From contig NC_022576.1 of assembly GCF_000477435.1 (NCBI RefSeq), forward strand, positions 1,426,001-1,490,000: a stretch of 64,000 nucleotides of DNA. Reading direction: 5' to 3'. A program made the position numbers and the translations under genes. The stretch's first letter is position 1, and each line of letters starts with the position of its first letter. Below are positions 1 to 64,000 of the stretch, in pieces. The notes under the pieces are model-generated. The model saw nothing but the letters and a program-made list of their open reading frames with translations, did not search any database and was not told the DNA's origin. This DNA comes from Candidatus Symbiobacter mobilis CR (GTDB lineage: Bacteria > Pseudomonadota > Gammaproteobacteria > Burkholderiales > Burkholderiaceae_C).

Positions 1-46
1 GGGGCATCTTCCCCCTTCCCCGCATCCCTGTTTCCGCTCCTGCCCT

Positions 47-904
47 ATGTTCGTCATCGTCGGCTGGCTGATCGTGATGGTGTGCGTCTTTGGCGTGTTC
101 ATCTTTCACGGCGGCAATATCGGTGTGGTGCTCACAGCTTTGCCCTTCGAAATGATCACGATCGGGGGGGCGACGATGGGTGCCTTCGTCGCCAACAACC
201 AAATGAAGGTCATCAAGGCCAGCCTCAAAGGGTTGGGGACTTGCTTCAAAGGTAGCAAGTACACCAAGGCCCGCTATATGGAACTGCTGGCGCTGCTCTT
301 CGACATCCTGCAAAAGGCCCGCAAAGAAGGGCTGATGGCCATCGAAAAGGACGTCGAAGAACCCCATTCTTCGGAAATCTTCAAACGGCACGGTGACGTG
401 GGCCACGACCACCATGTCGTCGAATTCATCACGGATTACCTGCGCATGATGGTCTCCGGCAACCTCAATGCCCACGAAATCGAGTCGCTGATGGACAGCG
501 AAATCGACACCCACCATCAAGAAGAACACGCTGCGGTGGCTGCATTGCAGCGCATAGCAGGCGGGCTGCCCGCTTTCGGGATCGTCGCTGCGGTGCTCGG
601 CGTGGTCAACACCATGGGTTCGGTGGGGCAACCACCTGCCGTGCTGGGGGGGATGATCGCCTCGGCGCTGGTGGGCACCTTCTTGGGGATTCTGCTGGCC
701 TACGCCTTCGCCGAACCCCTGGCCGGTCTGCTAGAACAAAAGGTCGAGGAAGCCGGCAAGGAATTCCAGTGCATCAAGACAACGCTGCTGGCCAGCATGC
801 AAGGGTACAACCCGGCAACAGCCATCGAGTTCGGCCGCAAGGTGCTCTACTCCACCGACCGGCCGACGTTCCAGGAACTCGAAGCCTTCGTCAAGAAGAA
901 ATAA
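47..904 (+). CDS. motA: Flagellar motor stator protein MotA
   Basis: MotA is the proton-channel stator subunit of the flagellar motor in the inner membrane, where it works with MotB. The 285-residue product has the usual four membrane segments (about residues 1-24, 34-53, 170-195 and 203-225). A long charged cytoplasmic loop lies between segments 2 and 3, and the conserved proline lies at the start of segment 3 (GGLPAFGIVAAVLG). The length is normal for the family. The ATG at 47 places the first membrane helix at the N-terminus, as expected. motB follows after 27 bases, so the two are very likely co-transcribed. Only 46 bases lie upstream, so the promoter is outside the window. Confidence 0.97.
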   Translation: MFVIVGWLIVMVCVFGVFIFHGGNIGVVLTALPFEMITIGGATMGAFVANNQMKVIKASLKGLGTCFKGSKYTKARYMELLALLFDILQKARKEGLMAIEKDVEEPHSSEIFKRHGDVGHDHHVVEFITDYLRMMVSGNLNAHEIESLMDSEIDTHHQEEHAAVAALQRIAGGLPAFGIVAAVLGVVNTMGSVGQPPAVLGGMIASALVGTFLGILLAYAFAEPLAGLLEQKVEEAGKEFQCIKTTLLASMQGYNPATAIEFGRKVLYSTDRPTFQELEAFVKKK

Positions 905-931
905 CGAACGGCATAGTCCCACCCGATAGCC

Positions 932-1834
932 ATGGCAACGGAGGCCAAGAAACTACAACCCATCATCATCAAGCGTGTCAAGAAAGGGGGACACGCTGCG
1001 CACGGGGGTGCGTGGAAGATCGCCTACGCGGACTTTGTGACCGCGATGATGGCCTTCTTTCTGCTGATGTGGCTGTTGGGCAGCACCACCGAAGGCGACA
1101 AAAAGGGTTTGTCCGACTTCTTCCAGTCACCCCTGAAAGTCGCGATGCTGGGGGGCAGCGGTTCGGGTTCGAGTTCGAGTCCCATCATGGGCGGCGGCTC
1201 CGACCTGACCCAATCGGCTGGCATGACGCGGAAGGGCGACGGCGAAATCAAAAAAACATCTACGCAAAAACAAAAAAAAGAGCAGCAGGCCAAGGATGAC
1301 GCTCGCAAACTCGCCGAGCTCAGCGCAAAAATCAGCGCAATCATCACCAATACCCCCGCTCTTGCGGAATTCAGCAAACAGATCATTCTGCGCATGACGC
1401 CAGACGGACTACAAATCCAGATCGTCGATGAGCAAAACCGGCCCATGTTCGACAGCGGCAGCGCCGTCGTCAAACCCTATATGCGCGAGATCCTGCGTGA
1501 AATCGGCAAGGCGCTCACGGGTATCGAGCACCGCATCAGCCTTGATGGCCACACCGACCAAACGCCTTATGGATCCGGGGTATTCGGCTACAGCAACTGG
1601 GAGCTTTCCGCCGACCGCGCCAATGCATCCCGGCGGGAGCTGGTCAGCGCCGGGATGCCCGACGAACAAGTGGCCCGCGTGATGGGCTTGGCATCGAGCG
1701 TGCTGATGGACCATGAAAACCCGCGCGGCGCAGCGAATCGTAGAATCAGTATCACTGTGATGACCCGGGAGGCCGAGGAACGTCTTCTGGGCCCAAGGCG
1801 CACCGAGCAGGAGCCTGTGGAACCCGTCCACTGA
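932..1834 (+). CDS. motB: Flagellar motor protein MotB
   Basis: MotB anchors the stator to peptidoglycan and carries the proton-accepting aspartate. The 300-residue product has a short basic N-terminus, one membrane helix (about residues 32-52) with the conserved Asp at about 34 in [12 protein letters not shown], and a low-complexity Gly/Ser and Lys/Gln linker at about residues 75-120. A C-terminal OmpA-like peptidoglycan-binding domain follows (GHTDQTPYG, then NWELSADRA, about residues 205-235). The length is normal. It sits 27 bases behind motA and ahead of cheY, a typical betaproteobacterial motility order. The ribosome-binding site is weak, which fits translation downstream of motA in one message. 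Confidence 0.97.
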
Positions 1835-1919
1835 GCCTCACGTCAGACAGCGTCGCAGCCCGGCCATGCCGGGTAGGGTCTTTCTCGCAGAGAATCTTCC
1901 ATCCTCGAAAGGCTTTTTC

Positions 1920-2309
1920 ATGGCCAGCACCCTCAAATTCCTGGTAGTAGACGATTTTTCGACGATGCGTCGCATCGTCCGCAACTTGCTCAAGGAAAGT
2001 GGATACACCGAAGCCGACGAAGCGGAAGATGGCGCCGCCGCCCTGCACAAGCTGCGCAATGGGCATTTCGACTTCGTCGTCAGCGACATCAACATGCCCA
2101 ACCTCAACGGCTTCCAATTGCTGGCCGAAATCAAGAAAGACGAGAAGCTCAAGCATCTCCCCGTTCTGATGGTCACCGCCGAGGCCCGCAAGGAAGACAT
2201 CGTTCTTGCCGCTCAGCAGGGGGCTGCGGGGTATATCGTCAAACCGTTCACCAAGGCCACGCTGGAAGACAAGGTCAATTTGATCTTGACAAAACTGGGA
2301 ATGAAATGA
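1920..2309 (+). CDS. cheY: Chemotaxis response regulator CheY
   Basis: CheY is the single-domain receiver that, when phosphorylated, binds the flagellar switch. The 129-residue product has every catalytic position: acidic pair Asp11/Asp12, phospho-acceptor Asp56 (in SDINMP), Thr86 and Lys108 (in VKPF). The reading frame is open back to 1866, but the ATG at 1920 gives the normal family length and N-terminus ([12 protein letters not shown]), so that start is chosen. The stop codon overlaps the cheZ start (ATGA), so the two are translationally coupled. It lies 85 bases behind motB. Confidence 0.96.
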
Positions 2310-2968
2310 TGGGAGACACCATGCACGAGTCTGCCGAACCCGCGTCATCGCAAACTGCTGCGGATTTTCATGATGTGCATCTGCGGCTGGGGTCGCTGAC
2401 GCGCCAGCTCCACGATTCTCTGAATGGTCTGGGGCTGACCGACAAGGTGCGCACCTGGGCTGGCGAGCTGCCAGACGCCAAAAGCCGCCTTTCGTACATC
2501 GCCCGCCTGACGGGTGAGGCCGCCGAGAAGGTGCTCAATAGCGTGGATCAGGCCAAGGTTCACCACGATCACATTGCGGAAGAAACCCGCCGCATCGGCG
2601 CACTCCTCGCCGCAGACCCCGCCGCCGCCGTGGCCCAAGGCCACGTGGCGCAATTCGTCGCCGAAGTCGACCGCACCAGCCGGGAAATCGATCAGAACCT
2701 GACTGACATCATGATGGCGCAGGATTTCCACGATCTCACTGGGCAAGTCATCACCCGCGTCGTGAGCCTGGCTGCCAACATCGAAGAACAGCTCGTCCAG
2801 CTTCTGATCGTGACCGCGCCGCCCGAAGCGCAGGGTATCCCTGCCCAGTTGCTTGCCAAGAGTACCGAGCACGCGCTTGATGGCCCCGTGGTCAATGCGG
2901 CAAACCGCACGGACGTGGTGCAAGGCCAGTCCGAGGTCGACGATCTGCTTGCCAGCTTGGGGTTTTGA
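2306..2968 (+). CDS. cheZ: CheY-phosphate phosphatase CheZ
   Basis: CheZ removes the phosphate from CheY-P and so ends the tumble or turn signal. The 220-residue product is mainly helical, as expected for the long four-helix bundle. The catalytic region reads [14 protein letters not shown], with the glutamine of the TGQ group corresponding to the active-site Gln. The C-terminal peptide [11 protein letters not shown] is the CheY-tethering motif. It overlaps cheY by 4 bases. An intrinsic terminator follows within 30 bases of the stop, so the motA-motB-cheY-cheZ unit probably ends here. A second in-frame ATG 3 bases downstream is an equally possible start. Confidence 0.95.
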
Positions 2969-2994
2969 TTTCCAAGCCTGGGAAGCCGGATGTT

Positions 2995-3020
2995 GCCCCG
3001 CAAAGCCGGGGCTTTTTTTT
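2995..3020 (+). terminator. Rho-independent terminator after cheZ
   Basis: A 6-bp GC stem (GCCCCG at 2995-3000 pairing with CGGGGC at 3007-3012), a 6-base loop and eight T residues at 3013-3020 form a classical intrinsic terminator. It separates the mot-che unit from the flhB transcript. The remaining 200 bases before flhB show no clear feature. Confidence 0.85.
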
Positions 3021-3220
3021 GACGGTTTTTTGCTTGGTATGCCGGAATATGCATACGCCAAGTGCCCATACCCCTCAGTTTGCGCTGCGCATCACTCTTG
3101 TGCAAGAGCGACAGCAGTTACAAACCAGCGCCTGAAGTACCTCCCTTTCTCGCCTCTTTTCTTCCTTTAGCCCCCAGCAAGGGGTTTGGACAATGGGGAA
3201 AACCAGTTTTTTTCCCCATC

Positions 3221-4378
3221 ATGGATTCCGGAAGTCAAGATCGCAATTTACCGGCCACGGAGCACAAGCTCCGCAAGGCTCGGGATGACGGACAGGTCGC
3301 CCGCTCTCGCGACCTCACGCACCTGGCCGTACTCGGCGCCGGAGCGGCATGCCTTGTCCTGCTTGGGCCGACGATCTTCCAGCACCTGCACAACGAGCTG
3401 GGAATCCAACTCACTTTCGACGTACACGCAGTCCACGACCCCCTGGTCATGACGCAACGCCTCGGAGCGATGGTCGCCGTCGGACTCACAGCCACGGTGG
3501 CGCTGGGCGCGATCATCTCCCTCGTCGCCATGCTAGGCAATGTGGCAACCGGGGGGTTGGTACACAGCCTCAAGCCGATCACTCCCGACCTCACCCGCCT
3601 CGACCCGCTCGCAGGCTTTGGCCGGTTGTTTTCCAAGGACAAGCTGTTTGAGACGGCCAAGATGGTCTTCATCGCCAGCATGTTGCTGGTTGTCGGCTAC
3701 CTCTACCTGTCCTCCGGGCTCGAACACCTTCGCGGCCTGGTACTGCAACCCGGCGACTGGGCCGTGGCGTACCTCAGCCATTGGCTGTACCAGGGGCTGG
3801 GGATGTTGCTACTCATCATCCTTGTCGTCGCGGTGATCGACATTCCCTTGCAGCAATTCCTGCACAAGTCTCGCCTGAAGATGTCGCACCAGGAAGTCAA
3901 GCAGGAAAACAAGGAGTCCGAAGGCAACCCGGAAATGAAGGGGCACATGCGCAGGCGCCAGAGCGAAATCGCCAATGGCAACAGCATCCAGGCCGTTCCC
4001 AAAGCGGATTTCGTCGTGATGAACCCGACCCACTATGCCGTCGCGATCCGCTACGACGAATCCGCGATGCAGGCTCCCCACGTCATTGCCAAGGGCGCCG
4101 ACTTGCTTGCTTTCAAGATTCGCGACCTCGCCCGCGAATGCGAGATTCCCGTCCTCCAAGCCCCGGTCCTGGCTCGCGCCCTGTACGCGCACGCCGAACT
4201 CGACCGCGAGATTCCCAGCACCCTCTACACCGCCGTTGCGCAGGTATTGGCCTATGTATACCGGCTGCGTTCGGCAATGCGCGGCAACGGCCCCATGCCA
4301 GACGAACCACCCCAGCCCTTCGTTCCGCCGGAACTGGACCCGCATTCCAGGGTGATCGGCGCCGCCATCGCCCAGTGA
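3221..4378 (+). CDS. flhB: Flagellar export switch protein FlhB
   Basis: FlhB is the export-gate component that switches substrate specificity from rod/hook to filament proteins. From the ATG at 3221 the product is 385 residues, the normal length. It has four N-terminal membrane segments within about residues 30-215, a charged linker, and the cytoplasmic autocleavage motif NPTH at residues 268-271. The frame is open back to 3062, but that stretch (about 53 residues, Ser/Pro-rich) has no family similarity and looks like leader DNA. flhA follows after 52 bases. Confidence 0.96.
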   Translation: MDSGSQDRNLPATEHKLRKARDDGQVARSRDLTHLAVLGAGAACLVLLGPTIFQHLHNELGIQLTFDVHAVHDPLVMTQRLGAMVAVGLTATVALGAIISLVAMLGNVATGGLVHSLKPITPDLTRLDPLAGFGRLFSKDKLFETAKMVFIASMLLVVGYLYLSSGLEHLRGLVLQPGDWAVAYLSHWLYQGLGMLLLIILVVAVIDIPLQQFLHKSRLKMSHQEVKQENKESEGNPEMKGHMRRRQSEIANGNSIQAVPKADFVVMNPTHYAVAIRYDESAMQAPHVIAKGADLLAFKIRDLARECEIPVLQAPVLARALYAHAELDREIPSTLYTAVAQVLAYVYRLRSAMRGNGPMPDEPPQPFVPPELDPHSRVIGAAIAQ

Positions 4379-4430
4379 TCCCCTTCCCTCGTTTTCGTCC
4401 CCACGACAACCATAACGCCTGCGTGATGCC

Positions 4431-6518
4431 ATGAACATCTCCCTGCAATCCATCAAGCAATGGTTCAGCAACCACGTCTCTGCGGCCCAAAGCGCCGGAG
4501 CGCCGATTCTGGTGGTGGCCATCCTGTCGATGATGGTTTTGCCACTGCCTTCGTGGATGCTCGACACCTTCTTCACGATCAACATCGCCGTGGCGCTGAT
4601 GGTGATGATGGTCGCGGCATACATGATCCGTCCGCTGGACTTTGCCGCCTTTCCCGCAGTGCTGCTGCTCACGACGCTGCTGCGTCTGTCGCTCAATGTC
4701 GCGTCCACCCGCGTCGTTCTGATCGAAGGGCATACTGGGCCTGGCGCCGCTGGCGCGGTGATCGAGGCCTTCGGCCACTTCCTGATCGGCGGCAACTTCG
4801 CAGTCGGTTTGATCGTGTTCGCGATCCTCGTCGTCATCAACTTCATCGTTGTGACCAAGGGCGCCGAGCGCATCGCTGAAGTGGCCGCACGCTTTGCCTT
4901 GGACGCGATGCCCGGCAAGCAAATGGCCGTCGATGCCGACCTCAACGCCGGGTTGATCGACGAGAAAGAAGCCAAGCGCCGCCGTGCGGAAGTCTCGGAA
5001 GAGGCTGATTTCTTCGGATCAATGGACGGTGCGTCCAAATTCGTTCGTGGCGACGCCATCGCCGGCATCCTGATCTTGCTGATCAACATCATCGGCGGCT
5101 TGGGCGTCGGGATGCTCCAGCACGACCTCAGCGTCAGCCAGGCCGCCAACAGCTACATCCTGCTGGCCATTGGTGATGCATTGGTCGCCCAGATTCCCGG
5201 TTTGCTGATTTCGGTGGCGGCTGCGATGGTCGTTTCCCGCGTTGGCAAAGATCGCGACCTGAGCGGGCAGATCATCTCGCAGGTATTCATCTCCCCGCGC
5301 GCACTGGCCATCAGCGGGACGATCATGGGAGTGCTGGGGCTGATCCCCGGGATGCCCCACACCGTATTTCTGGCCGTGTCTTTCGTGCTGGGCTACGCTG
5401 CCTGGTTCCTCTCGCACAAGAAAGAACCCGTCGACGAAGCGCCCGCCACACCCGCCCCCGCTGCCGATACCGAAGCAAGCTGGGACGACTTGCAGCCCGT
5501 CGATCAGCTTGGGCTGGAGCTGGGATACCGCCTCATCGCGCTGGTCGACAGGAACCGCCACGGCGACCTGCTCACGCGCATCAAGGGGGTACGCCGCAAG
5601 TTTGCGCAGGAAGTCGGCTTTCTGCCCCCGCCGGTGCATGTGCGTGACAACCTCGAACTCAAGCCAAGCTGCTACCGCATCACCTCACGCGGGGTCATCG
5701 TCGGAGAAGGGGAAGCCTTCCCCGGGCAATTCCTGGCCATCAACCCCGGCGGCATCACCACCCCGCTCGTCGGCACCCCAACGACCGATCCCGCCTTCGG
5801 CCTACCGGCACACTGGATCGATGAATCGCAAAAGGAAGCCGCACAAATGGCCGGGTTTACCGTGGTTGATTCTGAGACTGTCATGGCCACCCATTTGTCA
5901 CACTTGATGCAAGTGCACGCCGCAAAGTTACTGAGCCGCACCGAGACCCAGCAACTCGTCGAGCACGTCGCGAAACAAGCCCCCAAACTCATCGAAGAAG
6001 TGGTACCCAAAATGGTTCCCATCGCCGTATTCCAGAAGGTGTTGCAGCTTCTGCTCGAAGAGTCGGTGCATATCCGCGATATCCGCACGATCATCGAAAC
6101 CCTGGCAGAACATGCAACCACCGTGAGCGACTCCATCGAACTCGCCCGCCGTGTGCGCATCGCCTTGTCCCCGGCGATCGTGCAGCAAATCTATGGCCCC
6201 GTCGACGAACTCAATGTGATCGCGATTGATCCCCCGCTGGAACGGCTGCTGGTACAAGCCCTGGGCAATCCATCCGGGCCTGGACAAGCACTCGACCCCG
6301 GCGTGGCCGATCTGCTTTCGCGCAAAGCCGCCGAAGTGGCCATGAGACAAGAAGAAATCGGCATCCCCGCCTGTTTGCTGGTTCCCGACGCCATCCGCAA
6401 CGCGATTGCCCGGCTCGTTCGCCGCGTCGCTCCCCGCTTGCAGGTGCTCGGGCACAGCGAGATTCCTGATACCCACTCCATCCGTATTGGTCCAGTCCTC
6501 AAAGGTGCTGCATCATGA
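4431..6518 (+). CDS. flhA: Flagellar export gate protein FlhA
   Basis: FlhA is the largest membrane component of the flagellar type III export gate and uses the proton gradient to drive export. The 695-residue product has the family architecture: an N-terminal half with about eight membrane helices, the highly conserved stretch around LLRLSLNVASTRV and the FVKGDAI-type loop (here SKFVRGDAIAG), followed by a large cytoplasmic domain that docks chaperone-substrate complexes. The length is normal. Its stop overlaps the flhF start by 4 bases (ATGA), giving a coupled flhB-flhA-flhF operon. Confidence 0.97.
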   Translation: MNISLQSIKQWFSNHVSAAQSAGAPILVVAILSMMVLPLPSWMLDTFFTINIAVALMVMMVAAYMIRPLDFAAFPAVLLLTTLLRLSLNVASTRVVLIEGHTGPGAAGAVIEAFGHFLIGGNFAVGLIVFAILVVINFIVVTKGAERIAEVAARFALDAMPGKQMAVDADLNAGLIDEKEAKRRRAEVSEEADFFGSMDGASKFVRGDAIAGILILLINIIGGLGVGMLQHDLSVSQAANSYILLAIGDALVAQIPGLLISVAAAMVVSRVGKDRDLSGQIISQVFISPRALAISGTIMGVLGLIPGMPHTVFLAVSFVLGYAAWFLSHKKEPVDEAPATPAPAADTEASWDDLQPVDQLGLELGYRLIALVDRNRHGDLLTRIKGVRRKFAQEVGFLPPPVHVRDNLELKPSCYRITSRGVIVGEGEAFPGQFLAINPGGITTPLVGTPTTDPAFGLPAHWIDESQKEAAQMAGFTVVDSETVMATHLSHLMQVHAAKLLSRTETQQLVEHVAKQAPKLIEEVVPKMVPIAVFQKVLQLLLEESVHIRDIRTIIETLAEHATTVSDSIELARRVRIALSPAIVQQIYGPVDELNVIAIDPPLERLLVQALGNPSGPGQALDPGVADLLSRKAAEVAMRQEEIGIPACLLVPDAIRNAIARLVRRVAPRLQVLGHSEIPDTHSIRIGPVLKGAAS

Positions 6519-8023
6519 ACATCCAACGATTCACCGCCCCCACCTCCCGCGAAGCATTGGCCAAGGCCCGCATGACCTTCGGGGAAGGCACGCTGATCCT
6601 CTCCAACCGCTCCACCGCAGAAGGCATCGAAGTCATCGCCACCGGCGAGGACACGCTTGCAGCGCTCGACCAGGCCGATGCGGCGCGCCGCAACACCCGT
6701 GCGGTATCGACCAAGCCCGCCGCGCCCATGGCTTCCACAACATCGGCAGCGTCGGCATCCTCCGCAGGCGCGGCAGGATCGGAAATCGGCGGGGTCCCCG
6801 TCGACGACGCGACGAAGCTGGCGATGAGCACGCTCTCCTTCCAAGACTATGTGCGCGAACGCATGCTGCGCCGCCGCCAGGAAAGCCTGCGTGCCCAGAC
6901 CGCTCCCGCCACGACTGCCCTGTCGGAGCGTGCAGCAGACCAGTTGGAATCCCGCACGGATCGGCGCTTTGGGACGATCCACTTCGCGCCCCCAACGCCC
7001 ACGCCCGCCAAAACCGCAGCGCCCGCCGTCCACACATCCCATGCCGCCCCTGCGGCCCCCGCCATGGTTTCCTCGTCCATGCCCGCTGGGCTGGTCGACG
7101 AGTTGCAGGCCATGAAGACGATGATCGAAGAACGCTTCAACACACTCACCTGGCTGGGGCAGGCACGCCAAAACCCCATCCATTCCAACCTCATGCTCAA
7201 GCTGCTGCGTTCGGGCTATTCGCCCACGCTGGCCCGCACGATCCTGGAACGCATGCCCGAGCACCTAGAGCCTTCCGAGGCCATGCGCTGGATCATCGAC
7301 GTTCTCGTTCGCAACCTGCGCACCGACGCCGCAGCCCCTGCCCTGCACGAAAAAGGCGGATGCTTCGCGCTGATCGGCGCCACCGGCGTCGGCAAGACGA
7401 CAACAGTCGCCAAGCTCGCCGGGCTATGCACGCAAGCCCACGGCCCCAACAGCGTCGGGCTGATCACCCTCGATACCTACCGCGTCGGCGCACATGAACA
7501 GCTCCGTACCTACGGCCGGATGCTTGGCGTCGTGGCCCACCTTGCGCACGACCGCGCCGCGCTCCAAGACTTGCTGGGCCTGCTTTCCAACAAAAAGATG
7601 GTGCTCATCGACACGACCGGCATCGCCCCCAACGACCCCCGCAAGCGCGACATGCTCGACATGCTCGACCTGCCAGAAGTCACCAGACTGCTCGTCCTCA
7701 ATGCCGGAAGCCACGGCGACACCATCGACGACGTCGTCGCCTCGTTCAAATCCGGCGGATCGCAACAAACGATCCTCTCCAAAATCGACGAAGCCGCCAA
7801 GATCGGCCCCGCGCTTGATGCGTGCATCCGCCACCAGCTCCTGCTGCGCGGCGTAACGACAGGCCAGAAAGTGCCGCAGGACTGGGAGCGTGCGGACGCA
7901 TCGAAGCTCACCGCCCTGTCGATGCGTGCGCCGAACAAGTCTGCCTACGATCCCAAAGCCGCCGAGCTGAACTTTTTCTTCTCGGAGGCCACCCCTCTTG
8001 CTGCAGGGAGGTTCCATGCTTGA
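6515..8023 (+). CDS. flhF: Flagellar SRP-like GTPase FlhF
   Basis: FlhF is an SRP-family GTPase that positions and numbers polar flagella. The 502-residue product has a divergent N-terminal region, an Ala/Pro-rich linker (about residues 60-200), then the NG domain: P-loop GATGVGKTTTVAKLAG at about residue 287, the DTYRVGAHEQL segment, and the DTTG G-motif at about residue 366. It overlaps flhA by 4 bases, and its stop overlaps the next gene's start by 8 bases. FlhF usually works with the MinD-type ATPase FlhG; the gene in that position here is atypical (see next entry). Confidence 0.95.
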   Translation: MNIQRFTAPTSREALAKARMTFGEGTLILSNRSTAEGIEVIATGEDTLAALDQADAARRNTRAVSTKPAAPMASTTSAASASSAGAAGSEIGGVPVDDATKLAMSTLSFQDYVRERMLRRRQESLRAQTAPATTALSERAADQLESRTDRRFGTIHFAPPTPTPAKTAAPAVHTSHAAPAAPAMVSSSMPAGLVDELQAMKTMIEERFNTLTWLGQARQNPIHSNLMLKLLRSGYSPTLARTILERMPEHLEPSEAMRWIIDVLVRNLRTDAAAPALHEKGGCFALIGATGVGKTTTVAKLAGLCTQAHGPNSVGLITLDTYRVGAHEQLRTYGRMLGVVAHLAHDRAALQDLLGLLSNKKMVLIDTTGIAPNDPRKRDMLDMLDLPEVTRLLVLNAGSHGDTIDDVVASFKSGGSQQTILSKIDEAAKIGPALDACIRHQLLLRGVTTGQKVPQDWERADASKLTALSMRAPNKSAYDPKAAELNFFFSEATPLAAGRFHA

Positions 8024-8807
8024 TGCCGAACTCCACCAAGCCAGCGGGCTATGGGGCCTGGCCCGCCCGCTGACCACGCGCTGCACGGCCATCGTGCGCC
8101 ACAGCAACCCGGAGCCTCACGAATGGCCCCTGCTGTGGAGCCTGTGCCAAGCTTGGCGGGATATGGGTCTCGACGTGCTCGTCCTCGACGGGCTGAGCGT
8201 GGAAAGCCCGGACAACCCCGGGCTGGAGCAGCTATTGCACGATCGGCACCTGCCCCCCAACGCTGCGCCGGGGGATGGATGGGTCGTGCTGCCTGCCCAG
8301 ACAGGGATCGCGACGATCTCGGAAGTTGGCATGTCGCTCGACGGGCTGGGGAGCCTGCTGGGCGACTATGGCGTCGTTGCCCTCTATACGGACATCGCCA
8401 CCTGGCCCAAAACCTTCACTGCGTGCGGGCTGTCTCCCCTCGTGCCGCTCCATGCGCACTCCACCTCTACCGTTCATGCGTACCTGGCTGTGAAACACCT
8501 GCTGGTGCAGGCGCAATTGCGCCCCACAATTGCTAATATCGCGCCCATTGTTGCGCCCGTTGCACACGCCGCCTCCCGCCTGACCGATGCCTCCCTTTCC
8601 GCTATGAATGCCGTTGCGCCCACCGAAGCAGCCTTGCGCAATTTGCAGCGCTGCTCCCGCGAGTTCTTGGGGTTTGAACCCGACGCGCTGACGGTTCGCC
8701 TACCTGCGCATGGCGACTGTTCCCGGGATGACGTGTTGCGTCTGGCGCTGCTGATGCTGGAAAACAGCGTGGAACTGGGCAGTGCCCACGCCGCGTTGCT
8801 CCACTGA
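8016..8807 (+). CDS. FlhG/MinD-like protein lacking the P-loop
   Basis: This gene occupies the position normally held by flhG/fleN between flhF and fliA. The 263-residue product has an overall shape that could be MinD-like: an early strand-helix-strand (TRCTAIVRH then DVLVLDG) and a C-terminal part (ALRNLQRCSREFLGFEP, then DDVLRLALLMLENS) reminiscent of FlhG. The deviant Walker motif GKGGVGKT expected at about residues 20-35 is replaced by an unrelated sequence. It therefore probably cannot bind ATP in the usual way. The ATG at 8016 is chosen because AGGGAGG precedes it by 5 bases; an upstream frame extension exists. Function is inferred from position only. Confidence 0.6.
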   Translation: MLDAELHQASGLWGLARPLTTRCTAIVRHSNPEPHEWPLLWSLCQAWRDMGLDVLVLDGLSVESPDNPGLEQLLHDRHLPPNAAPGDGWVVLPAQTGIATISEVGMSLDGLGSLLGDYGVVALYTDIATWPKTFTACGLSPLVPLHAHSTSTVHAYLAVKHLLVQAQLRPTIANIAPIVAPVAHAASRLTDASLSAMNAVAPTEAALRNLQRCSREFLGFEPDALTVRLPAHGDCSRDDVLRLALLMLENSVELGSAHAALLH

Positions 8808-8864
8808 CTGCACTGACTGCACTACAGCGGCCCTAGCTTGGCCGCAGCCATCCATTCCGCTCTG

Positions 8865-9581
8865 ATGTACACCGCCAAGGGTCAGCTTGATCGCAACGCG
8901 TTGATCCACCAGTACCAGCCACTGGTGCGCAAACTTGCGTACCACATGATGGCCAAACTTCCTGCGAATGTGGAGATCGACGACCTCATCCAGGTGGGGT
9001 TGATCGGCTTGTCCGAAGCGCTCGCCCGCTTCGAATCCACCCAGGGCGTGCAATTCGAGACCTTTGCGACGCAACGCATTCGTGGAGCCATGCTCGACGA
9101 GCTACGCGAGTACGACTGGGTTTCACGCGGGACGCGCAAAAGCCAGCGGGACATTGAAGACGCGATGCGCCACGTCGAGCATCGTCTCGGCCGCATTCCC
9201 CTGGAAAGCGAAGTCGCCGAGGAAATGGGCATCACCTTGGCCCAGTACCAAAGCCTGCTCACCAAGGTGCGCGGGAGCCAGCTCCTCTACCTCGAAGACC
9301 TGCAAAGCAACGCGGACGACGAGGAAGGCTTTCTGGACCACCACGCCGGCGACCCCGAATCCGACCCCATCCGCATCCTGCGGGACCAACGCCTGCGCCA
9401 GGCCCTCGTCGCCGCAATCAAGGGTCTGCCCGAGCGCGAACAGCAGATCATGAGCATGTACTACGAGCAGGACATGAACCTCAAGGAAATCGCTGCCGTG
9501 CTCGACATCACCGAATCGCGGGTCTGCCAGCTCCACAGCCAATCCGTGGCGCGGCTGCGGACCAAATTGCGGTCGCACTGA
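8865..9581 (+). CDS. fliA: RNA polymerase sigma-28 factor FliA
   Basis: FliA directs transcription of late flagellar genes and is held inactive by FlgM, which is encoded nearby at 18933-19331. The 238-residue product has sigma region 2 (LPANVEIDDLIQVGLIGL, then FETFATQRIRGAMLDELRE), region 3 and region 4 with a helix-turn-helix (LKEIAAVLDITESRVCQLHSQ). The ATG at 8865 gives the family N-terminus MYTAKGQ; an in-frame TTG at 8838 would add nine residues and is less likely. A transposon has inserted immediately after the stop codon without damaging the gene. Confidence 0.95.
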   Translation: MYTAKGQLDRNALIHQYQPLVRKLAYHMMAKLPANVEIDDLIQVGLIGLSEALARFESTQGVQFETFATQRIRGAMLDELREYDWVSRGTRKSQRDIEDAMRHVEHRLGRIPLESEVAEEMGITLAQYQSLLTKVRGSQLLYLEDLQSNADDEEGFLDHHAGDPESDPIRILRDQRLRQALVAAIKGLPEREQQIMSMYYEQDMNLKEIAAVLDITESRVCQLHSQSVARLRTKLRSH

Positions 9582-9589
9582 GAAATTTT
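9582..9589. repeat. Left copy of 8-bp target-site duplication
   Basis: The octamer GAAATTTT lies directly between the fliA stop codon and the left transposon end (GGCTTTGTGC at 9590). The same octamer is found at 18176-18183 directly outside the right end. Eight base pairs is the duplication length known for ISL3-family transposition. Confidence 0.88.
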
Positions 9590-9616
9590 GGCTTTGTGCA
9601 TTCTAGGGTTGAAACC
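9590..9616 (+). repeat. Left terminal inverted repeat of the transposon
   Basis: It begins GGCTTTGTGC, which matches the reverse complement of the right end (18149-18175) perfectly over the first 10 bases. After a 5-7 base divergent stretch, a GGTTG-AA core matches again. The imperfect match over 27 bases is typical of ISL3-family ends. Confidence 0.82.
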
Positions 9617-9717
9617 GGGTTTTGAAGCGAGGGCTGGATAAACGCCTGTTTTGTGCAAAAGTTGGTTGAAAACCCAACCAGTCGGTTACACTGTTTTGTG
9701 CAAACTAAGGTTGGAAC
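9593..9717 (+). repeat. Three iterated TTTGTGCA...GGTTG motifs near the left end
   Basis: TTTGTGCA occurs at 9593, 9650 and 9695, each followed within about 16 bases by GGTTG (9607, 9664 and 9709). The first copy is part of the terminal inverted repeat. The other two are internal and overlap the probable hsdM promoter and leader. They may be extra transposase-binding sites or operator sites; the right end has only one copy. Confidence 0.7.
9666..9692 (+). promoter_or_regulatory. Possible hsdM promoter
   Basis: TTGAAA at 9666-9671 and TACACT at 9687-9692 resemble -35 and -10 boxes, with a short 15-bp spacer. The pair lies 31 bases before the hsdM start and between the second and third iterated motifs. 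The short spacer makes this tentative. Confidence 0.35.
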
Positions 9718-9722
9718 AAAAC

Positions 9723-11690
9723 ATGGCAGAAACGACAGGAACAGCTTCCACGCTGGCGGACTTCATTTGGAAAAACGCTGAATACCTTTGGGGGGACTTC
9801 AAGCACACGGACTTTGGCAAGATCATCCTGCCCTTCACGCTGCTTCGACGGCTGGAGTGCGTGCTGGAGCCAAGCCGTCAAGAGGTGCTGAACAGTCACG
9901 CCACATTCAGGGATTCGGGTATCCACCTGGATGTGATCTTGAGGCAGGCAACCCGATACCCTTTCTACAACACCTCCAAGTACGCGCTGGGGAACTTGGG
10001 CAGCGGCAAGACAGCACAGAACCTGCTCGACTACATCTCCCATTTCTCTGACAACGCCAGAGTCATTTTTGACCAGTTCGATTTCTCGAACACAGTCTCT
10101 CGCTTGAACAAGGCTGGCGTTCTCTACAAGATTTGCCAGAACTTCGCCAAAGTCGATTTGCACCCAAATGAAGTGCCAGATCGCGTGATGAGCAACCTCT
10201 ATGAACACCTGATTCGCCGGTTTGGTGCTGAGGTGAATGAAGGTGCTGAGGATTTCATGACACCACGCGATGTGGTGCATCTGGCAACGTCCCTGCTGCT
10301 TGACCCTGACGATGCCTTCTTTGCATCGCACCCAGGTTTGATTCGCACCCTGTATGACCAGACATGCGGCACTGGCGGGTTCCTGTCAGATGCGATGAAT
10401 CATGTTGCCGATCACAGCAGCCATTACAAGGTGCCACCTGTGCTGGTTCCTTACGGGCAAGAGTTGGAGCCTGAAACGCATGCAGTGTGCCTCACGGCCA
10501 TGTTGCTTCGCACGCTGGAAACCGACCCAGGTCGAGATCTGTCGAAAAACATCAAACTGGGTTCAACACTCTCTGCTGACCACTTCAAAGGTGAGCGGTT
10601 TCATTACAGCGTCAGTAATCCCCCTTTCGGAAAAAAGTGGGAAAAAGATGCCGATGCCGTCAACCTGGAGCACAAGGAAAAGAAGTACGAAGGTCGCTTT
10701 GGGCCAGGCTTGCCGCGCATCAACGATGGTTCCATGCTGTTTTTGATGAACCTTGCGAGCAAGATGGAGTTGCCTGCCAACGGTGGTGGCAGAGCGGCCA
10801 TTGTTCTTTCTGGATCGCCTTTGTTCAACGGAGGCGCGGGGTCTGGTGAATCTGAAATCCGCCGCTGGTTGCTGGAGAACGATCTGGTGGAAGCCATCGT
10901 GGCACTGCCCACGGAAATCTTCTTCCGCACGGGCATTGGCACCTACCTGTGGATTCTCTCGAACAAGAAGCCAGAAAACCGCAAAGGACGGGTGCAATTG
11001 ATCAACGCAACGGGCCTGTGGACTGCTATCAAAAACGAAGGCAACAAGCGACGCATCATCAGTGATGAGCAACGCGCACAAATCCTGGAGATTTACGCAG
11101 CAGCCCAAGACGGCCCCATTAGCAAAATGCTGGACTACCGCACGTTCGGTTACCGCCGCATCACGGTGGAGCGGCCCTTGCGTATGCGGTTTGAAGCCAG
11201 TGACGAATGGGTGGCGAACTTCAACGCCATGACCAACGGTGCCCATGCTGAAGCGTTTACCAAAGTCAGAGGCAACTTTGACAGCTTACAAACCTTGTTT
11301 GCAGCGGCTGGCATCAAGAAAATGCCCAAGGGACACCTGAAAGAGTTGATGGCGGTCATAGGCATCAAAGACCCAGAGGCTCAGCCCATGCTCGATGAAA
11401 AGGGCAACGTGATGCCCGACAGCGACTTGCGGGATAACGAAAACGTTCCACTGGGCCAAGATATTCGGGACTACTTCGCAAAGGAAGTCCTTGCCCATGT
11501 GCCGGATGCCTGGATCGATGAAACCAAGCGGGACGAGAAGGACAAAAAGGTCGGCATCGTCGGCTACGAAATCAACTTCAACCGATTTTTTTATCAGTAT
11601 GTGCCGCCACGCAAATTGACTGATATTGACGCTGATCTTAAAGCCGTGGAAGCTGAGATAGCTGACTTGTTGGGCGAGGTGACGGAATGA
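9723..11690 (+). CDS. hsdM: Type I restriction-modification methyltransferase subunit HsdM
   Basis: HsdM is the adenine-N6 methyltransferase subunit of a type I R-M complex and, with HsdS, protects host DNA. From the ATG at 9723 the product has 655 residues. It carries an N-terminal HsdM helical domain (LADFIWKNAEYLWGD), the AdoMet motif TCGTGGFLSDAMNH at about residue 213 and the catalytic NPPF (NPPFGKKWEKD) at about residue 299. The frame is open upstream to 9651, but that part is transposon-end DNA. Its stop overlaps the hsdS start by 4 bases (ATGA). It is the first cargo gene of the transposon. Confidence 0.95.
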   Translation: MAETTGTASTLADFIWKNAEYLWGDFKHTDFGKIILPFTLLRRLECVLEPSRQEVLNSHATFRDSGIHLDVILRQATRYPFYNTSKYALGNLGSGKTAQNLLDYISHFSDNARVIFDQFDFSNTVSRLNKAGVLYKICQNFAKVDLHPNEVPDRVMSNLYEHLIRRFGAEVNEGAEDFMTPRDVVHLATSLLLDPDDAFFASHPGLIRTLYDQTCGTGGFLSDAMNHVADHSSHYKVPPVLVPYGQELEPETHAVCLTAMLLRTLETDPGRDLSKNIKLGSTLSADHFKGERFHYSVSNPPFGKKWEKDADAVNLEHKEKKYEGRFGPGLPRINDGSMLFLMNLASKMELPANGGGRAAIVLSGSPLFNGGAGSGESEIRRWLLENDLVEAIVALPTEIFFRTGIGTYLWILSNKKPENRKGRVQLINATGLWTAIKNEGNKRRIISDEQRAQILEIYAAAQDGPISKMLDYRTFGYRRITVERPLRMRFEASDEWVANFNAMTNGAHAEAFTKVRGNFDSLQTLFAAAGIKKMPKGHLKELMAVIGIKDPEAQPMLDEKGNVMPDSDLRDNENVPLGQDIRDYFAKEVLAHVPDAWIDETKRDEKDKKVGIVGYEINFNRFFYQYVPPRKLTDIDADLKAVEAEIADLLGEVTE

Positions 11691-12958
11691 GCCATTACAA
11701 ACCATATCCTGCGTACAAAGAATCCGGTGTTGAATGGATTGGACAGGTGCCAGAGCACTGGGGGGTTAAGCCTATTTATTCCGTTGCATCACTTAGAAAT
11801 GGCTTCCCGTTTAAGGCTGAGCTATTTAGAAAAGAAGGGGCGAAGTCGAACAGAATCTTGCGAATCCGTGATATCAGCGGAGATGATGAGGCAATCTATT
11901 CTGATGAACCATCCCCAAAGATGGCTGAGATCAAAAGTGGTGATATCTTAATCGGTATGGATGGTGATTTTAATGTTCATCTCTGGGAGCGTGGAAATGC
12001 AAAACTAAATCAGCGAATGTGCGCTGTAAATGGAAATACAAATGAGATTTCTTATTTTCTAAGTCATTCCGTAGCGATTCCTCTCAAGATGGTCAATGAT
12101 TTGGCCTATGCAACTACGGTTAAACACCTGTCATCCTACGAAGTATTGCATACACGCGTTCCGATTCCGCCACAGGAAGAGCTGAAATTCATCAATCAAA
12201 CGCTCAACCGCGAAACCACCCGCATCGACACCCTCATTTCCAAGAAAACCCGCTTCATCGAACTCCTGAAAGAGAAGCGTCAGGCGCTGATCACTCAGGC
12301 TGTCACCAAGGGACTTGATCCCAATGTGAAGATGAAGGATTCAGGGGTGGAGTGGATTGGGGAGGTGCCTGAACATTGGCAAGTAGCAAGAATCAAAAGA
12401 CATGCGAAGATTCGCACAGAACGCAGAAATGACATTTCCAGTGGCGTAATTTATATCGGACTTGAGGATGTTGAAAGCAAGTCTGGTAAATATAAGCCAA
12501 TCAGTAGAAATTCTCGGCAATCAGAAGACTCAACAGTAGGGGTTTTTTATAAAGATGATGTCCTTTATAGCAAGCTTCGACCGTATTTGCGAAAATCGAT
12601 TGTGACTAAGATGGATGGCACCTGCTCCACTGAGTTCTTGGTTCTAAAGACAAATAACACAAATCCTCGCTGGCTGAACCAGTGGTTACTCACGACAGAG
12701 GTAACACATCAAATTGAGGCGGGTTGCGAAGGAGCCAAAATGCCTCGCGCAGATTGGGAGCATGTCGCTTCTATTGAGATGCCCGCTCCGAATGAAGAAG
12801 AACAAGTCCGCATTCTTGTTGCCCTTGACCGCGAAACCACCCGCATCGATACGTTAATTGAAAAATCAAAGCTCAGCATCGACCTCCTAAAAGAACGCCG
12901 CTCAGCACTCATAACAGCCGCCGTAACAGGTCAAATCGATCTCCGGGAGGCGGTATGA
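11687..12958 (+). CDS. hsdS: Type I restriction-modification specificity subunit HsdS
   Basis: HsdS recognises the bipartite DNA target for the HsdM/HsdR complex. The 423-residue product has two target-recognition domains of about 150 residues. Each opens with a related motif (SGVEWIGQVPEHW near residue 12 and SGVEWIGEVPEHW near 220) and ends in a conserved helix (RETTRIDTLI...LLKEKRQALIT near 180-205 and RETTRIDTLIEK...LLKERRSALIT near 385-415). The recognition domains are visibly more AT-rich than the flanking hsdM and hsdR, as is common for exchanged specificity domains. It overlaps hsdM by 4 bases. Confidence 0.94.
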   Translation: MSHYKPYPAYKESGVEWIGQVPEHWGVKPIYSVASLRNGFPFKAELFRKEGAKSNRILRIRDISGDDEAIYSDEPSPKMAEIKSGDILIGMDGDFNVHLWERGNAKLNQRMCAVNGNTNEISYFLSHSVAIPLKMVNDLAYATTVKHLSSYEVLHTRVPIPPQEELKFINQTLNRETTRIDTLISKKTRFIELLKEKRQALITQAVTKGLDPNVKMKDSGVEWIGEVPEHWQVARIKRHAKIRTERRNDISSGVIYIGLEDVESKSGKYKPISRNSRQSEDSTVGVFYKDDVLYSKLRPYLRKSIVTKMDGTCSTEFLVLKTNNTNPRWLNQWLLTTEVTHQIEAGCEGAKMPRADWEHVASIEMPAPNEEEQVRILVALDRETTRIDTLIEKSKLSIDLLKERRSALITAAVTGQIDLREAV

Positions 12959-12964
12959 GCTTCG

Positions 12965-13246
12965 TCAAGCCATCAACTCGCGCAGTGCCTGTGGGTGGGT
13001 TTGTGCGATGCGCAGCAGAGAGCGTGCAGCACCCGAAGGTTCGCGCCTGCCTTGCTCCCATTCCTGCAAGGTGCGAACCGAAACGCCCAGCATGGCGGCA
13101 AAGGCAATTTGGGGCACGCCAACTTTGGCACGGGCTTCAGCCGCTGCTGTCGGGGTCACCACGGTGGTTCGGGCGGCTTTGCCCGCTTTCATCTGCCGCA
13201 CCGATTCCAGCAAGTCGTTCTGGAACTGTTCCATCTCTTTATCCAT
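12965..13246 (-). CDS. XRE-type antitoxin (NadS/HigA-like)
   Basis: The 93-residue product has an N-terminal dimerisation or linker region and a C-terminal helix-turn-helix (VPQIAFAAMLGVSVRTLQEWEQGRR) typical of NadS/HigA-like antitoxins, which neutralise a RelE-family partner and repress their own operon. It lies downstream of, and overlaps by 8 bases, the toxin gene on the minus strand, so the order is toxin then antitoxin as in higBA loci. It faces against the hsd genes and ends 6 bases past the hsdS stop. Confidence 0.85.
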   Translation of the reverse strand: MDKEMEQFQNDLLESVRQMKAGKAARTTVVTPTAAAEARAKVGVPQIAFAAMLGVSVRTLQEWEQGRREPSGAARSLLRIAQTHPQALRELMA

Positions 13247-13550
13247 GTTCTACCTCATATCGAAGTTTGGCTAAAAACTGGGGCGGCAAGTTGTCAAACT
13301 TGGCCTTGGCATACACGATCAAAAGCCATATCCGGCCCTCAACCTCAGTGAAATACACGACGCGCACACCGCCACGCTTGCCCATTCCACCTCGACTCCA
13401 GCGAATCTTTCTGCACCCGTTGGAGCCTGGGATGACATCTCCAGCGAATGGGTTCACCGCGATCCAGTTCACAAACGCCGTTCGCTCATCCGCCGTCCAT
13501 ACCGTTTCCGCATATCGCTGGAAGATTTCGGTTTCAGAAACGGTAAACAT
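13239..13550 (-). CDS. RelE/HigB-family toxin
   Basis: The 103-residue product resembles RelE-superfamily mRNA interferases of the kind paired with NadS: the motifs FVNWIAVNPFAGDVIPGSNGCRKIRW, then GKRGGVRVVYF and IWLLIVYAKAKFDNL are the expected family positions. Such toxins cleave mRNA at the ribosome. The gene is divergent from hsdR, whose start is 54 bases away, and overlaps the antitoxin downstream. Within the transposon the pair may act as an addiction device. The assignment rests on motif pattern and pairing. Confidence 0.82.
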   Translation of the reverse strand: MFTVSETEIFQRYAETVWTADERTAFVNWIAVNPFAGDVIPGSNGCRKIRWSRGGMGKRGGVRVVYFTEVEGRIWLLIVYAKAKFDNLPPQFLAKLRYEVEHG

Positions 13551-13604
13551 GCGCCCAATGATACGTCATTGCCGTAGTAAAAACAAGATTCAGGGAGTCA
13601 ATCG

Positions 13605-16600
13605 ATGACCTCGGCAGACACAGCGCACCAAGAAAAGCATTTCGAGTCCTACGTCATCTCGAAGCTGGCTGCACAAGGCTGGAAAGTGGGCGAGACCAGC
13701 CAGTACGACACCGAGCGGGCTTTGTACCCAGAGGACGTTGTTGCGTGGTTGCAGGCAACCCAGAAAGCCAAGTGGGACAAGCTTTGCAAAGACAACGGGG
13801 ATCGTGCCCAAAACTTGCTATTGGACAAGGTGGCATCTGCCCTGGACAAGCATGGAACTGTGCAGGTGCTGCGCCAGGGGCTGCCCATCGCGGGGTGCGG
13901 CCACATTGACTTGTCCGAGGCGGCTCCTGAAGACAAGCGAAATGAAGACGTTCTGAAGCGGTATGCCGCAAACATCTTGCGCGTCGTGCCCCAGTTGCAG
14001 TACCACCCTTCACGCAAGCTGGCGATGGATCTGGTGCTGTTCATCAACGGCTTGCCCGTTGCCACGGTGGAACTCAAAACCGACTTCACGCAGTCCGCTG
14101 AATCGGCCATGGAGCAGTACCGTACAGATCGCTTGCCCTATGACCCCAAGAGCAAGCGCAAGGAGCCGTTGCTGACGTTCAAACGTGGGGCAGTGGTTCA
14201 CTTTGCCATGTCTGATTCAGACATTCAGATGGCTACGAAGTTGGACGGTGCCAACACCTTTTTCCTGCCCTTCAACCAGGGCAACGCCGGACATGCAGGC
14301 AACCCTGCACGTGCGGACAAGGAATACCCCGTGGCCTACTTCTGGGAGCAGATTTGCCAACCCGATGCTTGGTTGCGCGTGTTTCACAGCTTTGTTTATG
14401 TCGAGAAGAAGGACGTTGTTGACCTCAAGGGCAATTGGTCGAAGAAGGAAACACTGATCTTTCCGCGTTTCCACCAGTGGGCTGCCGTCAACGGCATGAT
14501 TGCCGACGCATACAAGAACGGCCCTGGCCTGTCATACCTGTGTGACCACAGCGCGGGTTCAGGCAAAACCAGCACGATCTCCTGGACGGCTCACGATCTG
14601 GTCAAGCTGCGCAAGGACAATGGAGAAGCCATCTTCAGCAGCGTCATCATCGTCACAGACCGCACCGTTCTCGATGGACAGTTGCAGGATGCCGTCAAGC
14701 AAATTGACCATCAATTTGGCGTGATTGCGGCCATTGACCGCCAAAAATCCTCCAAGTCAAAAAGCGAGCAATTGGCTGAGGCCATGCGCACTGGCGTGCC
14801 GATCATCGTGGTCACCATCCAGACCTTTCCCTACGCGATGGAAGCCATCGTCACGGACAAGAGCCTGAAGGGCAAAAACTTCGCGGTGATCATCGATGAG
14901 GCCCACGCATCACAAACAGGCACCACGGCTGCAAAACTGCAATCGGCACTCGCCATGAGTGGGGCCGGACAGATGTCAGGCCTGACTGTCGAAGAGTTGC
15001 TGGAGCAACTGCAAAAGTCCCGCGCACGCCCTGAAAACATCAGCTATTTCGCGTTCACAGGCACGCCCAAACATTCCACATTGATGTTGTTTGGAAGGCC
15101 CCCTGACCCCACGAGAAAAGCCGACAAAGACAACATGCCCCAGCCGTTTCATCGCTACACCATGCGTCAGGCGATTGAAGAGGGCTTTATCCTGGACGTG
15201 CTTCAAGGCTTCGTGCCGTACAAGACGGCATTCCACTTGGGTAAGCAGCTTGAGGACAAAAAACGGGTAAGCGGCAAGCAGGCCAAACGTGCGCTTGCGC
15301 AGTGGATGACCCTGCACCCAACCAACGTGACACAGAAGGTGCAGTTCATCATCGAGCACTTCAGCAAGAACGTCGCGCACCGTTTGGACGGGAAGGCCAA
15401 AGCGATGGTGGTGACCAGTTCCCGTGCGGCTGTCATTCGTTACAAAAAGGCCTTTGATGCCTACATTGCCAAACACACAGAGTATTCGAGCATCCGCTCG
15501 TTGGTGGCCTTCTCCGGCAAGATGACCGGAAAGCAGGTGATGCACTCAGACGATGAGCGCATCTCGGGCGAGACATTCATTGCAGATGAAGACGAGGAGT
15601 TCACCGAAATCAACATGAACCCCGATGTGGCGGGCCAGGATTTGCGGATTGCATTCGACCGCCCCGAATACCAACTGATACTGGTGGCCGACAAGTTCCA
15701 GACTGGGTTCGACCAGCCAAAGTTGGTGGCGATGTATGTGGACAAGAAGATAGCCAACGATGTCGAAATTGTGCAGACCTACTCTCGCCTGAACCGCATG
15801 GCTCCAGGCAAGGACGAGGTGTTCATCATCGATTTCGTCAACGATCCCGCCAATGTTCGCCGCGCCTTTGCCCTGTATGACCAAGGAGCGTTGATCGAAG
15901 AAGTGCAAGACCCGGATGTCGTCTACGTGATCAAGAAATATCTGGATGACCAACGCTTTTACGAAACTTCCGATCTCGAAAAATTCAAGGAAGCACGCTT
16001 CAGGACCATTCGTGACATCACACACGCACAGGAGCCCCAGCACAAGGCACTGTATGCGGCCACGGAACAGCCCACACGCCTGTTCCATCAACGGCGCAAG
16101 ATGTTGCGCGAAGCGATTGAGACATGGGAGGGTGCATACACCAAAGCGCTGAACCAGGGCGACAAAGCTGGCATGAAGTCAGCAGACCATCATCGCAAAG
16201 AGCACGCCGAACAGCTCAAGTCTTTATTGGCATTCAAGTCGGGATTGGGTCGCTTTTGCCGCACCTATGCGTATGTGGCGCAATTGATCGATTTTGGTGA
16301 CCCGGAGCTGGAGAACTTCGCTGCCTTTGCAAAGCTGCTTCAAAAGCGACTGAGTGGCGAACCGCCTGAAAACGTCGATCTGGTGGGCCTGGTGCTGACA
16401 GGGTTTGAGATCAAGTGCAAAACAGAGCCACAAGCCCCTGACGAAAAAACGCCGATCCTCAAACCTGTTGGGCCAGGAGGTGGCGGCGGTGGTGATGACC
16501 CCAAATTCCTGCAAGAAATCATCGCCAAGCTCAATGCACTGTTTGGTGATGTGGCACCGTTGAAAGACCAGGCCATATTCGTCAATCACATCACGTCCAT

Positions 16601-16841
16601 CGCCCGAGAAAACGATGTGGTGATGGCGCAGGTGGAAAACAGTCCATCCCGCGAACTCGCTTTAAAGGGCAATCTGCCAGGTGCTGTGCAGCAGGGGGTG
16701 GTGCGTGCGCTTACGTCACATCAGAAGCTGGCTACCCTGTTGCTCAAATCCGATAAGCAGGCACTGGCTGGACTCACTGATGTGATCTATGACCTGCTTC
16801 GTGATCAAAAAGACATTGATGTAGGTGACATGGGTGTTTGA
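13605..16841 (+). CDS. hsdR: Type I restriction endonuclease/translocase subunit HsdR
   Basis: HsdR provides ATP-driven DNA translocation and cleavage. The 1078-residue product has an N-terminal PD-(D/E)XK nuclease (DLVLFINGLPVATVELK, about residues 143-159), then SF2 motor motifs: Walker A GSGKTS near 318, DEAH near 431 (IIDEAHASQTG) and FTGTPKHS near 485. A helical C-terminal domain contains a Gly-rich stretch (GPGGGGGGDD). It is full length for the family. hsdR is separated from hsdS by the antisense toxin-antitoxin pair, so it may have its own promoter in the 54-base divergent gap. Its 3' end overlaps the transposase gene by 17 bases. Confidence 0.95.
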   Translation: MTSADTAHQEKHFESYVISKLAAQGWKVGETSQYDTERALYPEDVVAWLQATQKAKWDKLCKDNGDRAQNLLLDKVASALDKHGTVQVLRQGLPIAGCGHIDLSEAAPEDKRNEDVLKRYAANILRVVPQLQYHPSRKLAMDLVLFINGLPVATVELKTDFTQSAESAMEQYRTDRLPYDPKSKRKEPLLTFKRGAVVHFAMSDSDIQMATKLDGANTFFLPFNQGNAGHAGNPARADKEYPVAYFWEQICQPDAWLRVFHSFVYVEKKDVVDLKGNWSKKETLIFPRFHQWAAVNGMIADAYKNGPGLSYLCDHSAGSGKTSTISWTAHDLVKLRKDNGEAIFSSVIIVTDRTVLDGQLQDAVKQIDHQFGVIAAIDRQKSSKSKSEQLAEAMRTGVPIIVVTIQTFPYAMEAIVTDKSLKGKNFAVIIDEAHASQTGTTAAKLQSALAMSGAGQMSGLTVEELLEQLQKSRARPENISYFAFTGTPKHSTLMLFGRPPDPTRKADKDNMPQPFHRYTMRQAIEEGFILDVLQGFVPYKTAFHLGKQLEDKKRVSGKQAKRALAQWMTLHPTNVTQKVQFIIEHFSKNVAHRLDGKAKAMVVTSSRAAVIRYKKAFDAYIAKHTEYSSIRSLVAFSGKMTGKQVMHSDDERISGETFIADEDEEFTEINMNPDVAGQDLRIAFDRPEYQLILVADKFQTGFDQPKLVAMYVDKKIANDVEIVQTYSRLNRMAPGKDEVFIIDFVNDPANVRRAFALYDQGALIEEVQDPDVVYVIKKYLDDQRFYETSDLEKFKEARFRTIRDITHAQEPQHKALYAATEQPTRLFHQRRKMLREAIETWEGAYTKALNQGDKAGMKSADHHRKEHAEQLKSLLAFKSGLGRFCRTYAYVAQLIDFGDPELENFAAFAKLLQKRLSGEPPENVDLVGLVLTGFEIKCKTEPQAPDEKTPILKPVGPGGGGGGDDPKFLQEIIAKLNALFGDVAPLKDQAIFVNHITSIARENDVVMAQVENSPSRELALKGNLPGAVQQGVVRALTSHQKLATLLLKSDKQALAGLTDVIYDLLRDQKDIDVGDMGV

Positions 16842-18138
16842 CCTGCTGAACTTACCCGGTGTCACGCCGGTTGATCTGCGAAGCAGCCACAAGGAAATCA
16901 CCATCGTTGCTGATGTCATTGATGGGGAGGTTCCCAACTGTCCTCAGTGCCAAAAGCCGCTGTATCGGCATGGCAAACGAGTCACCACGTTTGCTGATAC
17001 ACCCATACAGATGCAACCCGTTCGGCTGGAAGTTTCACGACCCCGTTACAGGTGTGCGGAGTGCGCCAAACTGTTGACCCCGGAGCTTCCATTTTTGGAT
17101 GACCGGCGCAGGGCAACGGCCAGACTGGTTGATGCTGTGCGTGAACGATGTCTGGGACAGACGTTTCACAGCCTTGCTGACCAAACAGGGCTTGCCGTGA
17201 ACACCATCAAAAACATCGCACATGACTTGATCGCGGAGTTGGAAGCGACTGTCAGATACGAAACACCTGTCATCTTGGGTATTGATGAAGTCATGATTGC
17301 TGGCGACTACCGCTGTGTCATGACAAATCTCGCAACGAACAACGTGTTCGAGATTCTTGAGGACAGGACGCAGGATGTCCTGAAGCCTTACTTCAAGACG
17401 TTAAAAGACAGAGAGAAGGTGGAATGGGTCTGCACCGACATGTGGAAACCGTTCAAAAACTCCTTCTCAGCCTATCTGCCCAACGCCAAACTGATCATTG
17501 ATAAATTCCATGTCGTGAAGATGGCATCCGAGGCTCTGGAGGAAGAGCGCAAGGCTTACCAATCCCAACTGACCAAGGATGAGCGCGTTCAGGTCAAAAA
17601 GTCGGTTCGCTGGCTGCTTGTGAAAAGGCCAGCGAACCTGAGTCCCAACGAATTGAAGGCTCTGGAGGTTGTGCGCGAGGTAATGCCGGGTTTGGCACTC
17701 GCATACGACTTCAAGGAGATGTTCTTCAGGATCTACGACGACCCGGTTAAGGAGTCCGCGATGCGGGCTTTTGAAGCATGGGAAACCTCGTTGCCCGACA
17801 AAGAGCTACCCCTGTTTCACAGCTTGGCGAGAACCGTTCACAACCACTACGAAGACATCTTTACCTACTGGGACTCACCCAAGCGAATCACGAACGCTTA
17901 CACAGAATGTCTGAATGGCCTGATGAAGATGTCCAACAGGATGGGCCGGGGGTACAGCTTCAAAATCATCAGGGCCAAGACCATGTACGCCAAACACGCA
18001 CGCAAAGTGGGAAGCGGTGTGCGCCTTGCAGCGACAGGTGTGAACAGGGTTTCAACCAAAGGGGGCTTGGAAACGGTGGAGTACGGACCTCACATTCCAA
18101 CCTTGGTTGAATTGGCGGAGTCGGGCGGTTTAGACTGA
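16825..18138 (+). CDS. ISL3-family transposase
   Basis: The 437-residue product is a full-length ISL3-type DDE transposase. It has an N-terminal zinc-binding region (CPQCQKPLYRHGKR, then RYRCAEC), a helix-turn-helix (SLADQTGLAVNTIKNIA), and the catalytic acidic residues in LGIDEVMIAG, in the TDMWKPF/IIDKFHVVK region and in NAYTECLNGLMK. The start is a GTG at 16825 (MTWVFDLLNLPGV) inside the hsdR 3' end, so translation is probably coupled to hsdR. The stop lies 37 bases before the right transposon end. Confidence 0.93.
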   Translation: MTWVFDLLNLPGVTPVDLRSSHKEITIVADVIDGEVPNCPQCQKPLYRHGKRVTTFADTPIQMQPVRLEVSRPRYRCAECAKLLTPELPFLDDRRRATARLVDAVRERCLGQTFHSLADQTGLAVNTIKNIAHDLIAELEATVRYETPVILGIDEVMIAGDYRCVMTNLATNNVFEILEDRTQDVLKPYFKTLKDREKVEWVCTDMWKPFKNSFSAYLPNAKLIIDKFHVVKMASEALEEERKAYQSQLTKDERVQVKKSVRWLLVKRPANLSPNELKALEVVREVMPGLALAYDFKEMFFRIYDDPVKESAMRAFEAWETSLPDKELPLFHSLARTVHNHYEDIFTYWDSPKRITNAYTECLNGLMKMSNRMGRGYSFKIIRAKTMYAKHARKVGSGVRLAATGVNRVSTKGGLETVEYGPHIPTLVELAESGGLD

Positions 18139-18148
18139 AAACTAAGCA

Positions 18149-18175
18149 GATTCCAACCTCATTTGGCACAAAGCC
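18149..18175 (-). repeat. Right terminal inverted repeat of the transposon
   Basis: Read on the minus strand it starts GGCTTTGTGC and then has GAGGTTGGAA, matching the left end at 9590-9616 with a short divergent segment between the two conserved blocks. It lies just downstream of the transposase stop. Confidence 0.82.
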
Positions 18176-18183
18176 GAAATTTT
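18176..18183. repeat. Right copy of 8-bp target-site duplication
   Basis: GAAATTTT follows the right inverted repeat directly and is identical to 9582-9589. The DNA beyond it is the original fliA-flgN intergenic region. Confidence 0.88.
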
Positions 18184-18312
18184 TTCCCTGTTTCGGGAGG
18201 TTCCCGGTTGGCACTCCTGCCCCCCGCCCTTCTGCCACAGCGCTGTGCTGAGGTAGAAACGACGAGAACCGCGATAGTGCAATGCACTTGGCGATGGGTG
18301 TCGTTTACGCCC

Positions 18313-18765
18313 TTACGCCACCGCTGCGCGGAATTCCCCGCTGGATCGCCCCACGGAACCAAAGCCCCCTGCCCTGCCATACGCAGATCGACCGGCGGCG
18401 CCGTAGGTCGGCGCATTGCGTGGGGAAGGGGCGGCAGGAACGAGGATCCCCAACGCACGCACAGTAGCCGCGCCTTGGCGATGCAACACATCCTGGCATG
18501 TTCCCAGCATGGCGACGATACGGCGTGCTCGCTCATGCACCCCCGGCTCGGACGCGCTGCGCGGCATGGCGCGCAGCATCTGCGTCAGCGCCACGCAGCC
18601 ATGTTGCAGGCGGACACTCGCCTGTTGCAGCTTGTCGGCATCCCGCGCCACGGCTGCTTCTCGCAGCTCCGCGACACAGGCTTCGGCAGCTTCCAGCAAT
18701 CGCAACACTTCCCGATGCATGGGATTCGTGGCATTCATAGGGTTTATGGAGTTCATGGGGTTCAT
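18313..18765 (-). CDS. flgN: FlgN-like flagellar export chaperone
   Basis: FlgN is the cytoplasmic chaperone for the hook-filament junction proteins FlgK and FlgL. The 150-residue product is helical, with a central FlgN-type region (REVLRLLEAAEACVAELREAAVARDADKLQQ). It is placed next to flgM as in related genomes. The start at 18765 is preceded by GGAGGCGACC, a good ribosome-binding site. The first 16 residues consist of reiterated Met-Asn-Pro units made by a short repeat (ATGAACCCC and variants). The C-terminal 45 residues are Gly/Ala/Ser-rich. Sequence conservation in this family is low, so the call depends partly on context. Confidence 0.72.
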   Translation of the reverse strand: MNPMNSINPMNATNPMHREVLRLLEAAEACVAELREAAVARDADKLQQASVRLQHGCVALTQMLRAMPRSASEPGVHERARRIVAMLGTCQDVLHRQGAATVRALGILVPAAPSPRNAPTYGAAGRSAYGRAGGFGSVGRSSGEFRAAVA

Positions 18766-18821
18766 GGTCGCCTCCTGCTTTCCCCATTGCGGGGCCTAGC
18801 GCATTGCGTATACACACCAAC

Positions 18822-18865
18822 GAAAAACGCCCCGCGCTCTTCTTGGAGAAGAGCAGTGCGGGGCG
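18822..18865 (-). terminator. Rho-independent terminator after flgM
   Basis: A long hairpin pairs the arms at 18829-18843 and 18848-18865 (GC-rich outer stem CGCCCCGC, inner stem CTCTTC, loop TTGG). On the minus strand it is followed by TTTTTCG. It lies 67 bases after the flgM stop, so flgM and flgN are probably partly uncoupled. Confidence 0.85.
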
Positions 18866-18932
18866 AGGAGAAACGGTAGTGGTAGGTGGCAGTCTGGAAA
18901 GACCGACAGTCCCTGAAAAGTACCAGCAGCGC

Positions 18933-19331
18933 TTACACCCGCGCCCGGCGCAAAGACTCCTGCGCCCCGGCAAGCAGCTTGTCCGCAATGACTTCCGCAT
19001 TGACGGTGAAAGTGCCTTTGCTGATGGCTTCGCGCATCGCGGCGACCTTTTTCATGTCGATATCCCCGGCAGCGCTGGCGCCACCGGTTTCCATCGTGCG
19101 CGCCAAGGTGGAAACAGACACTGCCACCCCGGCGGATTGGGTGCTCTGGGTTGCAGAAGTTTGGGCCTGCGTGCTGGCGTTGGCCTGCTTGGCTTGCGTC
19201 TGGGTTGCCTGGGCGGCGTGGGTTGCACTCTCGTTGCCAACGGCATTGGCGGAGCCTGAACCAGTTCTGGCAGCACCGGCCGCCATGTTGCCGGCCATGT
19301 ATGGATTGTCGGAAGACGAACTGACTTTCAT
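18933..19331 (-). CDS. flgM: Anti-sigma-28 factor FlgM
   Basis: FlgM binds FliA and is exported through the finished hook, releasing late gene expression. The 132-residue product has an Ala/Thr/Gln-rich disordered N-terminal part and the conserved C-terminal sigma-binding region (DIDMKKVAAMREAISKGTFTVNAEVIADKLL). The ATG at 19331 is chosen because GGAG lies 7 bases upstream; a TTG four codons earlier is the only alternative. It is somewhat longer than enteric FlgM because of the N-terminal tract. It lies downstream of a near-consensus sigma-28 promoter. Confidence 0.92.
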   Translation of the reverse strand: MKVSSSSDNPYMAGNMAAGAARTGSGSANAVGNESATHAAQATQTQAKQANASTQAQTSATQSTQSAGVAVSVSTLARTMETGGASAAGDIDMKKVAAMREAISKGTFTVNAEVIADKLLAGAQESLRRARV

Positions 19332-19373
19332 GATGCTCTCCAAAACCTCGGTGGATGAAACCCCTTGTGGGCA

Positions 19374-19400
19374 TCATCGGCAGGTTCCGGGCAGACTTTA
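19374..19400 (-). promoter_or_regulatory. Sigma-28 promoter of flgM
   Basis: On the minus strand TAAAGTCT, an 11-base spacer and GCCGATGA match the known FliA consensus TAAAGTTT-N11-GCCGATAA at 13 of 16 positions. It lies 43 bases upstream of the flgM start and would give FliA-dependent autoregulated flgM expression. Confidence 0.82.
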
Positions 19401-19472
19401 GCGATTTGTGCCCTCCCGAACGGATCACGGGCGATGCAGGCAGCGCGCTCGGAGGCGATTTCGTGCCGAAGA

Positions 19473-20237
19473 TCATAGCGTGACCCCCACGCTGCGATCA
19501 GGTTGGACGATGCCCGTGAGGATATTGCCGTTGGTCGTGCGCACCCGCGCCGACTGCCCCACCACCCCGGCAGACAAGGCTTGCGCACTGGTCGTCACCA
19601 CAAAGCCCCGCCCCATGGCGCGAACGCGCACTTCGGCCCCGGCTGCAAACACCTGTGAAGCCTTGACCATATTCCGGCGCAGCGCCTGCCCAGTCTCCAG
19701 CGGGCGGGTCGTGGTAAGCCCCAGCCATTGATCTTGCGTGGCCAGAACCGGGCTGTCGTTGGCAGCCCAGTCCACCTCGGCCAACATGGCATCGTCCGGC
19801 CCCAGCACGGTGCCAGAGGCTACCCTGCCCTTAATGACCCATGCCGACCCCCAGGCACGCACAGTGACGGGGAGAAAGACATTCCAGCGCGTGGCGCCTT
19901 CCACGCAACGCAGCCCCACGCGGGTGCGGCCCCATAGGCGATTGCCCGGTGGCACATACGGTTCGACGCGATTGCAGGGCGCCAAGCGCAGACGCGGGTC
20001 CAGCGCGCCCACTTCCACGTCCAGGCGCAGGTTCTCCACTGCCATCTGCTGTGTCTGCGCAGCCAGCCATTGCTGCGTCAGGCTTTGCTCTGCCGAGGGC
20101 GCATGGGTCTCTGCCACTGCCGCCCACACCATGAAAGCGCTGCATACGCATAGCGTGCGCCATGACATACGCAGGGCAAGCCAACGCGAACGTAGAAAAG
20201 ACAAACATATAAAAAGAAGCTGCCTGCTTTGCTTCAT
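19473..20237 (-). CDS. flgA: Flagellar basal-body P-ring assembly chaperone FlgA
   Basis: FlgA is a periplasmic chaperone needed to assemble the FlgI P ring. The 254-residue product begins with a signal peptide containing a hydrophobic core at about residues 25-45. A mature part with the SAF/FlgA domain follows (DPRLRLAPC, VGLRC, then FVVTTSAQALSAGVVGQSARVRTTNG near the C-terminus, ending in VTL). The ATG at 20237 is chosen because AGGGAG lies 7 bases upstream; the ATG two codons earlier is too close to that site. It is divergent from flgB, as is common in proteobacteria. Confidence 0.93.
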   Translation of the reverse strand: MKQSRQLLFICLSFLRSRWLALRMSWRTLCVCSAFMVWAAVAETHAPSAEQSLTQQWLAAQTQQMAVENLRLDVEVGALDPRLRLAPCNRVEPYVPPGNRLWGRTRVGLRCVEGATRWNVFLPVTVRAWGSAWVIKGRVASGTVLGPDDAMLAEVDWAANDSPVLATQDQWLGLTTTRPLETGQALRRNMVKASQVFAAGAEVRVRAMGRGFVVTTSAQALSAGVVGQSARVRTTNGNILTGIVQPDRSVGVTL

Positions 20238-20304
20238 CGCCATGCTCCCTGGGTAGTGCGGGTCATGCCCAGCAATGTACCCAGCCCCTCGCGGCGCAAA
20301 GCCC

Positions 20305-20331
20305 GAAAGTGCGCAGCGAACCTGCCGTTGT
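20305..20331 (+). promoter_or_regulatory. Possible sigma-28-type promoter upstream of flgB
   Basis: GAAAGTGC, 11 bases, then GCCGTTGT resembles the flgM promoter in layout and shares the spacer end GAACCT. It matches the FliA consensus at fewer positions and lies 258 bases before flgB, so it is a weak candidate. The rest of this 352-base flgA-flgB gap holds only the palindromic repeat at 20485-20572. Confidence 0.35.
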
Positions 20332-20484
20332 TCGAGCTATAGAAATGTGGCCGTCTCTCCACAATCCGTCCGAAGCCGCTGCACCATCACCGCCCCGAGG
20401 CCCCTGCCCCGGCAGCGGTTCCCATGCAGCCTACTGATTAGAAGAAGCGAACTGCGACAACGACCTCACTGCCATAACGCCCTG

Positions 20485-20572
20485 CATCATGAAAGTCATG
20501 CCAGTTTTCCTCACCCCCATCCCCTCTCCCGCTGGGCGAGGGGAGCTTCGCAAAGCCGCTTCGCGACTTGCA
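20485..20572 (+). repeat. Palindromic GC-rich repeat, copy 1
   Basis: The unit starts ATCATGAAAGTCATGCC, has a core of CCCTCACCCCCA-type followed by CCCCTCTCCCGCTGGGCGAGGGG (a hairpin), and ends in CTTCGCGACTTGCAC. Nearly the same unit occurs before flgC (21078-21152) and, more diverged, before flgF (24008-24092). It lies directly before the flgB ribosome-binding site. Confidence 0.8.
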
Positions 20573-20589
20573 CAAGAAGGAGATGCGCC

Positions 20590-21039
20590 ATGTTTGCCCA
20601 TCTGACGAGTGGACTCACCCTACACACCGACGCCCTGGTGCTGCGTTCCCAACGCCAGCGCATCTTGGCTAGCAACATCGCCAATGTGGATACCCCTGGC
20701 TACGTTGCCAAAGAGTTCCGTTTTCAGGAAGCGCTGGCGCAGTCCCTGCCTTTTTCCGACAGCCAGCTTCCTGGCCCCCAGGTTCATGTCGCCCTACGGG
20801 AACCCGGCTTGCGTACCCATGCCAGCCACCTGACGATCCCAGGCGTGGAAGACAGCGAGATCAAAGGCCCCTCCGCGCTGACGTATGCCCTGCACAGCCA
20901 ACCTAGCGCGGACGGCAACACGGTAGACCTCGACCGCGAACGCGCCAGCTTTCTGGATAACGCCGTGCATTACGAAGCCACGCTGCGCTTCATCAACGGC
21001 TCGTCCAAAACCATGCTCAGCGCGATCCAGGGGCAGTAA
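20590..21039 (+). CDS. flgB: Flagellar proximal rod protein FlgB
   Basis: FlgB is the first rod protein, exported to the periplasm by the flagellar apparatus. From the ATG at 20590 the product has 149 residues, the normal size. It has the rod motif ILASNIANVDTPGYVAKEF near the N-terminus and the C-terminal helix LDNAVHYEATLRFINGSSKTMLSAIQGQ. AAGGAG lies 7 bases before this ATG. The frame is open back to 20275 but that part is leader and repeat DNA. It is first in the flgBCDEFGHIJKL run. Confidence 0.95.
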   Translation: MFAHLTSGLTLHTDALVLRSQRQRILASNIANVDTPGYVAKEFRFQEALAQSLPFSDSQLPGPQVHVALREPGLRTHASHLTIPGVEDSEIKGPSALTYALHSQPSADGNTVDLDRERASFLDNAVHYEATLRFINGSSKTMLSAIQGQ

Positions 21040-21077
21040 GGCATTGCCAACAACCATGACTTTGTGTACCCATTCAC

Positions 21078-21152
21078 CATCATGAAAGTCATGCCCATTG
21101 CCCTCACCCCCAACCCCTCTCCCGCTGGGCGAGGGGAGCTTCGCGACTTGCA
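21078..21152 (+). repeat. Palindromic GC-rich repeat, copy 2
   Basis: This unit is close to 20485-20572: ATCATGAAAGTCATGCC, CCCTCACCCCCAACCCC, TCTCCCGCTGGGCGAGGGGAG, CTTCGCGACTTGCAC. It lies in the flgB-flgC gap directly before the flgC ribosome-binding site. Confidence 0.82.
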
Positions 21153-21176
21153 CACCAATTGACCGGGAGGACGACC

Positions 21177-21581
21177 ATGTCCATGTTTTCCATCTTCAGT
21201 GTCTCGGGCAGCGCGGTCAGCGCGCAGTCGCAGCGGCTCAACGCCGTCGCCAGCAACCTGGCCAACGTCGATGCCGTCGCCGGGCCGGACGGCCAAGGCT
21301 ACAAAAGCCGCCAAGTCGTCTTTCAAACCGTGCCGATGGGTTCGGAAGCGACCGCCGGGGTCAAGGTACTGCACATCAAAGAAAGCGATGCGCCCTTCAA
21401 GCGCGTCTACAACCCCCACCATCCTTCTGCGGACGCCAACGGCTACGTGCAGTTTTCCAACGTCAACCCCGTGGAAGAAATGGTCAACATGATTTCGGCG
21501 TCCCGCTCGTACCAAAACAACGTCGAAGTCATGAACACCGCCAAGTCGCTGCTACTTAAAACATTGCAGTTGGGCCAGTGA
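21177..21581 (+). CDS. flgC: Flagellar proximal rod protein FlgC
   Basis: FlgC is a proximal rod subunit. The 134-residue product has the N-terminal rod motif ([13 protein letters not shown]) and the C-terminal motif [38 protein letters not shown]. The ATG at 21177 is preceded by GGGAGG at a good distance; an in-frame codon at 21159 would place repeat-derived residues at the N-terminus and is not favoured. flgD follows after 71 bases. Confidence 0.95.
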
Positions 21582-21652
21582 TCGTCGCGACCATCGCGAA
21601 TTTCGCAACCATCGCGCTATTTTTGGAACATTTTTTCGGATAGGACCGCACC

Positions 21653-22303
21653 ATGTTGACCTCCCTTTCCTCCGCCACCAGCGCCACCACCACCGATACC
21701 TCGTCCAAAACCAAGGTAGCGGACATGGACGCAGCGCAAGACCGCTTTTTGAAACTGCTTGTCGCGCAACTCAATAACCAGGACCCCATGAACCCCATGG
21801 ACAACGCGCAGATGACCAGCCAGATGGCGCAGATCAACACCGTCACCAGCGTCCAGCAAGTCAACGAAACCCTGCAAAGCATGGCCCAGCAATTCAGCGC
21901 CATGCAGGTATTGCAGGGTTCTTCGATGGTGGGTCACGAGGTACTGCTCGAAGGCAATACCCTGTCGATCGTCGATGGCGCTGCCAAAGGTTCCGTCGAT
22001 CTCTCCGCCCGCGCAGAAAACGTCAGCGTAGACATCCTCACCCCCGGCGGCATGGTGATCGACACCGTACACATGGGCGCGCTCGAACCAGGGCGGCACG
22101 ACTTCTCCTGGGACGCATCAAACTACCAGGGCACCAGCGCCCCCTCCTTCCGCATCAACGCGACGCTTGGTGGACAACCCATTGCCAACACCGCGCTGAC
22201 CCGCGCCAAAGTTACCGGCGTAGGCAGCGATGCAGGCACGCTCCAGCTACAGCTCCAAGGCCGTCCCACCGTGGCCTACGACGCCATCGCAGCCATCCTC
22301 TGA
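21653..22303 (+). CDS. flgD: Flagellar hook cap protein FlgD
   Basis: FlgD caps the growing hook and is needed for hook assembly. The 216-residue product has the N-terminal FlgD motif (QDRFLKLLVAQLNNQDPMNPMDNAQMTSQMAQINTV segment, about residues 25-60). A FLG hook-capping domain follows, with the FSWDASNYQG motif near residue 145, and a C-terminal Tudor-like part. The length is normal. It lies between flgC and flgE as expected. Confidence 0.95.
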   Translation: MLTSLSSATSATTTDTSSKTKVADMDAAQDRFLKLLVAQLNNQDPMNPMDNAQMTSQMAQINTVTSVQQVNETLQSMAQQFSAMQVLQGSSMVGHEVLLEGNTLSIVDGAAKGSVDLSARAENVSVDILTPGGMVIDTVHMGALEPGRHDFSWDASNYQGTSAPSFRINATLGGQPIANTALTRAKVTGVGSDAGTLQLQLQGRPTVAYDAIAAIL

Positions 22304-22362
22304 TCCTTTCTGCTGTCTTCCTTTTTCCTTCTTTCAGAAACCCCGATCCGCAAGGAGAAATC

Positions 22363-23988
22363 ATGTCGTTCCAAACTGGACTTTCCGGGCTGACTGCCTC
22401 CAGCCGCAGCCTCGACGTCATCGGCCACAACATCGCCAACGTCAACACCACCGGGATGAAAGCCTCCCGCGCAGAGTTTCACGAGCTTGTCGCCGCTTCG
22501 CTGGGGGCCTGCAAATCGATCAACCCCGGTATCGGGGTGAGCGTCGCGACCATCTCGCAGCAATTCGGGCAGGGCAGCATCACCAGCACCGGCAACAACC
22601 TCGACGTCGCGATCAACGGCGGCGGGTTCTTCCAGGTTACGCAGACTGATGGATCCCCGGCGTATACCCGAGACGGCTCGTTCAAGCTCGACAAAGAAGG
22701 CTTCCTCATCACCAACAGCGATGCCAACGTCATGGGCCTGCCTACGGATGCCACCGGCAAACCCACCAGCGCGACGCTGCAAAAACTCCAGCTCCCGACC
22801 AACTCCCCCATCGGCGCCAAGCAGACAACCAAAATCGCCGCCGAATTCAACCTCGATGCCCGCGCCAAAGTAGCCACGGACATCGTTCCCTACCCCCCCA
22901 TCACCACCTATGGCACCTCCCTGGTGGCCTACGACTCGCAGGGGGTGGAAATCCCCGTGACGCTCAACTTCGTCAAAACCAGCGCCAACACCTGGGATGT
23001 GTACGACAGCACCACGCTGGCAACCGGTGCGCAGGCATTGGCCACCAACGCTGCCATCACGCAAACCAATGCCGCCAACGCGGAACTCCACACCAAGAAC
23101 ACCGCGCTCAATGCCACCAACGATGCGCTGGATGTCACCAACACAACGCTCAATGCCCCCAACGACACACTCGACGCGACCAATACGGAACTCAACGCCG
23201 CCACGGATGCACTCGACGCAGAAAACACCACGTGGAATACAGAGAACCCCACAGAAACGCCCCGCCCCACCTACGCATCGGGCGGGCTGACGCGGCTCCC
23301 CACCTATGCGACGGGCGGGCTGACCCGCCACCCCACCTACGCATCGGGCGGGCTGACGCGGCTGCCGACCTACGACGTCACCGGCCTCAACCCTGCGGAA
23401 GAAAAAATTCCCGCTGCGGCCGAGCTGGTTCCGACCGGGGCCACGCTGCAACTCACCTTTGACGCCAATGGCAAGCTCGTCACCCCCAAAGAAAACGTCG
23501 AGCTGACGCTCACCTCCCTCAACCCCGCTGTGGGCGAAAACGGCGAATTCACCGTCGAGCTTGACCTCAGCAAGGCCACGCAGTACGGCACGTCCTTCGC
23601 CGTGTCCGACCTCACGCAAGACGGCTACACCGCCGGAGATCTGACCGGGCTGAGCGTCGGGGAAGACGGCGTCATCAACGCACGCTACTCCAACGGGCAG
23701 ACGCAGTCCGTCGGCAAGATTGCCTTGGCGGACTTCCGCAACGTCCAGGGGCTGATGCCCGCTGGCGGCAATGCCTGGGTGTCCACGATGCTGTCCGGCC
23801 CGCCCGTACAGGGCATGCCCAGCGTGGGCAAATTCGGCGGACTACGCCCGGGGGCGCTCGAAGACTCGAACGTGGACCTGACTTCCGAACTGGTCAACAT
23901 GATGACCGCGCAACGCGCCTACCAAGCCAACGCGCAAACGATCAAGACGCAAGACCAAGTCATGTCCACGCTCGTCAATCTGCGTTAA
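22363..23988 (+). CDS. flgE: Flagellar hook protein FlgE with expanded repeat insert
   Basis: FlgE polymerises into the flagellar hook. The 541-residue product has the conserved ends: N-terminal LDVIGHNIANVNTTGMKASRAEF, and C-terminal EDSNVDLTSELVNMMTAQRAYQANAQTIKTQDQVMSTLVNLR. It is longer than the roughly 400-residue proteins usual in relatives. The excess lies at about residues 225-345 in the surface-exposed middle part. It holds an Asn/Thr/Leu-rich tract in 14-residue units, then a tract of Pro-Thr-Tyr-Ala-Ser-Gly-Gly-Leu-Thr-Arg units. AAGGAG precedes the ATG. The core rod/hook function is certain; the role of the insert is unknown. Confidence 0.93.
   Translation: MSFQTGLSGLTASSRSLDVIGHNIANVNTTGMKASRAEFHELVAASLGACKSINPGIGVSVATISQQFGQGSITSTGNNLDVAINGGGFFQVTQTDGSPAYTRDGSFKLDKEGFLITNSDANVMGLPTDATGKPTSATLQKLQLPTNSPIGAKQTTKIAAEFNLDARAKVATDIVPYPPITTYGTSLVAYDSQGVEIPVTLNFVKTSANTWDVYDSTTLATGAQALATNAAITQTNAANAELHTKNTALNATNDALDVTNTTLNAPNDTLDATNTELNAATDALDAENTTWNTENPTETPRPTYASGGLTRLPTYATGGLTRHPTYASGGLTRLPTYDVTGLNPAEEKIPAAAELVPTGATLQLTFDANGKLVTPKENVELTLTSLNPAVGENGEFTVELDLSKATQYGTSFAVSDLTQDGYTAGDLTGLSVGEDGVINARYSNGQTQSVGKIALADFRNVQGLMPAGGNAWVSTMLSGPPVQGMPSVGKFGGLRPGALEDSNVDLTSELVNMMTAQRAYQANAQTIKTQDQVMSTLVNLR
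23098..23223 (+). repeat. 42-bp tandem repeat (three units) within flgE
   Basis: Three consecutive 42-bp units each encode 14 residues of the pattern NTxLNAxNDxLDxT. The units differ at many third codon positions, so the repeat is old and kept at the protein level. The frame is preserved. Confidence 0.82.
23263..23391 (+). repeat. 30-33-bp tandem repeat (four units) within flgE
   Basis: Four units of 30, 33, 33 and 30 bp encode R(L/H)PTYASGGLT-type peptides. The DNA copies are very similar, sharing for example a GCGACGGGCGGGCTGAC or GCATCGGGCGGGCTGAC block, so this tract is recent and may vary in copy number. Confidence 0.85.
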
Positions 23989-24007
23989 TGCCCTGAGACA
24001 CTGAATC

Positions 24008-24092
24008 AGGACAGTCATGGCAATTTCCCTCACCCCCCAGCCCCTCTCCCATTGGGCGAGGGGAGCGTCGAGAAGCCTCTTCGCGACTGTCC
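24008..24092 (+). repeat. Palindromic GC-rich repeat, copy 3
   Basis: A diverged member of the family at 20485 and 21078: CAGTCATGGCAA, then CCCTCACCCCCCAGCCCC, TCTCCCATTGGGCGAGGGGAG, and CTCTTCGCGACTGTCCC. It fills most of the flgE-flgF gap. Confidence 0.75.
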
Positions 24093-24124
24093 CACTCATC
24101 TGAACACGCCAAGGAGTCCACGCC

Positions 24125-24865
24125 ATGGATCGCATCATCTACACCGCCATGACCGGCGCCAACGCCGCAGCGCACCGGCAAGCCTTGCTATCCAACAACC
24201 TGGCCAATGTCTCGACCAACGGCTTTCGCGCAGAGCTTTCCACATACCGCTCCGTTCCCGTGCGGGGAACGGGCAGCACCACGCGGGTGATGGCGCTTGA
24301 TGCCACGCCGGGCTTTCTGGATTTGCCCGGCACCCCCCACCGCACAGGGCGTGCGATGGACGCGATGATCATGGGCAATTCCTGGTTCGCCGTCCAGGGG
24401 CTGGACGGCACCGAAGCCTATACCCGCAATGGGGCTTTCGAGGTATCGCTTGATGGCACCGTGCTGACCAACACAGGGCTGACGGTACTGGGCGACGGCG
24501 GCGCGCCCATCACCGCCCCACAGGGCGCGGAAGTCACCCTCGGCGTGGACGGTACGGTGACAGCGCAGGTACCAGGCCAGCCAGCCGCAGTGGTGGGCCG
24601 ACTCAAGATCGCGACCCCTACTCCCGAAGACCCCCTCAAGCGCGGAGACGATGGCCTCTTCCGCACCACCTCCGGCGACCCCCTTGCCAACGATGCCACC
24701 GTGCGAATCCAGCCGGGAACCATCGAAGGATCGAACGTCAACGTGATCGAGACGATGGTCTCGATGATCCAGTCCGCGCGGCAATTCGACGCCCAAACCC
24801 GCCTGATGCAAACTGCCGAAGCCAGCGACCGCGCTGCGGCGCAATTGCTCAACATGCAAGGCTAA
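24125..24865 (+). CDS. flgF: Flagellar proximal rod protein FlgF
   Basis: FlgF is a rod subunit between the proximal rod and FlgG. The 246-residue product shows the N-terminal motif RQALLSNNLANVSTNGFRAE, the FAVQGLDGTEAYTRNGAFEV block, and the C-terminal motif EGSNVNVIETMVSMIQSARQFDAQTRLMQTAEASDRAAAQLLN. The length is normal. AAGGAG lies 11 bases upstream of the ATG. flgG follows after 37 bases. Confidence 0.96.
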   Translation: MDRIIYTAMTGANAAAHRQALLSNNLANVSTNGFRAELSTYRSVPVRGTGSTTRVMALDATPGFLDLPGTPHRTGRAMDAMIMGNSWFAVQGLDGTEAYTRNGAFEVSLDGTVLTNTGLTVLGDGGAPITAPQGAEVTLGVDGTVTAQVPGQPAAVVGRLKIATPTPEDPLKRGDDGLFRTTSGDPLANDATVRIQPGTIEGSNVNVIETMVSMIQSARQFDAQTRLMQTAEASDRAAAQLLNMQG

Positions 24866-24902
24866 GGCCTATACCCCACCCACCACCACCTAGGAAACGA
24901 CC

Positions 24903-25685
24903 ATGATCAATTCGCTGTGGATCTCCAAAACGGGCATGGAAGCCCAGCAGATGCAGCTCGACGTCATCACCAACAACCTGGCCAACGTCTCGACCAATGG
25001 GTTCAAGCGTTCCACGGCGGTGTTCGAGGATCTGATGTACCAAAATCACCGACAGGTGGGCACGAACAGCACCGAACAAGCGCAGCTCCCCACCGGATTG
25101 CAAATCGGGCTGGGGGTGCGCACGGTGGCGACGAGCCGATCCTTCACCCAAGGCGCGCTGCACCAGACGAACAACCGCCTCGACGTTGCGATTCAGGGGG
25201 ACGGGTTCTTCCAAATCACGATGCCCGATGGATCGACTGGCTACACCCGGGACGGCGCCTTTCAGGTCAACTCCGCCGGCACGCTCGTCACCTCCACGGG
25301 GCTGCCCGTGGCCAATGGAGTGACCGTTCCGCCCAATGCGACGAACGTCACGATCGACGGCAACGGCACCGTGACTGCAACGATCCCTGGCGACCCCGCC
25401 CCGCAAAACATCGGGACGATTGCGCTGGCACGCTTCGTCAACCCTGCGGGCCTGACGCCGCTGGGGCAGAACCTGTTTGCCGAAAGCGCTGCGTCGGGCC
25501 AGCCCAACGCCGGTACCCCCGGCGCGGATGGAATGGGTTCGCTGTTGCAGTGCTATGTCGAATCATCGAACGTCAACGTCGTCCAGGAACTGGTCACGAT
25601 GATCCAGACGCAACGCGCCTACGAGCTGAATTCCAAAGGCATCCAGACTTCCGACCAGATGCTGCAGAAACTGACCCAGATCTAA
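24903..25685 (+). CDS. flgG: Flagellar distal rod protein FlgG
   Basis: FlgG forms the distal rod (drive shaft). The 260-residue product is full length and very well conserved: SLWISKTGMEAQQMQLDVITNN-type N-terminus, LANVSTNGFKRS, DGFFQITMPDGSTGYTRDGAF, and the C-terminal ESSNVNVVQELVTMIQTQRAYELNSKGIQTSDQMLQKLTQI. The start ATG follows GGAAACGACC. flgH follows after 86 bases. Confidence 0.97.
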   Translation: MINSLWISKTGMEAQQMQLDVITNNLANVSTNGFKRSTAVFEDLMYQNHRQVGTNSTEQAQLPTGLQIGLGVRTVATSRSFTQGALHQTNNRLDVAIQGDGFFQITMPDGSTGYTRDGAFQVNSAGTLVTSTGLPVANGVTVPPNATNVTIDGNGTVTATIPGDPAPQNIGTIALARFVNPAGLTPLGQNLFAESAASGQPNAGTPGADGMGSLLQCYVESSNVNVVQELVTMIQTQRAYELNSKGIQTSDQMLQKLTQI

Positions 25686-25771
25686 ATCCAGTCCTTGACC
25701 TGATCCTTCCTGATGGCGTCCATCTTGGCTCCTTCCTCGGCACCACACCTCTGCCCTCATCACACCAGACC

Positions 25772-26491
25772 ATGAATACCCTTGTCCGCAACCGACAGCG
25801 GGACGCTCTGCGGCGCCTGCTGCAACACGGCGCGGTGGCTGCCTGCCTGGGCACGCTCGCGGCGTGCGGCAGCTTGCCGCAGTCCGTGTCGGTGGATTTC
25901 CCCGATCCACCGCCGCCCAAGCCCATTGCAGCCCCTGCCTCTGCCCCCAACGCCACGGGCAGTCTGTACCAAAAGACCACGTACCGCCCTGCTTTTGAAG
26001 ACCCGCGTGCGCGCTTGGTGGGCGACCAGATCACGATCAACATCGTTGAAAAGGTGACTGCCAGCCAGAAGTCCTCGTCCACGGCAAACCGCAGTTCCTC
26101 CAATTCGGCCAGCGTCTCTGCCTTCCCGCTCATTTCCCCGCCCGACATCGCCAATCTCAATATGGGCACGGAGTCCAGCCAAGACTTTTCCGGCAAGGGG
26201 GGGACAGAAAACGCCAACACTTTCTACGGCACCATCACTGCGACGGTCGTTGACGTCCTCCCCAACGGCCATCTCCTCGTCGCGGGGGACAAACAGATCG
26301 GCGTCAACCAAAACGTCGATGTGCTGCGGTTCTCTGGAACCATCGACCCCCGGGTGATCCAGCCCGGCAATGTGGTCAATTCAACGCAGGTAGCGAATGC
26401 GCGCATCGAGTCCAAGGGACGGGGTGCGCAGGCCGAAGCGCAAACAACTGGGTGGTTAACACGGTTCTTTTTTAGTTTTCTGCCGTTCTAA
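25772..26491 (+). CDS. flgH: Flagellar L-ring lipoprotein FlgH
   Basis: FlgH forms the outer-membrane L ring of the flagellar bushing. From the ATG at 25772 the product has 239 residues. It starts with a lipoprotein signal peptide whose lipobox is LAAC (acylated Cys at about residue 32). The mature FlgH part has DQITINIVEKVTASQKSS, GTITATVVDVLPNGHLLVAGDKQI and DVLRFSGTIDPRVI, ending LTRFFFSFLPF. The frame is open far upstream into flgG, but only this start gives the lipoprotein leader. flgI follows directly. Confidence 0.95.
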   Translation: MNTLVRNRQRDALRRLLQHGAVAACLGTLAACGSLPQSVSVDFPDPPPPKPIAAPASAPNATGSLYQKTTYRPAFEDPRARLVGDQITINIVEKVTASQKSSSTANRSSSNSASVSAFPLISPPDIANLNMGTESSQDFSGKGGTENANTFYGTITATVVDVLPNGHLLVAGDKQIGVNQNVDVLRFSGTIDPRVIQPGNVVNSTQVANARIESKGRGAQAEAQTTGWLTRFFFSFLPF

Positions 26492-26526
26492 AGGTTTGCA
26501 GAATCGTGCCGAGGGGGGAAACCACC

Positions 26527-27789
26527 ATGCACGATTCCAAGAACCACCATCGCACTGCTTGCCAACACTCCTCTCCCGCTGTGGGAGAGCGCCCATTTCT
26601 CTCTCCCAGCGGGAGCGGCCCTGTACTCCCCTCTCCTACCGGGAGAGGGGCAGGGGTGAGGGCAAAGTTCCGCATCCTGCCGCATAGCCTGCTGGCGCGC
26701 TGTCTGGCCATACTGTGCGCAGCCGTTCTGTGCGCAGCCCCTGCGCACGCCCTGCGCATCAAGGAAGTCGCCGCCGTCGAAGGCGTTCGCAGCAACGCGC
26801 TGACAGGTTTTGGCCTGGTCGTCGGCCTCGACGGCACGGGGGACCAAACCACCCAGATGCCCTATACCTCGCAGGGCATGGCCAACTACCTCCAGCAGCT
26901 CGGCATTTCCCTGCCTGCCGGGAGTGCCATGCAACTCAAAAACGTCGCAGCCGTCCTCGTCACGGCGCAGCTTCCGGCCTTCGCACGGCCTGGGCAAGCC
27001 ATCGACGTCAGCGTCTCCTCGGTCGGCAACGCCAAGTCCCTCAAGGGGGGAACGCTCATCGCCACCCCGCTCAAGGGCGCGGATGGCGAGGTGTATGCCC
27101 TCGCCCAGGGCAACCTCGTCATCGCCGGTGCTGGCGCCGCTGCGGGTGGTAGCAAGGTGCAGGTCAACCACCTCAGCGCGGGTCGCATCCCCGGTGGGGC
27201 ACAGGTCGAGCGCATCGTCGAAACGCCCTTGCAGCAGGGCGAGGCCGTCACCCTCGGCCTGCAATCGAGCGATTTCCAAACCGCGCGCCGCGTTGCCCAA
27301 GCCATCAACACCCGCTTTGGCGACGGCGTAGCCCAGGCGCTGGACGGACGCACCGTCCGCGTGACCGCGCCCACCACCCCGAACGAACGGGTCAGCTTCC
27401 TCGCCGAACTCGAAGAACTGCCGATTGACGCCACCAAGCCATCTGCCAAGGTCGTGATCAATTCCCGCACGGGGTCGATCGCGCTCAACCAGGCCGTTAC
27501 GCTGGGGCCCGTCGCCATTGCGCACGGCAATCTGTCGATCAGCATCAGCAGCACCCCTACTGTCAGCCAGCCCAACCCCATGTCTGGCGGGCAAACCACG
27601 GTGACAGAAAAAACCAATATTCAGATTCGCAGCGAGCCGGGGATGCTCATTGAGCTGCCCCCCTCGGCCCAGCTTTCCGACGTCGTTCGCGCCATCAATT
27701 CCCTGGGCGCCACCCCCCAAGACCTACTCGCGATTCTGCAAGCCATCAAGGCTGCTGGCGCGCTCCAAGCCGAGCTGGAGGTGATCTGA
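26527..27789 (+). CDS. flgI: Flagellar P-ring protein FlgI, with repeat-derived N-terminal extension
   Basis: FlgI forms the periplasmic P ring. The recognisable protein begins with a signal peptide (hydrophobic core LLARCLAILCAAVLCAAPAHA) followed by the mature start LRIKEVAAVEGVRSNALTGFG. It ends with the canonical DVVRAINSLGATPQDLLAILQAIKAAGALQAELEVI segment. The ATG at 26527 has a good ribosome-binding site (GAGGGGGG). From it about 43 residues, encoded by GC-rich hairpin repeat DNA, precede the signal peptide. A GTG at 26656, preceded by GAGGGGCAGGGG, would start just before the signal peptide and may be the true start. The stop overlaps the flgJ start by 1 base. Confidence 0.92.
   Translation: MHDSKNHHRTACQHSSPAVGERPFLSPSGSGPVLPSPTGRGAGVRAKFRILPHSLLARCLAILCAAVLCAAPAHALRIKEVAAVEGVRSNALTGFGLVVGLDGTGDQTTQMPYTSQGMANYLQQLGISLPAGSAMQLKNVAAVLVTAQLPAFARPGQAIDVSVSSVGNAKSLKGGTLIATPLKGADGEVYALAQGNLVIAGAGAAAGGSKVQVNHLSAGRIPGGAQVERIVETPLQQGEAVTLGLQSSDFQTARRVAQAINTRFGDGVAQALDGRTVRVTAPTTPNERVSFLAELEELPIDATKPSAKVVINSRTGSIALNQAVTLGPVAIAHGNLSISISSTPTVSQPNPMSGGQTTVTEKTNIQIRSEPGMLIELPPSAQLSDVVRAINSLGATPQDLLAILQAIKAAGALQAELEVI
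26571..26662 (+). repeat. GC-rich hairpin repeat cluster at the flgI 5' end
   Basis: Three hairpins follow each other: CTCTCCC/GGGAGAG at 26571-26589, CTCTCCCAGCGGGAG near 26601-26615, and CCCCTCTCC/GGAGAGGGG at 26628-26650. The last continues into CAGGGGTGAGGGC, the reverse complement of the CCCTCACCCC core found in the intergenic copies. This is a composite member of the same repeat family, lying in the leader or the N-terminal coding part of flgI. Confidence 0.75.
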
Positions 27790-28736
27790 TGAGCCTCGAT
27801 TCCCTTTCCTCGTACTCGCCGTACTCGTCGGCATCCGCCGGGCTGGCTGCGGACATCCATTCGCTCGACGCCCTCAAGCGCAATACCGGGCAAGCCACCC
27901 CCGAATCGATCCGGGAAACGGCCAGGCAGTTCGAATCGCTGTTCATGCGCGAGCTGATCAAAAGCATGCGCGAGGCCACGGCTTCGATGAAATCCGACAT
28001 GTTCGATAGCCCGACCGGCAACATGGCCACCGACATGCTCGACCAACAGTTTTCGGTACAAATGTCCGGGCAGCCTGGCGGCTTGTCCGACCTGATCGCC
28101 GCGCAGCTTTCCAAACAAGCCGGGCTGCAACCCGAATCGTTCGAGAAAACGCCCCCCAGCCAGACGGACACGCCCCTGCTGCGCAGAAACAGCTCGATTG
28201 CCGCGTACCGCGCCAACCAAACGCAGCCCCCCACCCAACCCACAACGCGCCAGACGGATTTCGTCCAGCTCCATACCGAAACAGCGGCGCGCATCGAAAA
28301 GGACACGGGCATCCCCGCGAGCTACATGGTCGGCCAAGCCGCGCTGGAAACCGGCTGGGGGCAGCGTCAAATCAAGGCCCGCGATGGATCGCTGTCGCAC
28401 AACCTCTTCGGCATCAAGGCCGGCCCGGGGTGGAAAGGCAAGGTTGCCGAAGTCACGACGACCGAATACGTCAACGGCGTCGCGACCAGAAAGGTGGCCA
28501 AGTTCCGCGCCTACGGTTCTTACGAGGAATCGTTCCGCGACTACGCCCGTCTGATCACCAAATCCCCGCGCTACGCCAAAGTGAACCTGCAGGATGGCTC
28601 CGCCCACTCCTTCGCCACGAGCCTGCAACGCGCCGGGTACGCCACCGATCCCCAGTACGCAACCAAACTACGCCGAACCATTGAGGCCACGCAACGCTTG
28701 CAACGTGGCACCCAAGTGGCGGCCCAAAGCGTATGA
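27789..28736 (+). CDS. flgJ: Flagellar rod-cap / peptidoglycan hydrolase FlgJ
   Basis: FlgJ caps the growing rod and opens the peptidoglycan layer. The 315-residue product has the N-terminal rod-binding domain (ETARQFESLFMRELIKSMREA, about residues 38-58). The C-terminal part is a glucosaminidase-type hydrolase domain (GIPASYMVGQAALETGWGQRQIKARDGSLSHNLFGIKA, catalytic Glu in ALETGWG). It overlaps flgI by 1 base and flgK by 4 bases, so the three are translationally coupled. Confidence 0.96.
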   Translation: MSLDSLSSYSPYSSASAGLAADIHSLDALKRNTGQATPESIRETARQFESLFMRELIKSMREATASMKSDMFDSPTGNMATDMLDQQFSVQMSGQPGGLSDLIAAQLSKQAGLQPESFEKTPPSQTDTPLLRRNSSIAAYRANQTQPPTQPTTRQTDFVQLHTETAARIEKDTGIPASYMVGQAALETGWGQRQIKARDGSLSHNLFGIKAGPGWKGKVAEVTTTEYVNGVATRKVAKFRAYGSYEESFRDYARLITKSPRYAKVNLQDGSAHSFATSLQRAGYATDPQYATKLRRTIEATQRLQRGTQVAAQSV

Positions 28737-30664
28737 GCGGCGTCCTCAACGTGGCCACCAAGGCGTTGCTGGCCAACCAAACCCTGCTGCAAACCACGGG
28801 GCACAACATTGCCAACGTGAACACCCCGGGCTACTCACGCCAGTCCGGAGTGCTGCACACAACGCCAGGACAAGTCACCGGGGGTGGGTACGTCGGCAAG
28901 GGCGTGGACATCGTCGACATCGCCCGCACCTACAACGAATTCCTCACGCGCCAGTCTGCGATGGCCGGTTCCATCAGCGCCGGGGATGCCACCCGCGCAG
29001 AAAAGATGCGCATGTTGGAAGACATCTTCCCCAGCGGGGAAAGTGCCCTGGGCGCAGCCGTCAGCGACATGCTCAATGCCTTTGCCGATGTGGCCGGCGC
29101 GCCTACCGATCTGACTGCCAGAACGGTGGCGCTGACCCGTGTCAACGAAGCTGCTTCGCGTATGCGCAGCGTCTCGCAAAGCCTCGACGACCTGCAATTG
29201 CGCGTTTCCCAGGAAATCTCCCAAAAGGTCGATACGGCGAACAGCATCGCCCAGTCGATCGCAACGGTAAACCGCCAAATCTCGGACGCACGGGGCAACG
29301 GCCAAACGGCCAACGACCTGCTCGACCAGCGCGACCAGCTCTTGCGCGAACTGGGCGAATACGTCCAGGCCACGACGATCGAGAACGACGACGGGACGAT
29401 GTCCGTGTTCATCGGCGGCGGGCAAACGCTCGTCTACGGCAGCACGGTATCCACCCTCTCGGCAGGCTCGGATGACTTTGCCGACCCCACGAAGTCCAAG
29501 CTATCGATCCATCGAGGCGATCAGGAACAGATGCTCGACGAGAACCTGCTCGGCGGCGGGCAAATCTCCGGCCTGATTCGCTTTCAGAACAACGACCTCA
29601 ACGAAGGGCGCAACCTGATGGGCAGGCTGACGCTGGCAGTGAGCACGAGCATGAATGACCAGCACCGGCTTGGGCTTGACCTTGACGGCAACAAGGGCGG
29701 GGATTTGTTCACGCCGACGGTCTACGGCCCCCGCAACATCCTCACCCCCCAACCCCCTGCCGTGCCCAACAAGGGCGACGCAGTGCTGGGAATGGCTGTG
29801 TACGACGTGACGAAGTTTTCGGGGTCGGACTACGAAATCGTCTTCACCGGCGACCACTCGGGAACGATCAAGCGCAGCATGGACGGGGTGACGACGGCTT
29901 TCGACCTTGCCAGCGGGCCGCTGATCATCGACGGACTGAAAGTGACCCTCGACAGCGGCACAGCGCAAGTCAGCGACCGGTTTTTGCTCAAGCCTTTCAG
30001 CACCTCGGCAAGCAACATCCATGCGGAGTTTTCCACCCCGCGCGCGTTGGCCGTTGCCAGCCCCGTTGCCGGGGAGATGGGCCAAGCCAACCAAGGGAGC
30101 CTGCAACTGTCCCGTCTGGTGGCGCGCACCAACCCGCCGACAAACATCCCCGTCACGCTGACGTTTCAGGGGGATGGCACCTATACCCGCAGCGATGTGG
30201 CAGGCACTTTTGCCTTCACTTCGGGCCAAAGCATCGAAGGCGCCGTGCCGACGGTCTTCCCCTTGAGCCAATGGTCCGTCGTGCTTCAGGGCGAACCCCA
30301 GGCGGGGGACACCTACACGATCCTTGCGCAGCCTGCTGCCTTTCGCAATCTCGATGCGGGCAACGCCCAAGCGCTGATGGACTTGCGCGACGTGGCCATG
30401 TTCGACGGCTCCGCGCTGACCGACGGCTACGCCGGGATCATTGCGCAGGTTGGCATCCGCGCCCAAAGCGCCAATTACGCGGCGGACGTCTCCGGCCAGA
30501 TCTCGGAAAACCTCGAAACCGACCGCACCGGCGTATCCGGGGTCAACCTCGACGAAGAGGCGTCGAAGCTGATTCAGTTCCAGCAGGCTTATCAGGCTTC
30601 CGCCAAGGTCATCCAAGTCGCCCAAGGGATCTTCGACGCGCTGATCCAGGCCGTCGCACGTTGA
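28733..30664 (+). CDS. flgK: Hook-filament junction protein FlgK
   Basis: FlgK is the first hook-filament junction protein and a FlgN client. The 643-residue product has the N-terminal motif ALLANQTLLQTTGHNIANVNTPGYSRQ and the C-terminal motif GVNLDEEASKLIQFQQAYQASAKVIQVAQGIFDALIQAV. The middle is variable and the length is within the family range. It overlaps flgJ by 4 bases, and flgL follows after 15 bases. Confidence 0.96.
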   Translation: MSGVLNVATKALLANQTLLQTTGHNIANVNTPGYSRQSGVLHTTPGQVTGGGYVGKGVDIVDIARTYNEFLTRQSAMAGSISAGDATRAEKMRMLEDIFPSGESALGAAVSDMLNAFADVAGAPTDLTARTVALTRVNEAASRMRSVSQSLDDLQLRVSQEISQKVDTANSIAQSIATVNRQISDARGNGQTANDLLDQRDQLLRELGEYVQATTIENDDGTMSVFIGGGQTLVYGSTVSTLSAGSDDFADPTKSKLSIHRGDQEQMLDENLLGGGQISGLIRFQNNDLNEGRNLMGRLTLAVSTSMNDQHRLGLDLDGNKGGDLFTPTVYGPRNILTPQPPAVPNKGDAVLGMAVYDVTKFSGSDYEIVFTGDHSGTIKRSMDGVTTAFDLASGPLIIDGLKVTLDSGTAQVSDRFLLKPFSTSASNIHAEFSTPRALAVASPVAGEMGQANQGSLQLSRLVARTNPPTNIPVTLTFQGDGTYTRSDVAGTFAFTSGQSIEGAVPTVFPLSQWSVVLQGEPQAGDTYTILAQPAAFRNLDAGNAQALMDLRDVAMFDGSALTDGYAGIIAQVGIRAQSANYAADVSGQISENLETDRTGVSGVNLDEEASKLIQFQQAYQASAKVIQVAQGIFDALIQAVAR

Positions 30665-30679
30665 TGAAGGGGAGTCACC

Positions 30680-31927
30680 ATGTCCATGTTCATCCATCGC
30701 ACCGGTACCGCACACGCCTACGGCAACGCATTGCGCAACATTGGCCAACGCCAATCCGATCTGAACAATCTTCAGGCCAACCTGACGTCGGGCAAAAAAA
30801 TCATCCGCACCAGCGACGACCCCACCAGCGCCGCCAACGCCGAACGCGCCCGCATGCGCATTAGCCGCACCGCCACGGACATGCGTATGCTCGAAACACA
30901 GCGCAATGCCATTGCTACGGCGGAAAGCACACTCGGCGACATCACCGATTCCCTGCAACGCTTCCGCGAACTGGTCGTCAATGCCGGCAATGGCATCAAC
31001 CGCGACACGGAACGCCAATTCATCATCAATGAACTCCAGGGCTTGCGAGACCACATCTTCTCGATGGCCAATACCAAGGACACCAACGGCATGCCCCTGT
31101 TCAGCTCGCTGGGCAGTGCCTTGGCGCCCTTCGTCGGCCCCCTGCCCACCGCGCAGGACTACCAATTCAACGGTCTGCCCGGACAAACGGCGAGCACGGA
31201 CGTGTCGATACCGTACACGCTCGACGGCGACGGCGCCTTCATGTTCGACCACGATATCGACATCGCCTACAACGTCGAAATGGGCGACCGGCTCACCCCG
31301 CTGATCGCCAGCACCGTATCGCTGGCGGATGCATCGAAACTCACGCAGGCTTCTTACACGATTAGCGACATCTCCCTTGGCCCCGGTTCCGTTGCGGACA
31401 GCCAGCGTGCGACGTACACGCTCACCGAAACCCTGCCCGATGGCACCGAAAGCACGAATATCGCGACTGGCCCGGACTTCCCCACCACCAGCAACAATAT
31501 CCCCATCACTTTCGGCGGCCTGACCATGACGCTGACCGGCACCCCGAGCGCGACGGACACGATGACGGTGGAACCCGTGGTCAGCATCTTCAGCGTGCTC
31601 GACCGTGCGATTCAGGATCTTGCCCTCGCGCCCAACAACAACAATGCCAATCTGGCCGTGGCCCAAACCCTGCAGAACATCGACATCGGCATGGGCCGCG
31701 TCTCCGCCGTGCGGGGGCAGGCTGGCGAACTGCTCAGCCGCGCCGACCGCATCACCACCAACCAAGGCAAGCGCACCGAACAGCTCGAAGCCGACAAATC
31801 CCGCGCAGAAGACTTGGACATGATCCAAGGCATCTCGGACTTCAACAACAAGCAAACCGGCTACCAAGCCGCACTGCAAAGCTACGCCAAGGTGCAGCAG
31901 CTTTCGCTGTTTGAGTACATGCGGTAG
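30680..31927 (+). CDS. flgL: Hook-filament junction protein FlgL
   Basis: FlgL is the second hook-filament junction protein, joining FlgK to the filament. The 415-residue product has the flagellin-like N-terminus (LNNLQANLTSGKKIIRTSDDPTSAANAERAR) and C-terminus (DMIQGISDFNNKQTGYQAALQSYAKVQQLSLFEYMR). GGGGAG lies upstream of the ATG. Its last 110 bases are repeated perfectly at 37592-37701 and imperfectly at 32553-32660 and 38551-38644. The gene is intact and ends the flagellar operon; accessory genes begin directly behind it. Confidence 0.96.
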   Translation: MSMFIHRTGTAHAYGNALRNIGQRQSDLNNLQANLTSGKKIIRTSDDPTSAANAERARMRISRTATDMRMLETQRNAIATAESTLGDITDSLQRFRELVVNAGNGINRDTERQFIINELQGLRDHIFSMANTKDTNGMPLFSSLGSALAPFVGPLPTAQDYQFNGLPGQTASTDVSIPYTLDGDGAFMFDHDIDIAYNVEMGDRLTPLIASTVSLADASKLTQASYTISDISLGPGSVADSQRATYTLTETLPDGTESTNIATGPDFPTTSNNIPITFGGLTMTLTGTPSATDTMTVEPVVSIFSVLDRAIQDLALAPNNNNANLAVAQTLQNIDIGMGRVSAVRGQAGELLSRADRITTNQGKRTEQLEADKSRAEDLDMIQGISDFNNKQTGYQAALQSYAKVQQLSLFEYMR

Positions 31928-31938
31928 GGGCTGGGGGG
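31798..31938 (+). repeat. flgL 3'-end repeat, copy 1 (native gene end)
   Basis: This is the functional flgL end plus 11 bases beyond the stop, ending GGGGCTGGGGGG. Positions 31829-31938 are identical to 37592-37701. The following 134 bases up to the antitoxin start hold a degenerate relative of the leader repeat (CAGTCATGGCAG, then CCGCTTCGCAACTCTCCC) and nothing else recognisable. Confidence 0.9.
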
Positions 31939-32072
31939 TAAAGGACGCGCCTTGGTGGCGTGGCGCAGGGGACGGGAGTCAGTACAGTCATGGCAGAGTA
32001 CCTTTCTCTTCCACTGGACGCGACAGGCTTCCCAAAACCGCTTCGCAACTCTCCCATTCAGAAGGGAATGCA

Positions 32073-32300
32073 ATGACTGCCATCGCCAAAATCACCGCCC
32101 AAGGCCAAACCACCATTCCGGCCGATGTACGCCAGGCCCTGCGTGTGGGGTCGGGCGACTTGCTAGCCTGGGAAATGCTGGAAGACGGCGTGGCGTGCGT
32201 GCGCCGCGTTCCGCGCATCGATTCGGATTACCTACAAGCCATCGAAGGCACGCTGACCGAATGGAATTCGGCGGCAGACGAGGAGGCCTATCGTGACTGA
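32073..32300 (+). CDS. AbrB/PrlF-type antitoxin
   Basis: The 75-residue product has a swapped-hairpin AbrB DNA-binding domain (AIAKITAQGQTTIPADVRQALRVGSGDLLAWE). It ends with an acidic, toxin-binding tail (TEWNSAADEEAYRD). Such proteins neutralise PemK/MazF toxins and repress their own promoter. The ATG at 32073 follows GAAGGG. The partner toxin gene directly downstream is broken, so this is a partner-less antitoxin. It lies in the first interval between flgL-end repeats. Confidence 0.85.
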   Translation: MTAIAKITAQGQTTIPADVRQALRVGSGDLLAWEMLEDGVACVRRVPRIDSDYLQAIEGTLTEWNSAADEEAYRD

Positions 32301-32523
32301 TGAGCGTGGCCAAGTCGTGTTAGCGATGATCACCTCGGCCAAGAATGCCCCCTGGCCGCTGGACATCCACATCAAAAACTTGGCCGTAGCTGGGCTACCG
32401 GCACCCTCGGTGGTTCGATGCAAGCTGTTCACGCTGGGATGAACAACTCGTCCGTGGCGTGCTCGGTCACTTGGCCGAAGTGGATGCGCATTGCGTCGAT
32501 ACAGCCCTGATCTGTCTACTTGG
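32293..32523 (+). pseudogene. Broken PemK/MazF-type toxin
   Basis: From a GTG at 32293, overlapping the antitoxin, the frame reads RGQVVLAMITSAKNAPWPLDIHIKNLAVAGLPAPSVV-type sequence (in parts) up to KLFTL and then meets a stop at 32440. A shift of one base near 32435 restores WDEQLVRGVLGHLAEVDA, the expected C-terminal part. The N-terminal strand of the family (with the RPALV-type motif) is also absent. The gene is therefore both truncated and frameshifted. A 47-bp piece of the same gene recurs at 40727-40773. Confidence 0.78.
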
Positions 32524-32552
32524 GAGGGCACCCAATGATGACCTTCATCCAT

Positions 32553-32660
32553 ATCCCGCGCAGAAGACCTCGACATGATCCAGGGCATCTCGGACTTCTA
32601 CAACAAACAAACCGGCTACCAAGCCGCGCTGCCAAGCTACGCCAAGGTGCAGCGGCTTTC
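32553..32660 (+). repeat. flgL 3'-end repeat, copy 2
   Basis: It matches 31798-31905 with eight substitutions in 108 bases and no gaps. Five of the seven affected codons are changed at the third base, or conservatively, so it still reads as a FlgL C-terminus. It ends after CTTTC, where the similarity stops abruptly 45 bases before the type III methyltransferase gene. Confidence 0.88.
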
Positions 32661-32704
32661 CACTGCTGTGCTCATTGCGCAGGAATCAGAGATCGAAAAA
32701 CGCC

Positions 32705-34285
32705 ATGCCCACGTTGAATTGGATCGGCAAGGAAGCCGTCGTCAAACACCACAAAGAGGTGCCGTTCCGCATGTTGGAACCAGCACCGGAGCTTTCCTGC
32801 GGGGGCAGCGCCGATGGGAACCTGATCGTGCAGGGCGACAACCTGCACGCACTCAAAAGCCTGCTTCCGCGCTACGCAGGCCAGGTGCAATGCATCTACA
32901 TCGACCCGCCGTACAACACCGGCAACGAGGGATGGGTCTACAACGACAACGTCAACAGCCCGGAAATTCGCAAGTGGCTGGGAGAGGTAGTCGGCAAGGA
33001 AGGCGAAACGCTCGACCGGCACGACCGCTGGCTTTGCATGATGTACCCGCGCCTGGTGCTGCTGCGGCAGTTTCTGCGCGAGGACGGGGCCATCTTTGTG
33101 TCGATCGACGACAACGAAGTGGCGACATTGCGGTTATTGATGGACGAGGTGTTTGGGGCGAGAAACTTTGTGGCCAATTTTGTGTGGGAACACCGAAAGT
33201 CCAGTCAAAACGATGTTGATGTTTCGCTCTCTCATAACTACACATTGTGTTTTGCCAGAGATCGCAGAGTATTCAGGCTATTGGCTCTAGCGATTGATGC
33301 TACTAAATTTTCCAATCCTGACAATGACCCACGGGGCGAATGGGTCGCTGACCCGATGGACGCGCCGAATATTCGGGAAAACTTGCAGTACCCAATTAGT
33401 AATCCGAAGACAGGGAAGATTTACTATCCCCCGCCTGGCAGACATTGGCGTTTCACTCAGGAAAAATTTGAATTAGCGCTCGCAGATAGCCGGATTTTGT
33501 TTGGGAAGAAGGGAACTTCCAAACCCCAGTTCAAGCGGTTCAAATTTGAGGCGCAAGAAAAAGGCGTCAATCCATCAACTATCTGGACGGATGTTGGTAC
33601 GGCTACAGAAGGCACTAAAGATCTGATGGAAATTTTTTCTGGAAGTAAAGCATTCGACACACCCAAACCCACCCGCCTACTCCAACGCATCCTTCAAATC
33701 GCCACCGACAAAAACTCGCTGATCCTTGATAGCTTTGCCGGTTCCGGCACCACCGCCCACGCCGTGCTGAAGCAAAACGCCGAAGACGGGGGCCATCGCC
33801 GTTTCCTCCTCGTCGAAATGGACGAGGGCATTGCACGCAATGTCACTGCAGAGCGTGTGCGCCGCGTGGCGCGGGGCTATACCAACGCCAAAGGCCAGCA
33901 AGTGCCGGGCCTGGGCGGTGGCTTCCAGTTCTGCCGCCTTTCCGCAAAACCGCTGTTCGATGCCGAAGGCCAGATTCGCAGCGACGTGCGCTTTGCCCAG
34001 TTGGCCGAGTTCGTCTGGTTTGCCGAAACCGGCACCGGCTACACCGGCCCAGCCCACTCGCCGCTGTTGGGGGTACACCAGGGCCGTGCGATTTATCTGC
34101 TCTACAACGGCATCCTTGCAGATCGATCGGTCGATGGCGGCAACGTCCTCACCGGCGCGGTGTTCGACCTGTTGTCCCCTTTCCCAGGCCCGAAAGTGAT
34201 CTACGCCGCAGCCAACCGCATGGGCAGCCGCACTGCGCGGGAGGGCATCACCTTCAAGCAAACCCCCTACGCGCTGGATGTTTGA
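32705..34285 (+). CDS. mod: Type III restriction-modification methyltransferase (Mod)
   Basis: Mod methylates adenine and supplies target recognition for a type III R-M complex. The 526-residue product has the beta-class motif order: catalytic DPPY (IYIDPPYNTGNEGW, about residue 67), then the target-recognition region, which is noticeably AT-richer (about residues 160-320), and the AdoMet motif FAGSGTTAHAV at about residue 344. The ATG at 32705 gives MPTLNWIGKEAV, a usual start; the frame upstream is open only to 32675. It is followed by a zeta-toxin fragment, a small ORF and res. Confidence 0.93.
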   Translation: MPTLNWIGKEAVVKHHKEVPFRMLEPAPELSCGGSADGNLIVQGDNLHALKSLLPRYAGQVQCIYIDPPYNTGNEGWVYNDNVNSPEIRKWLGEVVGKEGETLDRHDRWLCMMYPRLVLLRQFLREDGAIFVSIDDNEVATLRLLMDEVFGARNFVANFVWEHRKSSQNDVDVSLSHNYTLCFARDRRVFRLLALAIDATKFSNPDNDPRGEWVADPMDAPNIRENLQYPISNPKTGKIYYPPPGRHWRFTQEKFELALADSRILFGKKGTSKPQFKRFKFEAQEKGVNPSTIWTDVGTATEGTKDLMEIFSGSKAFDTPKPTRLLQRILQIATDKNSLILDSFAGSGTTAHAVLKQNAEDGGHRRFLLVEMDEGIARNVTAERVRRVARGYTNAKGQQVPGLGGGFQFCRLSAKPLFDAEGQIRSDVRFAQLAEFVWFAETGTGYTGPAHSPLLGVHQGRAIYLLYNGILADRSVDGGNVLTGAVFDLLSPFPGPKVIYAAANRMGSRTAREGITFKQTPYALDV

Positions 34286-34287
34286 CG

Positions 34288-34575
34288 ATGGAACCGCCGC
34301 GCAAAACCTATCTGCATCACATCCCACAATGGCAAGCCGCCGGGTACTGGGTGGAGCTGATTTTTCTGCGCCTTGCCAATGCCGACGAGGCCGTTGCCCG
34401 CGTAGCCCTGCGCGTCAAGCAAGGTGGGCACAACATCCCCGAAATGGTGATTCGACGACGGTTCGATGCCGGGCTGCACCACTTCACCCACCACTACTCT
34501 CGATTGGTCAATGCCTGGGCCTTGTATGACAACTCAGGCGAACTCCCGCAATTGCTGGACTGGAGCGAACGATGA
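34288..34575 (+). CDS. Zeta-toxin-like protein lacking the P-loop half
   Basis: The 95-residue product matches the C-terminal half of zeta-type (UDP-GlcNAc kinase-like) proteins: RKTYLHHIPQWQAAGYWVELIFLRLANADEAVARVALRV, then GGHNIPEMVIRRRFDAGL and WALYDNSGELPQLLDW. The N-terminal half with the Walker A motif is missing, so kinase activity is not expected. It starts 2 bases after the mod stop and overlaps the next small gene by 4 bases, as if still translated within the operon. It may be a relic or may keep a binding role. Confidence 0.75.
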   Translation: MEPPRKTYLHHIPQWQAAGYWVELIFLRLANADEAVARVALRVKQGGHNIPEMVIRRRFDAGLHHFTHHYSRLVNAWALYDNSGELPQLLDWSER

Positions 34576-34781
34576 ACAATCCACAACCCATTGAGTTGGC
34601 CCTTACTGCGGACTTGCGTCTGTCACAAGCCGCCTTGATCCGCGCCGCCCAACGCGCACGCGAAGTCGCCATGCAAACCGGTACGGCCATCGTTGTGCTA
34701 CGACATGGTGTCCTTACGTATGTTCAACCCACGATTTCCCCACAACCACCTGCTGTGGTGGATGAGTCCGAAGCACCGTAG
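34572..34781 (+). CDS. Small protein paired with zeta-like gene
   Basis: The 69-residue product (IELALTADLRLSQAALIRAAQRAREVAMQTGTAIVVLRHG) is a helix followed by a beta hairpin and a Pro-rich tail. Similar small ORFs commonly follow chromosomal zeta-like genes and may be their partners, but no function is established from the sequence. It overlaps the zeta-like gene by 4 bases and ends 11 bases before res. Confidence 0.65.
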   Translation: MNNPQPIELALTADLRLSQAALIRAAQRAREVAMQTGTAIVVLRHGVLTYVQPTISPQPPAVVDESEAP

Positions 34782-34792
34782 AGACAGCAACC

Positions 34793-37498
34793 GTGACCGG
34801 ATTTGCCCCCAAAACCTACCAACAGCAGGTGCTTGACAGCATCGAGGCCTATTTCCATGCCTGCCATGCGCTGCCTTCGCCTGCGGTGGCCTTCACCGCC
34901 ACGACTGAGCGCCTGTGGGGGCGCGGCAACCCCTACCACCCGCTCTCGGGTTTTCCTGCCGACATGCCGTACTTCTGCCTGCGGGTTCCCACCGGCGGCG
35001 GCAAGACTTGGCTGGCTGCCAGGAGCATCGCGCTGGTCAATACGCATCTGCTGCGAACCGAGCACAGCGTGATCCTGTGGCTGGTACCAAGCAAGCCCAT
35101 CCGGGAACAGACGCTGCGCGCCTTGCGTGACCGGCTGCATCCTTACCATGCCGCGCTGCGCGAGGCTGGGCCAGTCACGGTCCTGGATTTGGAAGAAGCC
35201 AAGAGCGTCCCCCGCGCCACGCTGGACACGTCGACGACCGTCATCGTCGCCACCCGCCAAGCGTTCCAGGTGGAAGACGAAGAATCGCGCAAGGTGTACC
35301 AAAACAGTGGCGCGTTGATGCACCACTTCGACAACCTGTCGCCCACCCAGCGCGACGCGCTGCTGCACGAAGGGGAAGGCGCCGAACGCACCGCCCCCTG
35401 CTCGCTGGCCAATGTGCTGCGCCTGCGCCGACCGTTCATCGTGGTGGACGAAGCGCACAACAGCCGCACGCCGCTCGCTTTCGACACGCTGGCGCGATTC
35501 CGCCCCAGTGGAGTGATGGAGCTGACTGCCACGCCCGACCTGGAACGCACGCCGAGCAATGTGCTCCACAGCGTCTGCGCCGCAGAGCTGAAGGCGGAGG
35601 AAATGATCAAGCTCCCGGTGGTACTGGAAACCGAGCCGAACTGGCAGCAATGTCTGGCGGATGCCATCGCCAAGCGAGAAGCCCTGCATGCGCTGGCCGA
35701 CCAAGAGCGCCGCGTAGGCAGCCCCTACCTGCGTCCGCTCGTGCTGATCCAGGCAGAACCGCGCCGCGCCGGAATCGATACGCTGGACGTGGAACGGGTT
35801 CGCAACGAGCTGAGCGCCAACCACGGCATTCCCGCCAACGAGATCGTCGTCGCCACCGGCGAGGAAAAGGGCTTGGAGCAAATCGATGCAGACTACACGC
35901 TGGGAATCGCCGACCCCGCCTGCCCGGTCAAGTTCGTCCTGACCCAACGGGCGCTGGCCGAGGGGTGGGATTGCCCTTTTGCGTACATCTTGGTCAGCAT
36001 GGCCTCGCTGACCTCTGCCACGGCTGTCGAGCAATTGCTGGGGCGCGTGTTGCGCCAACCCGGCGCAGTCCATCGGCAGGCCCTGGAGCTGAACAAGTCG
36101 TATGCCTTCGTGGTGTCGCGCAACTTCAGTGAAACCGCAGCCACGTTGCGGGAACGACTGGTCGCGGGCGCTGGATTCGAGCGGCGCGAAGTGGCCGATT
36201 TCGTCGCCGCAGCGAAGACAGAACAGGCATGGCTAGATTGGGCGGGACATGCCGGGCGCGTGGCTGTTCCACCTGTGACCATCGCGCTGACCGAACAGCC
36301 CGACCTCCACGACATACCCAAGCCGGTTCGCGACAAGGTGCGCTGGGACAGCCTGCTCCAAACGCTAACCATCACCGTGCCGCTGACCGAGGACGAGACT
36401 GCATTGCTACAGGCGACGGTCACGGGCGCTTCGGCAGCGGCGGCGCTTGCCCAAGCCGCCGAAACCAGCCGCACCACGGCCATCGATTTCTTCCAGACCC
36501 CTGCAGAACGGGGCGAGAGACTGCGCGTTCCACAACTTGCCTTGCGGGTGCAGGGCAAGCTCCAGTTGTTCGACGACCCGGAAGTGCTCGACTACCCGTG
36601 GGACTTGCCGACTTTTGATGCCGTACCGACCGGCGACGATCTGCGTGCGCTGGGTGCTGGCATGAAGGTGGCGGAATTTGGCGAGATCGATATCCATGAC
36701 CAGAATGGAACACTGATCCCATCCTTTCTGCCTGGGGTGCAGCGCGATCTGGGGTTGGTCTATCGGCCCGAGCACTGGGACGAGGTGCGTCTGGCCACAT
36801 GGCTGTGCCGGAACCTGCCGGAGCCTTCTCTTACGCACGCCAGCAAGCAAGCCTTCGTCGCCGCGTGGGTGACTGCGTTGCTGCGGACGGAAGGCTTTAC
36901 GCTGGCACGCGCCAATCTGCAAAAGTTTCTGATCCGCAGCCTGCTGGAAGCACGCATCCGTGCGCTGCGCCAACGGGCCGTCAGCAAGGCGTTCCAACAA
37001 ACGCTGTTTGGCGATGACGCGGCTGTGCGCGTGGCGGTGACCGATCAGTACGCTTATGCGTTCCACGCACAGGCTTATGCGCCGACCCGCGACTACGACG
37101 GTCAATTCGGGCGCTTCGACTTTCGCAAGCACTATTACGGGCGCATCGGCAACTTCGATAGCAACGAAGAATTCGAGTGCGCATGCAGGTTGGACATTCT
37201 TGCGCAGCAGGGGCGAATCCAGTTCTGGGTTCGCAACCTGGTTCGCCGCGAAGGTTGCGCTTTCTTCCTGCAAAAGGCCAACGGCCGTTTCTACCCGGAC
37301 TTTGTTTGCCAACTGCCCGGCAAAGGGGACCAGCCTGGCCCGATCCTCGTCGTCGAATACAAAGGCGGGTATGGATGGGCCAACGCAGAGGACGACCGCC
37401 TGATCGGCGGCCTGTGGGCGAGCCTTTCCGAAGGACGATGCCGGTTCGTGATGGTCAAGGACAAACAGTGGGAGCGGATCGAGGAGCAGTTGCGATAA
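34793..37498 (+). CDS. res: Type III restriction endonuclease subunit (Res)
   Basis: Res is the helicase/nuclease subunit that cuts DNA after encounter of two Mod-Res complexes. The 901-residue product has Walker A PTGGGKTWLAA (about residue 69), the DEAH-type box VVDEAHNSRTP (about residue 219), LTATPD, helicase motif VI region (TAVEQLLGRVLRQPGA) and a C-terminal PD-(D/E)XK endonuclease (FYPDFVCQLPGK then VVEYKGG near residue 855). All motor and nuclease motifs are present. It is the last gene of the type III operon, and a flgL-end repeat follows after 93 bases. Confidence 0.93.
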   Translation: MTGFAPKTYQQQVLDSIEAYFHACHALPSPAVAFTATTERLWGRGNPYHPLSGFPADMPYFCLRVPTGGGKTWLAARSIALVNTHLLRTEHSVILWLVPSKPIREQTLRALRDRLHPYHAALREAGPVTVLDLEEAKSVPRATLDTSTTVIVATRQAFQVEDEESRKVYQNSGALMHHFDNLSPTQRDALLHEGEGAERTAPCSLANVLRLRRPFIVVDEAHNSRTPLAFDTLARFRPSGVMELTATPDLERTPSNVLHSVCAAELKAEEMIKLPVVLETEPNWQQCLADAIAKREALHALADQERRVGSPYLRPLVLIQAEPRRAGIDTLDVERVRNELSANHGIPANEIVVATGEEKGLEQIDADYTLGIADPACPVKFVLTQRALAEGWDCPFAYILVSMASLTSATAVEQLLGRVLRQPGAVHRQALELNKSYAFVVSRNFSETAATLRERLVAGAGFERREVADFVAAAKTEQAWLDWAGHAGRVAVPPVTIALTEQPDLHDIPKPVRDKVRWDSLLQTLTITVPLTEDETALLQATVTGASAAAALAQAAETSRTTAIDFFQTPAERGERLRVPQLALRVQGKLQLFDDPEVLDYPWDLPTFDAVPTGDDLRALGAGMKVAEFGEIDIHDQNGTLIPSFLPGVQRDLGLVYRPEHWDEVRLATWLCRNLPEPSLTHASKQAFVAAWVTALLRTEGFTLARANLQKFLIRSLLEARIRALRQRAVSKAFQQTLFGDDAAVRVAVTDQYAYAFHAQAYAPTRDYDGQFGRFDFRKHYYGRIGNFDSNEEFECACRLDILAQQGRIQFWVRNLVRREGCAFFLQKANGRFYPDFVCQLPGKGDQPGPILVVEYKGGYGWANAEDDRLIGGLWASLSEGRCRFVMVKDKQWERIEEQLR

Positions 37499-37591
37499 GC
37501 CTTTGCAATGCGCGAAAGCCTATGCTTGTAGACACTGATGAGATTCGCCGTTCGGGCGAATATGTCCGTGCGTATCGCATGCACCGTCACC

Positions 37592-37701
37592 GGCATCTCG
37601 GACTTCAACAACAAGCAAACCGGCTACCAAGCCGCACTGCAAAGCTACGCCAAGGTGCAGCAGCTTTCGCTGTTTGAGTACATGCGGTAGGGGCTGGGGG
37701 G
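37592..37701 (+). repeat. flgL 3'-end repeat, copy 3
   Basis: This is identical over all 110 bases to 31829-31938, including the stop codon and the GGGGCTGGGGGG tail. It starts abruptly at GGCATCTCGG. Beyond the tail the sequence is CGCT, as in copy 4, and not TAAA as in copy 1. The next 188 bases up to vapB show no feature. Confidence 0.92.
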
Positions 37702-37889
37702 CGCTGGTGAGCTTGGCTGGGCGTTTGGCTGGGCTTGGGGGCGCTTGGGCAGGTTGCTGGCGAAGTTGCGACACGTCGCAGAATGGGTACTCCCCGTCAC
37801 CACAGGGTAGCGGGCCATCGCGACTTCTATCACGCCTATCCTCCCACCCACAGCGCTGCGCATCCCGTGTGATGCAGTGGAGACATACC

Positions 37890-38102
37890 ATGCATGCCCT
37901 TGTTATTGAAGACGAATTGATCGAGCAAGCCATCCGTGTCAGCGGTGTTCAGGACGAACGCCAGCTTGTCGAAACAGCATTGCGGGAATTCATTGCCCAG
38001 CGTCGAAAAGGGGAAGCAGCGGCACCGGTAGACGCGCTTGCGGCAGTCTTTGGCCAGTTGCACTGGGAGGGCGATCTCGACGCAATGAGGAGGGATCAAT
38101 GA
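37890..38102 (+). CDS. vapB: VapB-family antitoxin
   Basis: The 70-residue product has a short N-terminal ribbon-helix-helix-like segment (HALVIEDELIEQAIRVSGVQDERQLVETALREFIAQRRK) and a C-terminal tail with LHWEGDLDAMRRD, typical of VapB antitoxins that fold around the PIN toxin. Its stop overlaps the vapC start by 4 bases (ATGA). GTGGAG precedes the ATG. It lies in the interval between flgL-end copies 3 and 4. Confidence 0.88.
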   Translation: MHALVIEDELIEQAIRVSGVQDERQLVETALREFIAQRRKGEAAAPVDALAAVFGQLHWEGDLDAMRRDQ

Positions 38103-38515
38103 TCCTCGTCGACTCTTCCGTCTGGATCGATTACTTCCGTGGCATGACAACGCCACAAACCTGCTTTTTGCGCGACGAGGCCGATCGTTCCACACTCGTC
38201 GTTGGCGATCTGATCCTGTGCGAAGTTTTACAGGGCTTTCGCCACAACGAGGAACGCGAGCGGGCACGAATGCTGCTGCTGGGGTTTCATTACCGCGACA
38301 TGGTCGGTCAGGCAGTTGCGCTGGAGGCTGCGAAGAATTATTCCGCGCTGCGTGTGCGTGGCATCACGATACGCAAAACCATCGATGTCTTGATCGGCAC
38401 GTTTTGTCTGCGTAATGGTTTTGCCTTGCTGCATGCGGATCGCGATTTCGACCCGTTGGCCGAACACCTCGGTTTGCACGTCTGGCGCTCTCCATCGGGG
38501 GATGGGGCCACATAG
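38099..38515 (+). CDS. vapC: VapC-family PIN-domain toxin
   Basis: The 138-residue product is a PIN-domain ribonuclease with the four acidic positions visible: Asp in ILVDSSVWIDYF, Glu in LILCEVLQGF, Asp in KTIDVLIGTFC and Asp in LLHADRDFDPLAEHL. VapC toxins cleave tRNA or rRNA when their antitoxin is lost. The gene looks intact and is coupled to vapB. A flgL-end repeat follows after 35 bases. Confidence 0.9.
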   Translation: MILVDSSVWIDYFRGMTTPQTCFLRDEADRSTLVVGDLILCEVLQGFRHNEERERARMLLLGFHYRDMVGQAVALEAAKNYSALRVRGITIRKTIDVLIGTFCLRNGFALLHADRDFDPLAEHLGLHVWRSPSGDGAT

Positions 38516-38550
38516 CCAAAGGTGATGACCTTCACGCACGTGATGAAGCG

Positions 38551-38644
38551 GACAACAAACAAACCGGCCACAAGTCGCACTGCAAAGCTACGCCAAGGTG
38601 CAGCAGCTTTCGCTGTTTGAGTACATGCGGTAGGGGCTGGGGGG
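38551..38644 (+). repeat. flgL 3'-end repeat, copy 4
   Basis: It matches the flgL end with a small internal deletion (ACCGGCCACAAGTCGCACTG for the longer native stretch), then matches exactly from GCAAAGCTACG through the stop codon to GGGGGG. The sequence before it (TGATGACCTTCA) resembles that before copy 2. Confidence 0.88.
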
Positions 38645-38649
38645 CGCTT

Positions 38650-39594
38650 TTATTCCGTCTTGCCGTTTTGCATCATCAACATGACCTCCGCCTCGGTCAG
38701 CCCGACCAAGCCAGCGACTTGTTGCGGCGTCAATCCACTCTGAAGCGCCTTCCAGGCAATGGCCGCTCGTTCGGCCTGCCGCCCTTCTTGCAGCCCCTTT
38801 TGCAGCCCTTGTTGTCGCCCTTCTTGCAGCCCTTGTTGTATACCTTGTTGTATACCTTGTTGTATACCTTCTTTCAACCCATCATTGCTCGCTTTTTCCA
38901 AGGCGCCCCGTTGCAAAAAAATGAAGTCCATCCGTTTGTGCTGCATTTCCAGTTCTTCTTGACTCATCCCCGCTTTATTGATGATCGTGAATGCCTGTTG
39001 GAGCATCGGTGATGCCATGGTTTCCGGGATGTAGTCCAGCTTGCCGGCATTTTTGATGAAGTAAATCCATTTATCCCGAATGTTTTCCAGTTCTTCAATT
39101 GTCTTGGTGAACTTTGGCAATTCCACAAAGATCAGCTCGATATCCCCGGTGTATTCGATAAACCGCTTTTTCTCAATCAATTTGAAGTGGCTGATGACTG
39201 TATCTTCGTTATCATGGAACATCACAAAGTCTGCCAGGGTGAGCGCAATGATAGGACAAAGGCTCGTGTAGCATTCTCCTGCTTGCAGTTGGTCCGCATA
39301 GTGCTTGGCCGCGTTGTATAGGACGCGCGCTTCGAAGCCCTTGACGTTCAAGACCTGCATTTCAATGATGACAGCGCTGCCATTCGCCAAAACGGCCTTG
39401 ACATCGACATAGGTGTCTTTCATCCCCTTGAGCATGGGGATTTGGTACGGATCGACAATGTCCAAATCCGTGATAGCCCGATCACCGGCGTAATCGAGCA
39501 TCGCGTTGAGAAAATCGATCAGAACAGGTTTGGACTGCAAAGATCCAAAGACTTTTTTGAATGCGTAGTCGGTTTTGACATCAAGAAATCGCAT
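38650..39594 (-). CDS. Rpn-family PD-(D/E)XK nuclease / putative transposase
   Basis: The 314-residue product belongs to the Rpn/PDDEXK_2 family. It has the N-terminal motif KTDYAFKKVFGS and the nuclease core DTYVDVKAVLANGSAVIIEMQV (about residues 70-92, Asp and Glu-x-Gln positions). The C-terminal tail has Gln/Gly-rich repeats, (GIQQ)3 then GLQEGRQQGLQKGLQEGRQ, typical of this family. Relatives promote recA-independent recombination and some act against phages. It begins directly beyond flgL-end copy 4 and points towards it. The gene looks intact. Confidence 0.88.
   Translation of the reverse strand: MRFLDVKTDYAFKKVFGSLQSKPVLIDFLNAMLDYAGDRAITDLDIVDPYQIPMLKGMKDTYVDVKAVLANGSAVIIEMQVLNVKGFEARVLYNAAKHYADQLQAGECYTSLCPIIALTLADFVMFHDNEDTVISHFKLIEKKRFIEYTGDIELIFVELPKFTKTIEELENIRDKWIYFIKNAGKLDYIPETMASPMLQQAFTIINKAGMSQEELEMQHKRMDFIFLQRGALEKASNDGLKEGIQQGIQQGIQQGLQEGRQQGLQKGLQEGRQAERAAIAWKALQSGLTPQQVAGLVGLTEAEVMLMMQNGKTE
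38832..38867 (-). repeat. 12-bp microsatellite in the Rpn-like gene
   Basis: CTTGTTGTATAC (plus strand) is repeated three times without change and encodes GIQQ units. Slippage in multiples of 12 would keep the frame. Confidence 0.85.
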
Positions 39595-39633
39595 GCTGTT
39601 TCTCCGTAAAAAATAATGACGATTGACGACTTG

Positions 39634-39776
39634 GAACCTATTTCAGTAGGCAGGCGAACCGAAGCAATGTGCGCGGCACCGGAGCGCAGGAACCGGAATG
39701 TACGTACAGTACATGAGGATTCCGAGCACCGCCGCCGCGTGCAATGCGATGGCGCAGCCCCTACTGGAATAGGTTC
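39634..39776. mobile_element. MITE-like 143-bp palindromic element
   Basis: The ends GAACCTATTTCAGTAGG and CCTACTGGAATAGGTTC form a 17-bp inverted repeat with one mismatch. The interior folds further around TGTACGTACAGTACA and GGAAT/ATTCC arms. No ORF is apparent. The right end coincides with the point where similarity of the helicase fragment stops, so it probably inserted into or beside that gene. Confidence 0.65.
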
Positions 39777-39777
39777 T

Positions 39778-39945
39778 AAAAGGCAGGCCCACTTGAACGA
39801 AAGGCCCCTTGCACCAGGCCTCTTCTTCGTCGTGTACGAAGCGGCTCATCAATCCGTGGCTGAAGGCATCCGCCGGTTCGAATGCCGAAACCAGAAATTG
39901 CGTGAGGCCGAACTGGATGCTGCGGGCGAGTAGCGATGGAAGCAT
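39778..39945 (-). pseudogene. N-terminal fragment of a helicase-like gene
   Basis: About 56 codons from the ATG at 39945 read MLPSLLARSIQFGLTQFL and later RFVHDEEEAWCKGPFVQVGLPF. This resembles my recollection of N-termini of large DEAD/DEAH-type helicases of defence islands. The similarity stops at the MITE-like element and the rest of the gene is absent. The family assignment is from memory of the motif and is tentative; the truncation is clear. Confidence 0.35.
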
Positions 39946-40038
39946 GCAGGTTCTTTCTTGTGCTCTCAGCGTCTGCCAGGCCCCCAGCGTGCGGTGAGTT
40001 CGGCGGCCAGTAGTCGTTCATTGAACTACACTTCGCCG

Positions 40039-40225
40039 ATGCAATTCGAGTGGGATGAAGCAAAAAGCGATTGGAGAAGATCGCTACCCATTGCGCGGCA
40101 ATATTGATAGGTGTCTCTACGTGTTGGTTTATACGCCGCGCCACGGTGTGATCCGCATTATTTCCGCACGAAAAGCCAATCCACGGGACAGAAAGCAATA
40201 TGAAAACCGTACGCATGAGGATTGA
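40039..40225 (+). pseudogene. Broken BrnT-family toxin
   Basis: The start MQFEWDEAKSDW is the canonical BrnT N-terminus, and the end VLVYTPRHGVIRIISARKANPRDRKQYE is its canonical C-terminus. The middle part is deleted and the two pieces are in different frames. The toxin is therefore inactive. Its 3' end overlaps the antitoxin start by 26 bases. Confidence 0.78.
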
Positions 40226-40535
40226 CATCCAGAACCCGCCAGCCCAACCCACAGGGCGCATCGACACCAACGTGGTCGATGCCACGACCACTGCGGACAT
40301 TGCCAGGTACAAAGCGGCTGACGATGCCGATGCCTTGCTTGATGCAGCGACGTTCGCACGCCGTATTCGCAAACGACTGGGATGGAGCCAGGCTGAGTTT
40401 GCCCAGCGTATCGATGTGTCGCTCGACACCATCCGCAACTGGGAACAAGGGAAGCGCTGCCCAACCGGCGCGGCAAAAGCCCTATTGAAAGTGCTGGACA
40501 AAGCCCCCGAGGCAGCGCTGGCAGCGCTGCAATGA
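40200..40535 (+). CDS. XRE-type antitoxin of a BrnT locus
   Basis: The 111-residue product has a C-terminal helix-turn-helix (IRKRLGWSQAEFAQRIDVSLDTIRNWEQGKR) preceded by an N-terminal toxin-binding part. It overlaps the broken BrnT toxin by 26 bases, which fits a BrnT partner of the XRE type. The reading frame is intact while the toxin is destroyed, the usual direction of toxin-antitoxin decay. Confidence 0.8.
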   Translation: MKTVRMRIDIQNPPAQPTGRIDTNVVDATTTADIARYKAADDADALLDAATFARRIRKRLGWSQAEFAQRIDVSLDTIRNWEQGKRCPTGAAKALLKVLDKAPEAALAALQ

Positions 40536-40555
40536 ACCGTCGACATGACGGGTGG

Positions 40556-40725
40556 GTCAGGTGACGAAGAAGGACCAGGCGGCGCGGTAGTCGGCTTCGC
40601 GGTTTGCGCGGGTGAAGGGGGCGGTGTAGATGCGTTCGACCTAGCGGGAGCCGCCGGGCAGGGTGTCGTCCATCACCCACTGGGTGATGGTGGCGCCGTC
40701 GGGGACTAGCGGGGTTCCGCCGCGT
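40556..40725 (-). pseudogene. Remnant of an unidentified coding sequence
   Basis: On the minus strand an open stretch reads GTPLVPDGATITQWVMDD and, after one in-frame stop, VERIYTAPFTRANREADYRAAWSFFVT followed by a stop. The codon pattern suggests the C-terminal end of a former gene whose family I do not recognise. It fills the gap before the ATPase gene together with the PemK fragment. Confidence 0.4.
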
Positions 40726-40726
40726 T

Positions 40727-40773
40727 GTCGTGTTGGCGATGATCACCTCGGCCAAGAATGCCCCCTGGCCGCT
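40727..40773 (+). repeat. 47-bp duplicate of the PemK-like toxin gene
   Basis: Identical to 32314-32360 except for one base (GTGTTGGCG for GTGTTAGCG). It is an isolated fragment with no antitoxin, 8.4 kb from the larger copy, and indicates past rearrangement between the flgL-repeat zone and this zone. Confidence 0.85.
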
Positions 40774-40833
40774 AGAGCAAGAAATTAGCGACAGGCCTTT
40801 AGGCCAGGATTCCAAACCGAAGTTTGTTTTACG

Positions 40834-42429
40834 ATGAAAAAGTTCAACACCGCTGGCCCCAGCATTGCCGCAGACCATTACCTGATCGACCCGCTGGCGC
40901 GCATCGACTTGCCGGAAATCGAGACCTTGATTGCCGACAAGCGGTATTTCGTCCTCCACGCCCCACGTCAAACCGGCAAGACCACATCGCTGCTCGCGTT
41001 GATGCACTATTTGAATGCGCAGGGAACATACCGTGCGCTGTACGCCAATATTGCGGCAGCGCAAACCGCACGGGGCAATGTGGCAAGCGGGTTGTCCGCA
41101 ATCACCCAGGCGCTGGTTCGTCAGGCGGCGTATTACATCCAAGACACCGCGCTTTCCGCATGGCTGCGTCAGAACAAGGACATGGACCCCAACGAGCTGC
41201 TGACGGCGCTGCTTTCCCACTGGGCACAAACCAGCGACCGGCCTGTGGTGTTGCTGCTCGATGAAGTCGATGCGCTGGTCGGCGATACGCTGATTTCGTT
41301 GCTGCGCCAAATCCGTGCAGGCTATGCGCAGCGCCCAGAAGCATTTCCGCAGGCGATGATCTTGTGCGGCGTTCGGGACGTTCGCGACTACCGCATCCAC
41401 ACTGCGCACCATGAAATCATCACCGGCGGGTCAGCATTCAACATCAAAGCCGTGTCATTGCGGCTGGGGAATCTGAGCGAACAGGAAACGCGGGAACTGT
41501 GGCAACAGCATCAGGACGCCACCGGCCAGCACATCGACCCTGCGATCTACCCGGAACTCTGGCAAGACACAGCAGGCCAGCCGTGGCTGGTCAACGCCCT
41601 GGGGTATGAGGTGACGTGGCAAGACCGCGAAGCACGCAACCCCCAGGTACCGATCACGCTGGAACGGTACAAAGCAGCCCGCGAGCGGTTGATCCAAAGC
41701 CGGGCCACGCATTTGGACCAGCTCACCGACAAACTCCGGGAACCCCGCGTGCATGGCATCGTCGCGGCGCTGTTGCAAGGCGAAGCAGTGACAGAACAAT
41801 TCCCGACCGACGACCTGCAATACGTCGAAGACTTGGGATTGATACGCCAAAAGCCGATGTTGGCCTTATCCAATCGCATTTACCAGGAAATCATTCCCCG
41901 CGAACTCACGTGGTCTACGCAAGTCGTCCTCACCCACGAACAACCTTGGTATCTGGACGAAAACCGCCGGATTGATGTGCCCAAATTGCTTCGTGCCTTC
42001 CAACAATTCTTTCGGGAGAATGCGGATGCCTGGCTGGAAAAATACGACTACAAAGAAGCCGGGCCGCAATTGTTGTTGCAGGCTTTTCTACAGCGCATCG
42101 TCAACGGCGGCGGGCGAATCAGCCGCGAATATGGGCTGGGAAGAAAACGCACCGATTTGTTTTTGGAATGGCCGCTGGACGTACAACAAGGCTATTTGGG
42201 GCCGGTACAGCGCGTGGTGATAGAAATCAAAATCGTCCACGACCACCAAAGCCTGGACACATTACAAAAACAGGGCATCACCCAAACGGCAGGGTATGCC
42301 GACCAATGCGGCGCCCAGGAGGCGCATTTGGTTCTTTTTGACAGAAGGCCGGGCAAGACCTGGGAAGAACGGATATGGCAATCCGAAGCCACCGAAGGGC
42401 TACGCACCATTGTGGTGTGGGGGGCGTAG
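40834..42429 (+). CDS. AAA ATPase / PD-(D/E)XK nuclease protein, copy A
   Basis: The 531-residue product has an N-terminal AAA-like ATPase (Walker A APRQTGKTTSLLAL at about residues 46-59, Walker B VVLLLDEVDALVGD at about 138-151). A winged-helix-like middle follows. The C-terminal PD-(D/E)XK nuclease domain has KRTDLFLEWP and VVIEIKIVHDHQSL (about residues 444-475). The family is widespread but of unknown function. Two further copies lie at 50311-51909 and 54010-55605 in the same orientation. It converges with the broken Res gene downstream. Confidence 0.85.
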   Translation: MKKFNTAGPSIAADHYLIDPLARIDLPEIETLIADKRYFVLHAPRQTGKTTSLLALMHYLNAQGTYRALYANIAAAQTARGNVASGLSAITQALVRQAAYYIQDTALSAWLRQNKDMDPNELLTALLSHWAQTSDRPVVLLLDEVDALVGDTLISLLRQIRAGYAQRPEAFPQAMILCGVRDVRDYRIHTAHHEIITGGSAFNIKAVSLRLGNLSEQETRELWQQHQDATGQHIDPAIYPELWQDTAGQPWLVNALGYEVTWQDREARNPQVPITLERYKAARERLIQSRATHLDQLTDKLREPRVHGIVAALLQGEAVTEQFPTDDLQYVEDLGLIRQKPMLALSNRIYQEIIPRELTWSTQVVLTHEQPWYLDENRRIDVPKLLRAFQQFFRENADAWLEKYDYKEAGPQLLLQAFLQRIVNGGGRISREYGLGRKRTDLFLEWPLDVQQGYLGPVQRVVIEIKIVHDHQSLDTLQKQGITQTAGYADQCGAQEAHLVLFDRRPGKTWEERIWQSEATEGLRTIVVWGA

Positions 42430-42476
42430 TGCCTGCTGGATTACTGCAGTTCTCTCATGGACAGAATTATCTCTTT

Positions 42477-43415
42477 CTAGGTTCCCACACCTTCCCCAAT
42501 CGGTGTACTGTGCATCGCATAGCGGGCATGGTGATCGATGACATCCATGACTTTGGAGGGTTCGCCGTTCACCACATCCCAACACCACGTACCAAACCCA
42601 CCGCGCGAATTCACCGCATGTACCCAGGCATCCAGCGCCAAACGTTTATTGCGGTTTTGGTCAGAATCCTCGCCTTTGATTTCCAGCACCAACAATTTTC
42701 CATTGGCCAGACGAATCAAAAAGTCAGGCACAAAACGCCGCTTGCTGCCACGCCAAAGGTAATAAATCTGAAAACCCAAATGGTCGTTTTTGGCAAATGC
42801 AGCCACATCCAAGCGCTTTTCCAGCAGGGTCGTGGTGTACGGCTCCCAGGTACTGTCGGCCACGGCGTGACTGATTTGAGACTTGGTAGTTTCGATGCAG
42901 GGCTTGGTGGAGTACCAGGTGCGCATCAGTCGGGTGGAGCCAATCGGAAATTCAGCGTCAAACACCGGTTCCAGCTTTTCGCTGTTTTGCTGATGGATTT
43001 GGGCGATGACGTGTCCCACCAGCGTGTCGATGGACAAAGCAACCAGAATGCGTTTGCGCAGGGGTTCCTGATGGAATAGCGAGGGAATTTCCAGCCGGTC
43101 AGAGGCCAGAAACTGCTCAACAAGTCGAACCAGTTGAACGATCAACAACTCCCGCCCCCCGGTAAAGCCATGTTCTAGTGTCTCCAAAGCCTTGCGCGCA
43201 GCCAAAAACAGCAAGCGCTGCAAGCGAAATTCATCAGGAAAGGCTTCCAGGTCGATCGACACTGCTTGGGACAAATCCGCAGCACCATCCAGTGCGGGGG
43301 CCAGATCGGCACTCACACGCACCTGGGCGGGGTCAATTTTGAGGCGCGGCATCTTGGACCAGTCCACCGTCAGGTCAGGACGAACGATCACATCCACGCG
43401 CAGCACAATAGGCAT
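42477..43415 (-). pseudogene. C-terminal part of broken Res-like helicase/nuclease
   Basis: This frame holds the C-terminal part of a BPTD_3080-type restriction protein. It begins near VDVIVRPDLTVDWSKMP and includes a nuclease-like region (RRFVPDFLIRLANGKLLVLEIKGEDSD, Asp and Glu-x-Lys). The N-terminal helicase part lies in another frame (43375-44766). The two overlap by 41 bases without forming one continuous protein, and helicase motifs V and VI are in neither. Read with its neighbour, this is one gene with an internal deletion and frameshift. Confidence 0.78.
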
Positions 43416-44766
43416 CGCCCTGGCGAAAGTAATGCTCTACACGAGCGGCCGTTTCGGTTTTGTTGCACACCGTCAGCATCACCGGCGGTGACAGATGCCC
43501 AGCTTTTGCCCATGCGCTCTGCGTTTCGCGCCAGTCTGCGCCCAGCAGGGTGTAGGCCTCCTGGACGATTTGCGGCAAAGCCTCATGCGGTTCCGCGCCA
43601 CGCCGGTTCAAATCGTCGGCCACCTCGGGTTCGCGGTACAAGTGGTACAGCTTGCTTCGGTACGTCTGCGCGTTGGGCAAAGCACTGTCACGAATCACCA
43701 CACGCGGCGTTTTCACCAATCCGGCTTCAATAGCATCATTCAAGCCAAAATCAGAAATCACCCATTCAAACAGCGATGCCTCGGTGCTGGTTTTGCCAGT
43801 AGGCGCAAACGGCGTGGCCGATAAATCAAAGCAGCGGATGATGCGCTGCATTTTGTGAATCCGGTCCAGGCCCTCGATCCAGCGCGTCGCTTCATCCAAG
43901 TCAAGGCCAAGTTCTTCGGCCTGTTTCTTGCTCACCTTGCTCTCGGCGGGTTTGCGGTACGCATGGTGGGCTTCATCATTGATGATGATCAGGTCTTTGT
44001 GACTGGCAAGTTTGCCCAGTACACGGCGCACATACGCTGCATCGCTTTCGGCCCCTTTTTTGACCACCGAGCGATCTTGCATTTTGCGTGGCATCAGGCT
44101 GTGCCAGTTGTCGATCAGCAATACCGCCTGATTGAGCTTTTCACGCAGCGCCTCGTTGGGGCATAGGGAAAACATGTCGTAACAGTTGTCGGGATGACCG
44201 GGCAACAACACCTGCAAGCGCTCTTTGACGGTCAGCCCCGGTGCCACGACAAGCACCGCCCGAGAAAAATCCTTGTTTCGCCTGGGGTAGGTCAGCGCGT
44301 TGAGTACCTGCCAGGTGATGATCATCGCCATCACGACAGTCTTTCCGCTTCCTGTGGCCATCTTGTTGCACAGGCGCTCCCATGGGCCGCCATCACCCGG
44401 CACGGCAATACCCTGTTTGAATTCAGGTTTGGCCTCCACAGACCAAATCAGGGTTTCTATCGCTTCCAGTTGGCAAAAATAAAAAGGATAAGTGCGGTTG
44501 GTTTGTGGGTCTTTCCAGTGCGCCAGCAGTTGCTCTGTTATCGCAGTAATACCGGGATAATTTGCGATGCGCCAGGCATCCACCCGCTCGCGTATGCGTT
44601 GCACCAACTCCAGTTCAATGCCGCGCACAGTATTGTTGCGCGTATCAAAAATTTCATAGCCTGCCGGTCTTCTGCCCGCAATCAGGGTCAGTTGGCGGTC
44701 ACTAACGCGCTTCCAGTGATGGGTGGGGCGCTCAAAAGGCGAATTGATGATGAGGGATGTGCTCAT
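43375..44766 (-). pseudogene. N-terminal part of broken Res-like helicase
   Basis: The ATG at 44766 starts MSTSLIINSPFERPTHHW. The product (about 463 residues) has an SF2 helicase N-terminal lobe: Walker A MATGSGKTVVMAM (about residue 137), DEAH-type IINDEAHHAY (about residue 265) and LSATPFAP. It ends shortly after MLTVCNKTETAARVEHYF, where family members continue into a long second helicase lobe. That lobe is missing here. The start overlaps the DUF4276-like gene by 4 bases, so it belongs to the same minus-strand operon. Confidence 0.8.
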
Positions 44767-45320
44767 GCACGTGATAACCCGCAAAGCGTTTGAAACAATA
44801 CCCGAAAACTGTTGGAACGGTTTCGATCAGGTACCAAATAGGCCGTAATCCTGCGCGCACCATCGCGCTTTTGATAATGGGGAATCGCACGCCGCAACTC
44901 TTGCGAGGGACTGCCCAGTACGTCAGGATTGCGAAATTTGGCCTTGCGGTCATTTGCGGCCAAGTTCGGCTTGTCAAATGCCTGTGCCACGGCTTGCCAG
45001 TCACCGGTAAAAAAGGCTTCCAACTCTCGACAGGCAATCCGGACCACCGTCTCAGGTCGGCCTGCCAAGGTGCATAAGCTTTGCAAACGTTGTTTGATGA
45101 CAGTGCATTCACCACTGTCTTGATCACGCATCACGATGAATTGACTGTTGGGCAGCAGCCAGCCCTTGATGCGGCGTACAAGCTGCTTTTCCAAATCCTG
45201 CTTGCCCTCGAATACCAAAAAATGCACTGTCGTGCCACCAGGCAGGATGCCCGACAGAATGCCTTCAAGAAAATCTTTCGCCGAAGGCTCTTCGAGCAAA
45301 AAGACGAGATGCCCTGTCAC
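44763..45320 (-). CDS. DUF4276-like protein paired with an ATPase
   Basis: The 185-residue product starts at a GTG (45320) that overlaps the upstream ATPase stop (GTGA). It has the pattern of DUF4276 proteins: HLVFLLEEPSAKDFLEGILSGILP with a conserved Glu, then FIVMRDQDSGE and RIACRELEAFFTGDW. These are TOPRIM-like acidic motifs. Proteins of this kind are typically encoded with a RecF/SMC-like ATPase, as here. The biochemical role is not established; a nuclease function coupled to the ATPase is an inference. Confidence 0.78.
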   Translation of the reverse strand: MTGHLVFLLEEPSAKDFLEGILSGILPGGTTVHFLVFEGKQDLEKQLVRRIKGWLLPNSQFIVMRDQDSGECTVIKQRLQSLCTLAGRPETVVRIACRELEAFFTGDWQAVAQAFDKPNLAANDRKAKFRNPDVLGSPSQELRRAIPHYQKRDGARRITAYLVPDRNRSNSFRVLFQTLCGLSRA

Positions 45321-46513
45321 GGCTGCGCCCCTGGAAAAAGCCCCTGCTTCCAAAGATAGCCCATCTGGTCGCCTTCTCGCATATAGGCGCAGAGTTGTTC
45401 GTTATCGGCCGCACGATGCACTTGCGATTGGCCTTTGTCTTTCACAAGCCAGAATACTTCGCATAGTTCCACTGCATTCAAAAAATCAGGCGAATGGGTG
45501 CTGAGGAAAACCTGCCCACCACGTTGCGCATAAGCGCGAAATTCTTCGGCCAGTTCCCACAACAAAGAAGGGTAAATCTGGTTTTCAGGCTCTTCCACGC
45601 ACAACAGGGGATAGGGGTGGGGGTCATAAAGCAAAACCAGGTAAGCCAGCATTTTGATCGTGCCGTCAGAGACGTAACGGGCCAGAAACGGGTCTTGAAA
45701 AGCGCCATCCTGAAATTTCAACAGCACCCGGCCTTCTTCGGTCGTCTTGGCTTCAACCTGTGTCACACCCGGTACACGGCGTTGCAAGCGTTCCAGTATG
45801 TCGTTGAATACACCTGGATGGTGCTTGTGCAGATACGCTACGACCAAAGACAGGTTGTCACCTTCGCGTGACAAGTGCTCGGCATAGCCTGCATCGGCCT
45901 CGGGGCGCGCACGGCTGATATGAAAGTCAGACAAATGCCAGTTTTCAATCCAATTGCCCAGGGCCACCACGGCTGGAAAACGCGCAAATTGCGCCAGCCC
46001 TTTGATGGCAAGAATGTCCTGGCTTTTCAGCGTTTGTTGTTCACGTTGAAGCAGACTTTCCTCCGTCACGGATTCCAGCTCGTTGGTAACAGCTTCCCCT
46101 TTGCCATACGCAAAATCCAGAAGCCGCCAGGGCCGCCCACGGTTGCCACGCCGGTATTGCAACACCTCTTTCACAACGACAGGTTGCCCGTGATCTTCGT
46201 CAATGTGCAACTCGTAAGTCATCAACCGCGATCGTCCTTGCGACAGCTCTACGCGGAGTTTGATTTCAATCTCGATGGCCCCGATGCTCCCCCGACTTCG
46301 CACCTCTGCCAGCCCTCTGCTGCCGCCCAGCCGCCCCAATGCAGCGGTGACATTGGTCGTCATGGCATCACGCAAAAAAGCGAACACGGAAAACAGGGTG
46401 CTTTTGCCAGTGCCGTTGGCACCCACCAGAACACAAAACTTGGGAATGTTTTTCAGATGCACATTTTGAAATGCCCGAAAGTTTTTCAATCGTATCGACT
46501 CTATTGGCATCAT
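45317..46513 (-). CDS. RecF/SMC-like AAA ATPase (AAA_21 type)
   Basis: The 398-residue product has an ABC/SMC-like fold. It has an N-terminal IESIRLKNFRAFQNVHL strand, Walker A GANGTGKSTLFSV (about residues 31-43), a signature-like region around YVSDGTIKMLAYLVLLYDP, Walker B LLCVEEPENQIYP, and the D-loop/His-switch FLSTHSPDFLNAVE. It starts 2 bases after the methyltransferase stop and overlaps the DUF4276-like gene by 4 bases. ATPase/TOPRIM-like pairs of this kind are known from phage-defence systems, so defence is a reasonable inference. Confidence 0.85.
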   Translation of the reverse strand: MMPIESIRLKNFRAFQNVHLKNIPKFCVLVGANGTGKSTLFSVFAFLRDAMTTNVTAALGRLGGSRGLAEVRSRGSIGAIEIEIKLRVELSQGRSRLMTYELHIDEDHGQPVVVKEVLQYRRGNRGRPWRLLDFAYGKGEAVTNELESVTEESLLQREQQTLKSQDILAIKGLAQFARFPAVVALGNWIENWHLSDFHISRARPEADAGYAEHLSREGDNLSLVVAYLHKHHPGVFNDILERLQRRVPGVTQVEAKTTEEGRVLLKFQDGAFQDPFLARYVSDGTIKMLAYLVLLYDPHPYPLLCVEEPENQIYPSLLWELAEEFRAYAQRGGQVFLSTHSPDFLNAVELCEVFWLVKDKGQSQVHRAADNEQLCAYMREGDQMGYLWKQGLFPGAQP

Positions 46514-46514
46514 T

Positions 46515-49500
46515 TCACCCTTCCAAATTCATAACCTTGAGCGACTCGATTCCCCGGTCATCCACAATCTTCACGGCAATTTTGCGGTTGTCGCCCGCCG
46601 CAAACGGCAGACTCACCGTGCCATGAAATGCCTGCAAGAGGGATTCATCCAATTCGGCGCGAATATCCTTTTTGAGCTTTTCCCAGCCTTCGCCTTTGCC
46701 CGCCATCGGAAAGAACACCTGTTTGGGGAACAGGCTGCGTTCGTCGTAGTCGGTATCCAGCGCCCACATCGCAATGTTGTTTTTGCCACCAGAGACCAGT
46801 TCCCCTTTCACGGTGTCAAAGTAATCAAAGCCGTGGACTTCGACTTGATAGTACTTTTCCTCCCCCTCTGCCCCTTTCCCGCCTGCGGGCGAGGGGAGAA
46901 ATACACGGCGCACCTCCACCTCAGGCTGTCCCATCAGCCAAAAGCTCTGGTTGCTGGTTCGGGCTTTTTTCAGGTCTTCGGTCAATAGGTCGGTGTTCAT
47001 CTGCGCTTTCAAGGCGGTAATGCCTTGGATGGCATCGATATCCTTGGCGGCTTCGGGGTCGAAGGCAAAGGCGCAAAACACCAGCATTTTGGGCAGCGGG
47101 AACAAGGTGCCTGCCTCGTACATCGCATTGCTGACCTGCCTTGGTTCGAGTGCCCCATGTTCGGGGCCAAAGCTCACCACCACCCGTTCCCCCGTGTCCA
47201 GGTGACCGCTGGCGTGCAGGTTGCGGATGCGGTCGGCCGAAGGCAGTGCTTCCAGATCGGCAAATTGCAACCTCTGTCCGCCCTTGCCGCGAATGCCTGT
47301 TTTCAGCAATTCGTCACGCCACTGGTGCTGGCGTCCGCTCTCCCCCGTGCGGGCAATGCTCGCATCGGCCTGTTCCGGACCGCTGGCCTCATCCAGCGAT
47401 TTGACGCTGGGGAATGGAACGGCCTCGACGGTGAACGGGCCGGTGATGCGGAGTTTGTCTTTGGCCTTTTCAGGTTGGTCGAACAGGGTTTCCTGGTCGG
47501 CATGTGCGGCGATGGAACGATCCATCTCCGCCTGCATTTTTTGGCGTGCGGCGTGCAAGGCAGCCCATAGAGGCTGGATGGATGCAGGCCAGTCTGGAGG
47601 GAAATCAAAAGGCACTTCCCATTCCAGCAGCGCGGTGCCTTCGGCTTCGCCCTCACCCCCCACCCCTCTCCCGCAAGCAGGCAAAGGGGGTGACATACCA
47701 AAAACCAGCTTTTGCCCTTTGCGAACGCCTTCGGTCACCACAAACGGCCGGGTGGGTGGACAGGCTGCCAGCGCCGCGTTGAAGTTCGCCAGCGCAGCCT
47801 CGATGCCCGGATGCAGCCGCCCGTAAATGGTGTCGATCTCAGGGTTGTTGGCAATACTTTTGAGGGTGACGTGCGGAACGGTTTTGTAGACAAAGCCGCC
47901 TTTCAATCCTTCGTGCGGGTATTTCAGCGCGTAATAGTCAAAGCTGGCGGTCATCAACCGCTGCTTGGCCAGGGTGACGGCCACGCGAGAGGTATCGCAG
48001 GTAATCCAGCGCCGGCCCCATTTTTCGGCGACATACGCGGTGGTGCCGCTACCGCAGGTGGGGTCGAAAACCAGGTCACCGGGGTCGGTGGTCATTAGGA
48101 TGCAGCGTTCGATGACCCTGTCTGCGGTCTGGACGACGTAAGTCAACTCCTTACCGATTTGCATGGATTCCCAGTGGTCATCGACAGGTACGACTGGAAA
48201 ATCATCAAGATATCGTTTGTACCGAATCGTGGTGTCAGCCTCAAAAATCCTTCCTGTTTTCGCCACGCGGTCGAGTCCAGCCACAGATGTTTTCCAATGC
48301 GATGTGGACTTTGGTTGGAACTCACGACTATGGAAAGTGAACACCTGTCCCGTATTTGACTGACCATCAGAGATTAAGCTAGTAAACTGGTAGGCTCTGC
48401 CTACCGGTTTACTAAATGGGTCTAAATGTTCGGCTTTGGTGAATCGCCGGGATGCGCCGCTTGGAAACTCAACTTGGTCATAGCGCGTTAAAGACTTATC
48501 GCCAGTTTGACGAGGTAAATAGAGTTGGTGATATCTAACGTGACTTTTATCCTTGGCGTACCAAACCAAAAAATCAACAGTAGCGCCGAGTAGTGCGCCT
48601 TCCTGACTGCCTGTTTTTTGAACTTGTATGGTTGAGCAATAGTTGCTTTCACCCATAACTTCATCCAGAAGATTTCGTATCAAATGCAAGTTTTCATCCG
48701 AAATCTGGACAAACACGCTTCCCGTCTCACTGAGCAATTCCTTGGCCAATAGCAGCCTATCCCGCAAATAGGTCAAGTACGAATGAATCCCCAATTCCCA
48801 GGTATCCCGAAACGCCTTGATCATTTCAGGTTCTTGGGTCAGGTCGGCATCTGCGCGGTCTTTGACATCGCGCTTGCCTACAAAAGGCTGGAAATTGCTG
48901 CCGTACTTGATGCCGTAGGGCGGGTCGATGTAGATCATCTGCACCTTTCCAGCCATGCTTTCTTTTTGTAGCAGGCTGTTCATGACCAGCAAGCTGTCAC
49001 CGGCAATCAACCGATTCGCCCATCCGCGCTCGTGGCGGTAAAAATCGATTGCATCGCGCAGCGGCAGGTTTTCAAACGGCGCATCAAACAAACCGGGTTG
49101 TATGGCTTGCTGCATGGCTTTTATCGCACCCTGGCCTTTCCCGTTGGCGGCCATGGCTTTGCGCACGGCAGACAAAATGCTTGCAGGGTCGATGCGCTCA
49201 TGCACGTGCAGGCTGACGGTGTCGATGTCAAAACTGGTGCGCTCGGCCTTGCCTGCCCAGTCCAAATAGGGGCGCTGCAATCGCTTCAATTCCTGAAGCG
49301 CATCACGCAGATCTGACGGGTTTTCCGATGCCAACGCATCATCAATCAACGCCTCAATGCGTGTACGTTGGGGGTCAAACTGCAAGGCAGGGTCCAGATG
49401 CGGGTCGTAGGCCCAGCGGTTTTTGCCCGCTTCAGGGTCAGTGGCCGGCGAGACCATGCCCACTTCGGGGTTGTTCACCCTTTTGTCCGCATGGCGATAA

Positions 49501-49910
49501 GAAATGATCTGCGCTACCGTGGCAACACGTGGCATGGGCGCTTGCACCGCTGCTGTGGCTGCTGGCAGGGTGGCGGCTTGGGCGACGACCTCCGGTACAG
49601 CTTGGGGATGCAGCGCCAATGCATCCGCGCCATCCGCCAGATCAGCCTGTGGTGTTGGCGGTGCAGCGCGCCGCACCGAGCCGCCACGCCCCTGGCCCTT
49701 GACCAGCAGACCTTGTGTGACAAGGGCGGCATGCGCCTGCCAGTAAGCGCCTTCGGTGAGTGGCGTACACCCCATGCTGGCGAGCTTGGCTTCCAGCGCA
49801 CGTTGGAGTGTGGTGTTGCCAATGGGGCTGCCGTCAGAGTGCACCAGGGCCAGCAGCAGCTCGGTCAAGGGCGGATCGGGATGGGTTGGTGGTGTGTCGG
49901 GATCGCTCAT
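46515..49910 (-). CDS. Large site-specific DNA methyltransferase
   Basis: The 1131-residue product is a beta-class DNA methyltransferase of the kind encoded with BPTD_3080-type Res proteins. An N-terminal domain of about 300 residues is followed by IYIDPPYGIKYGSNF (about residue 330), a target-recognition part, FDPTCGSGTTAYVAEKWGRRWITCDTSRVA (about residue 615) and a long C-terminal part. The ATG at 49910 gives MSDPDTPPTHPDPPL; the frame is open to 50063 but without family-like sequence. Two GC-rich repeat segments are read through in frame. It heads the operon methyltransferase-ATPase-DUF4276-Res. Confidence 0.88.
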   Translation of the reverse strand: MSDPDTPPTHPDPPLTELLLALVHSDGSPIGNTTLQRALEAKLASMGCTPLTEGAYWQAHAALVTQGLLVKGQGRGGSVRRAAPPTPQADLADGADALALHPQAVPEVVAQAATLPAATAAVQAPMPRVATVAQIISYRHADKRVNNPEVGMVSPATDPEAGKNRWAYDPHLDPALQFDPQRTRIEALIDDALASENPSDLRDALQELKRLQRPYLDWAGKAERTSFDIDTVSLHVHERIDPASILSAVRKAMAANGKGQGAIKAMQQAIQPGLFDAPFENLPLRDAIDFYRHERGWANRLIAGDSLLVMNSLLQKESMAGKVQMIYIDPPYGIKYGSNFQPFVGKRDVKDRADADLTQEPEMIKAFRDTWELGIHSYLTYLRDRLLLAKELLSETGSVFVQISDENLHLIRNLLDEVMGESNYCSTIQVQKTGSQEGALLGATVDFLVWYAKDKSHVRYHQLYLPRQTGDKSLTRYDQVEFPSGASRRFTKAEHLDPFSKPVGRAYQFTSLISDGQSNTGQVFTFHSREFQPKSTSHWKTSVAGLDRVAKTGRIFEADTTIRYKRYLDDFPVVPVDDHWESMQIGKELTYVVQTADRVIERCILMTTDPGDLVFDPTCGSGTTAYVAEKWGRRWITCDTSRVAVTLAKQRLMTASFDYYALKYPHEGLKGGFVYKTVPHVTLKSIANNPEIDTIYGRLHPGIEAALANFNAALAACPPTRPFVVTEGVRKGQKLVFGMSPPLPACGRGVGGEGEAEGTALLEWEVPFDFPPDWPASIQPLWAALHAARQKMQAEMDRSIAAHADQETLFDQPEKAKDKLRITGPFTVEAVPFPSVKSLDEASGPEQADASIARTGESGRQHQWRDELLKTGIRGKGGQRLQFADLEALPSADRIRNLHASGHLDTGERVVVSFGPEHGALEPRQVSNAMYEAGTLFPLPKMLVFCAFAFDPEAAKDIDAIQGITALKAQMNTDLLTEDLKKARTSNQSFWLMGQPEVEVRRVFLPSPAGGKGAEGEEKYYQVEVHGFDYFDTVKGELVSGGKNNIAMWALDTDYDERSLFPKQVFFPMAGKGEGWEKLKKDIRAELDESLLQAFHGTVSLPFAAGDNRKIAVKIVDDRGIESLKVMNLEG
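46859..46900. repeat. GC-rich palindromic repeat inside the methyltransferase gene, first
   Basis: CCTCCCCCTCTGCCCC, then TTTCCCGCCTGCGGGCGAGGGGAG, related to the repeats in the flagellar leaders. It is translated in frame as a Pro/Gly/Glu-rich peptide (FLPSPAGGKGAEGEEK) within the C-terminal part. Confidence 0.7.
47649..47693. repeat. GC-rich palindromic repeat inside the methyltransferase gene, second
   Basis: GCCCTCACCCCCCACCCC, then TCTCCCGCAAGCAGGCAAAGGGGG, close to the core of the copies at 20485 and 21078. It is translated in frame as [19 protein letters not shown]. Confidence 0.72.
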
Positions 49911-50310
49911 GGATGCCTTCTTGGTATACCCATTGTGCGCGTTGGGCCAGTGGTCTGACATTGGCCGACAGGTGGTGGGTACAGGAATGGGATTAGGGAA
50001 TGGAAAGTATTGGGCAGCGCGGTTCATTGTAAAACTGCATGGCGCATATTCCTTGCATGGCACTAGATTCCCAAAAAATATGTGCGCATATCGTATGCCT
50101 GATAACGTAGCTAGATAACGTAGCCTGTTTAGGGGGGGATGCTACCCAGCTTGGAAAGCATGAATCAAAATAGGCTTTGCATCATGGCAGCCAATACATC
50201 CCATAGAAAAAAGATGTTTCTCATTGCCAAGGTTTTGTGCTTTATGGAGATATTTCCATGCTCGGCATAGCCGATGGAAAAATGACCATTTGAACAGTTA
50301 CCATGCGCCC
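49911..50310. other. Divergent intergenic region between methyltransferase and ATPase copy B
   Basis: These 400 bases separate two divergent genes and must hold both promoters. It contains an 11-bp direct repeat GATAACGTAGC at 50101 and 50114, and an AT-rich part around 50160-50240. No gene, remnant or clear promoter box could be assigned. Confidence 0.5.
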
Positions 50311-51909
50311 ATGAAAAAGTTCAACACCGCTGGCCCCAGCATTGCCGCAGACCATTACCTGATCGACCCGCTGGCGCGCATCGACTTGCCGGAAATCGAG
50401 ACCTTGATTGCCGACAAGCGGTATTTCGTCCTCCACGCCCCACGTCAAACCGGCAAGACCACATCGCTGCTCGCGTTGATGCACTATTTGAATGCGCAGG
50501 AAACATACCGTGCGCTGTACGTCAATATCGAGGCAGCGCAAGCATTGCGCGGGGATGTGAAGGCGGGAATGGCCGTCATCGGCAGCGCAGTGGCCCATGC
50601 GGCGGGGCTGTATCTGCAAGACCACCGGTTGGTCGAATGGCTGGGACGAGAGGGGCAATCCATCCCAGAAGGAGACATTCTGTCGCGCCTTCTTGCTTAC
50701 TGGTCCCAAACCAGTGACCGCCCAGTGGTGTTGCTGCTCGATGAAGTCGATGCGCTGGTCGGCGATACGCTGATTTCGTTGCTGCGCCAAATCCGTGCAG
50801 GCTATGCGCAGCGCCCAGAAGCCTTTCCGCAGGCGATGATCTTGTGCGGCGTTCGGGACGTTCGCGACTACCGCATCCACACTGCGCACCATGAAATCAT
50901 CACCGGCGGGTCAGCATTCAACATCAAAGCCGTGTCATTGCGGCTGGGGAATCTGAGCGAACAGGAAACGCGGGAACTGTGGCAACAGCATCAGGATGCC
51001 ACCGGCCAGCACATCGACCCTGCGATCTACCCGGAACTGTGGCAAGACACAGCAGGCCAGCCGTGGCTGGTCAACGCCCTGGGGTATGAGGTGACGTGGC
51101 AAGACCGCGAAGCACGCAACCCCCAGGTACCGATCACACTGGAACGGTACAAAGCAGCCCGCGAGCGGTTGATCCAAAGCCGGGCCACGCATTTGGACCA
51201 GCTCACCGACAAACTCCGGGAACCCCGCGTGCATGGCATCGTGGCGGCGTTGTTGCAAGGCGAAGCAGTGACAGAACAATTCCCGACCGACGACCTGCAA
51301 TACGTCGAAGACTTGGGATTGGTACGCCAAAAGCCGATGTTGGCTTTGTCCAATCGCATTTACCAGGAAATCATCCCCCGCGAACTCACGTGGTCTACGC
51401 AAGTCGTCCTCACCCACGAACAACCTTGGTATCTGGACGACAACCGCCGGATTGATGTGCCCAAATTGCTTCGTGCATTCCAACAATTCTTTCGGGAGAA
51501 TGCGGATGCCTGGCTAGAAAAATACGACTACAAAGAAGCCGGGCCGCAATTGTTGTTGCAGGCTTTTCTACAGCGCATCGTCAACGGCGGCGGACGAATC
51601 AGCCGCGAATATGGGCTGGGAAGAAAACGCACCGATTTGTTTCTGGAATGGCCGTTGGACATACAACAAGGCTATTTGGGGACGGTGCAGCGCGTAGTAA
51701 TAGAAATCAAAATCGTCCACGACCACCAAAGCCTGGACACATTACAAAAACAGGGAATTGCCCAAACGGCAGGGTATGCCGACCAATGCGGCGCCCAGGA
51801 GGCGCATTTGGTTCTTTTTGACAGAAGGCCGGGCAAGACCTGGGAAGAACGGATATGGCAATCCGAAGCCACCGAAGGGCCACGAACTATTGTGGTGTGG
51901 GGGGTGTAG
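50311..51909 (+). CDS. AAA ATPase / PD-(D/E)XK nuclease protein, copy B
   Basis: The 532-residue product has the same architecture as copy A (Walker A APRQTGKTTS, Walker B LLLDEVDALVG, nuclease VVIEIKIVHDH). The first 189 bases equal copy A, and the part from about 50725 to the end is nearly identical. The segment 50500-50724 (about residues 64-138) is very different from both A and C and is one codon longer. The start MKKFNTAGPS is shared by all three. The frame is open upstream to 50224 but without similarity to the other copies. Confidence 0.85.
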   Translation: MKKFNTAGPSIAADHYLIDPLARIDLPEIETLIADKRYFVLHAPRQTGKTTSLLALMHYLNAQETYRALYVNIEAAQALRGDVKAGMAVIGSAVAHAAGLYLQDHRLVEWLGREGQSIPEGDILSRLLAYWSQTSDRPVVLLLDEVDALVGDTLISLLRQIRAGYAQRPEAFPQAMILCGVRDVRDYRIHTAHHEIITGGSAFNIKAVSLRLGNLSEQETRELWQQHQDATGQHIDPAIYPELWQDTAGQPWLVNALGYEVTWQDREARNPQVPITLERYKAARERLIQSRATHLDQLTDKLREPRVHGIVAALLQGEAVTEQFPTDDLQYVEDLGLVRQKPMLALSNRIYQEIIPRELTWSTQVVLTHEQPWYLDDNRRIDVPKLLRAFQQFFRENADAWLEKYDYKEAGPQLLLQAFLQRIVNGGGRISREYGLGRKRTDLFLEWPLDIQQGYLGTVQRVVIEIKIVHDHQSLDTLQKQGIAQTAGYADQCGAQEAHLVLFDRRPGKTWEERIWQSEATEGPRTIVVWGV

Positions 51910-51946
51910 GCGTTGCCGGGTATTCCAGTGCAACGCCGCGCACGAT

Positions 51947-52549
51947 CTACCCCTGATGTACGTCCAAGGCTTGAACACCTTGGAGCGCTCGCGCCAGACT
52001 GGAGGAATACCGCGCCGCACGCCAGGCACTCCAATGGCTGCGGACAAAGGTTCCCAGATGCAGGTTGTACCCCGTGCCCGGTTTACCGGGGTCGGTCGCA
52101 GCAATCACTTCGTCGCGGAACATCCGAACTTTGGAACGCCGCATCAGGTTCAGTATCAATCGCTTAGGGTCTGGTTCTGCATCAGGATGGTGTGGCAATT
52201 TGTTCAGCGGTACCGCCAGTGCCTGGGCAAAACCCTCGCGGTCGGCCAGCAGCCAGCTTTCGGCTTCGGTCTGTGCCAGTCGCAGAACGAAGCGATCAGG
52301 GTCAACGCCTTGCAACCATGAAGAGCGAAGCGCCACAGCACATTGGCCATCGGTATCGGCGATACAAAGCACAGGCTGAACGTACTTGGCCTGCTCGATG
52401 TACCGAGGCAAAGCGGGCTTGAGCTTGGTCACACCTTGCGTATCAATCGATGTTCGCGCCAAGCTCCAACCGGGCAAACCAGCCGCTACCAGGCGTTCTC
52501 CCAGCGCACAACACAAGGCATCTTCACCTACCACCAGGATGCGCTTCAT
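51947..52549 (-). CDS. TOPRIM-like protein paired with an ATPase
   Basis: The 200-residue product begins RILVVGEDALCCALGERLVAAG, with an early Glu in a strand-turn-helix. It later has VLCIADTDGQCA and LRLAQTEAESWLLADREGFAQAL, acidic motifs in the order expected for TOPRIM-like nuclease domains. It lies downstream of, and overlaps by 4 bases, the ATPase gene. No family name is certain. The pair resembles OLD/PARIS-type two-gene defence systems in layout only. Confidence 0.7.
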   Translation of the reverse strand: MKRILVVGEDALCCALGERLVAAGLPGWSLARTSIDTQGVTKLKPALPRYIEQAKYVQPVLCIADTDGQCAVALRSSWLQGVDPDRFVLRLAQTEAESWLLADREGFAQALAVPLNKLPHHPDAEPDPKRLILNLMRRSKVRMFRDEVIAATDPGKPGTGYNLHLGTFVRSHWSAWRAARYSSSLARALQGVQALDVHQG

Positions 52550-53709
52550 GCAAAAAGACCCAACTGCTCCAGCGCTTGCGGTCGAGTTTTGGGTAGCAGG
52601 ACTTCGGACGGATGAAGCCCATGTGCCATGGCATTCGATTCATCGGGGTCAGGTACACGAATCGTTGAACCATTGGCACCCGGCTCAATCAGCAACATGG
52701 CCTGTGGATCAGCGACCTCGGTGAGCAGTACCGCGCTGTGCGTACTGACCAAGACCTGCCGTGGCGACAAGCGTTTTTTGCGGTCACGCAGGATACGGTC
52801 GATCATCAAGGGGATATGTGCCACGATACCGTCGTTGAGCGACAGTTCCGGCTCCTCCAGCAACAACAGGCCATCACCCTCCTGCAATGCCCACAGCAAG
52901 CCAATCAAGCGCAGCGTTCCATCAGACAACTGATCTTCTTTTTGCCATGCACCATGTCCACGCCAATGGGAAAAGTTGGCCGCCAGGTGCCATAACCCCG
53001 TCACAGCGTCTTGTTCAAAGCGCAATGCTGAAAACAGCGGCACAGCTTTGGCCAAAGTACTGGAAATGCGGCGGAGTCGTGCATCACGGGTTTTGGTGGG
53101 TGTTTTGGCGATGCGTTGCATCAATCCTTGCCCAAAAGGATCGCTCTCCAGCATTCGGCTACCAATTTCGTCGCTGAACTTCAACAATTGGGGTACCAGA
53201 TGCAAATACGTTGTGCCTGATAAATGCTCCACCAAAGGCCGGAAACTTGCGTTATTGTTGATTTGTTCCAGGTGGGTTTGCGTCAAGCGGTCAGGGTCTG
53301 CCTGGTCTTCGGGGTTGGGGCGGGTAAAAACTTCCTTGCCATTGCACTCTACAGATTCGTGTAATACCAGCGCCCTGTGTAAGCCAGTACTTTCCGATTT
53401 GATGGCCAGCACATAGCGCCAGGCCGTGGGTTGATCAGGGGTGGAGTCTGTCATCTCCACCTCAATGCGCACTCCCGGGTCTTTTCTTGCGTGCAGACTG
53501 CGAATCTTGCCCAGCCCGCCACGCTCCTTGATCGCTTTCTGCAGCCCACCGCCGTCCGTTTGTGCCAGCGTGCGCAAAAACCGAAAAACATCAAGCAGGT
53601 TGGACTTGCCCGAGGCATTGGCCCCAATCAGGTACGCCCTGGGCCCGAGGGGAATATCCACCTCGCGGAAATTGCGCCAGTTTTTCAGTTTGATTCGGGT
53701 GACCAACAT
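52546..53709 (-). CDS. RecF/SMC-like AAA ATPase (AAA_21 type), second
   Basis: The 387-residue product has TRIKLKNWRNFREVDIPLG, Walker A GANASGKSNLLDVFRFL (about residues 29-45), a signature-like LSDGTLRLIGLLWAL, Walker B LLLLEEPELSLND, and the switch region VLVSTHSAVLLTEVAD. It is a complete ATPase. It overlaps the TOPRIM-like gene by 4 bases and forms a second ATPase/nuclease-like pair, unrelated in detail to the pair at 44763-46513. The pair lies between ATPase-nuclease copies B and C. Confidence 0.84.
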   Translation of the reverse strand: MLVTRIKLKNWRNFREVDIPLGPRAYLIGANASGKSNLLDVFRFLRTLAQTDGGGLQKAIKERGGLGKIRSLHARKDPGVRIEVEMTDSTPDQPTAWRYVLAIKSESTGLHRALVLHESVECNGKEVFTRPNPEDQADPDRLTQTHLEQINNNASFRPLVEHLSGTTYLHLVPQLLKFSDEIGSRMLESDPFGQGLMQRIAKTPTKTRDARLRRISSTLAKAVPLFSALRFEQDAVTGLWHLAANFSHWRGHGAWQKEDQLSDGTLRLIGLLWALQEGDGLLLLEEPELSLNDGIVAHIPLMIDRILRDRKKRLSPRQVLVSTHSAVLLTEVADPQAMLLIEPGANGSTIRVPDPDESNAMAHGLHPSEVLLPKTRPQALEQLGLFA

Positions 53710-53835
53710 CTTTCAGTCCTTTTGGGCAGCAATGGTTCGCTGTGATATGGGCCTTCGCTGTCGCATATTCCAGCAATGTGACCGCTGATTCTGGGAGGCG
53801 TAACCAAGGGGTCGGTGTTGTGCTTGAGATTTTTT

Positions 53836-53999
53836 TCATAAACCCCTACCAGGCCGCCGGATGTTCCCCCTGACCGGGTTGGCTTGGTCGTCGATTCTCC
53901 CTGTTGCGGCCCGATTATTTCTGTGCATCGACGTTCCGGTCAGCGTACAACGCTGGTGGTTTTTTATCAGCCGATCCAGCAACGTATCGGCAAAAGTTA
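53836..53999 (-). pseudogene. Remnant of an IS21-type IstB helper gene
   Basis: On the minus strand TFADTLLDRLIKNHQRCTLTGTSMHRNNRA resembles the C-terminal end of IstB ATPases (ILDRL-type helix, then an EL.G.S motif). It ends directly at the start of copy C. Nothing else of the element remains, so this is a scar of a former insertion. The rest of the 300-base gap before copy C shows nothing recognisable. Confidence 0.5.
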
Positions 54000-54009
54000 C
54001 CATGCACCG

Positions 54010-55605
54010 ATGAAAAAGTTCAACACCGCTGGCCCCAGCATTGCCGCAGACCATTACCTGATCGACCCGCTGGCGCGCATCGACTTGCCGGAAATCGAGA
54101 CATTGATTGCCGACAAGCGGTATTTCGTCCTCCACGCCCCACGTCAAACCGGCAAGACCACATCGCTGCTCGCGTTGATGCACTATTTGAATGCGCAGGG
54201 AACATACCGTGCGCTGTACGCCAATATTGCGGCAGCGCAAACCGCACGGGGCAATGTGGCAAGCGGGTTGTCCGCAATCACCCAGGCGCTGGTTCGTCAG
54301 GCGGCGTATTACATCCAAGACACCGCGCTTTCCGCATGGCTGCGTCAGAACAAGGACATGGACCCCAACGAGCTGCTGACGGCGCTGCTTTCCCACTGGG
54401 CACAAACCAGTGACCGGCCTGTGGTGTTGCTGCTCGATGAAGTCGATGCGCTGGTCGGCGATACGTTGATTTCGTTGCTGCGCCAAATCCGTGCAGGCTA
54501 TGCGCAGCGCCCAGAAGCCTTTCCGCAAGCGATGATTTTGTGCGGCGTTCGGGACGTTCGCGACTACCGCATCCACACTGCGCACCATGAAATCATCACC
54601 GGCGGGTCAGCATTCAACATCAAAGCCGTGTCATTGCGGCTGGGGAATCTGAGCGAACAGGAAACGCGGGAACTGTGGCAACAGCATCAGGACGCCACCG
54701 GCCAGCACATCGACCCTGCGATCTACCCGGAACTCTGGCAGGACACAGCAGGCCAGCCGTGGCTGGTCAACGCCCTGGGGTATGAGGTGACGTGGCAGGA
54801 CCGCGAAGCACGCAACCCCCAGGTACCGATCACGCTGGAACGGTACAAAGCAGCCCGCGAGCGGTTGATCCAAAGCCGGGCCACGCATTTGGACCAGCTC
54901 ACCGACAAACTCCGGGAACCCCGCGTGCATGGCATCGTCGCGGCGCTGTTGCAGGGGGAAGCGACAAACATTGATGTCACCACCGATGATCAACAGTACG
55001 TCGAAGACATGGGCTTGGTCATCACCCGCCCCCAATTGCGCATTGCCAACCGCATTTACCAGGAAATCATCCCACGGGAACTGACCTGGATCGCCCAAAC
55101 CCGCATCACCCACGAACAACCCTGGTATCTGGATGAAAACCGCCGGCTCAAACTGCCCAAATTGCTTCGTGCATTCCAACAATTCTTTCGGGAAAACGCG
55201 GATGCCTGGCTGGAAAAATACGACTACAAAGAAGCCGGCCCGCAATTGTTGTTGCAGGCTTTTCTACAGCGCATCGTCAACGGCGGCGGGCGAATCAGCC
55301 GCGAATATGGACTGGGAAGAAAACGCACCGATTTGTTTTTGGAATGGCCGGTGGATATACAACAAGGCTATTTGGGGCCAGTGCAGCGCGTGGTGATAGA
55401 AATCAAAATCGTCCACGACCACCAAAGCCTGGACACATTACAAAAACAGGGAATCACCCAAACGGCAGGGTATGCCGACCAATGTGGCGCCCATGAAGCG
55501 CATTTGGTTCTTTTTGACAGAAGGCCGGGCAAGACCTGGGAAGAACGGATATGGCAATCCGAAGCCACCGAAGGGCTACGAACTATTGTGGTGTGGGGGG
55601 TGTAA
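54010..55605 (+). CDS. AAA ATPase / PD-(D/E)XK nuclease protein, copy C
   Basis: The 531-residue product equals copy A almost completely up to about residue 313, including the N-terminal variable segment in which copy B differs. From 54951 to 55155 (about residues 314-382) it differs strongly from both A and B (ATNIDVTTDDQQYVEDMGLV against AVTEQFPTDDLQYVEDLGLI), then becomes near-identical again to the end. ATPase and nuclease motifs are intact. The stop is followed after 1 base by a Fic-domain gene. Confidence 0.85.
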   Translation: MKKFNTAGPSIAADHYLIDPLARIDLPEIETLIADKRYFVLHAPRQTGKTTSLLALMHYLNAQGTYRALYANIAAAQTARGNVASGLSAITQALVRQAAYYIQDTALSAWLRQNKDMDPNELLTALLSHWAQTSDRPVVLLLDEVDALVGDTLISLLRQIRAGYAQRPEAFPQAMILCGVRDVRDYRIHTAHHEIITGGSAFNIKAVSLRLGNLSEQETRELWQQHQDATGQHIDPAIYPELWQDTAGQPWLVNALGYEVTWQDREARNPQVPITLERYKAARERLIQSRATHLDQLTDKLREPRVHGIVAALLQGEATNIDVTTDDQQYVEDMGLVITRPQLRIANRIYQEIIPRELTWIAQTRITHEQPWYLDENRRLKLPKLLRAFQQFFRENADAWLEKYDYKEAGPQLLLQAFLQRIVNGGGRISREYGLGRKRTDLFLEWPVDIQQGYLGPVQRVVIEIKIVHDHQSLDTLQKQGITQTAGYADQCGAHEAHLVLFDRRPGKTWEERIWQSEATEGLRTIVVWGV

Positions 55606-55606
55606 C

Positions 55607-56365
55607 ATGACTTTGTTGAATGTTCTTGGCTTCGAATGGGATCGTTCTATCGTTCCGACTTCCGTTCCTGTGTACTCGATAGAACGGGTTTGCTTCCGCT
55701 TCCACAAGATGCTGCCGGAGTTCGTCTGGGACGCTTCAATGCTGGAAGGCAACCCCTTCACTTTTCCAGAGGTCAAGACGCTGCTGGACGGCATTACCGT
55801 CGGCGGCCACAACATTTCCGATCAGGAACAGGTGCTGAATCTGGCGCAGAGCGCCAAGCGACTGCTGGTCATGGTCAAGAGCGGCCAGTTTTCGCTTTCC
55901 AAGCCGGTGTTCACGGAACTACACAGCATCGTTGCCCGCAATGAAGCCTTGGAATGGGGCGTGTTTCGTGGTGAAGGCCAGGAGACGAACTACACCCCGG
56001 ACGTGGGACTGGGTGAGCGTGGGCGTCATACCCCTTTGCCGACGCGGCCCGGCGCGCCAGAACTCAACCAGGTATTCGATCAAGGCGTGACCGCGCTGCA
56101 AGCGTGCGCACCATTCGAGCGGGCAACAGCCTTCTTTCTGTTCGGTGCATTGCAGCAGTTCTTTTTTGACGGCAACAAACGCACGTCGCGCTTCATGATG
56201 AACGGCGTGCTCATGTCGCAGGGGATCGACGCGATCAGCGTTCCCGCCGCCAAGGCGCAGGAATTCAACGAGAAGATGGTTCGTTTTTATCTGTCGAAAG
56301 ATGCGACAGCAATGATGGCGTTCCTCGTCGGCTGCCACCCGGAAGCGGAGGCGATTTTGCGATGA
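55607..56365 (+). CDS. Fic-domain protein with altered active-site motif
   Basis: The 252-residue product has a DUF4172-like N-terminal part (FEWDRSIVPTSVPVYSIERVCFRFHKMLPE) and a Fic core. The Fic motif normally reads HPFxDGN(G/K)R; here it is QFFFDGNKRTSR, so the catalytic His is replaced by Gln. Canonical AMP-transfer activity is therefore doubtful, although the phosphate-binding loop is kept. It starts 1 base after the stop of ATPase-nuclease copy C and may be co-transcribed with it. Confidence 0.8.
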   Translation: MTLLNVLGFEWDRSIVPTSVPVYSIERVCFRFHKMLPEFVWDASMLEGNPFTFPEVKTLLDGITVGGHNISDQEQVLNLAQSAKRLLVMVKSGQFSLSKPVFTELHSIVARNEALEWGVFRGEGQETNYTPDVGLGERGRHTPLPTRPGAPELNQVFDQGVTALQACAPFERATAFFLFGALQQFFFDGNKRTSRFMMNGVLMSQGIDAISVPAAKAQEFNEKMVRFYLSKDATAMMAFLVGCHPEAEAILR

Positions 56366-56367
56366 GA

Positions 56368-56385
56368 TCACGCAAAGTTGCGTGA
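56368..56385. terminator. Perfect hairpin just after the Fic gene
   Basis: TCACGCAA and TTGCGTGA form a perfect 8-bp stem with a 2-base spacer, 2 bases after the Fic stop codon. No T run follows, so it is either an imperfect terminator or a protein-binding site between the convergent Fic and TerD-FtsK genes. Confidence 0.4.
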
Positions 56386-56491
56386 ACGGTTTCCGCATTG
56401 GGGAATGCAGCGATCACCTCAGAAATCAAGTTCGAGGCGAACCGTATCGCAAAATTTTTTGCGTATTGGGCATGCAACATCCTTTGCCGCC

Positions 56492-58324
56492 TCAATCCTC
56501 ATCGTTATCGTCATCCCTCATCGATCCAGAATTCGGGTCACGCTGGCTGGACCAGCCATTCGGTAAAGAGGATGGTTCGGCCTTCGCCAAAACCTCTAGC
56601 AAGTCTGGAGCCGGATTCGGTGTTCCTGTACGCTTCAAAAAACGAATGACCGCTTCCGTCTCCGCCTCCGTCACAAATGGCGTCTGCACCCGCGCCAGGG
56701 AGTGATTCCCCGGGACCAGCAGCAGGCCATCCCCTTTGCCAAGCAGGTTTTCAGCACCTTGCTCGTCCAGAATGATTCGCGACTCCATGCTGGAAGTCAC
56801 CCGGAACGCCAAACGCGCGGGCATATTGGCCTTGATGAGTCCCGTCAACACATCCCGCGAGGGCCGCTGGGTAGCCAAAATTAGATGGATGCCCGCAGCC
56901 CTCCCCATCTGGGCCAGACGCACCAGGGGCTCCTCGACGGCTTTCCCGCTTTGCAGCATCAGGTCAGCCAGTTCGTCGATCACCAGCAGGAGCAGCGGGG
57001 GCACCTCGACCGCCGGGGCCGGGTCTTGGGGCGAACGTCTGGCCTCCAGCATTTGCAGCCCTGCACGATTGCGCACCCCCAGGCTGGCCATGTGGCGATA
57101 GCGGGCCTCCATCTCCCCAACCAGCCACCCCAAGGCAGCCATCGTCTGGCGCGTCTGGGTGATGACGGGCGCCAGCAAATGCGGAATCCCATCGTAGATG
57201 GTGAATTCGGAACCTTTGGGGTCTACCAGCAACAACCGCACCTGACTGGGCTGCGCGCCGAACAACACCGCCCCCAGCATCGCATGCAGCGCCACGGACT
57301 TGCCGGAACGGGTGGTGCCAGCGACGAGCAGGTGGGGCAGTTCCTCCAGATCCTCCCATTGGGGATTGCCCCGGGCATCCACTCCGATGGGCAACAGCAG
57401 GGGTTTGTCGTGCGCCCGGCGGGGCGACCCCGCTTGGAGCAGCCTGCGCAAGGGCACGACCTGCCGTTCCCGATTGGGGATTTCGATACCGATCACGCCA
57501 TGTTGAAACATCGGATCGACCCGGAGTCCAGGACTCGACAAGGCAAGCGCCAGGTCAGTCTCCAGGTTGCGGATGCGGGAAACCTTGACCCCCGGCGCGG
57601 GACGTAGCGCAAAGGTCGTGACGATGGGACCCACCTCCGTGCCCACCACGGTGGCCTTCACCTTGAAACCTTCCAACGTTCTTTCGATCGCGTCCGTCTG
57701 CTGTTGGAGACTGTCTGCATCGTCGGCAGTCGTCACCATGGAATCCGGCCCCAGCAACGCCAACGGTGGAATGGGCGGCGATGTCACACTGGCATCCGAA
57801 GACTGGGCCTGGATACCAAACTCGGTGACCAGATCCGCCATGCCGCCCGCAAAGCCCTGCCCCACCGCAGCCACCCGCCAATCGGCATCCTTGCGGTAGA
57901 TCTCCAACAAGATCAACGCCTTTTCCCCAGCAAGCGCAGCGCCATCCAAACGAAAAATCGCGGTCACGCAATCCCCCTGCAGCAGCCGTGCATGGCCGCC
58001 CCGCATATCGGCGAAGCTGGATTCATCATCCACGGTCATTACAAACAGGAACCGGACGATATGCGCAGGCACTGCGTCGAGCAGCAGCTCGAAACCTTCC
58101 TGATCCCCCCTTGGGGAGGCAAGCTGTACGCCACCGCATGGCGTCATCGGCTGGTTGTAGTACGTCACGTAACGCTCGTCCGCGACCCGCCCGTTCCCAT
58201 CCAGCCCAAAGCAAGCGCCATCCACCTCACCCTGGGGTACAGGGGTTTGCATACCGACTACGAACGGTTGATGCAGGTCCAGCACCTGCGCCAGGCTGAT
58301 CCGCTGACCCTTTTGCAATTCCAT
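56492..58324 (-). CDS. TerD-domain / FtsK-type DNA translocase fusion
   Basis: The 610-residue product joins two domains. Residues 1 to about 190 are TerD-like (ELQKGQRISLAQV, FGLDGNGRVADERYVTYYNQP, EIYRKDADWRVAAVGQGFAGGMADLVTEFG). Residues of about 225-590 are an FtsK/SpoIIIE motor: the beta subdomain (VGPIVTTFALRPAPGVKVSRI), Walker A AGTTRSGKSVALHA, LLLVDPKGSEF, Walker B LLLVIDELADLM and ATQRPS. There are no membrane helices and no C-terminal gamma domain, so it is probably a soluble hexameric motor. No other ter gene is nearby. Function unknown. Confidence 0.87.
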   Translation of the reverse strand: MELQKGQRISLAQVLDLHQPFVVGMQTPVPQGEVDGACFGLDGNGRVADERYVTYYNQPMTPCGGVQLASPRGDQEGFELLLDAVPAHIVRFLFVMTVDDESSFADMRGGHARLLQGDCVTAIFRLDGAALAGEKALILLEIYRKDADWRVAAVGQGFAGGMADLVTEFGIQAQSSDASVTSPPIPPLALLGPDSMVTTADDADSLQQQTDAIERTLEGFKVKATVVGTEVGPIVTTFALRPAPGVKVSRIRNLETDLALALSSPGLRVDPMFQHGVIGIEIPNRERQVVPLRRLLQAGSPRRAHDKPLLLPIGVDARGNPQWEDLEELPHLLVAGTTRSGKSVALHAMLGAVLFGAQPSQVRLLLVDPKGSEFTIYDGIPHLLAPVITQTRQTMAALGWLVGEMEARYRHMASLGVRNRAGLQMLEARRSPQDPAPAVEVPPLLLLVIDELADLMLQSGKAVEEPLVRLAQMGRAAGIHLILATQRPSRDVLTGLIKANMPARLAFRVTSSMESRIILDEQGAENLLGKGDGLLLVPGNHSLARVQTPFVTEAETEAVIRFLKRTGTPNPAPDLLEVLAKAEPSSLPNGWSSQRDPNSGSMRDDDNDED

Positions 58325-58550
58325 ATTCGTACCTTCCCGGATTTGTGGTCGGTATTCTGGCCTACGATTTCATTGATCGCCGATACCGCGGCACCTCCGC
58401 ACACAGACGTTCGTCAATGGCCCACTTCCTTCTGGTGCCGAACGGGAAGCGAGCGTGTAATCGGAACACGGCTGCGCGGCGGTGGGAAAAGGCCCTTGAG
58501 ATCGTGGTGATTCATCTGAACATGCGTTTCCAAAGATGGCTCAAGGCTAC

Positions 58551-58589
58551 TTGCGAAGCGGCTTCTATGTGTCTACAATGTAGAAACAT
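58551..58589 (+). promoter_or_regulatory. mazEF promoter with overlapping palindromic operator
   Basis: TTGCGA (58551-58556) and TACAAT (58574-58579) are separated by 17 bp. The palindrome TCTACA-A-TGTAGA at 58572-58584, extended with one mismatch to 58567-58589, covers the -10 box. This is the expected layout for MazE/MazEF autorepression. The other 226 bases back to the TerD-FtsK gene show nothing recognisable. Confidence 0.75.
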
Positions 58590-58603
58590 TTCAGGAGGCA
58601 TCT

Positions 58604-58846
58604 ATGGAAGCAGTCATTCGCAAATGGGGTAACAGCCCCGCCCTGCGCCTGCCAACCACCGTTTTGAGGGAGGCGGGTTATCAATTGGAGCAGAAGGTCG
58701 ATTTGATCGTCTCGCGTGGTCGCATCATCATTCAGCCATCTGAAAAAGTTGAATATGACCTTGATGCACTCATCAGTGGCATCAATGCGACCAATGCTCA
58801 CGATGAAGTCAGCTTTGGTTCGCCCGTTGGCAATGAGGCACTCTGA
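58604..58846 (+). CDS. mazE: MazE-type antitoxin
   Basis: The 80-residue product has the MazE/AbrB fold (AVIRKWGNSPALRLPTTVLREAGYQLEQKVDLIVSRGRIIIQP) and an acidic C-terminal tail. MazE neutralises MazF and represses the operon. AGGAGG lies 8 bases before the ATG. The stop overlaps the mazF start by 1 base. Confidence 0.92.
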   Translation: MEAVIRKWGNSPALRLPTTVLREAGYQLEQKVDLIVSRGRIIIQPSEKVEYDLDALISGINATNAHDEVSFGSPVGNEAL

Positions 58847-59187
58847 TGCCACGTGCTTATGTCCCCGATACAGGCGAAGTGGTTTGGCTGGAATTTGATC
58901 CACAGGCTGGGCATGAACAGGCCGGCCACCGGCCTGCGTTGGTCATCAGCCCAGCAAGCTACAACGGGAAAACCGGACTGATGGTGTGTTGCCCAATGTC
59001 AACCAAGATCAAAGGGCACCCCTTCGAAGTCGTCACCAAGGTCGATGGCGTGGATTGCGCGGTGCTTTCAGATCAAGTGAAATCCCTCGACTGGAAGGTC
59101 CGGCAGGCCAAAAGAAAATCTGTCGTCAGCGCCGATGTGATACTGCATGTCAAAGCAAAGATGAAGGCCTTGTTGCAGATTTCATGA
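58846..59187 (+). CDS. mazF: MazF-type endoribonuclease toxin
   Basis: The 113-residue product is a MazF/PemK-fold mRNA interferase with PDTGEVVWLEFDPQAGHEQAGHRPALVISPASYN, VCCPMSTKIKGHPFEV and SDQVKSLDW, where the RPALV and SDQVKS positions contain the usual catalytic Arg and Ser/Thr. It is full length and intact. It is coupled to mazE by a 1-base overlap. Confidence 0.93.
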   Translation: MPRAYVPDTGEVVWLEFDPQAGHEQAGHRPALVISPASYNGKTGLMVCCPMSTKIKGHPFEVVTKVDGVDCAVLSDQVKSLDWKVRQAKRKSVVSADVILHVKAKMKALLQIS

Positions 59188-59203
59188 GGAACGACGATGA
59201 TCC

Positions 59204-59395
59204 TACATTCCAGATGCGTTGGGGGTCATTGCCCGTGCGCGAGGCATGACAGAGGTTGCCAAAGCCAGCGGTCTGACCCGCGAAGCCCTGTACAAAGCCT
59301 TGCGCCCCAATTCACAGCCGCGCTTTGACACCATTGCCCGGGTTTGCGCGGCGCTGGGTGTGAAGCTGGTGGCCCAAGTGGCGCATCATGCGTAG
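59204..59395 (+). pseudogene. Truncated HTH antitoxin remnant
   Basis: This frame reads GMTEVAKASGLTREALYKALRPNSQPRFDTIARVCAALGVKLVAQV, the C-terminal half of the HTH antidote proteins encoded next to HigB/RelE-type toxins. No start with a ribosome-binding site precedes the homologous part and no toxin is present, so it is probably a remnant. A start at the ATG at 59246 would give a 49-residue protein. Confidence 0.6.
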
Positions 59396-59506
59396 GCTGG
59401 ACCAAATTCAGGCCCAAACTGCCTCGCGATTGCATCCACCTGCCCTGCAAACCCTCATGGACTATCCACGCATTCCCTCACCATCAACCCCTGCGGACCG
59501 ACAACC

Positions 59507-60082
59507 ATGCTGCTGATGATCGACAACTACGACAGCTTTACCTACAACATCGTCCAATACCTAGGCGAGCTGGGCGCGCAGGTGCGGGTGGTGCGCAATG
59601 ACGAAGCGACGGTCGATGAAGTCGCCGCATGGGTGGAGGCTGGAGAAATCGACAGGATCGTCATCTCCCCCGGGCCTTGTTCCCCTGCGGAAGCCGGAAT
59701 CTCGGTGGGGACGATCACCCGCCTGGCTGGCCGGGTTCCAATGCTGGGGGTATGCCTGGGGCACCAGGCCATCGGCGCGGCATTCGGGGGGAATATCGTC
59801 CGTGCGCAACAACTGATGCATGGCAAAACGAGCGACATCACCACGACGCAGCAAGGCGTTTTTGCCGGGCTGCCCGAGCGGTTCACGGTCAACCGCTACC
59901 ACTCGCTAGCGATCGACCGCCCAAGCTGCCCGCCATGCCTGGAGATCACGGCATGGACCGACGACGGGGAAATCATGGGCGTTCGGCATACGCAATACCC
60001 CATCGAAGGGGTGCAGTTCCACCCCGAAAGCATCCTGACAGAGCACGGGCATGCGCTGCTGAGGAATTTTTTGTCTATTTGA
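59507..60082 (+). CDS. trpG: Anthranilate synthase glutaminase subunit TrpG
   Basis: TrpG/PabA supplies ammonia from glutamine to anthranilate (or aminodeoxychorismate) synthase. The 191-residue product has the class I amidotransferase triad: Cys in [12 protein letters not shown] and His and Glu in [14 protein letters not shown]. The N-terminal [15 protein letters not shown] is also typical. No trpE, trpD or trpC lies next to it in the window; the next gene is on the other strand. A dual role for tryptophan and folate is possible for such single genes. Confidence 0.92.
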
Positions 60083-60152
60083 TACAGCCCTGTTGGATTC
60101 GGGCCATACCGCAACCACTGCAATCGACCGCTGTGATGCCAGCGGCTAGCCC

Positions 60153-60926
60153 CTAGCGGCTAGGCCGAGCACGCCAGAGCTGCGCCGCAGCGGCCAGTAC
60201 AAACCAGGTATTGGTGCTCAGGTACCGGCGCAACAGCAGGATGGGGTTGGCCGCGAGCCGCCCCAGCCACTCCAGCCCATAGCGTTGCATCCACTGCGGC
60301 GGGCGCTTGATCTGACCGGAGTGGTAATTGAACGCAGCCCCCACCCCCAGCATCACGGCGCGAATTTCGCCGCGATGCGAGGCCATCCAGCCTTCCTGCT
60401 TGGGGCATCCCAAGCTGACCCACAACGTCTGCGCGCCGGAAGCATTGATCTTGTCGATGATGTCGCGGTCTTCTTCGAGCGTCAACGCACGGTACGGCGG
60501 GCAGGAATACCCGGCGATCACCAGCCCCGGGAACGCAACACGCAGCTTTTTTGCCAACGTTTCGACGGTACGCGCACTGCTGCCGTAGAGGTACACACTT
60601 TCTTGGCGCTCGGACGCTTGAGCCAGATAGCGCCACATGAAATCCGGCCCATTGATCCGTTCCTGCCCGGCAAAACCCTGTTTGCGCAGCATCCACGCCA
60701 CGGGAGCGCCGTCAGGCAGCGCCATGTCCGAACGGGCAATGACCTGGCTGAAAACCAAATCGCTATCCGCCGTCACGACAGAATGCACATTGCAAAAGCA
60801 GACGTAGCGGCTTTCGCGCCGATCCGCCCATTCCGCCACGCGAGACAACGCCGTATCCCAGTCAATGACGTCGATCGGGGAGCTCAATACACGGGCAACG
60901 GTGCGGTGGGGAGTAGTCATGGACAA
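60153..60926 (-). CDS. WecG/TagA/CpsF-family glycosyltransferase
   Basis: The 257-residue product has the family core: FCNVHSVVTADSDLVFSQVIARSDMALPDGAPVAWMLRKQG (in parts), the SVYLYGSS element, WVSLGCPKQEGWMASHRGEI and GVGAAFNYHSGQIKRPPQWMQRYGLEWLGRL. Such enzymes transfer ManNAc(A)-type sugars onto lipid-linked intermediates in exopolysaccharide or teichoic-type synthesis. It is the most downstream member of a minus-strand polysaccharide cluster. The sugar specificity cannot be read from the sequence. Confidence 0.92.
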   Translation of the reverse strand: MSMTTPHRTVARVLSSPIDVIDWDTALSRVAEWADRRESRYVCFCNVHSVVTADSDLVFSQVIARSDMALPDGAPVAWMLRKQGFAGQERINGPDFMWRYLAQASERQESVYLYGSSARTVETLAKKLRVAFPGLVIAGYSCPPYRALTLEEDRDIIDKINASGAQTLWVSLGCPKQEGWMASHRGEIRAVMLGVGAAFNYHSGQIKRPPQWMQRYGLEWLGRLAANPILLLRRYLSTNTWFVLAAAAQLWRARPSR

Positions 60927-61141
60927 GACAAAGAAGGCTGGGTTGGAACAAGTTGCAAATTGTTACACCTGCCCGGTACTGCACTGTTACGCCTGATACA
61001 CCACAACACACGCAGCGCACAGGCACCTTGGCTGTTCTTGTGCTGTTCTCGCGCCGTTCTAATGCTGAAGAAGGAGGTAGGACGTACGCAAAACCGCCCC
61101 AGCGTCGTGATACCCACTTGCCGTACTGCTTTGGACGTTCC

Positions 61142-62302
61142 CTACACCCCCCGCCGGTACGGCGGTGCTTCCAACGCAGAAGCAATGCCATGCGCAAAGC
61201 GTCGCACCATGTTGTCCAGCGTATAGCGGTCTGCATCGGCCAGTGCTTGCGTGCGCATACGCTGCATACGCTGGGGGTTGGCCAGTAGTTGTAGGACTGC
61301 ATCGGCGTAGGCGCTGACATCGTTCTCTGTCAGCAAGCCGTTATCTCCATCGCGTAGGTAGGCGATTTCCGGCGAATGTCTTGATGCGCGAAGAGAAACC
61401 ATCACCAGCCCCGCACAGAATGCGTCGACGATATGCAGCCCCACCAACCCAGGGTTGAGCACCACATCGGCCATCCGAAAGTACAGAGCCTTGTCCCGGC
61501 CCGTGCGCACTCCCATTGGCCGGATATGCGCACGGGTTGCCGCAGCTTCGCGCAGCCAAGGCATCTCCGGCCCATCGCCGACGACCAGCAACACAAACCC
61601 CGGCATACGTTGCCGGATCCGATCCACCGCATCGACAAGGACATCGAGCCGCTTGTCCGGGTACAACGATCCACAGTACAGCCCCACCGGCGCATCCAGC
61701 GGAATATGCATATCCCGCCGAGCCTGCGCTACGTCAGCATCGGCCCAAGATGCCAGATCACGGCGAAAGCTGGTTGTATCGATGGCATTGTCCAAACAGG
61801 TGATGCGCTGCGCGGGATAGCCTGCCTGCGCAAGCAAATCGACCGTCGCATCGGTGTAAGCAAACCACCAGTCGACACGATGCATCAACCACGATTTCCA
61901 CCGCTCGCGCAAGCCAGTCGGTGCGTCGCTCTGGAAATTCTTGCCATGCCCCCAGTACGCCACCTTCGTAGGCGACCCTAGGCGGCGCATCAACACGGGG
62001 TAGTTGGAAAGGATGCGGTTTTCCTGCATCACGATAACCAGATCGGCACTGCGCAGCCCAGGCGGCAAAGGCTGCCAAACCCAGTCCCGTTCCCCCACTT
62101 CCCAAAATCGATTGACTACCCGGTGCGCCCAGGGGAGTTGGCCTTCGTCCTTTTTATTTTTTTCTCGTCTTGTAGCTTGCCCATGTACTAACTCCAACTC
62201 GATACCTTGGGCACTACATATTTGTCGAAGACGATCAAAAAGAGCAACGCGATAGTGAAGGAGACGATGTTGAAGAATGACTACCTTTTTCATCGCAAGC
62301 AT
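61142..62302 (-). CDS. Family 4 glycosyltransferase
   Basis: The 386-residue product has a GT-B fold. The N-terminal start is KKVVILQHRLLHYRVALFDRL, and the donor-binding domain has GLYCGSLYPDKRLDVLVDAV, LLVVGDGPEMPWL and NPGLVGLHIVDAFCAGLVMVSL (with the E-x7-E region replaced by a related arrangement). It probably adds a sugar to a polysaccharide repeat unit. The ATG directly abuts the stop of the acyltransferase gene upstream; a second ATG three codons in is possible. 215 bases without features separate it from the WecG-like gene. Confidence 0.9.
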   Translation of the reverse strand: MLAMKKVVILQHRLLHYRVALFDRLRQICSAQGIELELVHGQATRREKNKKDEGQLPWAHRVVNRFWEVGERDWVWQPLPPGLRSADLVIVMQENRILSNYPVLMRRLGSPTKVAYWGHGKNFQSDAPTGLRERWKSWLMHRVDWWFAYTDATVDLLAQAGYPAQRITCLDNAIDTTSFRRDLASWADADVAQARRDMHIPLDAPVGLYCGSLYPDKRLDVLVDAVDRIRQRMPGFVLLVVGDGPEMPWLREAAATRAHIRPMGVRTGRDKALYFRMADVVLNPGLVGLHIVDAFCAGLVMVSLRASRHSPEIAYLRDGDNGLLTENDVSAYADAVLQLLANPQRMQRMRTQALADADRYTLDNMVRRFAHGIASALEAPPYRRGV

Positions 62303-62905
62303 TCATTGATTTAATAATGCAGGTTGGATTACACAATAATCATACCCTCGTTCAGAAAATGTGAATTTTCCATTTTTTATCGCCAATTCGTGTAATACGA
62401 TGGATGTATCATCTTCAAACCGTCGGCCAATGACCCGTGCGGGAACTCCGGCAGCAATAGAGTAAGGAGGAACATCGCACGTTACGACGCTACCTGCTGC
62501 GACTACACTGCCCTTTCCTATCGTAACTTTCGTTAGCAAAATAGCTCCAAACCCAATCCATACATCGGATTCGATCACAACTTTTTCATTGACATGCGTG
62601 TTTTGCATACGCAGACTACCCACCCATGGTGCATAACGAACAGGATAACCAACTGCCATGAAGTCATGATCGTTTCGACCAATGATGGCAACACGGTTCG
62701 CAATCAAGCAATAATCGCCAATATCACAATTTGCCTCAATATGGACCTGTTTCCCGATATATACATGGTTTCCAATGTTAATCGACTTTGGTGCCCAAAG
62801 GCGTGTACCCCATCCAACATGCAAGTCACGACCATGACACAAATAACTTTTCTTGCCAGAAGTCAGGATGTATGTCTGAAAACGTCGCAAAATTGTAAAC
62901 ATCAT
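62303..62905 (-). CDS. Hexapeptide-repeat acyltransferase
   Basis: The 200-residue product is a left-handed beta-helix acyltransferase of the LbH/WcaF type. Hexapeptide turns are visible (INIGNHVYIGKQVHIEANCDIGDYCLIANRVAIIG, then VVIESDVWIGFGAILLTKVTIGKGSVVAAGSVV), followed by the VPARVIG end motif. It probably O-acetylates a sugar of the exopolysaccharide. The gene and the 164 bases before it are much more AT-rich than the neighbours, which suggests separate acquisition. It ends directly at the start of the glycosyltransferase gene. Confidence 0.9.
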   Translation of the reverse strand: MMFTILRRFQTYILTSGKKSYLCHGRDLHVGWGTRLWAPKSINIGNHVYIGKQVHIEANCDIGDYCLIANRVAIIGRNDHDFMAVGYPVRYAPWVGSLRMQNTHVNEKVVIESDVWIGFGAILLTKVTIGKGSVVAAGSVVTCDVPPYSIAAGVPARVIGRRFEDDTSIVLHELAIKNGKFTFSERGYDYCVIQPALLNQ

Positions 62906-63069
62906 GAAAATTTAAATAATTATTTCACAAAAATATGTCATTCATTTTCTCAACGATTAAACACAAATATATTATTCAATTCTTTTACCAATGGCGATAC
63001 TACTTTCGATGCTTCGCATAATACAAACACCACCCAACTCAGGAACGATGTCACCTTTCACCTACTCTT

Positions 63070-64000
63070 TCACGGCATTAACCACGTTCGCTGCTGCAAA
63101 CGACCATCGCGCCGGGTATAGCTGCATGTCCATTCCCGGCCCCGCTGGGAACAACGCAAGCCTGTGGCGCCTTGCAGTTCTTGGACAACGCTGCGCCAAC
63201 GATCCACGATAGGCTTGGGCTTGCCGGAGGTGGGTTCGATCATGCCGAGTCCATATTGGTTATCCCATCCATACCAGTAAAAACGTTCCACGCCCTCCGC
63301 ACGCGCCAGCATCAGCGCACGCTCCAGTACATCGCCGGATTCTTGCGACCACTCCAGTTTCTTCCAGCCCCCTTTGGCCACCATGGGGTGGTCGGGAGTG
63401 CCATCGCCGTTGGCCAGCCACCACCCGGTTTCCGTGTTCCATAAGGGTTTGTCCCCTACGCCGTTTTTTTCCATGACTTGGCGGACTTGACGAATGAAGG
63501 GAACCATTGCCTCGGGGCCTTGGCGAAAGACATAAAAATGGTGCGCGACGATGTCCACGCACTTGTTGGCCCCCGCCGCCAAGTAGCGATCCAGGTACTC
63601 GATGTGCTTACCCCCGCCAGCAGAAGCGGCAGACACAACGGCAATCGTCGGGTCGATCTGGTGCAACACCCGCTTGGCCTCGCACGTCAGCCGGACGATG
63701 GCATCAATGTCACCGGAAAAATGCGCTTTGTCGCTAGGTTCATTCCATATCTCATAGTGCCGAATCCGCCCCCGGTAGCGGTTGCCGATGACTTGCACAT
63801 AGCGAATCCAGTCTTCGATCTGCGCCGGTTCTGCGGCCCACCCTGGCTGGTAGGCGCTGGGTTCGTAGGGCCGTGCCGACGCCCATTGTGGGCTGGCGCC
63901 CAGCGGCAGGACGATATCCACATTCGCTATCGACGCCATCGCCACATAACGATCCAGCCGACTGAAGTCCCAATAGGCCTTCTTGGGTTCCAAATACGCC
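63070..64000 (-). CDS. Glycoside hydrolase (GH39-like), 5' end outside window
   Basis: The frame is open to the window edge, so the N-terminus is missing. The visible 310 residues resemble GH39/beta-xylosidase-like proteins of polysaccharide clusters: VDIVLPLGASPQWAS, RIRHYEIWNEPSDKAHFSG (NEP acid/base Glu), DIVAHHFYVFR and LWNTETGWW (the probable nucleophile Glu). It may trim or cleave the exopolysaccharide made by the neighbouring enzymes. The stop is at 63070. Confidence 0.82.
   Translation of the reverse strand, partial: AYLEPKKAYWDFSRLDRYVAMASIANVDIVLPLGASPQWASARPYEPSAYQPGWAAEPAQIEDWIRYVQVIGNRYRGRIRHYEIWNEPSDKAHFSGDIDAIVRLTCEAKRVLHQIDPTIAVVSAASAGGGKHIEYLDRYLAAGANKCVDIVAHHFYVFRQGPEAMVPFIRQVRQVMEKNGVGDKPLWNTETGWWLANGDGTPDHPMVAKGGWKKLEWSQESGDVLERALMLARAEGVERFYWYGWDNQYGLGMIEPTSGKPKPIVDRWRSVVQELQGATGLRCSQRGREWTCSYTRRDGRLQQRTWLMP

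Follow-up and report, generated by a model that had tools for sequence, protein, structure and literature searches.

A type I restriction-modification system as the likely cargo of an ISL3-family transposon in Candidatus Symbiobacter mobilis CR

An 8,586-bp unit that separates fliA from the flg genes in Candidatus Symbiobacter mobilis CR is, with a probability that we put at about 0.93, an ISL3-family transposon belonging to the ISKpn25/ISSm4 lineage, in which hsdMSR and a transposase gene move as one unit. The evidence lies in the anatomy of the element, the target duplication that brackets it, the empty junction in relatives, the coupling of restriction and transposase genes throughout the lineage, and the exchange of hsdS. 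Restriction systems are often said to travel on plasmids and islands; in the lineage to which this element is assigned, an entire type I system moves as a single transposon. Transposons of this plan have been recorded before, as ISKpn25 and ISSm4, and the element is a divergent new member of their dedicated lineage. What looks surprising is the breadth and tightness of the partnership between the transposase and the restriction-modification (R-M) genes.

Anatomy of the element and its insertion site

The element occupies positions 9590-18175 of the window, by which we mean the whole 64-kb stretch of DNA analysed. Its features are as follows.

9582-9589, no strand: target duplication GAAATTTT, left copy, immediately 3' of the fliA stop codon
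9590-9614, +: left terminal inverted repeat, with GGTTG box 1
9647-9671, +: end-like repeat no. 2 (GGTTG box 2); its final bases, TTGAAA, are a possible -35 element
9666-9692, +: candidate hsdM promoter, TTGAAA-15-TACACT, with a short spacer
9692-9716, +: end-like repeat no. 3 (GGTTG box 3), stopping 6 bases 5' of the hsdM ATG
9723-11690, +: hsdM, type I methyltransferase, 655 aa (PADLOC MTase_I, E 4.7e-244; start taken as the ATG at 9723)
11687-12958, +: hsdS, specificity subunit, 423 aa, read as two target-recognition halves
12965-13246, -: helix-turn-helix antitoxin-like protein, 93 aa
13239-13550, -: RelE-like putative toxin, 103 aa
13605-16841, +: hsdR, type I restriction subunit, 1078 aa (open reading frame and family match)
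16825-18138, +: ISL3-family transposase, 437 aa, starting with GTG; its first 17 bases lie in the end of hsdR
18050-18102, -: GGTTG boxes 2 and 3 of the right end, within the 3' end of the transposase coding sequence; offsets from the right tip are +74 and +119
18151-18175, -: right terminal inverted repeat
18176-18183, no strand: target duplication, right copy

The two ends start with GGCTTTGTGC in inverted orientation, at 9590 (+) and 18175 (-), and this pair of arms heads the region's list of inverted repeats. The 8-bp duplication outside them is perfect, eight preset bases having a 1.5e-5 chance of matching if bases are uniform. Duplications of this length are typical of the ISL3 family. 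Both the inverted ends and the duplication had been proposed, at these same positions, by an earlier sequence-only reading of the region. Each end carries three GGTTG boxes, with spacing that matches between left and right, and the left set overlaps the probable hsdM promoter. The GC fraction is 0.53 within the element and 0.62 and 0.63 in the left and right flanking 1 kb, respectively.

The hsdM, hsdS, hsdR and transposase genes follow one another in this order on one strand, as intact open frames of the expected families, which bears out the earlier proposal of a full set of hsd genes between the ends. The transposase matches PF01610 (DDE_Tnp_ISL3) with 192.6 bits against a cut-off of 23, and the ISL3 model NF033550 with 309.7 bits against 180. 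HsdM and HsdR pass their Pfam cut-offs and score 71.8 and 161.8 against NCBIfam cut-offs of 242.75 and 284.55, respectively. The toxin-antitoxin label given to the two minus-strand genes has partial support: the antitoxin-like protein has an HTH_3 match above cut-off, and the RelE match of the putative toxin, at 19.9 bits, is below the Pfam cut-off of 27. In NCBIfam, the toxin-like protein had no match and the antitoxin-like protein only sub-cut-off matches. This pair was not found in any of the other surveyed transposase loci, many of which are incomplete.

Relatives at the insertion site were the check suggested by the sequence-only reading. Of 29 same-genus loci, 27 were informative, and in these fliA lies near flgM/flgA without the element. 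The site had been described as fliA-flgN; the fliA/flg junction stands, with Pfam support for the adjoining FlgM and FlgA, while the flgN label at 18313-18765 found none in Pfam. The insertion had also been called recent, which applies at the species scale only, the compared genomes being those of other species (FliA 72-80% identical across the 29 loci).

Distribution of the lineage and known relatives

In a genome survey, hsdR lies upstream of the transposase gene in 45 of the 46 loci where the transposase is at least 54% identical to that of the element; in the sole exception, the sequence stops at a contig end. No hsd match was found near the transposase in any of the 33 loci of the survey with identities of 39% or less. 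The closest transposases found (88-92% identical) fall outside the loci whose gene context was read. In 41 of 43 loci, the script-chosen start of the transposase gene lies between -53 and +10 bases relative to the stop of hsdR. The order hsdM-hsdS-hsdR-transposase recurs at many different sites, and the loci of the lineage are assigned to several phyla, many being on plasmids. Perfect 8-bp duplications, all different and together 87.5% A+T, flank 16 of the 21 elements for which both ends and flanks are available. In the other five the two copies differ by 4-7 mismatches, so some elements have decayed or had their ends misassigned. At least two boxes were detected in 20 of 41 loci with R-M genes versus 3 of 33 without, in a fixed-window control that misses ends farther from the gene.

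ISKpn25 is an ISL3-family element of 8,154 bp with a four-frame hsdM-hsdS-hsdR-tnp map; in the published descriptions, hsdM is named as a passenger gene, and the element is reported inserted in mgrB, the mgrB copy being 100% identical to a plasmid copy (PMC5142620, PMC8796155). These were the only published accounts of a same-plan element met, within a literature that leaves out most subscription papers and ISfinder. Like the present element, ISKpn25 has the four genes between one pair of ends, with the end motif GGCTATTTGC...GGTTGG; the copy on a Klebsiella plasmid (L102) has the 8-bp duplication AAAATTTA. Its transposase is 66% identical to that of the element and its HsdS 37% over the best segment, and it lacks both the toxin-antitoxin-like pair and the hsdS-hsdR gap. 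The ISSm4-like element of an Aeromonas hydrophila plasmid (L101), flanked by the perfect duplication CTTTATTT, combines hsdM, hsdS and hsdR with a transposase 74% identical to the element's. A YhcG/DUF1016 PDDEXK nuclease gene separates its hsdM from its hsdS, whereas in our element the toxin-antitoxin-like pair is located between hsdS and hsdR. Given these two relatives and the 45 close loci, the arrangement can no longer be called unusual, as it had been. Tn7-like transposons use a different, multi-protein transposition machinery. They too carry defence genes (PMC8649781), and their cargo is diverse, unlike that of the element's lineage, in which a single transposase gene accompanies an unvarying hsdM-hsdR core.

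Core co-divergence, hsdS exchange and competing origins

Among 25 complete elements, the identities of HsdM, HsdR and the transposase correlate at 0.95-0.98, versus only 0.30-0.34 between HsdS and these core proteins. HsdS is thus largely exchanged while the other three diverge together. It is not wholly independent of the core, since values as high as its correlations arose in only 0, 0 and 5 of 2000 permutations. The elements L102 and L050 are 99% identical in transposase, HsdR and HsdM, and 39% in HsdS; such near-identical cores with different HsdS suggest that specificity is exchanged within the mobile unit. The gaps adjoining hsdS contain variable genes, often defence-like; the cargo-frame scan omitted L060, which has a run of N, and nine of 49 other candidates. 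Specificity exchange in a mobile unit bears on plasmid compatibility and gene-transfer barriers, and also on cell survival when a new restriction enzyme arrives.

In an HsdR tree of 68 rows, 67 of them different, built quickly with a simple model, a single starred set (99) that comprises 31 transposon-borne rows takes in the element, L101 and L102. The rows that have the transposase and those that lack it were gathered by two separate searches. Among 29 HsdR loci read from other genomes, the transposase adjoins HsdR only in L134. This would suit a resident or island-borne hsdMSR beside which an ISL3 element landed separately, the unit never having been mobile as a whole, since HsdR relatives 56-60% identical (L135-L138) have no such transposase alongside. 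We nevertheless hold that origin to be very improbable. The left end lies 133 bases 5' of hsdM and its repeats recur at the right end, the duplication brackets the entire unit, and the same gene order occurs at many separate sites. Moreover, an end-model scan of the 64-kb window gave the full score of 17/17 at the two ends of the element only. Two extra copies, both adjoining the left end, scored 15, and the remaining matches listed all scored 14, one of them at 15207, within the element. The interior of the unit yielded no closer pair of ends, an outcome on which the sequence-only reading had made its single-transposon proposal depend and which leads us to reject a separate insertion sequence beside a resident hsd locus. 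A composite transposon was rejected as well: the genome lacks a second copy of this transposase and the frames flanking the duplication are flagellar genes.

That the unit is by now a fixed remnant, its R-M genes kept for defence and its transposase inert, is unlikely, though less so than separate landing. The genome holds a single copy of the transposase, and L135, which has no transposase, nests inside the transposon clade, so transposase loss may occur. Open frames and perfect ends and duplication would not be expected after long decay, and we favour a transposon whose present copy may still be mobile.

The left end and expression of the cargo

The transposon can be given a working scheme. 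The transposase, probably translated in close coupling to hsdR, would bind the three boxes at each end and excise or copy the 8.6-kb unit into AT-rich 8-bp targets, which would then be duplicated. HsdM, probably transcribed from a promoter between the left end repeats, would with HsdS methylate host DNA, and HsdR together with both would cut unmodified incoming DNA. Swapping hsdS and adjacent extra genes would change the specificity while the hsdM-hsdR-transposase backbone stayed joined.

The layout also raises the possibility that the transposase controls the restriction operon. In its fullest form, the R-M genes would be a fixed working part of this ISL3 lineage, the transposase would set expression of hsdM and of itself by binding the three-box left end, and the element would spread as an exchangeable 'methylation identity', its hsdM-hsdR-transposase core co-inherited and its hsdS halves and adjacent defence genes swapped. 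We regard this as rather doubtful. If true, arrival in a new cell would be coupled to self-methylation switched on before restriction, and a promoter in the end makes testable how mobile type I systems spare a new host. It is somewhat probable, instead, that the transposase has no regulatory role and that the repeats by hsdM serve only end synapsis, lying near the first gene by chance: transposition alone explains the boxes, because both ends share the three-box spacing, and the element's own candidate promoter is weak, the consensus scan having called no sigma-70-like site in the 64-kb window. Against this stands the pattern TTGAnn-15..18-TAnnnT, which starts from box 2 in 21 of 26 left ends; in 200 shuffles, which ignore relatedness, the number of left ends showing any such pattern averaged 1.6 and never exceeded 5.

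The transposon and its insertion site

The unit under study is an ISL3-family transposon, and the anatomy claimed for it by the sequence-only reading (a single ISL3 unit with its ends, target duplication and hsd genes) proved real and rightly read:

9590-18175: transposon unit, 8,586 bp, between the fliA stop codon and opposite-strand genes including flgM and flgA

The target duplication GAAATTTT is present on both flanks, and the tips, GGCTTTGTGC in inverted orientation, form the pair that tops the region's list of inverted repeats. Between them lie hsdM, hsdS, genes for a helix-turn-helix protein and a weakly RelE-like protein (both on the minus strand), hsdR and the ISL3 transposase gene, whose first 17 bases, from a GTG start, overlap the end of hsdR. 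GC content is 0.53 within the element versus 0.62-0.63 in the adjoining 1 kb on each side, and the transposase is single-copy in its own genome (2.99 Mb, one contig). The neighbours flgM and flgA have Pfam matches; the one labelled flgN gave no match on the Pfam scan. A second type I hsdR-like gene of this genome (G000:C1:2815641-2817854, outside the window) is 37% identical to the transposon hsdR, which suggests, from sequence, that the same cell may hold two type I systems.

Nearer transposase ends inside the unit would have counted against the single-unit reading. When an end model of 17 positions was run over the whole 64-kb window, score 17 was reached only by the two tips, two copies just inside the left tip (9647 and 9692) scored 15, and the remaining six matches among those listed scored 14; thus, no closer ends were found with this model. 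The fliA-flg junction without the unit, proposed as a check in relatives, does occur. A FliA search covered 59 same-genus relatives, and the 29 best loci were read. In 27 of the 29, flgM and/or flgA lie within 1.5 kb of fliA, leaving no room for the element, and a flgN-like protein was also matched in 22 of those 27. Of the other two, L104 yielded no match over its 1.5 kb, and only 118 bases remain in L123. The transposase was found at 70% identity in just one other genome (100 genomes, its own included), where an hsdR end adjoins it.

Relatives, and the coupling of transposase with hsd genes

The sequence-only reading considered this kind of element unusual. It is already known: close relatives in plasmid records are annotated as ISSm4-like or ISKpn25-like, with type I genes adjoining, and the window's element is a divergent new member. 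PMC5142620 names hsdM among the passenger genes of ISKpn25. In PMC8796155, ISKpn25 is given a length of 8,154 bp and four reading frames, similar in size to, and in the same order as, those of the window's element, and its copy in mgrB is reported to match the plasmid copy at 100%. The table there calls the first frame 'transposase' and the last 'methylase'; L102, an ISKpn25-like copy on a Klebsiella plasmid, is annotated the other way round, and the functions seem to be swapped in the table. The L102 element is matched by 2,411 plasmid-collection records, at least 80% of it being covered in 378 of them, and at the same sensitivity no record of this collection covers at least 80% of the window's element. 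A right-end piece of ~690 bp stands alone in 13 of the 30 plasmid matches listed (L102 element positions 7481-8172, the element being L102:3247-11418). These pieces show 98-99% identity, several of them lying at similar plasmid coordinates, and are perhaps an old truncated ISKpn25-like copy spread with a plasmid lineage.

Genome contigs were scanned for transposase relatives, and the best 80 of 100 were kept, giving 79 loci. HsdR similarity lies upstream in 45 of the 46 loci with transposase identity of at least 54% (some hold only the HsdR end); in the exception, L062, the contig starts inside the transposase. At E 1e-5, none of the 33 loci with identity of 39% or less matched HsdM, HsdS or HsdR, a split that marks out a dedicated lineage. 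With starts chosen by script, the offset of the transposase start from the hsdR stop is -53 to +10 bases in 41 of 43 measurable loci (window and L134 included), the two genes overlapping in 33. The two outliers are L042 and L045: hsdR is interrupted in the former, and in the latter a further gene intervenes. That gene (L045:3576-3974) encodes a protein that combines a helix-turn-helix with a SHOCT-like stretch, the sole such insertion among the 43. By record title, the hosts include many Pseudomonadota, and also Sulfobacillus and Holophagaceae, Campylobacterales and Neomarinimicrobiota bins, which may hold misassigned contigs.

HsdR is also found without this transposase: 29 HsdR loci in other genomes within this class were read, and it adjoins only in L134. 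In a quick HsdR tree (68 rows, of which 41 have an adjoining transposase and 27 do not), its presence and absence require two changes. The neighbouring group consists of L136-L138, which lack it; L135, which has neither transposase nor ends, is a long branch nested within the transposon clade. L135 / L165 is an hsdMSR set (HsdR 60% identical) lacking transposase and ends; loss of mobility and a long-branch effect are both possible explanations of the nesting. The lineage-wide coupling merits focused study, as do the exchange of specificity, the slots for extra genes and the three-box ends described below.

Three-box ends, target sites and a proposed working

The ends contain GGTTG boxes, numbered 1 to 3 from the tip inward, at 18, 75 and 120 (left) and 18, 74 and 119 (right) in the window; the background of the motif is 0.13 per 160 bases. 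Of 33 right ends, 32 have box 1 at +18, all 33 have box 2 between +72 and +78, and 32 have box 3 between +117 and +123; only boxes 2 and 3 are independent, since box 1 belongs to the end-finding model. In 23 of these right ends, the transposase match stops 38-44 bases short of the tip, which places boxes 2 and 3 inside the gene. Because right-end boxes thus share ancestry through coding sequence, the stronger point is the same spacing in the non-coding left end. There (n = 26), the strict motif occupies the first position (+18) in 19 ends, the second (+73 to +75) in 11 and the third (+118 to +121) in 16, with shifted positions in shorter left ends; aligned by eye with one mismatch allowed, all but L047 have three copies. 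In a fixed-window comparison, at least two boxes were present at the 3' end of 20/41 R-M loci versus 3/33 others.

A promoter-like pattern, TTGAnn-15..18-TAnnnT, starts at box 2 in 21 of the 26 left ends; in 200 mononucleotide shuffles, the number of left ends with any such pattern averaged 1.6 and never exceeded 5. In the window it reads:

9666-9692: TTGAAA-15-TACACT, promoter-like pattern with a short spacer

A general promoter scan did not call this window pattern.

Ends were sought in 48 loci (window and two plasmid copies included), a script taking the best of a few candidate pairs per element. Both ends and flanks were obtained for 21, with a perfect 8-bp duplication in 16, all different, 87.5% A+T, around elements of 7,921-10,918 bp. 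The L061 duplication is weak and nearly all T; L026, L027, L028, L035 and L057 show mismatches. In two further plasmid elements, the duplication matches in L164 and does not in L163.

We propose that one transcript would run from the left end, with the methyltransferase first, the restriction subunit between and the transposase last. In the window, the antisense toxin-antitoxin-like pair separates hsdS from hsdR, and hsdR may therefore be transcribed from a promoter of its own. The three boxes of each end would serve as binding sites for the transposase, which would carry the unit to AT-rich targets; were the transposase also a repressor of the left-end promoter, it would keep restriction and transposition low in step with each other.

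Variation in and beside hsdS

HsdM, HsdR and transposase were compared pairwise across 25 complete elements, and their identities correlate at 0.95-0.98; the correlation of HsdS with these three is 0.30-0.34, weak but above nearly all permutations. L102 and L050 share 99% identity in the three core proteins, and their HsdS proteins are 39% identical. In the window's HsdS, the second recognition half resembles the second half in L038 (65%) and the first half in L042, L050, L033, L023 and L053 (57-71%), which indicates that recognition halves change position.

The hsdM-hsdS and hsdS-hsdR gaps measure between 0 and about 3.7 kb. The window's extra genes are the toxin-antitoxin-like pair, found in no other locus of the transposase survey. 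Of 49 candidate extra frames listed, 40 were scanned against Pfam, and 24 of the 40 matched above cut-off. Eighteen of the 24 belong to families which we link to defence or toxin-antitoxin function: YhcG/DUF1016 nuclease (7), Abi_2 (3), RhuM (3, one with Fic), GmrSD (2), PIN (2) and AlbA_2 (1). All four extra frames submitted to PADLOC match known or candidate defence models (AbiD, PDC-S02, PDC-S05 and HEC-06/Orf5).
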